Virus record (IMG/VR): IMGVR_UViG_3300043397_000026
Span: 1-23,688 of that record
Source of the DNA: a virus
Reading direction: 5' to 3' (one strand)
Length of the DNA: 23,688 bases
The stretch's first letter is position 1. Every line of letters begins with the position of its first letter. Made by a program: the position numbers and the translations under genes. Positions 1-23,688 of this stretch are shown here, in pieces. Under the pieces are notes generated by a model. It had not been told where the DNA came from and did no database searches. It worked only from the letters and a program-made list of their open reading frames with translations.

Positions 1-1044
1 CGTATGTGGGGCACAACTCGCAGCAGCTATCAAGAAATGGGCCCTGCACGTATTATTGTGCGTCACAGTGACAATGTAAGTGATGAGAAGCGTGGTGATC
101 GTAGCCGCAAAATTGAATCTGTTTTCATTGAAAACCATGTTGGCGAGCGCCGTTTACTGGACACTAAAAACCTACACGTTGCCCGTGCAATGGCACGCCA
201 CGTTAGCGAAGGTGGAACAGTCGACGATGAGTTGGGCTGTGGTATTATGGAAATGGGCAAAGAAATGGGAGCCATGGCTCACTTTGTTCGTGAAGCCAAG
301 CGCCGCCAATTTGAAGATGCTGAAACAGACGAAATGGCAAAGAGTGCAGTTGAGCGTTACGGCGAACTAAAGAACAAACTAAAGCACTTAGGTGGTCGCA
401 GAGGCTACGGTACATACAAACAAGACTATGTACCATCGCATGACATTGAAGAAGAAGTAGATGTTGATGCACTACGTGAACGCTTTGTTAAGAAGATCTA
501 TGATGATCGTTTCACTGATGCGTTGCCATATGTGTACAAAGCCTACAAGAATCGTCAGGAACGTATCCATACTCCAATGGGCGAAGACTTTGAAAACTGG
601 GCAAACGAAATCTCCGAAGATGCGTTTGAAACACAAGATCAAGAGTACGCTGAGTTAGAAAAGATTATGTCAACTGCATTGCGTGTAGGCCAAGACGGTG
701 TAGATGCAAGACATGCTCTAATTCGTTTGTTTAACGACGACAGTTTAGATCAAGAATTAACAAAGTTTTCGCAAGAGCAAGGACCGGATGCTGATGCTCG
801 TCAACTAGTATTGAGCTGGATGAAACAAAATGGTATGAAGATTGTTGCTAGCCGCATTGAAGCAAAATTGGCTCAGACACAAGCTCCTGCCCAACCCACA
901 CCAGCAACACAAAGCCCGGTACCAAACCAACAGCCGCAACAGCAAGTGGCAGCGCCTGGCACAGACCAACAAGTACAGCCTCCTGTAGCTGAGTCCAAGG
1001 ATCCGTTGGACTTCATGAAACGCCTAGCAGGCTTAGTAAGATAA
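1..1044 (+). CDS. Unidentified phage protein, 5'-truncated by the window edge
   Basis: The reading frame is already open at base 1 (codon CGT before the first ATG at 4), so this is most likely the C-terminal part of a longer protein. About 346 residues are visible. The N-terminal 60 residues look like a compact domain (ARIIVRH, IESVFIENH), followed by a charged helical region (residues about 90-290). A Pro/Gln/Ala-rich linker (about 292-330) leads to a short terminal motif, DPLDFMKRLAGL. The linker plus C-terminal tail resembles a tethering peptide. I do not recognise a function; its position directly before the gp32-type SSB gene is the only context. A strong terminator follows the stop codon. 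Confidence 0.75.
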   Translation, partial: RMWGTTRSSYQEMGPARIIVRHSDNVSDEKRGDRSRKIESVFIENHVGERRLLDTKNLHVARAMARHVSEGGTVDDELGCGIMEMGKEMGAMAHFVREAKRRQFEDAETDEMAKSAVERYGELKNKLKHLGGRRGYGTYKQDYVPSHDIEEEVDVDALRERFVKKIYDDRFTDALPYVYKAYKNRQERIHTPMGEDFENWANEISEDAFETQDQEYAELEKIMSTALRVGQDGVDARHALIRLFNDDSLDQELTKFSQEQGPDADARQLVLSWMKQNGMKIVASRIEAKLAQTQAPAQPTPATQSPVPNQQPQQQVAAPGTDQQVQPPVAESKDPLDFMKRLAGLVR

Positions 1045-1063
1045 CGCCAAAAAGCGTTTCACC

Positions 1064-1094
1064 AAAGGCACAGAAATTTGTGCCTTTTCTTTTG
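1064..1094 (+). terminator. Rho-independent terminator after the first gene
   Basis: A perfect 9-bp stem (AAAGGCACA at 1064-1072 with TGTGCCTTT at 1079-1087) and a 6-nt loop are followed by a T-rich tail TCTTTTG. It lies 20 nt after the stop codon and separates the upstream gene from the SSB gene. Confidence 0.85.
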
Positions 1095-1191
1095 ACTTAG
1101 CTAAATACATTATCATATACTAGCCACTGTGCTGTTATATGATTAGGCACATATAAAGACCATCTTAAATTATTAATAAAGGAAATACATC

Positions 1192-2196
1192 ATGGCAATG
1201 ACATTAGCAGAAATTCGTGCAAAACTACAAGCTCAAGAGAACCGCACCGGCGGTAATCGACCACAAGGCGACAGCGCCGTTTACGCTCACTGGAACATTC
1301 CAGAAAACACTACAGCTCGCGTAAGATTCCTTCCTGATGCAAACACAAAGAATGACTTCTTCTGGGTCGAAAGACTTATGATCAAGTTGCCTTTTGCTGG
1401 CATCAAAGGTCAAGCAGATAGCAAACCAGTTATCGTGCAAGTACCTTGCGTTGAAATGTACGGTGACGCTTGCCCGATCCTTGCAGAAGTTCGCACTTGG
1501 TTTAAGGACCCTAACTTGGAAGAAATGGGTCGCAAGTACTGGAAAAAGAAAAGCTACTTGTTCCAAGGTTTCGTTCGCGACAATCCACTAAACGATGACA
1601 AGAATCCAGAGAACCCAATCCGTCGATTCATCATCAGCCCACAGATTTTCAACTTGGTGCGTAATGCATTGTTGGATCCTGAAATGGATAGTATGCCAAC
1701 TGACTACCAAGCTGGTCTTGACTTCTCTGTCAAGAAAACTAGCAAAGGTGGTTACGCTGATTACAGCACATCTAGCTGGAGCCGTAAAGAATCTGCTCTT
1801 ACAGCAGACGAAGCAGCAGCAATTGAACAGCATGGTCTGTACAACTTGAGCGACTTCTTGCCTAAGAAGCCAGATGAAACTGCGTTGAAGGTTATCAAAG
1901 AGATGTTCGAAGCATCTGTTGATGGTCAACCATACGATGCAGATCGTTGGGCCAACTACTTCAAGCCAGCAGGCTTGCAAGCAGGCACTGGTTCTACTGG
2001 TGACGAAGCAGCAGCTAAACCTGTTGCACAAGCTCGTCCAGCAGTGGCAGCACCAGCAGCGCCAGCAGCAGCAGAACCTGAGCCTTGGGAAGCCGATGCG
2101 CCGGCAGCAGATGAACCTGTTGCTCCAGCAGCAGCAAAGCCAAGCAGCCAACGTGCGGAAGACATCCTAGCGATGATTCGCAACCGTAAGCAGTAA
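1192..2196 (+). CDS. 32: Single-stranded DNA-binding protein, gp32-like
   Basis: This 334-residue protein should coat ssDNA and organise phage replication and recombination, working with UvsX and UvsY encoded just downstream. The family match rests on the short basic N-terminus, the aromatic/basic OB-fold core (FFWVERLMIKLPF, KYWKKKSYLFQGFV), and a Cys pair C86/C94 (VPCVEMYGDACPI) where T4 gp32 has its zinc ligands. FIISPQIFNLV falls in the core. A long Ala/Pro/Glu-rich linker (about 262-315) ends in a C-terminal helix EDILAMIRNRKQ. The C-terminal tail is less uniformly acidic than in T4. The ATG at 1192 has an AAAGGA ribosome site 11 nt upstream. Confidence 0.9.
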   Translation: MAMTLAEIRAKLQAQENRTGGNRPQGDSAVYAHWNIPENTTARVRFLPDANTKNDFFWVERLMIKLPFAGIKGQADSKPVIVQVPCVEMYGDACPILAEVRTWFKDPNLEEMGRKYWKKKSYLFQGFVRDNPLNDDKNPENPIRRFIISPQIFNLVRNALLDPEMDSMPTDYQAGLDFSVKKTSKGGYADYSTSSWSRKESALTADEAAAIEQHGLYNLSDFLPKKPDETALKVIKEMFEASVDGQPYDADRWANYFKPAGLQAGTGSTGDEAAAKPVAQARPAVAAPAAPAAAEPEPWEADAPAADEPVAPAAAKPSSQRAEDILAMIRNRKQ

Positions 2197-2204
2197 TCTG
2201 CATT

Positions 2205-2272
2205 AAGCCAAGTACGAAGATAAAAGCCGGCAGATAGATAAACTGCGTCAGGCCCCGTACTTGGCTTTTCTA
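2205..2272 (+). terminator. Long branched hairpin between SSB and uvsX
   Basis: A perfect 12-bp stem pairs 2205-2216 with 2256-2267. Its 39-nt apical part contains a smaller GCAG/CTGC hairpin, and TTTTCTATTT follows. It could terminate or attenuate transcription between SSB and uvsX, or stabilise the SSB mRNA 3' end. The apical region is larger than in a usual terminator. Confidence 0.6.
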
Positions 2273-2288
2273 TTTCAAGGAACAAAAT

Positions 2289-3377
2289 ATGGCAACAAAA
2301 CCATTCGACGTAAGTAAATTTCGTAAAAGCATTACAAAAAGCATTGATGGGATCAGCATTGGATTTAACGATCCAACAGACTGGATCTCGACAAACAACT
2401 TCGCTCTTAACTACCTTATTAGCGGGGATTTTAACCGTGGTATACCGATGGGAAAGGTTACAGTGTTTGCTGGAGAGTCAGGCGCTGGTAAGTCCTACAT
2501 ATGTTCGGGTAACCTGGTCAAGAATGCACAGGAACAGGGCATTTATCCTATTCTCATTGATACTGAGAACGCACTCGACGAAGCATGGCTCCACGCCCTC
2601 GGCGTAGATACCAGCGACGACAAGCTACTAAAGCTAAACATGGCAATGATCGATGACGTTGCTAAAATGATTAGCGAGTTCGTTAAAGAATACAAAACAC
2701 TACCAGAAGATCAACGTCCAAAGGTCTTGTTTGTACTCGACTCATTGGGCATGCTGTTGACACCAACAGACGTTAACCAGTTTACTGCTGGTGATTTGAA
2801 AGGTGACTTGGGTCGTAAGCCTAAAGCACTTACAGCACTTGTTCGTAACTGTGTAAACATGTTTGGAGATCTAAACATTGGTCTAGTGGCAACTAACCAC
2901 ACATACGCATCGCAAGATATGTTTGACCCTGATGACAAGATCTCCGGTGGTCAAGGCTTTATCTATGCTAGCTCTATTGTTGTGGCTATGCGTAAGTTGA
3001 AGTTGAAGGAAGACGAAGACGGTAACAAGATTTCAGAAGTTAAAGGTATTCGTGCAGCATGTAAGATCATGAAGACACGTTATGCTAAACCTTTTGAAAG
3101 TGTTCAAGTTAAGATTCCATACGAAACAGGTATGAACCCATACTCTGGCCTAACTGATTTGATTGAAGCCAAAGAGCTGTTAAAGAAAGAAGGCAATAGT
3201 CTTGTTTACACAACAACTGAAGGCGAGATTATCAAGAAGTTCCGCAAAGCATGGGAACGTAATGATGACGGTTGTTTAGACACAGTAATGAAAGACATTA
3301 CTGCTAATCCACATATCTTCGATAAAAAGTCATCTGCTGAAGATGCACCTGAAGAAGAATCTGTAGCCGCTGAGTAA
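2289..3377 (+). CDS. uvsX: UvsX-like RecA-family recombinase
   Basis: This 362-residue RecA/Rad51-type strand-exchange ATPase would form filaments on ssDNA coated by the SSB encoded upstream, assisted by UvsY. Walker A is GESGAGKS (62-69), Walker B is VLFVLDS (146-152), and the catalytic-type glutamate lies in DTEN (91-94). An L2-like region with LVATNHTYASQDMF follows. The length is close to T4 UvsX (about 390). The acidic C-terminus (EDAPEEESVAAE) is typical. The start has AAGGA 8 nt upstream. The stop overlaps the next ATG (TAATG), implying translational coupling to the radical SAM gene. Confidence 0.93.
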   Translation: MATKPFDVSKFRKSITKSIDGISIGFNDPTDWISTNNFALNYLISGDFNRGIPMGKVTVFAGESGAGKSYICSGNLVKNAQEQGIYPILIDTENALDEAWLHALGVDTSDDKLLKLNMAMIDDVAKMISEFVKEYKTLPEDQRPKVLFVLDSLGMLLTPTDVNQFTAGDLKGDLGRKPKALTALVRNCVNMFGDLNIGLVATNHTYASQDMFDPDDKISGGQGFIYASSIVVAMRKLKLKEDEDGNKISEVKGIRAACKIMKTRYAKPFESVQVKIPYETGMNPYSGLTDLIEAKELLKKEGNSLVYTTTEGEIIKKFRKAWERNDDGCLDTVMKDITANPHIFDKKSSAEDAPEEESVAAE

Positions 3378-4315
3378 TGCTGTTAAAGGACATCAAGAGC
3401 TTACACGTTGAGTTAAGCTCAAAATGTAATGCTTGGTGTCCTAGCTGTGCTCGGAACAAAAACGGTTACGGTCTCAAAGATAACCTAGTACCACAGAATC
3501 TAGATGTAAACAAGTTAAAGGCAGCAGTTGAAGCGTTGCCAAACTTACGTGACATTCAGTTCTGTGGTCGCTACGGAGATCCTGCAATTCACCCTGCACT
3601 AAACGAAATATTAGAATGGGTAGCACCTAAAGTTCAGTACATCCAGATACACACCAATGGTAGTTTACGTAACACTGAATGGTGGACTGAGATGGGGCAA
3701 AAGTTAGCAAACGTAAATCACAAAGTGTGGTTTGGTATCGACGGGCTAGCAGGCGTGCATGAGATATACCGCCAAGGCACAGACTTTAACAAAATAATTG
3801 CAAACGCCACAGCCTTTATTCAAGCTGGTGGTCATGCAGTTTGGCAGTTCATTCCCTTTAAGCATAACGAACACCAACTTAATGCCTGCATTAAAATGGC
3901 CAAAGAATTGGGGTTTGATGATTTTGAACTAATCGAGGGTGTACGTAACGTTGAAACAGCGTACAATTATCAAACAGGCGAACAATATATGTTAGAGCCC
4001 TGGAGTAAAGACAGTACCTTTAACTTTAGAGTAACGCCTGATCGAAAACTAACAACAAAGAATTGTGCCCACCTAGAGGCGCCAGGACTATATATTACAG
4101 CGAGTGGCAAGTATACGTTGTGCTGTCATTTTGATCCGTTTGATGATAGGTTTGAGCCAATTGGCTTTGACACTATACAAGAAACTGAACAACTAGACAT
4201 CGCAAACGAAATAAATACCCAGCCAAGGCCGTTATGTGTATTTGCATGCGCCGGGCTAAAGATGGAACGAAAAATAGTTCAATTAACAAGGTTAAGGAAA
4301 TCAAATGAGTATTGA
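3377..4315 (+). CDS. Radical SAM enzyme, SPASM/twitch-like C-terminus
   Basis: A 312-residue protein with the radical SAM cluster motif C17-NAW-C21-PS-C24, preceded by a beta strand (LHVELSSKC). FCGRYGDP takes the place of the usual GGEP-type motif. The C-terminal part has further cysteines (CAHLEAPGLYITASGKYTLCCHFD, then CVFACAGL), as in SPASM/twitch enzymes that bind auxiliary clusters and act on peptides or other macromolecules. It sits inside the recombination operon, overlapping uvsX by 1 nt and the next ORF by 11 nt, so it is co-transcribed with uvsX and uvsY. The substrate cannot be told from sequence. Confidence 0.85.
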   Translation: MLLKDIKSLHVELSSKCNAWCPSCARNKNGYGLKDNLVPQNLDVNKLKAAVEALPNLRDIQFCGRYGDPAIHPALNEILEWVAPKVQYIQIHTNGSLRNTEWWTEMGQKLANVNHKVWFGIDGLAGVHEIYRQGTDFNKIIANATAFIQAGGHAVWQFIPFKHNEHQLNACIKMAKELGFDDFELIEGVRNVETAYNYQTGEQYMLEPWSKDSTFNFRVTPDRKLTTKNCAHLEAPGLYITASGKYTLCCHFDPFDDRFEPIGFDTIQETEQLDIANEINTQPRPLCVFACAGLKMERKIVQLTRLRKSNEY

Positions 4316-4535
4316 AGTTGAAGTACTAAGTGAAGTGTACACTACCATGAAACAGTACATCTCACAAAAGGACAGGCAAGAAGTTGCCGACAACTTGATG
4401 AGTGTTATGGTCGACGTTTTAAACGATCTAGACCTTAAAGAATTTGCAAGCACGGATGCTGCATTAAGCAGAGCATTTAAAGAGTACTCGAGTGAGTACG
4501 ACGAAGACGAAGATTACACTGACTACGAAAACTAA
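4305..4535 (+). CDS. Small acidic protein, function unknown
   Basis: A 76-residue, probably helical protein with a very acidic tail (SSEYDEDEDYTDYEN). It begins inside the end of the radical SAM gene with AAGGAAATCAA before the ATG, and ends 2 nt before the uvsY-like gene. T4-like phages often have small proteins here, including late-transcription factors, but I see no motif that identifies it. The acidic tail could mimic DNA or contact the SSB/UvsX machinery; that is speculation. Confidence 0.75.
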   Translation: MSIEVEVLSEVYTTMKQYISQKDRQEVADNLMSVMVDVLNDLDLKEFASTDAALSRAFKEYSSEYDEDEDYTDYEN

Positions 4536-4537
4536 GC

Positions 4538-4996
4538 ATGTGGTATAACAAGATAGTGGCTAACCTGGGCGAGATTCCTGGGTTCATTGATTATTACGAA
4601 CGTGAGCTTCTTACTGCAAAGGGGGAAATAAACATTCGCGGTAATGTAGAACGTGCTGCTAGTAATCTTCCTGGTATTACTGAGCATCGCTTCAATCAAC
4701 TACAAGAGATTGAGGCAGTGCTAAACTACCTCAATATACAACTACGTAAGATTCGACGTAAACACTTTCAAAAGTATCTTGAAGCGTACCAGAGGGCTCT
4801 AACTTCAAGAGATGCTGAAAAGTATGTAGATGGCGAAGATGAAGTAGTTGATTTTGAAACCATTATTAACGAAGTAGCACTACTTAGAAATAAATGGCTA
4901 GGCGTCATGAAAGGCCTGGAAAGCAAAAACTTCATGATGGGCCATGTTGTACGATTAAGAACCGCGGGCATGGAAGATATTGTCATCAGTCAATAA
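4538..4996 (+). CDS. uvsY: UvsY-like recombination mediator
   Basis: A 152-residue helical protein. UvsY loads UvsX onto SSB-coated ssDNA. The call rests on the C-terminal half: an acidic DAEKYVDGEDEVVDFETIINEVALLRNKWLGVMKGLESKNFMMGHVVRLRTAG segment resembles the T4 UvsY C-terminus (YWGILLDFCSGALDAIKSRGFAIKHIQDMRAFEAG) in spacing and character. The first half is a basic helix (NIQLRKIRRKHFQKYLEAY) suited to DNA binding. Location just downstream of uvsX supports it. The stop overlaps the next start (TAATG). Confidence 0.8.
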   Translation: MWYNKIVANLGEIPGFIDYYERELLTAKGEINIRGNVERAASNLPGITEHRFNQLQEIEAVLNYLNIQLRKIRRKHFQKYLEAYQRALTSRDAEKYVDGEDEVVDFETIINEVALLRNKWLGVMKGLESKNFMMGHVVRLRTAGMEDIVISQ

Positions 4997-5244
4997 TGGA
5001 CATTAGAGCACACGCAATAGATTTATTAAACGAATTTTATTTGTGTATGCGGGCCCGCCCAAAACACAATGCAGTAGATTTTAGACTGGAAAAAGACCAG
5101 TGTGAAATAATAGCAGGGAAGCTAAACAATCTAATCGCATGGGGCACAGAAGAAGAGATTGCAGAGACTTGCAAAATACTCGCTCCTAAACTAAACAAAC
5201 TACAAGAAAAACTTATATTCGAAGTATTGAAACATGGCGTTTAA
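4996..5244 (+). CDS. Small helical protein, function unknown
   Basis: An 82-residue protein starting at the ATG that overlaps the uvsY stop codon (TAATG). Upstream in-frame ATGs lie within uvsY and are unlikely starts. It is predicted to be all-helical (IDLLNEFYLCM, CEIIAGKLNNLIAWGTEEEIAETCKILAPKLNKLQEKLIFEVLKHGV). No known family is recognised. It overlaps the methyltransferase gene by 11 nt, so it belongs to the same translationally coupled operon. Confidence 0.75.
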   Translation: MDIRAHAIDLLNEFYLCMRARPKHNAVDFRLEKDQCEIIAGKLNNLIAWGTEEEIAETCKILAPKLNKLQEKLIFEVLKHGV

Positions 5245-5983
5245 GAATCCACATGATAGTCACGCCCATAGTCAAAACGTTTTAAACTTGCTATACGAGT
5301 ATGATAGTTTTCTTGACAGTATAAACGTTGTAGCAGACTTTGGGTGCGGTTCTGGCCTAGATGTAAAATGGTGGGCAACACTGGCATCAAGAGAAGATCC
5401 ACCTGAGCCACGTAACTATCTAGTCTATGGGGTCGACACAAACATAGCACAAGTTGACGCCGATGTTGCTGCACTACCAAACGTGCATCTATTTCAAAAA
5501 GACTTTGAAGACGACATTGTGATTCCACGTAAATGCGATTTGCTGTGGAGTCACGATAGTTTTCAGTATGCTGTAAACCCAATGCAAACCCTCAAGTATT
5601 GGAATCAACAAATGAACCTCAATGGTATGTTGGTACTAAGTATTCCGGTATCTACATTCTATCAGTACAACAAGATACAAGTCAACAGCCACAACGGTGC
5701 ATACCACAATTACGACATTGTGAATCTCATGTACATGTTAGGTGCAAATGGGTTTGACTGCAAGGACGCATACTTCTATAAGCCACAGAATGAGGCATGG
5801 ATATATGCAGCAGTCTACAAAGCAAGTGAACCACTAGACCCTAAAACAACAACTTGGCACACGCTAGCAGAACTAGATGTTATTAGTGATCGTGCAAAAG
5901 AAAGTCTAAACGTACACAATTACGTAAAGCAAACAGATTTAGTTACACTGTGGCTTGACAAAGATTTCCACAGAATTATGTAA
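5234..5983 (+). CDS. Class I SAM-dependent methyltransferase
   Basis: A 249-residue Rossmann-fold methyltransferase. Motif I is VVADFGCGSGLD (33-43). The acidic residue at the end of strand 2 is in YGVDTN, the strand 4 region is CDLLWSHDSFQYAVNP, and NLNGMLVLSIP is the post-IV strand. The arrangement is that of Methyltransf_11/25-type small-molecule or lipid methylases rather than a DNA methylase (no DPPY motif). It overlaps the preceding ORF and ends 36 nt before the lipoprotein start. Substrate unknown. Confidence 0.85.
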   Translation: MAFKNPHDSHAHSQNVLNLLYEYDSFLDSINVVADFGCGSGLDVKWWATLASREDPPEPRNYLVYGVDTNIAQVDADVAALPNVHLFQKDFEDDIVIPRKCDLLWSHDSFQYAVNPMQTLKYWNQQMNLNGMLVLSIPVSTFYQYNKIQVNSHNGAYHNYDIVNLMYMLGANGFDCKDAYFYKPQNEAWIYAAVYKASEPLDPKTTTWHTLAELDVISDRAKESLNVHNYVKQTDLVTLWLDKDFHRIM

Positions 5984-5996
5984 ATTCGAAATGTGT

Positions 5997-6002
5997 TATA
6001 CT
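5997..6002 (+). promoter_or_regulatory. Possible -10 element for the lipoprotein gene
   Basis: TATACT preceded by TGTGT lies 18 nt before the lipoprotein ATG. No good -35 is seen at 17 nt, so this is a weak call. The gene changes character sharply from the upstream operon, which makes a separate promoter plausible. Confidence 0.3.
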
Positions 6003-6019
6003 TGTCCATAAGGACATAT

Positions 6020-7195
6020 ATGCGTAACACTTTAGCACTACTTTTTTGCGTGATTCTAACTGCATGCGGCGGTGGCGGGGGTAGTGCTGGCCCAACTGGC
6101 ACTTCTGCTAACGTTACTGCTATTGCCGGACTTGCAAAAGTGACTGATGTGGGCGCTGCGCCAAATACAGTTTACAACACAGCAGTTGGAGACTTAAACG
6201 GAGACAACCTTGATGACGTTGTTATAAGTGGGTGGAACTTTGATGGAACTCCTGCACGTATTTGGGTGTTTGTGCAAAATGCAAATGGGACATTAACAGA
6301 TCGCAGCGATTTGCTGCCTGTTAATACAGTGCCCGGTAGTCAACATGTGTTCGTTGCCGACTTTGACAATGATGGTCGCAACGACATTTTTGTACCGGGA
6401 TTTAAAGACGGGTGGGCAATGGATTCTGCAAACAGTGTAATGTTTTGGAACAACGGCACGTTTACACGTGATGTATTTGCAGATCGTGTTATGGCGCATG
6501 GTGCCTGCATAGATGACATTGACAATGATGGCGATATGGATATGCTGGTATCCGGTAACCAAGGTGCAAGCATTTTATATGTAAACAACGGTAACAGAAA
6601 TTTTACAGCTGACCTCTGGAAGTTTGGCGGACAATGGTTTGCAACCTGTGCTATTACACATCAGCCCAATGGTGATGTTAACGTAGTTATGGGCAATAAT
6701 CGCAGTGTTGCTGGGTATTCAAGTGTTGTAGCTGTGTACAATAGTGCCTTACGTTTCTTGTACAGCACTGGCATTGGCACGTTGGGAATGGATCTAATTA
6801 ACTCTGCTGCAATTGATATGAATGGGGATGGGCACAAGGATTTTGTTCTTGCGTACAGCAATCTATTTCCTTTGTTGCCATCCCGTGAAGTTTTGCTAAA
6901 CACAGGATTAAATACATATGCTGCTGGTATGCAGCTTGATAGCCTGGGTAGTGATTACTATTCTAGTGTGCTAACCCTAAATGGGAATCCGGCAGTATTT
7001 CTGCCAGCAGACTCGGGTAAGAGTCGTTTATATACAGTAGTAAATGGAATACCGACTGCTTATCATGCACCCGCATTTGGGGCCATGTCAGGGTCACATC
7101 AAGCACAGGCTAGTACAGTTTACCAAAATGCTAACACTGGAAAGGTGTTTATGCTACAATTGATAGATGATGCGTTTTATACGCAAGAGATGTAA
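6020..7195 (+). CDS. Secreted lipoprotein with FG-GAP/VCBS-type repeats
   Basis: The best start is the ATG at 6020 (AAGGA 7 nt upstream), giving 391 residues; an in-frame ATG at 5993 lacks a ribosome site. MRNTLALLFCVILTAC is a classic lipoprotein signal: n-region R2, hydrophobic core, lipobox LTAC with Cys16, then a Gly/Ser linker (GGGGGSAG). The mature part has at least four Asp-rich calcium-loop repeats: DLNGDNLDD, DFDNDGRND, DIDNDGDMD and DMNGDGHKD, as in FG-GAP/VCBS beta-propellers. The product should be lipid-anchored in the host envelope, facing the periplasm or surface. Surface exclusion of competing phages or a changed host surface are reasonable guesses, unproven. Confidence 0.85.
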   Translation: MRNTLALLFCVILTACGGGGGSAGPTGTSANVTAIAGLAKVTDVGAAPNTVYNTAVGDLNGDNLDDVVISGWNFDGTPARIWVFVQNANGTLTDRSDLLPVNTVPGSQHVFVADFDNDGRNDIFVPGFKDGWAMDSANSVMFWNNGTFTRDVFADRVMAHGACIDDIDNDGDMDMLVSGNQGASILYVNNGNRNFTADLWKFGGQWFATCAITHQPNGDVNVVMGNNRSVAGYSSVVAVYNSALRFLYSTGIGTLGMDLINSAAIDMNGDGHKDFVLAYSNLFPLLPSREVLLNTGLNTYAAGMQLDSLGSDYYSSVLTLNGNPAVFLPADSGKSRLYTVVNGIPTAYHAPAFGAMSGSHQAQASTVYQNANTGKVFMLQLIDDAFYTQEM

Positions 7196-7205
7196 ATAAG
7201 TATTC

Positions 7206-7281
7206 GCGCCTATAGCTCAGCGGTAAGAGCAGAGGACTCATAATCCTTTGGCCCTTGGTTCAAATCCAAGTGGGCGCACCA
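7206..7281 (+). tRNA. tRNA-Met or tRNA-Ile2 (CAT)
   Basis: Complete cloverleaf: acceptor GCGCCTA/TGGGCGC, D-arm GCTC/GAGC, anticodon loop CTCATAA, T-arm with TTCAAAT loop, encoded ACCA. CAT could be elongator Met or lysidine-modified Ile; a second CAT tRNA lies at 10656. Confidence 0.95.
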
Positions 7282-7289
7282 AACAATGT

Positions 7290-7364
7290 CTGGCGTTCGT
7301 TCAACGGATAGGACAACATTCTTCTAAAGTGTTTATGGGGGTTCGATTCCCTCACGCCGGACCA
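7290..7364 (+). tRNA. tRNA-Arg (TCT)
   Basis: Acceptor CTGGCGT/ACGCCGG, anticodon stem ACATT/AGTGT with loop CTTCTAA, T-loop TTCGATT, encoded ACCA. The convergent minus-strand gene ends 13 nt inside it. Confidence 0.95.
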
Positions 7365-8182
7365 TTTAATACAGCTTGTTCTCTAATGCTGTGCAGTTTG
7401 TGTTTTAATATCATTTTACGGAATGGTTCATTATCCCACTCAATGGGTTTATTAAAATGCTGCTCTGCAAGAATTCCAATGTATGCTAGTTCGAGTACAT
7501 TAAAATTGCTATCTGGGCTAGAAAGTTTATCAATAAATGATTGATACCGTGTAAAAAATCTAGTATTTCTAGCAACCAATATCTTGTACATTTCCTCAAA
7601 CCTAGTTTCATTAAAATTAGGAATAGAGGACAGTTTAGATGCTAGAATTTCTTTGTTGTAGAAGTCCGAGTATTCAATGTTAAGATATGTGTCGTTGCAA
7701 TATAGTGCTCGTCTACGAACTGTGGCAGCAGCACTAGTTGATGTAATGTGTTCTTTTAGCAAATTGTGGTATATGTACAGCATCGCTTGATTGGTTGTAT
7801 CTGTGCCATATTTTATGCTCGGATACTGATACACTAAATCATCTCTTAATTTTTCAAAAAGAGCCCACCTATTTCCTTTTTCTATTAGGTCTTCTGCAAA
7901 ATGATCTATGCTTATGTTTATATCAAACGTTTTTTCAAAAAACTGATATAGGTACCAAACTAAATTTGATGGCTTTACATAAGTGTTAACTACAATCAGA
8001 TTTGGGGACGGAGTTGGATAGTCGGCTACCGAAGTAAGGGTTTTAACGATCCACTTAACATCGGTTTTTGTGTAGATAAAATTCTTATCTCCGTGAAATC
8101 TAAATTCGCCATTTGGATCCATTGTGGTCATTAGCCAATTTTGATAAAGTCCGGGTAGGCCCAACAAATTTATAGAAGTCAC
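7352..8182 (-). CDS. Sulfotransferase-like phage protein
   Basis: A 276-residue protein on the minus strand with a GTG start. The N-terminal strand and loop INLLGLPGLYQNWL resemble the first strand plus phosphate-binding loop seen in the second such protein of this window (18124-19122, YPPGSSGSYIHW). The rest is helical, aromatic-rich and acidic (ISIDHFAEDLIEKGNRWALFEKLRDDL). Family assignment is tentative: the PAPS-binding loop is degenerate (LPGLYQNW lacks the Gly-Ser-Thr pattern). The last codons run into the 3' end of the opposing tRNA-Arg gene. The gene is flanked by tRNAs, typical of a mobile accessory insertion. Confidence 0.6.
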   Translation of the reverse strand: MTSINLLGLPGLYQNWLMTTMDPNGEFRFHGDKNFIYTKTDVKWIVKTLTSVADYPTPSPNLIVVNTYVKPSNLVWYLYQFFEKTFDINISIDHFAEDLIEKGNRWALFEKLRDDLVYQYPSIKYGTDTTNQAMLYIYHNLLKEHITSTSAAATVRRRALYCNDTYLNIEYSDFYNKEILASKLSSIPNFNETRFEEMYKILVARNTRFFTRYQSFIDKLSSPDSNFNVLELAYIGILAEQHFNKPIEWDNEPFRKMILKHKLHSIREQAVLNGPA

Positions 8183-8212
8183 AGATGGATAAAGTGATAG
8201 TTTGATTCAATA

Positions 8213-8241
8213 TTTATTGATGCTATAATTTATGATGTCAA
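8213..8241 (-). promoter_or_regulatory. Possible promoter for the minus-strand sulfotransferase-like gene
   Basis: On the minus strand a perfect TTGACA (8241-8236) is followed after 17 nt by AATAAA (8218-8213), and an AATAAATA-like late-promoter box overlaps it. The -10 is poor, so confidence is low. Confidence 0.35.
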
Positions 8242-8287
8242 AAACTATGCAAGCAGACAATGCCGTGTAGTACACCCAAATAAGTGG

Positions 8288-8316
8288 TTGACACATAAAT
8301 AAATTACTCTTACAAT
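8288..8316 (+). promoter_or_regulatory. Sigma70-type promoter before tRNA-Leu(TAA)
   Basis: TTGACA (8288-8293), 17-nt spacer, TACAAT (8311-8316). It sits 21 nt before tRNA-Leu(TAA) and can drive this tRNA, the next one and the PP-loop gene. Confidence 0.8.
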
Positions 8317-8337
8317 AGAGATTGTTAAATAAAACAT

Positions 8338-8421
8338 GCGACTGTGGCGTAATTGGTAGCCGCAAGGGACTTAAAATCCCTCGAGTTTCTCGTACCGGTT
8401 CGAGTCCGGTCAGTCGCACCA
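8338..8421 (+). tRNA. tRNA-Leu (TAA)
   Basis: Class II tRNA: acceptor GCGACTG/CAGTCGC, anticodon loop CTTAAAA, long variable arm CGAG-TTT-CTCG, T-loop TTCGAGT, encoded ACCA. Confidence 0.95.
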
Positions 8422-8481
8422 AATGTTAAAGATATGAATCATTTTACTTTTAAACGAATACACATAACTCACTAATTTAGT

Positions 8482-8573
8482 GGGAGTGTAGTTTAACGGT
8501 AAAACAGCGGATTTATATCCCGTGTGCAACAGATAATTGGCCAATGTCGGTTCGACCCCGGCCACTCCTACCA
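8482..8573 (+). tRNA. tRNA with long variable arm, anticodon probably TAT
   Basis: Acceptor GGGAGTG/CACTCCT, D-stem GTTT/AAAC, T-arm GTCGG-TTCGACC-CCGGC and ACCA are clear. The anticodon stem is imperfect (GCGGA/CCCGT with an A-C pair), giving loop TTTATAT and anticodon TAT (Ile, AUA). A variable region of about 22 nt (GTGCAACAGATAATTGGCC) makes it class II-like, which is abnormal for Ile. The isotype is therefore uncertain. Confidence 0.75.
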
Positions 8574-8576
8574 ATA

Positions 8577-9815
8577 ATGAACTTACTAACTTTTCAAGAC
8601 CAGCTTGGATATTACTCTGTAGGGAAATTAAAGTTCTACAGTAAACTTGAAGCACTTGAGTTAGCTAAGAAACTTGGACAAGATGTTAAGTGGCATTTCA
8701 ATGATGAAGCCTACAGCAGTTACGATTGGACGCAAGAGCCAACTGAAACACTAGAAGAACTGTACTGTGCCCGTGCATTGCAACTTAGAGAAAAGTATGA
8801 TTACTTGGTGCTTTGGTTTAGCGGCGGCGCTGACAGCACTAACGTACTAGACTCTTTTCTTAAAAACAACATTAAAATAGATGAAGTAGTTTCGTACAGT
8901 AACTACTCTGCCACTGGCAGTAAACATGATTATGTTAACGGCGAAGTGTACCAAGTAGCTATTCCACGTATTGTAGAAGCACAAAAACTGCAACCGTGGC
9001 TCAAGCATACCATTGCAGACATTGCACAATCTCAAATTGATTTGTTTAGCAGCGACGATGCAAAGTTTGACTGGACCTACAACATCAACGGATTGTGGAA
9101 TCCCAACAACCTAACTAGACAGTTCTTAAAAATGTCAGTACCAAGTTGGGCAAACATGATCAACAGTGGCAAGAAGGTTGGCTTTATATACGGTGTGTGT
9201 AAACCTCGGGTATTTGCTGTAGACAACAAATATTACTGGCGGTTTGACGATGGACAACAAGGTGCATCACGCAAAACGCAAGATGACAATCGTGAATGGG
9301 ACTTTAATGAACTGTTTTATTGGAGTCCAGATTGTGCTAAAATGTCAATCAAGCAAGGTCATGTACTTAAAAATTTCTTAAAGCATGCTAGTCTAGACAG
9401 TGACGCATTTACAGATAAATCGCATTACCCTTCGTGTTTTGTGGTCAATGAAGATATGCACACTGCATGGCAAAATCACATTAAACACGCTGGCAAAGCA
9501 AAGATTACGTTTGGTGAGTATTGTTTGTGGTATTCGTGGAGCAAAGAAACTCGTAAAGATTTAACACACGATGCATTGCACAAGTTGATTTACCCATGGT
9601 GGTATCCGGTGCCGTATCAGTTCAAACCTAACTCGTTGATCTTTACGCACAGGGACACATGGTTCTTTAACATGTCTGATACCGAAGCTGCAAGGCACAC
9701 ATGGCGCACAGGCATTGAGCACATGTGGAATGCAGCACCCGAAGAGTACAAGCAAAAAGACATTGCACACGGAATTCGGGTAATGACCAGCAAAGAATAT
9801 TCATTGGGGGCTTGA
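8577..9815 (+). CDS. PP-loop ATP pyrophosphatase-like protein (paralogue 1)
   Basis: A 412-residue protein of the adenine nucleotide alpha-hydrolase fold. The PP-loop SGGADS is at 82-87, in strand-loop context YLVLWFSGGADSTNVL. PP-loop enzymes adenylate a substrate, as in asparagine synthetase, QueC, TilS or ThiI. A second copy at 20239-21417 shares ARxLQLREKYDYL, FYWSPDC and IKQGHV blocks. The ATG at 8577 was chosen because the upstream in-frame ATG (8544) lies within the tRNA. The start is only 3 nt after the tRNA CCA and has no Shine-Dalgarno site, so tRNA processing would leave a nearly leaderless mRNA. Substrate unknown; Trp/His-rich C-terminal half. Confidence 0.85.
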   Translation: MNLLTFQDQLGYYSVGKLKFYSKLEALELAKKLGQDVKWHFNDEAYSSYDWTQEPTETLEELYCARALQLREKYDYLVLWFSGGADSTNVLDSFLKNNIKIDEVVSYSNYSATGSKHDYVNGEVYQVAIPRIVEAQKLQPWLKHTIADIAQSQIDLFSSDDAKFDWTYNINGLWNPNNLTRQFLKMSVPSWANMINSGKKVGFIYGVCKPRVFAVDNKYYWRFDDGQQGASRKTQDDNREWDFNELFYWSPDCAKMSIKQGHVLKNFLKHASLDSDAFTDKSHYPSCFVVNEDMHTAWQNHIKHAGKAKITFGEYCLWYSWSKETRKDLTHDALHKLIYPWWYPVPYQFKPNSLIFTHRDTWFFNMSDTEAARHTWRTGIEHMWNAAPEEYKQKDIAHGIRVMTSKEYSLGA

Positions 9816-9840
9816 CAGCTAAAGACAGTTGTCATACAAT
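9812..9840 (+). promoter_or_regulatory. Sigma70-type promoter at the start of the tRNA island
   Basis: TTGACA (9812-9817), 17-nt spacer, TACAAT (9835-9840). It overlaps the end of the PP-loop gene. The downstream 70 nt contain two small hairpins: AGAAC-GAAA-GTTCT and GATAAAT-AA-ATTTATC. Confidence 0.8.
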
Positions 9841-9914
9841 TGAGGCTAAGTTAAACAAAAGAACGAAAGTTCTAACAAAAGGATAAATAAATTTATCAGA
9901 AACTGTTAAATAGG

Positions 9915-9943
9915 TTGACAGCGATGGTAAATAAATGTACAAT
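9915..9943 (+). promoter_or_regulatory. Second sigma70-type promoter of the tRNA island
   Basis: TTGACA (9915-9920), 17-nt spacer, TACAAT (9938-9943). It lies 103 nt after the previous promoter and reads into the mini-ORF, the small basic protein and the island. Confidence 0.8.
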
Positions 9944-9950
9944 AGGTACT

Positions 9951-10100
9951 ATGATGAACAACACTTTTAATCATTATTGCAAACAACAACAGCCCACACT
10001 AGGCATGCCAGCCATGTGGTCTACGATTGCAATTAATAAAAGTGATCGCAGTTCAGAGGAATTTGGAATTGGGGTTCGAGAGGGAGACGGTTACGCTTAA
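9951..10100 (+). CDS. Possible leaderless mini-ORF (49 aa)
   Basis: Reading from the ATG at 9951 gives a 49-residue polar peptide (MMNNTFNHYCKQQQPTLGMPAMW and so on). The start is about 8 nt after the -10 box, so translation would be leaderless. There is no ribosome site and no homologue I recognise. The region 9944-10126 may instead be an untranslated leader closed by the terminator at 10127; treat as doubtful. Confidence 0.3.
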   Translation: MMNNTFNHYCKQQQPTLGMPAMWSTIAINKSDRSSEEFGIGVREGDGYA

Positions 10101-10126
10101 CTAGCAAAGTAACTTACAAACTTAAG

Positions 10127-10160
10127 AACCCTGGATTAAACACCCAGGGTTTTTTGTTTT
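10127..10160 (+). terminator. Rho-independent terminator
   Basis: An 8-bp stem (AACCCTGG at 10127-10134 with CCAGGGTT at 10144-10151), 9-nt loop, then a T-rich tail TTTTGTTTT. It can stop, or partly stop, transcripts from the two upstream promoters. Confidence 0.88.
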
Positions 10161-10173
10161 GTAAAAAGGAATT

Positions 10174-10332
10174 ATGAAGAAGATTGATTTAAGAAAACGT
10201 ATGCGTGAGGTAAGGTTCGTAACTGAAAATGAACTAACCCCGGAACAACGTAAACAGTTGATTCAGGACAAGTTGGAACGTGCTCAAATCGAATTTGACA
10301 AACGTAAACAGTTGAATCGAACTTACGCATAG
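10174..10332 (+). CDS. Small basic protein, function unknown
   Basis: A 52-residue ORF with a good AAAAAGGA ribosome site 4 nt before the ATG. The peptide is very rich in Lys/Arg/Gln and helical (MKKIDLRKRMREVRF, TPEQRKQLIQDKLERAQIEF), ending KRKQLNRTYA. It could bind nucleic acid. It lies between a terminator and the first large structured RNA of the tRNA island. No family recognised. Confidence 0.7.
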   Translation: MKKIDLRKRMREVRFVTENELTPEQRKQLIQDKLERAQIEFDKRKQLNRTYA

Positions 10333-10655
10333 TTTAACAGTGTTAATAAGACCTATATGGCCAGGTAACGAGGACCTGAAAGAACACTATAATAATCTTT
10401 AAACGGGCGGACAGTTGGATGAAATGCTGGCGGTAACAGCAGAGTACAAATAACTGGTTAGGGTATCGACCCTAACATATCCTGTAGCAATACAGGGTAT
10501 TCACAAACAAACTAGAAGACTAGAATATATTTGAAACATATTTTTGGCAGCGACCCACTAGTTTGTTTATGAATACCTTAAGGATGAACATGAAACTACT
10601 ACATTGAATAGTAGTTTGTCCGAGCCCAGAGCCGGAAACCTTGAGGGTTTTATTT
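10333..10655 (+). ncRNA. Structured RNA region R1 before tRNA-Met
   Basis: No ORF is credible in these 323 nt, but the folding is strong. A 19-nt helix pairs 10497-10515 with 10558-10576 (18 of 19 Watson-Crick, one C-A) and can extend by a G-C pair. Local hairpins: CAGGT/ACCTG (10362-10378), GTTAGGG/CCCTAAC (10457-10476), CCTGTA-GCAA-TACAGG with a GNRA loop (10481-10496), and AAACTACTA/TAGTAGTTT (10593-10617). It shares the 12-mer AGGTAACGAGGA with region 11777-12062. It may be one part of a larger RNA running through the embedded tRNA-Met to 11237. Family unknown. Confidence 0.6.
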
Positions 10656-10731
10656 GGAAATATAGCTCAGTCGGTAGAGCAGCAGCTTCATACGTTGACG
10701 GTCAGAGGTTCGACCCCTCTTATTTCCACCA
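10656..10731 (+). tRNA. tRNA-Met or tRNA-Ile2 (CAT), second copy
   Basis: Acceptor GGAAATA/TATTTCC, D-arm GCTC/GAGC, anticodon loop TTCATAC, T-arm AGAGG-TTCGACC-CCTCT, ACCA. The anticodon stem has one mismatch (G-A). It is embedded between structured RNA regions R1 and R2. Confidence 0.9.
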
Positions 10732-10738
10732 AGTTTAT

Positions 10739-10995
10739 TTCGTTATAGTGTAGAGGATGAAAGAGTAGCATTGAGTAGGTGAGATAAGGCTGCTAGTAGC
10801 ACAAAGTAGATAACAATCGCGTAGGCTTTAAAACCAAACACTGTGAGCCCGGGAAGTGCGGGACAGGTTGAAATGTGTGAACGTCGAGATAAGGCATTGA
10901 GGGGATGTGATGGTATCATTGGGAAACACGGGGGGCACCCAGCATACGCGATTTTGAGCCCCTTATCGCAGGTTCGAGTCCTGCTAACGAAGCCA
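10739..10995 (+). ncRNA. RNA with tRNA acceptor and T-arm around a 222-nt insert
   Basis: The 5' end TTCGTTA (10739-10745) pairs perfectly with TAACGAA (10985-10991), followed by G and CCA. A canonical T-arm (GCAGG-TTCGAGT-CCTGC, 10968-10984) abuts the acceptor as in a real tRNA. Where the D- and anticodon arms should be, there are 222 nt with a perfect 9-bp helix (10815-10823 with 10945-10953), like the P2 helix of tmRNA, and smaller hairpins. The acceptor lacks the G3-U70 pair expected for alanine charging, the discriminator is G, and no obvious tag ORF is seen. It may be an intron-bearing tRNA, a diverged tmRNA or a new tRNA-like RNA. Confidence 0.65.
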
Positions 10996-11152
10996 AGTTT
11001 TGAGATAGACGTAGGGTTTGAGTCCCATAGTGCATAGCATATCGTCTGGTATGTGACAAAGCCACATTGCAGCTATGGTAGTTTAAACTTGCCCATACGA
11101 GACAATCCAGTGAGTCCTGCCGAAGGATAGTTGGGCTCTCAAAAACCTATTC
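10996..11152 (+). ncRNA. Structured spacer R3
   Basis: Between the tRNA-like RNA and the next CCA-ended element. Helices include AGACG/CGTCT around a GGG-TTTGAGT-CCC T-arm-like hairpin (about 11018-11057), and TATGG/CCCATA near 11074-11097. There is no credible ORF. It may be part of a larger RNA with its neighbours. Confidence 0.4.
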
Positions 11153-11237
11153 GGGGTTTGAATACGTAACATATAGGACGAAACTGCGTGTAACTCACGT
11201 GGGCAGTATCGGGTGAAAGCCCTGACAAACTCCACCA
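11153..11237 (+). ncRNA. 85-nt CCA-ended tRNA-like RNA without normal anticodon arm
   Basis: GGGGTTT (11153-11159) pairs with AAACTCC (11227-11233) over 7 bp (one G-T), followed by A and CCA, like an acceptor stem. The T-position hairpin is TCGGG/CCTGA with loop TGAAAGC instead of TTCRANY. The middle is one long hairpin (ACTGC/GCAGT with inner CGTG/CACG). No D-stem and no credible anticodon loop with U33 were found. It ends 7 nt before tRNA-Ser(TGA). Confidence 0.5.
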
Positions 11238-11244
11238 AACAAAT

Positions 11245-11337
11245 GGAAAGTAATGCAGCGGGGATGGTCCTGCGACTGGCCTTGAAAACCAGGTTCTCTG
11301 ATAAAGGGATGGGGTTCGACTCCTCTGCTTTCCGCCA
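11245..11337 (+). tRNA. tRNA-Ser (TGA)
   Basis: Class II: acceptor GGAAAGT/GCTTTCC, anticodon stem CTGGC/ACCAG region with loop CTTGAAA, long variable arm, T-loop TTCGACT, encoded GCCA. Confidence 0.95.
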
Positions 11338-11356
11338 AATTTTTAAAAATATCTGT

Positions 11357-11385
11357 TGACACATAACTAAATGTATGTAACAATA
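11357..11385 (+). promoter_or_regulatory. Sigma70-type promoter before tRNA-Ser(GCT)
   Basis: TTGACA (11357-11362), 17-nt spacer, AACAAT (11380-11385), 8 nt before tRNA-Ser(GCT). The -10 is imperfect. Confidence 0.65.
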
Positions 11386-11393
11386 GAACATTG

Positions 11394-11483
11394 GAGACCG
11401 GGCAGGCCGGTAATGCAGCACCCTGCTAAGGTGTACACTTGTGATGAGCAGGTGAGTGGGTTCGATTCCCACGGTCTCCGCCA
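11394..11483 (+). tRNA. tRNA-Ser (GCT)
   Basis: Class II: acceptor GGAGACC/GGTCTCC, anticodon stem GCACC/GGTGT with loop CTGCTAA, long variable arm, T-loop TTCGATT, encoded GCCA. Confidence 0.95.
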
Positions 11484-11493
11484 AGAATCAAAT

Positions 11494-11569
11494 GCGGGTA
11501 TAGCTCAGTTGGTAGAGCACTTCCTTGCCAAGGAAGATGTCGAGAGTTCGAGTCTCTTTGCCCGCTCCA
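11494..11569 (+). tRNA. tRNA-Gly (GCC)
   Basis: Acceptor GCGGGTA/TGCCCGC, D-arm GCTC/GAGC, anticodon CTTCC-TTGCCAA-GGAAG, T-loop TTCGAGT, discriminator T, CCA. Confidence 0.95.
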
Positions 11570-11577
11570 TGTTTAGT

Positions 11578-11654
11578 GGCTCCGTAGTTCAGTCCGGCAG
11601 AACGTTGGTCTCCAAAACCAAATGTCAGAGGTTCAAATCCTTTCGGGGTCGCCA
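11578..11654 (+). tRNA. tRNA-Trp (CCA)
   Basis: Acceptor GGCTCCG/CGGGGTC, anticodon TTGGT-CTCCAAA-ACCAA, T-loop TTCAAAT, discriminator G, CCA. Confidence 0.95.
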
Positions 11655-11669
11655 AAATAAAAGAAGAAG

Positions 11670-11692
11670 TGTGCTACAATACACACATGTTA
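11670..11692 (+). promoter_or_regulatory. TACAAT box inside a GTGTG/CACAC palindrome
   Basis: A TACAAT (11675-11680) sits between GTGTG and CACAC half sites and is followed by ATGTTA. Almost the same 23-nt block occurs at the strong promoter near 23614. No -35 is seen here, so it may be a promoter remnant or regulated site ahead of tRNA-Glu. Confidence 0.4.
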
Positions 11693-11700
11693 GAAATAAT

Positions 11701-11776
11701 GCTGCGTTCGTCTATCGGTTCAGGACACTAGCCTTTCACGTTAGTAAGATGGGTTCGATTCCCATACGCAGTACCA
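11701..11776 (+). tRNA. tRNA-Glu (TTC)
   Basis: Acceptor GCTGCGT/ACGCAGT, anticodon stem CTAGC/GTTAG with loop CTTTCAC, T-arm ATGGG-TTCGATT-CCCAT, ACCA. Confidence 0.95.
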
Positions 11777-12062
11777 AACATACAGTAAAAGACAGCACGG
11801 TAAGGATGATGCCCGTGGCGAAAGGAACTCGGTCTATAGGATCGAGGTAACGAGGAAACTCAAATTATCCCTAGCCTGAGTTACTATCATCCCTTCTAGC
11901 AGTCGGGAAAAAGTGCAAACGCGAAAGCGGTCAGTAAAGGTTGGCATGCATAGCTGGACACCCGGATAAGACCTTGAGTCTTGGAACCCACTATGTAACC
12001 GTTGTAAAACTGGCAAGTGAGGAATACACCGGAACCCAAGACTGCTACTGTACGTAAAATTT
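11777..12062 (+). ncRNA. Structured RNA region between tRNA-Glu and tRNA-Tyr
   Basis: 286 nt without a credible ORF. It is closed by a 7-bp helix (TACAGTA 11781-11787 with TACTGTA 12046-12052). Inside are CTCGGTC-TATAG-GATCGAG (11828-11846), AACTCA/TGAGTT (11857-11882), CACGG/CCGTG, AAGAC-CTTGA-GTCTT, and a CGC-GAAA-GCG tetraloop hairpin (11920-11929). The 12-mer AGGTAACGAGGA (11845-11856) is identical to one in R1 (10363-10374). The terminal helix, GNRA loop and shared motif point to a folded RNA; family not assigned. Confidence 0.6.
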
Positions 12063-12148
12063 GGAGGTGTAGGAAAATTGGTAACCCCAGTGGACTGTAA
12101 ATCCGCCGTCTTATGACACTACTGGTTCAACTCCAGTCGCCTCCACCA
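12063..12148 (+). tRNA. tRNA-Tyr (GTA)
   Basis: Class II: acceptor GGAGGTG/CGCCTCC, anticodon GTGGA-CTGTAAA-TCCGC, extra arm, T-arm ACTGG-TTCAACT-CCAGT, ACCA. Confidence 0.95.
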
Positions 12149-12415
12149 GAGCAAATAGTAATCTTGTTTTGATGCATGGTTACTCAACGGTTGTAAGTGA
12201 CGATGGGTGCTATCGGAACTTCCACAAATTTTGCAGTATTGTTTAATACTGCTATTGAGCCTCGCCTTTGCTAGCGGCGTATAATAGGAAAAATTGTTAG
12301 CAAAACAGACCCCCGCTTTGTTATGGTTGTGCGGTAAACAACTTAACACCAACATCCGCGATAGTCGCGAGCCACTCAGTTCATTCTGTTTGCAGTAACG
12401 CTATTGCTTCTATTT
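12149..12415 (+). ncRNA. Structured RNA region between tRNA-Tyr and tRNA-Asp
   Basis: 267 nt with no credible plus-strand ORF. Hairpins: GCAGTATT-GTTT-AATACTGC (8 bp, 12233-12252), TTTGCTA/TAGCAAA (12267-12273 with 12298-12304), CGCGA-TAG-TCGCG (12357-12369), and GTTACT/AGTGAC near 12179-12200. Folding density is similar to the other island spacers; it may be an independent small RNA or tRNA processing scaffold. Confidence 0.5.
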
Positions 12416-12491
12416 GCTTCGTTAGCTCAATTGGGAGAGCGCCACACTGTCACTGTGGAGGTAAGGGGATCGAAACCCCTACGAGGCGCCA
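12416..12491 (+). tRNA. tRNA-Asp (GTC)
   Basis: Acceptor GCTTCGT/ACGAGGC, D-arm GCTC/GAGC, anticodon CCACA-CTGTCAC-TGTGG, T-arm AGGGG-ATCGAAA-CCCCT (atypical loop), GCCA. Confidence 0.95.
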
Positions 12492-12500
12492 TTTATTTGT

Positions 12501-12578
12501 TGGGGTATAGCTTAGTCTGGCCTAAAGCACTAGTCTTTGAAATTAGTATCATCGGTTCGAATCCGATTACCCCTGCCA
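12501..12578 (+). tRNA. tRNA-Gln (TTG)
   Basis: Anticodon CTAGT-CTTTGAA-ATTAG, T-arm ATCGG-TTCGAAT-CCGAT, GCCA. The acceptor is TGGGGTA/TACCCCT with an unpaired T1-T72; a weak first pair is a known glutaminyl-tRNA identity feature. Confidence 0.93.
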
Positions 12579-12733
12579 ATTTGTTTAGGAAGACCATCGG
12601 GAACAAAAATCTCGTTAGTTTTCTTAGCATATGTAAGAGTGAAATCTTTGATGCACGAATAGCTAACACTGTTACGGTATGTTCCGTAACCTAGCTTTTG
12701 TAATTCTTCAAATCCTGGATTGGGTTTACTCAT
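12530..12733 (-). CDS. Possible small protein antisense to tRNA-Gln
   Basis: A 67-residue ORF begins with a plausible sequence (MSKPNPGFEELQKLGYGTYRNSVSYSCIKDFTLTYAKKTNEIF) encoded in the 170-nt gap between tRNA-Gln and tRNA-Ile. The last 16 residues come from reading the tRNA-Gln gene backwards. No Shine-Dalgarno site is seen. The first 50 residues look protein-like, so it may be a real small gene or a remnant of one. Function unknown. Confidence 0.35.
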   Translation of the reverse strand: MSKPNPGFEELQKLGYGTYRNSVSYSCIKDFTLTYAKKTNEIFVPDGLPKQIGRGNRIRTDDTNFKD

Positions 12734-12747
12734 GCAGTATTTATAAT

Positions 12748-12822
12748 GCCCTTGTAGCTCAGTGGTAGAGCAACGTCTTGATAAGGCGAAGGCCGGTGGA
12801 TCGTTCCCACCCAAGGGTACCA
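12748..12822 (+). tRNA. tRNA-Ile (GAT)
   Basis: Acceptor GCCCTTG/CAAGGGT, anticodon loop TTGATAA on a 4-bp stem CGTC/GGCG, T-arm GGTGG-ATCGTTC-CCACC with an atypical loop, ACCA. Confidence 0.93.
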
Positions 12823-12829
12823 AAATTTA

Positions 12830-12858
12830 TTGACAAGCTATTGCTTGTCATATATAAT
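12830..12858 (+). promoter_or_regulatory. Strong sigma70 promoter with internal palindrome
   Basis: TTGACA (12830-12835), 17-nt spacer, perfect TATAAT (12853-12858), 9 nt before tRNA-Asn. An 8-bp inverted repeat TGACAAGC-TATT-GCTTGTCA (12831-12850) covers the -35 and spacer, where a repressor or activator could bind. It should drive tRNA-Asn through tRNA-Arg(ACG). Confidence 0.88.
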
Positions 12859-12866
12859 TGTATCAT

Positions 12867-12942
12867 TCCCCAGTAGCTCAGCGGTAGTAGCATTTGACTG
12901 TTAATCAAAGGGTCCGTGGTTCGATCCCACGCTGGGGAGCCA
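12867..12942 (+). tRNA. tRNA-Asn (GTT)
   Basis: Acceptor TCCCCAG/CTGGGGA, anticodon TTTGA-CTGTTAA-TCAAA, T-loop TTCGATC, GCCA. Confidence 0.95.
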
Positions 12943-13029
12943 ATTTAAGTCAGTTCCGAGATGACTTTAAGAATGTCGGCTGCTCAATCGCCAACGGAGA
13001 GAGCGTAAGGTCACAGTTGGAAGTATTTC
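12943..13029 (+). ncRNA. Short structured spacer between tRNA-Asn and tRNA-Thr
   Basis: Two local stems: AAGTCA-GTTCCGAGA-TGACTT (about 12947-12967) and CCAAC/GTTGG (about 12992-13021). It has no ORF and could be a small stable RNA or simply a tRNA-processing spacer. Confidence 0.35.
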
Positions 13030-13103
13030 GCCCCATTAGTTAAATGGTAGAACATCGGTTTTGTAATCCGAGGATAGCAGTTCGATTCTGTTATGGGGCA
13101 CCA
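13030..13103 (+). tRNA. tRNA-Thr (TGT)
   Basis: Acceptor GCCCCAT/ATGGGGC, anticodon loop TTTGTAA, T-arm AGCAG-TTCGATT-CTGTT, ACCA. Confidence 0.93.
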
Positions 13104-13110
13104 GCATAGT

Positions 13111-13186
13111 GGGGGTATAGCTCAGCTGGGAGAGCAGTAGCTTTGCAAGCTAAAGGTCAGGAGTTCGATCCTCCTTACCTCCACCA
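13111..13186 (+). tRNA. tRNA-Ala (TGC)
   Basis: Acceptor GGGGGTA/TACCTCC (G3-T70 wobble, the alanine identity pair), D-arm GCTC/GAGC, anticodon loop TTTGCAA, T-arm AGGAG-TTCGATC-CTCCT, ACCA. Confidence 0.95.
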
Positions 13187-13193
13187 AAATTAT

Positions 13194-13270
13194 CCGTGTG
13201 TAGCTCAGCCTGGTAGAGCTCCTGGTTTGGGACCAGGTGGTCGCATGTTCGAATCGTGTCACACGGACCA
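13194..13270 (+). tRNA. tRNA-Pro (TGG)
   Basis: Acceptor CCGTGTG/CACACGG, anticodon CCTGG-TTTGGGA-CCAGG, T-loop TTCGAAT, ACCA. Confidence 0.95.
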
Positions 13271-13278
13271 TTTCACTC

Positions 13279-13355
13279 ATCTCTGTAGCTCATCTGGATA
13301 GAGCACTAGGCTACGAACTTAGGGGTAGCAGGTTCAACTCCTGCCAGAGATACCA
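13279..13355 (+). tRNA. tRNA-Arg (ACG)
   Basis: Acceptor ATCTCTG/CAGAGAT, anticodon stem CTAGG/CTTAG with loop CTACGAA, T-loop TTCAACT, ACCA. A34 would need host TadA to become inosine. Confidence 0.95.
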
Positions 13356-13366
13356 ACAAGGCCTTT

Positions 13367-13585
13367 ATGAAACACTCCTGTGCATACTGTGGGTCTGAAG
13401 ATACGAAAATAGTTACATACACCTTTCGACCCGAAACAGGCCCGTATGTCAAAGGCTTCAAGAAGAACGTCTGTAATGTGTGCAATAGTGAAACAATTCC
13501 GATGGAGTTGTATGACTACAATTTTGAATTGTACACTAACTCAAAAAGAATAAAGCAGTATAATAACGCAAAGGAGCAGCAATGA
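13367..13585 (+). CDS. Small zinc-finger protein, MqsA/YgiT-like
   Basis: A 72-residue protein with two CxxC knuckles: C5-AY-C8 and a second CNVC pair after about 28 residues, flanking YTFRPETGPYVKGFKKN. This matches the spacing and YTF/VKG character of the N-terminal zinc domain of MqsA/YgiT antitoxins. No helix-turn-helix DNA-binding half is present, so it is the zinc domain alone. It overlaps the next gene by 4 nt (ATGA), so the two are coupled. It is not next to an MqsR-like toxin in this window. Confidence 0.7.
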   Translation: MKHSCAYCGSEDTKIVTYTFRPETGPYVKGFKKNVCNVCNSETIPMELYDYNFELYTNSKRIKQYNNAKEQQ

Positions 13586-14010
13586 GCGTTTTTAAAAATT
13601 TAGTTGGACAACGAATCAACGGAATATTTCTAGGCAACGACAGCTGGGCGTTAGTGGTAAGAACCATTGATGGTAAGTTTCATCGTTATGATACTGAAAA
13701 TGATTGCTGCAACAGCGTGTGGTTCAATCACATCAACGGTGTTACTATCCTAGGTGAAGGCAACAGCTTTGATCTATTGCGTGGAGCACTAGTAACTGGC
13801 GTTGAGGACAAAGGTTGGGGCGAGAACCACGAAGAAGACGGATACGAAGTAGTTCAGGATGCGTTCTGGACTATCAAAACTGATCGCGGATACATTGACA
13901 TTGAAGTGCGTAACAGCCACAATGGCTACTACGGTGGATCGGTAAAATATAACGAAGATAGTGGTGTAGAATCTGTAGAAGATCTACGTCAAATCATAGA
14001 AGACTTTTGA
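13582..14010 (+). CDS. DUF7448-like phage protein
   Basis: A 142-residue beta-rich protein. It begins FKNLVGQRINGIFLGNDSWALVVRTIDGKFHRYDTENDCCNSVWFNHINGV and has a C-terminal strand pair WTIKTDRGYIDIEVRNSHNGYYGGSVKY. The DCC-x-SV block and the SHNGYYGGSV motif match the pattern I recall for DUF7448, a family of unknown function common in phages. It is coupled to the zinc-finger gene upstream. A structured RNA begins right at its stop codon. Confidence 0.65.
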   Translation: MSVFKNLVGQRINGIFLGNDSWALVVRTIDGKFHRYDTENDCCNSVWFNHINGVTILGEGNSFDLLRGALVTGVEDKGWGENHEEDGYEVVQDAFWTIKTDRGYIDIEVRNSHNGYYGGSVKYNEDSGVESVEDLRQIIEDF

Positions 14011-14270
14011 GACTGCTCGGGAGGTCCTGCAAGACTGAACGACAGGTTGTGAGATGTACTGGCTGGCATACCGGCCTCGAGTACCTAGGGAAAGCCTTGC
14101 AGGGCAAGTAACTAGCGAAACCGGGCGGGATGGTTGGGTTCGAATCCCATCGCATTAACTCAAACCATTTTCACTGAACCAGCAGTCAACTGGGATGTAT
14201 AGCAGATGAGAAATAGTTTACTGTTATATGTGTGGCACACGCTCGAGAGGAAAGCCCTTAGTGCCGTTAT
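14011..14270 (+). ncRNA. Structured RNA with internal T-arm-like hairpin, before tRNA-His
   Basis: 260 nt without ORF. A 7-bp helix (GACTGCT 14011-14017 with AGCAGTC 14181-14187) closes most of it. Inside are GTACT/AGTAC enclosing GGCTGG-CATA-CCGGCC (14056-14084), CTTGC-AGG-GCAAG, and a tRNA T-arm-like hairpin TGGG-TTCGAAT-CCCA (14135-14149). The rest (14188-14270) has GGCAC/GTGCC around GAGAGGAAAGCCC. No acceptor stem or CCA is linked to the T-arm. Function unknown. Confidence 0.55.
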
Positions 14271-14344
14271 GGTGTCGCTAGTTCAGTGGTAGAATACTTG
14301 TCTGTGAAACAAGGGACCAGGGTTCGATTCCCGGCTTCACCCCA
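14271..14344 (+). tRNA. tRNA-His (GTG), imperfect stems
   Basis: Anticodon CTTGT-CTGTGAA-ACAAG and the extra 5' G opposite discriminator C identify tRNA-His; CCA is encoded. The acceptor has two adjacent pyrimidine mismatches (T-T, C-T) and the T-stem has an A-G mismatch, unlike the other tRNAs here. Confidence 0.8.
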
Positions 14345-14346
14345 AA

Positions 14347-14766
14347 TTACTGAGCAGCATCCATTACTTCGGCAGTAAGAGGCCAAGGGCCTTTAAAGTT
14401 ACGGAAGTGTGGGTGTTGACGATAATGATCGTAGCGATCATTTTGCTGTGCATGGCGCATAATACCATGTGCAATAGTGTCAGCAACGTCTTTGCTGGCA
14501 TATGATTTAATTGGAGCCCATCCGCCTTGGTGTGCTCGCATCATTTTAGTGAATGCAGCGTCCGAGCTCATTCCGGTTACGCTAACAATAGCTTCAATAA
14601 CTACTTCAGCTGGTGTCATACCATCGTTAAGAATCATAACAGTAAAACCACCTGGTTTATCAGTTGGCTTTTCTTGTTGCTGCCCCACAGGAGGCTTTGC
14701 TAGTTCCGGTGGGCGATCTGCAACTTCTGCTTCGCGGATATATTCTTTTAATGGTTTGATATTCAT
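14347..14766 (-). CDS. ClpS-like protease adaptor
   Basis: A 139-residue minus-strand protein. After a Pro/Gln-rich N-terminal linker (residues 16-40) comes a ClpS-type core: FTVMILNDGMTPAEVVIEAIVSVTGMSSDAAFTKMMRAHQGGWAPI. The LND and TPxExV motifs and the later His (H79) match ClpS, where Asn/Asp and His bind the N-terminal residue of N-degron substrates delivered to ClpAP. One difference: ClpS usually has DD after N, here D48 is followed by Gly49. A long C-terminal extension (HYRQHPHFRNFKGPWPL) is not in bacterial ClpS. It lies 2 nt after the coiled-coil gene, in the same minus-strand operon. It could redirect host proteolysis; inference. Confidence 0.7.
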   Translation of the reverse strand: MNIKPLKEYIREAEVADRPPELAKPPVGQQQEKPTDKPGGFTVMILNDGMTPAEVVIEAIVSVTGMSSDAAFTKMMRAHQGGWAPIKSYASKDVADTIAHGIMRHAQQNDRYDHYRQHPHFRNFKGPWPLTAEVMDAAQ

Positions 14767-14768
14767 GA

Positions 14769-15323
14769 TTATACCTGTTGCATTAATGCGTTTAGCTTTT
14801 GGTCATAACGTTGACCCCAGTCTTGAACTAACTCGTTTAGACGATTGAACAGCATTGCGTCTTGTCCTTCGTCAAGTGGCTTAATTTTAAGACCAGCTTC
14901 TTTTTGTGTAACAGTAACCATAGTCTTTTTAAGCTCTTCAAGAACTTTAATTAGCTCTGGAGTTAACTTGGTTTCAAGTACAGCAAGGATGTCTTTGTAC
15001 TTTGGGGATTTAGTTTCTTCTGGATCTTTGCTTAGTTGCAAGATAAAACTTAGAGTTTGAATAATACGAGTTTTAGCGCCATCTTCTGCATTAAACAATG
15101 CAGCCACATCGTCTCTAGTACTTTGCTTAACTTCTTCTTTGAGGATTTTTAGTTCTGCTTCAAGTTGACTAATGCGTTCAACTTTTTGTGCTAGCTTGGT
15201 GAATACTTGGCTGTTGGTTCCTTTAAGGATAGCAATAACTTGCTTCTCGGTTTCCTGGTATTCAAGATCAGGATTGCGGGCTTCAAACAGACTTAAGAGT
15301 TGGCGGAATTTATCGTAGTTCAT
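14769..15323 (-). CDS. Coiled-coil protein, function unknown
   Basis: 184 residues starting at the ATG at 15323; the longer frame upstream only reads the opposite strand of a tRNA. The central part is a Lys/Glu/Leu-rich coiled coil (LAQKVERISQLEAELKILKEEVKQ) followed by helices (LIKVLEELKKTMVTVTQKEAGLKIKPLDEGQDAMLFNRLNELVQDW). No catalytic motif. It precedes the ClpS-like gene in a two-gene operon. No Shine-Dalgarno site is seen, but a GATAAATA box lies 5 nt before the start. Confidence 0.7.
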   Translation of the reverse strand: MNYDKFRQLLSLFEARNPDLEYQETEKQVIAILKGTNSQVFTKLAQKVERISQLEAELKILKEEVKQSTRDDVAALFNAEDGAKTRIIQTLSFILQLSKDPEETKSPKYKDILAVLETKLTPELIKVLEELKKTMVTVTQKEAGLKIKPLDEGQDAMLFNRLNELVQDWGQRYDQKLNALMQQV

Positions 15324-15338
15324 AAGTTTATTTATCAG

Positions 15339-15415
15339 GCCCCGGTGGCGAAATTGGTAAACGCAGCGGTCTAAGAAGCCGTAAGCTGAGAGTTCGAGTC
15401 TCTCCCAGGGCACCA
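15339..15415 (+). tRNA. tRNA-Leu (AAG), short variable loop
   Basis: Acceptor GCCCCGG/CCAGGGC (one mismatch), leucine-type D-arm GCG-AAATTGGTAAA-CGC, anticodon GCGGT-CTAAGAA-GCCGT, T-arm GAGAG-TTCGAGT-CTCTC, ACCA. The variable region is only about 5 nt, unlike normal class II Leu tRNAs. Confidence 0.85.
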
Positions 15416-15456
15416 AATTTTGGAGTACATGCTATGGCTTTATTTGTAATTGGTGT

Positions 15457-15462
15457 TATAAT
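15457..15462 (+). promoter_or_regulatory. Extended -10 promoter for the phosphoesterase gene
   Basis: TGTTATAAT (perfect -10 with the extended TG), 34 nt before the ATG. No strong -35; extended -10 promoters can do without one. Confidence 0.6.
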
Positions 15463-15495
15463 GTATGTACTTTATAGAGTAATAAGGAGGCTGTA

Positions 15496-16095
15496 ATGCC
15501 GGCAAGTTTTTTAGTCAGTGATACTCACTTTGGACACATGGGTGTCTGTAAGTTTATGAGTAAAGATGACCCCAACGTAAAATTACGTCCCTGGGACAAT
15601 CCTGACGAAATGGACGAAGAAATGGTGCGCCGTTGGAATGATACAGTACGCCCAAATGACAAAGTATACCACTTAGGTGACGTTGTTATCAACCGTAAAG
15701 CATTAGGCATCATGCGCCGCTTAAATGGCGACAAGGTGTTGATCAAAGGCAACCACGATATTTTTCGCTTAGAGGAATATACCGAACACTTTCGTGATGT
15801 TCGTGGGTATCATGTATTAAACGGAATGATATTAAGTCATATCCCTTTACATGAATCGTCGTTAGGTCGCTTTGGCGTTAACATTCACGGTCACTTACAT
15901 GATCGTCGTGTAATGAAATCAAATGGCTACGGTGGTGAAATTATCGATCCACGATACCATTGTGTATGTGTAGAGCACACTGACTTTACTCCTATCTTGT
16001 TTGAAGACGTTATCAAACGTATTAAAGCAGAAGGTGGCACAGTTGGCATGAAAAGCCGTGATGAAGTTTACGGTAATGGCCCTGCACCAATGTAA
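15496..16095 (+). CDS. Calcineurin-like metallophosphoesterase
   Basis: A 199-residue enzyme with all main metal-site motifs: D9-x-H11 (SDTHFGH), GD62 (HLGDVV), GNHD (85-88), then SHIPLH and GHLH. These bind a two-metal centre that hydrolyses phosphomono- or diesters, for example cyclic nucleotides, nucleotides or RNA ends. The long insert after the first motif (KDDPNVKLRPWDNPDEMDEEMVRRWND) is typical of small phage and bacterial phosphoesterases of this type. The start has a near-perfect AAGGAGG ribosome site. With the phosphatase downstream it forms a pair of phosphate-handling enzymes among tRNAs. Confidence 0.9.
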   Translation: MPASFLVSDTHFGHMGVCKFMSKDDPNVKLRPWDNPDEMDEEMVRRWNDTVRPNDKVYHLGDVVINRKALGIMRRLNGDKVLIKGNHDIFRLEEYTEHFRDVRGYHVLNGMILSHIPLHESSLGRFGVNIHGHLHDRRVMKSNGYGGEIIDPRYHCVCVEHTDFTPILFEDVIKRIKAEGGTVGMKSRDEVYGNGPAPM

Positions 16096-16210
16096 TCCGC
16101 TGACCCACTAACTCGCAAGAGAAGATATCAGCGTCCGCTGTACACGAAACGTGGGATGGGCTGTGTACACGGGGTTGAAGGTAATCCTGGCATCATTAAA
16201 ACCTTCACCT
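16096..16210 (+). ncRNA. Structured spacer before tRNA-Arg(TCG)
   Basis: Three consecutive stems: GCTGA/TCAGC, TGTACAC/GTGTACA (7 bp), and GGTTGAAGGT/ACCTTCACC (9 bp with one bulge) ending 3 nt before the tRNA. No ORF. It could be a small RNA or a processing element. Confidence 0.4.
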
Positions 16211-16287
16211 CGGTCCTTAGCTCAACTGGATAGAGTTCCGGTCTTCGAAATCGTAGGTTGGGGGTTCGAGTCCCTCAGGACCGACCA
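16211..16287 (+). tRNA. tRNA-Arg (TCG)
   Basis: Acceptor CGGTCCT/AGGACCG, anticodon loop CTTCGAA, T-arm with TTCGAGT loop, ACCA. Confidence 0.94.
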
Positions 16288-16293
16288 ATACTC

Positions 16294-16322
16294 TTGCGTT
16301 ATAATAGAATCGATGTTATAAT
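16294..16322 (+). promoter_or_regulatory. Promoter for the dual-specificity phosphatase gene
   Basis: TTGCGT (16294-16299), 17-nt spacer, TATAAT (16317-16322) with an extended TG. A second TATAAT lies at 16300-16305. Confidence 0.7.
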
Positions 16323-16339
16323 GCAGAATGGAGAATAAA

Positions 16340-16810
16340 ATGCCTTGGATTGAAAACGTAGCAGCGGCTGATGTACCGATGAAATTGCATCACGATGCTG
16401 GGGACAATTCTATGTTGATTCAAATTATGGATCCGTGCCCAAGTTGGTGGCCAACACCTGCACACACTTTTAAGGAAGCACATCGTTTCGAGTTTTTAGA
16501 TGCCGAAGATAAAGATGTGTTTCTGGACGAAGCTAAAATTACAGACGAACAAGCAAATGAAATAGTTAAACTACTTCAACATGCACTTGACAATAAAATG
16601 AATGTTGTAGTACACTGTATGGCTGGCTTATGTCGCAGTGGTGCAGTAGCAGAAGTTGGAATTATGATGGGGTTCAGTGATACTGAACGTACACGTATAC
16701 CTAACTTGCGTGTTAAGCACAAGATGATGAAGGCACTAGGTTGGACATACGATGAAAATGAGCAGCTAGACCCCGAAGCCTGGCGCACAATTGAATTTAA
16801 AAACATGTAA
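16340..16810 (+). CDS. Dual-specificity/tyrosine-type protein phosphatase
   Basis: 156 residues from the ATG at 16340, preferred over the ATG at 16328 because GGAG lies 8 nt upstream. The signature HCMAGLCRSG is the CX5R phosphatase loop (Cys93, Arg99), with the preceding strand NVVVHC. An aspartate-rich segment (LDAEDKDVFLDEAKITDEQ) may supply the general acid. Such enzymes dephosphorylate proteins, RNA or small molecules. It stands alone between tRNA-Arg(TCG) and tRNA-Lys(CTT). Confidence 0.85.
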   Translation: MPWIENVAAADVPMKLHHDAGDNSMLIQIMDPCPSWWPTPAHTFKEAHRFEFLDAEDKDVFLDEAKITDEQANEIVKLLQHALDNKMNVVVHCMAGLCRSGAVAEVGIMMGFSDTERTRIPNLRVKHKMMKALGWTYDENEQLDPEAWRTIEFKNM

Positions 16811-16846
16811 CCGGAGAATGACATGAAACGTTCAGGTAAACGATAG

Positions 16847-16884
16847 TGTCAATCTAGACCCCCCGTATGGTTTAGGTTGGCACA
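16847..16884 (+). other. 15-bp hairpin before the Lys tRNAs
   Basis: GTGTCAATCTAGACC pairs with GGTTTAGGTTGGCAC over 15 positions, using some G-T pairs, with an 8-nt loop. No T-run follows, so it is not a standard terminator. It could be an RNase site or the first helix of the following RNA region. A seven-codon ORF with its own GGAG (16823-16846) ends just before it. Confidence 0.5.
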
Positions 16885-16908
16885 TTAAAGATAATTTAAT
16901 ACGACAAC

Positions 16909-16982
16909 CCTTCGCAAACATTAAGGTGATGTAACTGGCTCTTAACCAGTAAAACTTGGATCGTTCCCAAGGCGGAGGACCA
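16909..16982 (+). tRNA. tRNA-Lys (CTT)
   Basis: Acceptor CCTTCGC/GCGGAGG (one G-T), weak D-arm ACA/TGT, anticodon CTGG-CTCTTAA-CCAG, T-arm CTTGG-ATCGTTC-CCAAG, ACCA. The T-loop is the same ATCGTTC variant as tRNA-Ile(GAT). Confidence 0.88.
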
Positions 16983-16985
16983 TAT

Positions 16986-17059
16986 GGGGGTGAAGCTTTA
17001 AGGTGAAGCAACGAGCTTTTAACTCGTAGAACAGGGGTCAGTACCCTGTACCCCTACCA
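16986..17059 (+). tRNA. tRNA-Lys (TTT)
   Basis: Acceptor GGGGGTG/TACCCCT (with G-T pairs), D-arm GCT/AGC, anticodon ACGAG-CTTTTAA-CTCGT, T-arm CAGGG-GTCAGTA-CCCTG with a non-canonical loop, ACCA. It starts 3 nt after the previous tRNA. Confidence 0.88.
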
Positions 17060-17149
17060 TATGCAAGCATACTGAGTGTTCTGCAGGACACGGCATTACC
17101 AGCAATGGCGCCACTACACAAGATGTAGGGTTAGTGTGTTTACATATGG
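17057..17149 (+). ncRNA. Structured module a of the 1-kb RNA region
   Basis: Terminal helix 17057-17070 with 17136-17149 (13 of 14 pairs, some G-T); its 5' arm overlaps the CCA of tRNA-Lys(TTT). Inside are GTGTTC-TGCA-GGACAC and CTACA/TGTAG hairpins. The 3' part GGTTAGTGTGTTT plus ATATGGTA recurs in module c. The arm ATATGGT can instead pair with ACCATAT at 17259-17265, enclosing the next spacer. Confidence 0.55.
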
Positions 17150-17258
17150 TATCTAACCAGAAGGCTCAAACGTGGAGAGCCTGGTCATGGCGACCGAATG
17201 TATGTTGTTTCTAGAGCAAACTACAACAACTCTTTGACAGTTATCGGACTAAACTGTC
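17150..17258 (+). ncRNA. Structured spacer between modules a and b
   Basis: Contains ACCAG/CTGGT enclosing AGGCTC/GAGCCT, GTTGT/ACAAC, and GACAGTT/AACTGTC (7 bp, 9-nt loop). No ORF. Confidence 0.4.
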
Positions 17259-17385
17259 ACCATATCAATCCGCAAGTCTCTCGCAATGGGGACTTACGAT
17301 ATTGGGAATTAACCCATAAACGCATTGCGGCGTTGGCATCTGGTAAGGGTGCATAGCCTGAATTAACAGGGCGGATTGATATGGT
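17259..17385 (+). ncRNA. Structured module b with a pseudoknot
   Basis: A perfect 15-bp terminal helix (17259-17273 with 17371-17385). Inside, AAGTCTC/GGGACTT (17274-17280 with 17289-17295) holds an 8-nt loop whose CGCAATG (17282-17288) is exactly complementary to CATTGCG (17323-17329), giving a 7-bp pseudoknot. Two small hairpins share the loop AATTAA (TGGG/CCCA and CCTG/CAGG). This is the best-supported RNA fold in the region. Confidence 0.7.
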
Positions 17386-17387
17386 AA

Positions 17388-17521
17388 CAATGAAGACGAC
17401 ATGGAAAGATAGTGCAAAGTCATACAATTGGTCCGGTACGTAACGGAGTAAACTGATTGTGTGGCGAGCGTAGCACAACCCGCATCGCACGGGTAGTTAG
17501 TGGGTTCGATTCCCATCATTG
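17388..17521 (+). ncRNA. tRNA-like domain b
   Basis: CAATGA (17388-17393) pairs with TCATTG (17516-17521) around a partial cloverleaf: D-arm-like GTGT/GCAC, anticodon-like ACCCG-CATCGCA-CGGGT (17478-17494), a 5-nt variable loop, and T-arm GTGGG-TTCGATT-CCCAT (17500-17516). The anticodon-like loop lacks U33, about 65 extra nt precede the D-arm, and there is no CCA. Not a normal tRNA. Confidence 0.5.
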
Positions 17522-17547
17522 AAACTGTAACCTCGTCGGCATGTGTG

Positions 17548-17607
17548 TCCACCGTGCATTAACCGACATAAAATAAAGCCAGGACGAATGCTGTCGTTAA
17601 CGGTGGA
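17548..17607 (+). ncRNA. 8-bp stem-loop between tRNA-like domain b and module c
   Basis: TCCACCGT (17548-17555) pairs perfectly with ACGGTGGA (17600-17607), with CGACA/TGTCG inside. Confidence 0.45.
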
Positions 17608-17611
17608 GCCT

Positions 17612-17681
17612 ATATAGAAACACATTTTCAAATCCGTACTGGTTGCAAACAGTACCAATGATGGTTAGTGTGTTTCTATAT
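17612..17681 (+). ncRNA. Structured module c
   Basis: A perfect 12-bp terminal helix (17612-17623 with 17670-17681) and an inner GTACTG-GTTGCAAA-CAGTAC hairpin. The 3' half (GGTTAGTGTGTTT plus TATATGGTA) is a near copy of the 3' half of module a. Confidence 0.6.
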
Positions 17682-17834
17682 GGTAGCGATGAAATTATCG
17701 TAGCAGGAATTGGAATACGCGACGGGCTAGGGTGGACTCTTAAACCGCCTCCTCAAGAAATTGATAAACCCGTTGAAATTACACGATTGAAAAATTGTGA
17801 CTGTGGGTTCAAGTCCCACCGAACGCTATCATAT
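17678..17834 (+). ncRNA. tRNA-like domain c
   Basis: A perfect 11-pair helix (17678-17688 with 17824-17834, one G-T) encloses a CGAT/ATCG arm, an anticodon-like arm with loop CTCTTAA (as in tRNA-Lys CTT) and a canonical T-arm GTGGG-TTCAAGT-CCCAC (17803-17819). Four nt separate the T-arm from the closing helix and no CCA follows. It sits directly between modules c and d, whose arms it shares. Confidence 0.5.
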
Positions 17835-17945
17835 AGAAGTATTCTTAGCATAAGACAAAGCGGGAGAAGAGACCTTAGTGGATGCATACGCAACGGTTTC
17901 AGAGCTTGACTCCTCCTAGGCCTGCATTTGAGAGTGCTTCTATAT
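17831..17945 (+). ncRNA. Structured module d
   Basis: A 13-pair terminal helix (17831-17843 with 17933-17945, two G-T). The right arm again reads TTCTATATGGTA. The inner 90 nt hold GC-rich segments with weaker pairing. Confidence 0.5.
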
Positions 17946-18046
17946 GGTATAGTGTAATGCGAGCTGCACGGGATCGCCACGTAAGTCTTCACTAAGCGGT
18001 GGAACAAGGTTCAGGAGTGGTACAAACCCACAGCCATTTAAAATTT
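17946..18046 (+). other. Spacer before tRNA-Phe
   Basis: 101 nt with no ORF. Short stems can be drawn, but nothing as clear as in modules a-d. It may be the tail of the RNA region. Confidence 0.3.
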
Positions 18047-18122
18047 GCCTCTATAGCTCAGTTGGTAGAGCAGTGGATTGAAAATCCATGTGTCACTGGT
18101 TCAAATCCGGTTAGAGGCACCA
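18047..18122 (+). tRNA. tRNA-Phe (GAA)
   Basis: Acceptor GCCTCTA/TAGAGGC, D-arm GCTC/GAGC, anticodon GTGGA-TTGAAAA-TCCAT, T-loop TTCAAAT, ACCA. Confidence 0.95.
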
Positions 18123-18123
18123 A

Positions 18124-19122
18124 TTATTTGTACAGCATAGCAACTCGTACAATATCATCAATTGATGCAGACTTCCAGTTGTAAGTACCTGGAAGATATT
18201 GCTGAACCTCTAGTATAACAAATGCCTGTAGCAGTGAGTGGCTACGTAAAAAATCTGTAAGTACTAGAGTTTTGCGGAATTGCTCAATCTCTTTAAACCA
18301 CTGTAAATTTTGTTGAGCATCAACATAAGTTTGGTGATACGATTTAATAAACTCGGTGTTAAATACCCCTGCGTTAATGTTGGCAACAAAATTGTCGAAC
18401 CATGCAGGGAATCGGTCGCTAACAATGTCAGTTAGCGATACCTGATATAAATGCTTTACTTCGGTACTAGGTAGTACATAAGTTTCTTCGTTGACTTCAT
18501 GCCCATTATACGTGTTACGTACATCGTACCATTCTTTGTACCAACGTAGTGATTCTGCAAGTAGATCATCATTGATGCCATCTAAAAATGGAAACATACT
18601 ATGATACGATTCAACAAACAAGTTCCTAGCATCAATTGAGTCTTTACAATTAAAACTGTCGAAATTAAATCTTTCCTCGATTTGCTGATTAGCTTTGAAA
18701 AATATAGGCCATTTGGTAATGGTATTCAAGGAACCATATTTGCGATCATCTAATACCCCGTTGTCGGTAATAACAACAATCACTGGATCGGGATCACTGG
18801 CCATAATTGATCGGATAGCAACTTCGGGTCTAGATACATTGTAGGAATTTGGCACATTATGGCAGTTGAGTAAAAAGACTTTTTTCTCTTTTGGTTGATT
18901 ATAAGTCATCCAGCATAAGTGTTGGTGTATGCTTTGATGAGTGGGTATTCGGGTATGCAAGTGTACAGTACCAGCCCCACCAAACGTTTTGTTTTCCTGT
19001 GTGTTTAATGGATCATCAATGGTGGTCTTTGCTAGATCCAACTCACTGCGGTGGATACACCAATGTATGTATGACCCAGATGACCCTGGTGGATATAGTA
19101 GATAAATGTTTTTTGATAGCAT
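18124..19122 (-). CDS. Sulfotransferase-like phage protein (second copy)
   Basis: A 332-residue minus-strand protein. NIYLLYPPGSSGSYIHWCIHRSELD looks like a first strand plus a Gly/Ser-rich phosphate-binding loop followed by a helix, as in PAPS-dependent sulfotransferases. HLHTRIPTH and VIVVITDNG may be further core strands. The C-terminal 200 residues are helical and aromatic-rich, like the protein at 7352-8182. A catalytic base cannot be placed, so enzymatic activity is uncertain. It ends 2 nt from tRNA-Phe, facing it. A TTAAATAC box lies 3 nt before the ATG and there is no Shine-Dalgarno site. Confidence 0.6.
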   Translation of the reverse strand: MLSKNIYLLYPPGSSGSYIHWCIHRSELDLAKTTIDDPLNTQENKTFGGAGTVHLHTRIPTHQSIHQHLCWMTYNQPKEKKVFLLNCHNVPNSYNVSRPEVAIRSIMASDPDPVIVVITDNGVLDDRKYGSLNTITKWPIFFKANQQIEERFNFDSFNCKDSIDARNLFVESYHSMFPFLDGINDDLLAESLRWYKEWYDVRNTYNGHEVNEETYVLPSTEVKHLYQVSLTDIVSDRFPAWFDNFVANINAGVFNTEFIKSYHQTYVDAQQNLQWFKEIEQFRKTLVLTDFLRSHSLLQAFVILEVQQYLPGTYNWKSASIDDIVRVAMLYK

Positions 19123-19142
19123 ACAGTATTTAATAAGTTAAT

Positions 19143-19220
19143 GCCCCGTTGGACAAATTGGCAAAGTCGTCTCTCTCAAAAGGAGAAGTTCTCGCAGTTC
19201 GAGTCTGCGACGGGGTACCA
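19143..19220 (+). tRNA. tRNA-Leu (CAA), short variable loop
   Basis: Acceptor GCCCCGT/ACGGGGT, D-arm GAC/GTC, anticodon TCTCT-CTCAAAA-GGAGA, T-arm CGCAG-TTCGAGT-CTGCG, ACCA. The variable region is about 6 nt, not the long arm expected of Leu. Confidence 0.88.
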
Positions 19221-19226
19221 AGTTAT

Positions 19227-19280
19227 GGTAGGCGGCGCCGCGGCCTTACTGGTTACATGTGCCAGGAAAGCCTACCACCA
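19227..19280 (+). ncRNA. 54-nt two-armed mini-tRNA-like RNA
   Basis: GGTAGGC (19227-19233) pairs perfectly with GCCTACC (19270-19276), followed by ACCA. The 36 nt inside form a short GGC/GCC arm and a 5-bp arm CTGGT-TACATGT-GCCAG with a 7-nt loop, then GAAA. One tRNA arm is missing and there is no U33. It lies between tRNA-Leu(CAA) and tRNA-Thr(GGT), so RNases P and Z or CCA-end enzymes may process it. Confidence 0.55.
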
Positions 19281-19284
19281 ATAT

Positions 19285-19358
19285 GCTCTTGTAGGTAAAT
19301 GGTATATCGACGCTGTGGTATAGCGTAGTCCTAAGTTCGATTCTTAGCAAGAGCACCA
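19285..19358 (+). tRNA. tRNA-Thr (GGT)
   Basis: Acceptor GCTCTTG/CAAGAGC, D-arm GGTA/TATC, anticodon ACGCT-GTGGTAT-AGCGT, T-arm CTAAG-TTCGATT-CTTAG, ACCA. Confidence 0.93.
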
Positions 19359-19375
19359 AGGATTAAATACAACAC

Positions 19376-20251
19376 ATGATTACACATCCAATTATTTGTG
19401 CTCCGATGAATAGAGTGTCGGATTTAACGCTGGCGCTTGCAGTTCATAAAGCAAATTGTATTCCAAGTTTTGTAATTTACAACTATCAAGACAGCAAATG
19501 GGACGAAGATTTTTTAAAGTTTAAAACCGAGTTAGCGGAGTACGTTGGTATTACTGGCTCGCACCACTTTGTTGTTGCATTGAAATCAGAATTATTACTG
19601 GCACAACCCTTGGTAGTTGATACAGTAATAAAGGCACGCCCAGCTTACTTAGAGATATTCGACATAATTGATACCGAAAATGTTAAGCTAATGTCAATGC
19701 TGAAACTGTTTAGAAAAGTCGGCATTAAGATTGTATATAAGATGCTTGGGGTCAGAAGTGTTGGCGCCCTTAGCGAATACATTGACGGAATTGTAATCAA
19801 AGGGCCAGATGCCGCTGCAAGAGTTGGGTCTCTACGTGTAGAGCTAGTAGACAAGATCAAACAAGTTAGGTCAATGTACCCCCATTTCTTTATTGTTGCA
19901 AGTGGCGGAATTACTTCATCTGCTGAAATTAAAGAGTGCTTAGATGCTGGCGCCGATACTGTAAGTTTGGGGACTATATTTGCATTGTCAACTGAATCGT
20001 CTATGTCGCTGGAAACTAAAACGCAGTTACTTGGTATGAGTTTTTCGGATACTAAGAATATTGGATCCGAACATCAAAATGCAATAGTCTTTACAGATGA
20101 AAAAGATATTGATGGAAATCATACTGCTGGTTTAGAGTCCGGATTAAAAAATCCATCAAAAGGACATGTGTTCATTGGCAAGGCCATTGACACCATTGTA
20201 GAGATTAAAACAGTTGGGCAGATAGTATCGGAATTAACATGCAATCTATGA
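19376..20251 (+). CDS. Nitronate monooxygenase-like FMN TIM-barrel protein
   Basis: A 291-residue alpha/beta-barrel protein. The N-terminal strand HPIICAPMNRVSD, the late barrel signature FFIVASGGITSSAEIKECLDAGADTVSLGTIFALSTES and the end motif KGHVFIGKAIDTI match the 2-nitropropane dioxygenase/nitronate monooxygenase family, in which GG and GT loops bind FMN phosphate. Members oxidise nitronates or act on other small substrates, so the true substrate is open. It is shorter than bacterial NMOs (about 320-350), missing some middle segments. It overlaps the PP-loop gene downstream by 13 nt, so the two are co-translated. The start lacks a ribosome site but has a TTAAATAC box 5 nt upstream. Confidence 0.75.
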   Translation: MITHPIICAPMNRVSDLTLALAVHKANCIPSFVIYNYQDSKWDEDFLKFKTELAEYVGITGSHHFVVALKSELLLAQPLVVDTVIKARPAYLEIFDIIDTENVKLMSMLKLFRKVGIKIVYKMLGVRSVGALSEYIDGIVIKGPDAAARVGSLRVELVDKIKQVRSMYPHFFIVASGGITSSAEIKECLDAGADTVSLGTIFALSTESSMSLETKTQLLGMSFSDTKNIGSEHQNAIVFTDEKDIDGNHTAGLESGLKNPSKGHVFIGKAIDTIVEIKTVGQIVSELTCNL

Positions 20252-21417
20252 CAATTTCTCAACCACGCATTGGGTACTATATATGCGACGGTATAAATTT
20301 TGAATCCAAGATACGTGCATTACTGCACAGTAAGTCAACTGGTAAACCAGTTGAGTGGATTTTTAATGACAAGGTATTCCGGAGTTTTAATTGGCTAGTT
20401 GAGCCAGAATTGGATCTCGAATCGTTGTACGACAAACGTGCAAGACAACTCAGAGAAAAGTACGATTATCTAATTTTAAGTTACAGTGGTGGTGCAGACA
20501 GTCATAATGCATTAATGTCTTTTGTTAGGCAAGGCCTTCATATAGATGAAATATTGGTTAACACCATGGAAACCGCTAGCTCTAAGTTTGTGGATCTTGA
20601 CCCTAATAACAAGTCACCGGAGAACACACCGGCAGAGTATCAGCTTCAAACAGTTCCACGATTAAAAGAAATTGCGTGGCAAATACCCAAGACAAAAATT
20701 ACAGTAACCGATTTAACAGATCATATCTTTTCCTCGTTTGAAGACGCAAAAGATGCTAGTTGGGTTCTTACTAAAAAAGAACGCATCAACCCTGTGGGAA
20801 CGACTCGGTATAATTATTTGTACTTTAATGAAGTACGAAAGAATTTTGATCGCAATAAAAAAATTGCATTGGTGATGGGTATCGAAAAACCCAAGGTGCA
20901 AATTGTAGATGGCAATTTGTTTATGACTTTCTTAGATAGGGTAGTCAATACTGCAAGCGTTGCAGACCATTTTTGGGAATACACAAACAGCTCAATTGAA
21001 TTTTTTTATTGGAGTCCAGATTGTGTGCCATTGATGATTAAGCAAGGGCATGTTATTAAGAGATGGCTAGAAGCCAACCCTGCATTGCAAGTAGATTGGT
21101 TAAAGGAAAATATTACGCCAGAAAAAGCCAGACGATATCAAGAAAAGTTGCTTAAGGGCTTATTATATTCTACATGGAATCAAGATTGGTTCCAAACTGA
21201 AAAGGCTGTGCGAGATTGGGACAGCGAATTTGATAATTGGTTTATTGATGGGTATAAAGAAACCAAAGCATTCCAAATTTGGAAAGAAGGTGTAGACTTT
21301 TTACGCACAGAGCTAGATGGATTCCACAACATACAAAAAGGTGAGCCGAACGGTTTAGTGTTCTTTTCGAAACACTACAATTTAGGGCCTGTAAAAAACT
21401 TTACCAAACCTCTATAA
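20239..21417 (+). CDS. PP-loop ATP pyrophosphatase-like protein (paralogue 2)
   Basis: A 392-residue protein with PP-loop SGGADS (83-88) in the context YLILSYSGGADSHNALM. It shares with the protein at 8577-9815 the N-terminal YY-x-F-x-SK start, ARQLREKYDYL, IGFIYG/LVMGIEKP, FYWSPDC, IKQGHV and an SKxYxLG end, so the two arose by duplication. The family adenylates substrates for amidation, thiolation or ligation. The start overlaps the FMN-barrel gene by 13 nt, suggesting a joint pathway. Substrate unknown. Confidence 0.85.
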   Translation: MQSMTISQPRIGYYICDGINFESKIRALLHSKSTGKPVEWIFNDKVFRSFNWLVEPELDLESLYDKRARQLREKYDYLILSYSGGADSHNALMSFVRQGLHIDEILVNTMETASSKFVDLDPNNKSPENTPAEYQLQTVPRLKEIAWQIPKTKITVTDLTDHIFSSFEDAKDASWVLTKKERINPVGTTRYNYLYFNEVRKNFDRNKKIALVMGIEKPKVQIVDGNLFMTFLDRVVNTASVADHFWEYTNSSIEFFYWSPDCVPLMIKQGHVIKRWLEANPALQVDWLKENITPEKARRYQEKLLKGLLYSTWNQDWFQTEKAVRDWDSEFDNWFIDGYKETKAFQIWKEGVDFLRTELDGFHNIQKGEPNGLVFFSKHYNLGPVKNFTKPL

Positions 21418-21461
21418 CATAAAGAACAGTTCTGTTATACTACACACTGTTCAACAATTTG
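21418..21461 (+). promoter_or_regulatory. Possible promoter before the helix-closed RNA
   Basis: TGTTATACT (-10-like TATACT near 21436) lies 20 nt before the long helix. It overlaps a TATAACA/TGTTATA inverted repeat (about 21414-21440) that could be a hairpin at the end of the PP-loop mRNA. No clear -35. Confidence 0.35.
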
Positions 21462-21742
21462 TCTATAAAGAGGTGGAGCATACACAAGGCAGTGACTTAT
21501 TACCTGTGGTAGGTTTAGTAGCGATCTTTCTTGCCTGAGAATAGTGGCCCGTGATCAAATATCGGAAACCTCCGAGGCAACAAATGGATTTTAAAATCGC
21601 GAATTATTGAGACTCTGAGAAGATGTGTAAGTTAGGGCATGGCAATTACCCGTTTGAGCTTACGAAGCGAGCCGGATAGCTACCGGCCGTGCATCAGTCC
21701 ACGGTTGAAAAATAAGTTTTATATGCTCCACCTCTTTATAGA
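21462..21742 (+). ncRNA. 281-nt RNA closed by a perfect 21-bp helix
   Basis: 21462-21482 is exactly complementary to 21722-21742. Inside are AGGCA/TGCCT, TACC/GGTA, TCGGA-AACC-TCCGA, GATTTT/AAAATC, GTAAG/CTTAC enclosing GGG/CCC, and GCCGG-ATAGCTA-CCGGC. It has no ORF. The helix ends 3 nt before the ATG of the 2OG oxygenase gene, which has no ribosome site, while the buried 5' arm carries AGAGGTGGAG. It may be a stable excised RNA, an RNase III substrate or a leader control element. It shares CGGAAACCT with R1. Confidence 0.7.
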
Positions 21743-21745
21743 TAC

Positions 21746-22324
21746 ATGTTATTAACATACAAAACCCCGGTCAGAATTGATCACAATTGGAAAAATACCA
21801 TTGCAGTATTAGAGCATGGTATTGACCTAGTTACTACAAACAGTGATAAAATCACAAAGCAATACAAGCACAGTGATTACGGATATCACTATGAACTGGG
21901 CTCCGCTGGCACAATTAGCCACGTTACTAACGGTAGCAGTTATTGGTATAACATGACAGGCCCATTGATTGAAAAGTCAATGCCCTTTCTTCCGCTAATG
22001 TTAGAGAGTTTAAGTGAGCTAGAGCCTACTATAGTGTCCGTAAACAAACTAGTGGGCAATGGTGCAGAGCACAAAGACCAACCTGGTCAGAACACTGGGT
22101 TTAACTATTTCATTAACACCACAGACAGTCTTACCTATGTAAAGGACAAAGACTACACAGAGGTGTATCCAAGTAATGCCAACGAAGGTTGGCTACTGGA
22201 CATTCAAAAGATGCATGGCATCAACAATACAGGATCTCGAGTTTGGTTTAACTTGCGATTTGCTAAACCTTTTGCGGAATGCAAAGAATGGTTTGAACAA
22301 CAACTGGTAATGGTATATGGATAA
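21746..22324 (+). CDS. 2OG-Fe(II) oxygenase-like (aspartyl hydroxylase-type) protein
   Basis: A 192-residue double-stranded beta-helix protein. The iron-binding triad is H109-x-D111 (GAEHKDQPG) and H157 (QKMHGINNTG), with R165 in SRVWFNLRF as the 2-oxoglutarate anchor. This order and spacing are those of aspartyl/asparaginyl beta-hydroxylase and similar phage oxygenases. The substrate could be a protein, nucleobase or small molecule. The next gene overlaps by 8 nt. The start follows the 21-bp helix directly and lacks a Shine-Dalgarno sequence. Confidence 0.8.
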   Translation: MLLTYKTPVRIDHNWKNTIAVLEHGIDLVTTNSDKITKQYKHSDYGYHYELGSAGTISHVTNGSSYWYNMTGPLIEKSMPFLPLMLESLSELEPTIVSVNKLVGNGAEHKDQPGQNTGFNYFINTTDSLTYVKDKDYTEVYPSNANEGWLLDIQKMHGINNTGSRVWFNLRFAKPFAECKEWFEQQLVMVYG

Positions 22325-23483
22325 GATTGTAAGCATTGAGCCGGCAATTGATCCGTCTAATAGGCCAATTCTGTTGTTGGACTGGGAGTTAACTCTACGC
22401 TGTAATCTTGATTGCAGCTATTGTGGACCACAGTGGCATGATAACCATAGCTCACACCCTCCGCTAGATGAATGCTTAAACACAATCGACTTTATGTTTG
22501 ATTATGTTCATCGTTACATGATGCTTAAGCCTAAGTGGCAACGTATTGTGGTTCTAAATCTATACGGCGGCGAAGCTATCTATCATCCTAACATTGTAGA
22601 GATTCTGCAAGAGCTTAGAAAGCGCCACGAAGCATTCAAGGATGACTGGACATTAACAGTTACAGTAACCACTAACGGTGTAGCAGGAAAGAACTTGTGG
22701 ACTGAGGTTACCAAGCACGTAGATGAGTTTACAGTTAGTTTTCATAGCGAAGCACTGCCTAAGCAGCGCCAGCAAGTGCTAGACAACATCCTCTACAATA
22801 AGGCCATCAATAGGAAGCAAAAAGTAGTGTTTGTGATGCATAACGATCCTCAAATGTGGGATATAAGCATGCAAGCTGTGGAGTTTTGCAAACAGCATGA
22901 TATCAAGCATGTAGTTAAAGCCAACGACACGCCTACACCTAAGTGGCAATACAATAAAGATCAGTTCAAGTTCTTTGCAGACTATTACGAAAGCAAGACA
23001 CCCGAAAAGAGTCGCAACAAGATCATCATGTTAAAAGAAGTAACAGATGATACAGTGGGCATGGGCAAGATTGGTCGTAGCTGTTGTGGTGGCAGAGGAT
23101 TATGCACTAACCAAGACTTAAAACATCCAATGGGCTTTGTGCCACATGCGGATTTTAAAGATTGGTATTGCAGTGTAAACTGGTACTTCTTATACATTAG
23201 GCAGCACAATGGTGATGTTTATGTAAACAAAGATTGTCAAATGAACTTTGAAGGTGGCATAGGACCAATTGGGAATCTAAGCAACACCAAAAAAATTCTA
23301 GACGATCAACAAAAACTGCTTGACGGGAATACAGTTCCTGTTATACAATGCAAGCAAGTTAGATGCATATGCGGCTACTGTGCTCCAAAAGCAGAGAAGT
23401 TCGAAGATTTCACTAAAATCATGCAAAAACATGTTGACAGTAAAATCAACTTCGCATATAATACTAGCTTAAACGATAAGTAA
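22317..23483 (+). CDS. Radical SAM/SPASM-like enzyme
   Basis: A 388-residue enzyme. The [4Fe-4S] motif is C29-NLD-C33-SY-C36, followed by VVLNLYGGEAIYHP (the GGE SAM-binding motif) and VTVTTNG. The C-terminal half has many cysteines (SCCGGRGLC, NKDCQMNF, CKQVRCICGYC) consistent with SPASM-type auxiliary clusters that act on peptides or proteins. It overlaps the oxygenase gene by 8 nt, so the two probably act on the same target. The second radical SAM protein of the window (3377-4315) is related in architecture only. Confidence 0.88.
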   Translation: MDKIVSIEPAIDPSNRPILLLDWELTLRCNLDCSYCGPQWHDNHSSHPPLDECLNTIDFMFDYVHRYMMLKPKWQRIVVLNLYGGEAIYHPNIVEILQELRKRHEAFKDDWTLTVTVTTNGVAGKNLWTEVTKHVDEFTVSFHSEALPKQRQQVLDNILYNKAINRKQKVVFVMHNDPQMWDISMQAVEFCKQHDIKHVVKANDTPTPKWQYNKDQFKFFADYYESKTPEKSRNKIIMLKEVTDDTVGMGKIGRSCCGGRGLCTNQDLKHPMGFVPHADFKDWYCSVNWYFLYIRQHNGDVYVNKDCQMNFEGGIGPIGNLSNTKKILDDQQKLLDGNTVPVIQCKQVRCICGYCAPKAEKFEDFTKIMQKHVDSKINFAYNTSLNDK

Positions 23484-23491
23484 TTATCTAA

Positions 23492-23576
23492 GCGGATGTG
23501 GCGTAATTGGTAGCCGCACTAGATTTAGGTTCTAGCGCCGAAAGGCGTGTCGGTTCGAGTCCGACCATCCGCACCA
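23492..23576 (+). tRNA. tRNA-Leu (TAG)
   Basis: Class II: acceptor GCGGATG/CATCCGC, anticodon CTAGA-TTTAGGT-TCTAG, variable arm CGCC-GAAA-GGCG, T-loop TTCGAGT, ACCA. It resembles tRNA-Leu(TAA) in the first 25 nt. Confidence 0.95.
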
Positions 23577-23595
23577 AGTTTGTTTTCAACAGTAG

Positions 23596-23623
23596 TTGAC
23601 AATAAAGAAAAATGTGTTACAAT
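23596..23623 (+). promoter_or_regulatory. Strong sigma70 promoter at the right edge
   Basis: TTGACA (23596-23601), 16-nt spacer, TACAAT (23618-23623), set within GTGTT/CACAC half sites. It reads out of the window to the right. Confidence 0.85.
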
Positions 23624-23648
23624 ACACACATGTTAAGAAATTAACAAT

Positions 23649-23662
23649 CGTTCTTTAAAATT
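23649..23662 (+). promoter_or_regulatory. boxA-like antitermination element
   Basis: CGTTCTTTAAAATT about 25 nt after the promoter start resembles boxA of proteobacterial rRNA leaders, where NusB/S10 binding protects long untranslated transcripts from Rho. This would suit a long RNA transcript beyond the window. Confidence 0.5.
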
Positions 23663-23688
23663 GATAACGTATAAGAAGTTCTTATACA

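Follow-up and report, generated by a model that had tools for sequence, protein, structure and literature searches.

Small structured RNAs enclosed by a CCA-anchored helix in the tRNA array of an uncultured jumbo phage

The tRNA cluster of the virus record IMGVR_UViG_3300043397_000026 raises the question of what occupies the space between its second lysine tRNA and its tRNA-Phe, as neither ARAGORN nor Rfam calls a tRNA between 17060 and 18046. At gathering score, only tRNAs were found by Rfam in the window (the whole stretch of DNA that was analyzed, 23,688 nt), and a permissive scan of 16820–18060 up to E 10 added only chance matches. Protein coding of the module region was considered and rejected from the ORF list, in which the reading frames reach at most 95 aa and mostly lie on the opposite strand or overlap structure. 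An earlier note had described four modules with a common right arm, alternating with tRNA-like domains, and had taken them for the duplication of one RNA unit derived from or built around tRNA. The region belongs to a long array of small structured RNAs within the tRNA cluster of a jumbo phage, and its parts are summarized in Table 1.

Table 1. Units of the array and inverted repeats of its four closing helices.
Feature	Position	Strand	Basis or remark
tRNA-Lys(CUU), CCA encoded	16909–16982	+	ARAGORN
tRNA-Lys(UUU)	16986–17059	+	Rfam tRNA, 44.8 bits at 16986–17056; sequence
Module Xa: left arm 17057–17074, three-hairpin insert, right arm 17132–17149	17057–17149	+	inverted repeat, arm covariation, predicted fold
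Unit Y1, GG...CCA, between modules a and b	17148–17262	+	relatives
Module Xb: CCATATCAATCCGC/GCGGATTGATATGG	17260–17384	+	inverted repeat 95%, predicted fold
Unit Y2, tRNA-like RNA	17383–17525	+	10 relatives; 9-sequence alignment
Unit Y2b, structured segment 3' of Y2	17531–17609	+	84–99% relatives in L114, L198, L146, L366 and L367
Module Xc: left arm CTATATAGAAACACATTT, right arm TAGTGTGTTTCTATATGG	17610–17683	+	inverted repeat 100% of 13
Unit Y3, tRNA-Leu-like	17682–17831	+	sequence reading; 99% relative in L114 behind another module
Module Xd: TCATATAGAAGTATTCTT ... GAGAGTGCTTCTATATGG	17829–17947	+	8-sequence alignment
Unit Y4, structured segment 5' of tRNA-Phe	17946–18046	+	78–93% relatives in L114, L367 and L218
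tRNA-Phe, closes this array stretch	18047–18122	+	ARAGORN and Rfam
Helix a	17055–17073/17133–17151		84% of 19 paired
Helix b	17255–17273/17371–17389		95% of 19 paired
Helix c	17612–17624/17669–17681		13 of 13 paired
Helix d	17827–17845/17931–17949		84% of 19 paired, G.T counted as mismatch

The right arm ATATGGTA recurs at 17144–17151, 17379–17386, 17678–17685 and 17942–17949, and every copy pairs with its own left arm. The closing helix common to modules a–d (17057–17947) has the form CCATATNN-AAACACATTA ... TAGTGTGTTTNN-ATATGG, and the module boundaries in Table 1 are the corrected ones. Modules a and c do share their right sides, the direct repeat covering 21 of 23 nt, slightly below the 23 of 25 nt claimed before. 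The T-arms ascribed to the tRNA-like domains are present as well (GTGGGTTCGATTCCCAT at 17500–17516, between modules b and c, and GTGGGTTCAAGTCCCAC at 17803–17819, between c and d), and so is an alternative pairing of neighboring modules, with 6 bp between 17144–17149 and 17260–17265. The predicted fold of 17050–17955 includes all four modules and has a z-score of −6.9, based on 20 dinucleotide shuffles only, none of which was as stable.

The segments between the modules are further structured units, which start with GG and end with CCA or a variant of it. In units Y1 to Y3, ARAGORN and Rfam recognized no cloverleaf with a decoding anticodon loop, as a functional tRNA would have; T-arms and an anticodon-like arm are present, but with non-standard loops. 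Y2 combines a closing stem of 9–10 bp, a long covarying arm, a 5+7+5 anticodon-like arm (loop YATCGCA), a five-base variable segment and a T-arm; in an alignment of nine sequences, two-sided changes occur at 17 of its 38 predicted pairs. By its look Y2 is tRNA-derived, though ARAGORN and Rfam call no tRNA there. In Y3, an acceptor-like stem (GGTAGCG/CGCTATC) and the second T-arm accompany an enlarged anticodon-arm region. As for the modules, the inner arm of Xb departs from the consensus, yet is complementary, and no relative of its insert was found; Xd forms one long helix with a branched insert and shows four two-sided changes among eight aligned sequences.

Upstream of tRNA-Lys(CUU), positions 16823–16883 carry a ribosome-binding site and a 7-codon ORF (MKRSGKR), behind which lies a hairpin (GTGTCAATCTAGACC/GGTTTAGGTTGGCAC). 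Versions of this K/R-rich leader ORF precede the same tRNA-Lys(CUU) in roughly 50 contigs, with a hairpin that varies yet stays complementary, and the element looks like a leader-peptide control of the tRNA array. Elsewhere in the window, two paralogue-like proteins of ~400 aa (8544–9815 and 20239–21417) both contain an SGGADS motif and are PP-loop ATPase-like, and radical SAM proteins are encoded at 3377–4315 and, counted from the Cys motif, at 22317–23483. These proteins possibly constitute a modification pathway.

The helix is widespread. An exact search of IMG/VR with GTTAGTGTGTTTNNATATGGTA returned 38 stretches, the shorter right-arm pattern TAGTGTGTTTNNATATGGTA at least 119 and a left-arm pattern at least 120, while the right-arm pattern written backwards had no match in IMG/VR. 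In the GTDB genomes (257 billion bases), the right-arm pattern matched 10 times, with 7–8 matches expected by chance according to our estimate; in viral contigs, the arm pattern exceeds chance. The window's UvsX is nearest to those of jumbo phages such as Vibrio 2.275.O, CBB, XbC2, Atu_ph07 and Phosso. However, the six nearest cultured jumbo phages are devoid of the module family (2 of their 111 CCA tRNAs score 16, neither being family-like), and a nucleotide search of INPHARED with the whole region found no cultured-phage relative except for the tRNA-Phe. The module family is therefore known here from uncultured phages only. Its modules are common to two phage lineages, with UvsX proteins 77–91% identical to that of the window in one and only 25% in the other, and Xd has 97% relatives in the second lineage (L092).

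The module set used for comparison comprised 308 distinct same-strand canonical modules from 168 loci. Their inserts have a median length of 50 nt, and their X helix measures 15–20 bp, starts on CCA and ends in UGG(U). Helix positions 7 and 8 had been left free in the search pattern, and position 7 nevertheless pairs in 304 of the 308 modules versus 146 expected if both sides were independent; A-U, U-A and G-C are common there and C-G is present. In 127 of 308 modules, an A.C mismatch is retained at position 8. Among 30 diverse arms, 12 of 18 pairs show two-sided changes, and 95% of the cells pair compared with 31–59% when the arms are slid against each other. Position 16 has a U.G wobble on the tRNA strand in 245 same-strand modules and reversed in none; in the other modules C-G or U-A stands there with few exceptions, and C.A does not occur. 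It is thus on the tRNA strand that the structure is maintained. Covariation of the secondary structure together with a fixed strand, as expected in general of a structured noncoding RNA of phages, is found in this family. The discriminator base and the base after UGG do not covary.

With regard to the tRNAs, the claim that the unit was built around tRNA is borne out. In 169 of the 282 modules with an upstream same-strand tRNA, the helix opens exactly with the CCA of this tRNA as its first three bases, as in the window, where the CCA of tRNA-Lys(UUU) at 17057–17059 is the start of module a. Several between-module units also possess a T-arm, a 5+7+5 anticodon-like arm and an acceptor-like stem. 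All tRNAs of the loci that end in CCA were examined for a downstream partner of the 18 bases that begin with CCA: 243 of 2669 CCA tRNAs pair at 16 or more of the 18 positions, while shuffled downstream sequence gives 10. Many of these CCA-anchored helices are altogether unlike the AAACACA sequence and are still bounded by CCA...UGG.

The duplication of a single unit, on the other hand, did not hold, as only the closing arm is common to the modules. By sequence, the 354 distinct inserts make up about 215 groups without relation to each other, 154 of them single, and are mostly 30–100 nt long. Several of these payload families contain T-arms, but most payload groups are not tRNA-like. An Rfam scan of 13 other loci gave no insert match among the 150 of 269 matches listed. 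Neither the shared F1 payload (no convincing match) nor the P1 core, a 215-nt payload, Y2 and the leader had relatives among cultured phages in nucleotide searches of INPHARED.

Larger RNAs occur in the same setting. P1 is a conserved RNA of about 125 nt, the core pattern of which is present in 37 viral contigs (L098:5938–6064, L284:2866–2988 and others). Its closing stem is wholly different between contigs but complementary throughout, while the core is kept. Where P1 stands behind a tRNA, the stem starts at the CCA or next to it; in other positions it starts elsewhere. Further RNA families of 190–270 nt with a tRNA-anchored closing helix were seen at L221:5842, L270:7401 and L205:8741; at L193:2147 and L201:3026; and at L165:8767, L169:2253 and L253:9227. 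A GOLLD RNA (L205:311–775) and a permuted tmRNA (L176:1841–2110) also occur in tRNA arrays of such phages.

We lean, with somewhat more than even confidence, towards a standard tRNA-anchored helix for processing or protection that presents exchangeable small RNAs. The X helix starts on a CCA that belongs to a tRNA or tRNA-like RNA upstream, and it encloses one of many payload RNAs. Most likely it would serve as a common handle that pairs the CCA end within the precursor and thereby protects the 3' end, and it would set the site of cleavage between CCA and the GG of the next RNA. Host tRNA-processing enzymes could then free mature tRNAs together with tRNA-like RNAs and capped hairpin RNAs. The payloads would be small RNAs for use during infection, exchanged between phages as cassettes via recombination at the shared arms. 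The sequences themselves show the helix with its covariation, strand and CCA register, the diversity of the payloads, their shuffling and their spread over phage lineages; transcription, cleavage, protection and a function of the payloads are what we infer. A phage RNase III was considered as the enzyme acting on the helix and dropped, since no PF00636 match was found in 14 large module-bearing records. No tyrosine integrase (PF00589) was found in the same 14 records either, which are possibly incomplete, and host enzymes together with the phage's own UvsX recombination are therefore the likely agents. Some observations count against the processing handle. The A.C mismatch at position 8 is not needed by a plain processing duplex, and some helices, as well as P1 without a preceding tRNA, start off CCA. 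Furthermore, protection alone leaves more than 200 payloads on one helix sequence unexplained, which recombination could explain.

Recombination leads to the rival reading that the arms are mainly DNA exchange sites like the attC hairpins of integrons, at which tRNA and RNA cassettes recombine, with RNA structure being secondary. The shuffled order of the units speaks for exchange. While the window reads Lys(CUU), Lys(UUU), Xa, Y1, Xb, Y2, Y2b, Xc, Y3, Xd, Y4, Phe, locus L114 reads Lys(CUU), Lys(UUU), other units, Y2, Y2b, Xc, Y1, X, Y, XF1, Y3, Xd, Y4, Phe, and L366 and L367 read Y2, Y2b, Xd, Y4, Phe. Behind Xc (99% relative in L114), the window has Y3 but L114 has Y1; Y1, with relatives in L114 (96%) and L103 (85%) behind different modules, stands behind Xa, Xc or XF1, and Xa itself has a 97% relative in L083. 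The earlier note had staked its reading on the modules recurring as a set in relatives, and Y2, Xd and Y4 do stand in one array in L114, L366 and L367, the last two units being followed by tRNA-Phe in all three. Between phages, the pattern is one of cassette shuffling and not of local duplication. The junctions lie at the arms, 97%-identical modules are present in phages of different lineage, and the phages carry UvsX, UvsY and SSB; UvsX-dependent recombination and amplification were reported in a phage tRNA array (PMC13096335). As in integron attC arrays, the cassettes share one orientation, stand in shuffled order and are separated by imperfect inverted repeats with a variable middle. In contrast to integrons, the modules come without an integrase in the 14 records, the attC core GTTRRRY/RYYYAAC is not at their outer ends (CCATAT/ATATGG), and the register of the helix is set by the tRNA CCA, which only an RNA function accounts for. 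Moreover, complementarity is kept within modules while sequences differ between them, and arm-to-arm exchange alone would break this pairing. We thus consider it unlikely that the arms are mainly DNA exchange sites.

A different role for the payloads is suggested by the tRNAs they follow. The helix stands behind 83 of 116 Lys(UUU) and 51 of 135 Glu(UUC) tRNAs, less often behind Gln(UUG) and Leu(UAG), and behind 0 of 99–110 Trp, Ser(GCU) or Asp tRNAs, counts which come from loci chosen by the helix, the helix-independent set holding only 35 CCA tRNAs. Lys(UUU), Glu(UUC) and Gln(UUG) form the s2U34-modified tRNA set, and these helix-bearing types include known anticodon-nuclease targets: PrrC is an anticodon nuclease that targets Lys tRNA, and RloC one that targets Glu tRNA. 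Phage tRNAs have been shown to oppose anticodon nucleases (PMC10264068, PMC11555353). Payloads and tRNA-like Y units could accordingly be decoys or substitutes against host nucleases attacking tRNA-Lys and tRNA-Glu, and the T-arms in several payload families would fit. However, the selection of loci through the helix and a single inherited linkage at the Lys locus could also explain the preference, and an anticodon-like loop is missing from most payloads. The decoy role, which we judge to be quite improbable, is compatible with the processing helix, and the position of the helix behind nuclease targets makes an anti-defense role of the payloads a lead only.

The modules might also be transposable elements of the MITE kind, which have terminal inverted repeats and would have entered CCATATGG sites between tRNAs. 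tRNA-Lys(CUU) is linked by TAT to the next tRNA (CCA-TAT-GG), the same insert-free CCATATGG junction is found behind this tRNA in 35 loci, and sites with an insert read CCATAT...ATATGG. However, the orientation to the tRNAs is fixed (245:0) and not random, the inserts are unrelated, and the arms vary with compensation. No gene of transposase size lies between the arms of any of 654 pairs, where open stretches reach 77 aa at most, and a comparison with empty sites yielded no clear case, which renders insertion elements very improbable. An origin of the units as tRNA genes that are split, permuted or interrupted by introns and are spliced to normal tRNAs is hardly credible despite the tRNA-like arms and stems of Y2 and Y3 and the permuted tmRNA of one related locus, as the upstream tRNAs are already complete, the anticodon-like loops are variable in size and lack U33, and most payload groups are not tRNA-like.

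The tRNA-anchored processing or protection helix can be compared with other known RNAs. GOLLD (RF02032) and ROOL are likewise structured phage or prophage RNAs near tRNA islands, and the GOLLD linker sometimes contains tRNAs (PMC12286853). However, they are single large RNAs, whereas the arrays of the window type contain many small unrelated RNAs with nothing in common but a tRNA-anchored closing helix. No match to the GOLLD and ROOL covariance models was found in the window (gathering score) or in 16820–18060 (up to E 10). The tRNA cluster of phage T4 contains the small stable RNAs C and D and is similar in this respect, but these are two RNAs for which we know of no shared CCA-anchored helix or cassette exchange. 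The UGGN of the T-box antiterminator and the GGU of RNase P contact the NCCA of tRNA, and in the same way UGGU pairs with the ACCA end of the tRNA here; in contrast, the phage helix pairs in cis and over ~15 more bp downstream of CCA. A literature search, with subscription journals largely outside its reach, yielded no report describing helix-clamped phage RNA cassettes, and we rate the architecture of the helix-cassette system as new.

At its broadest, the finding may be read, tentatively and with more doubt than confidence, as uncultured large phages keeping a library of exchangeable small RNAs on a standard helix clamped to tRNA 3' ends. Such a library would be an RNA counterpart of the integron, in which the helix would act as a universal maturation adaptor and the payloads would counter host defenses or tune the host. 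With hundreds of small structured RNAs absent from Rfam, phage tRNA clusters contain a large RNA world that is still unannotated, and one anchoring rule links these RNAs and makes them easy to find. The helix sequence offers a simple handle for cataloguing, expressing and testing the payloads. Why phages carry tRNA arrays becomes newly testable as well, since the arrays may double as a processing platform for other RNAs.
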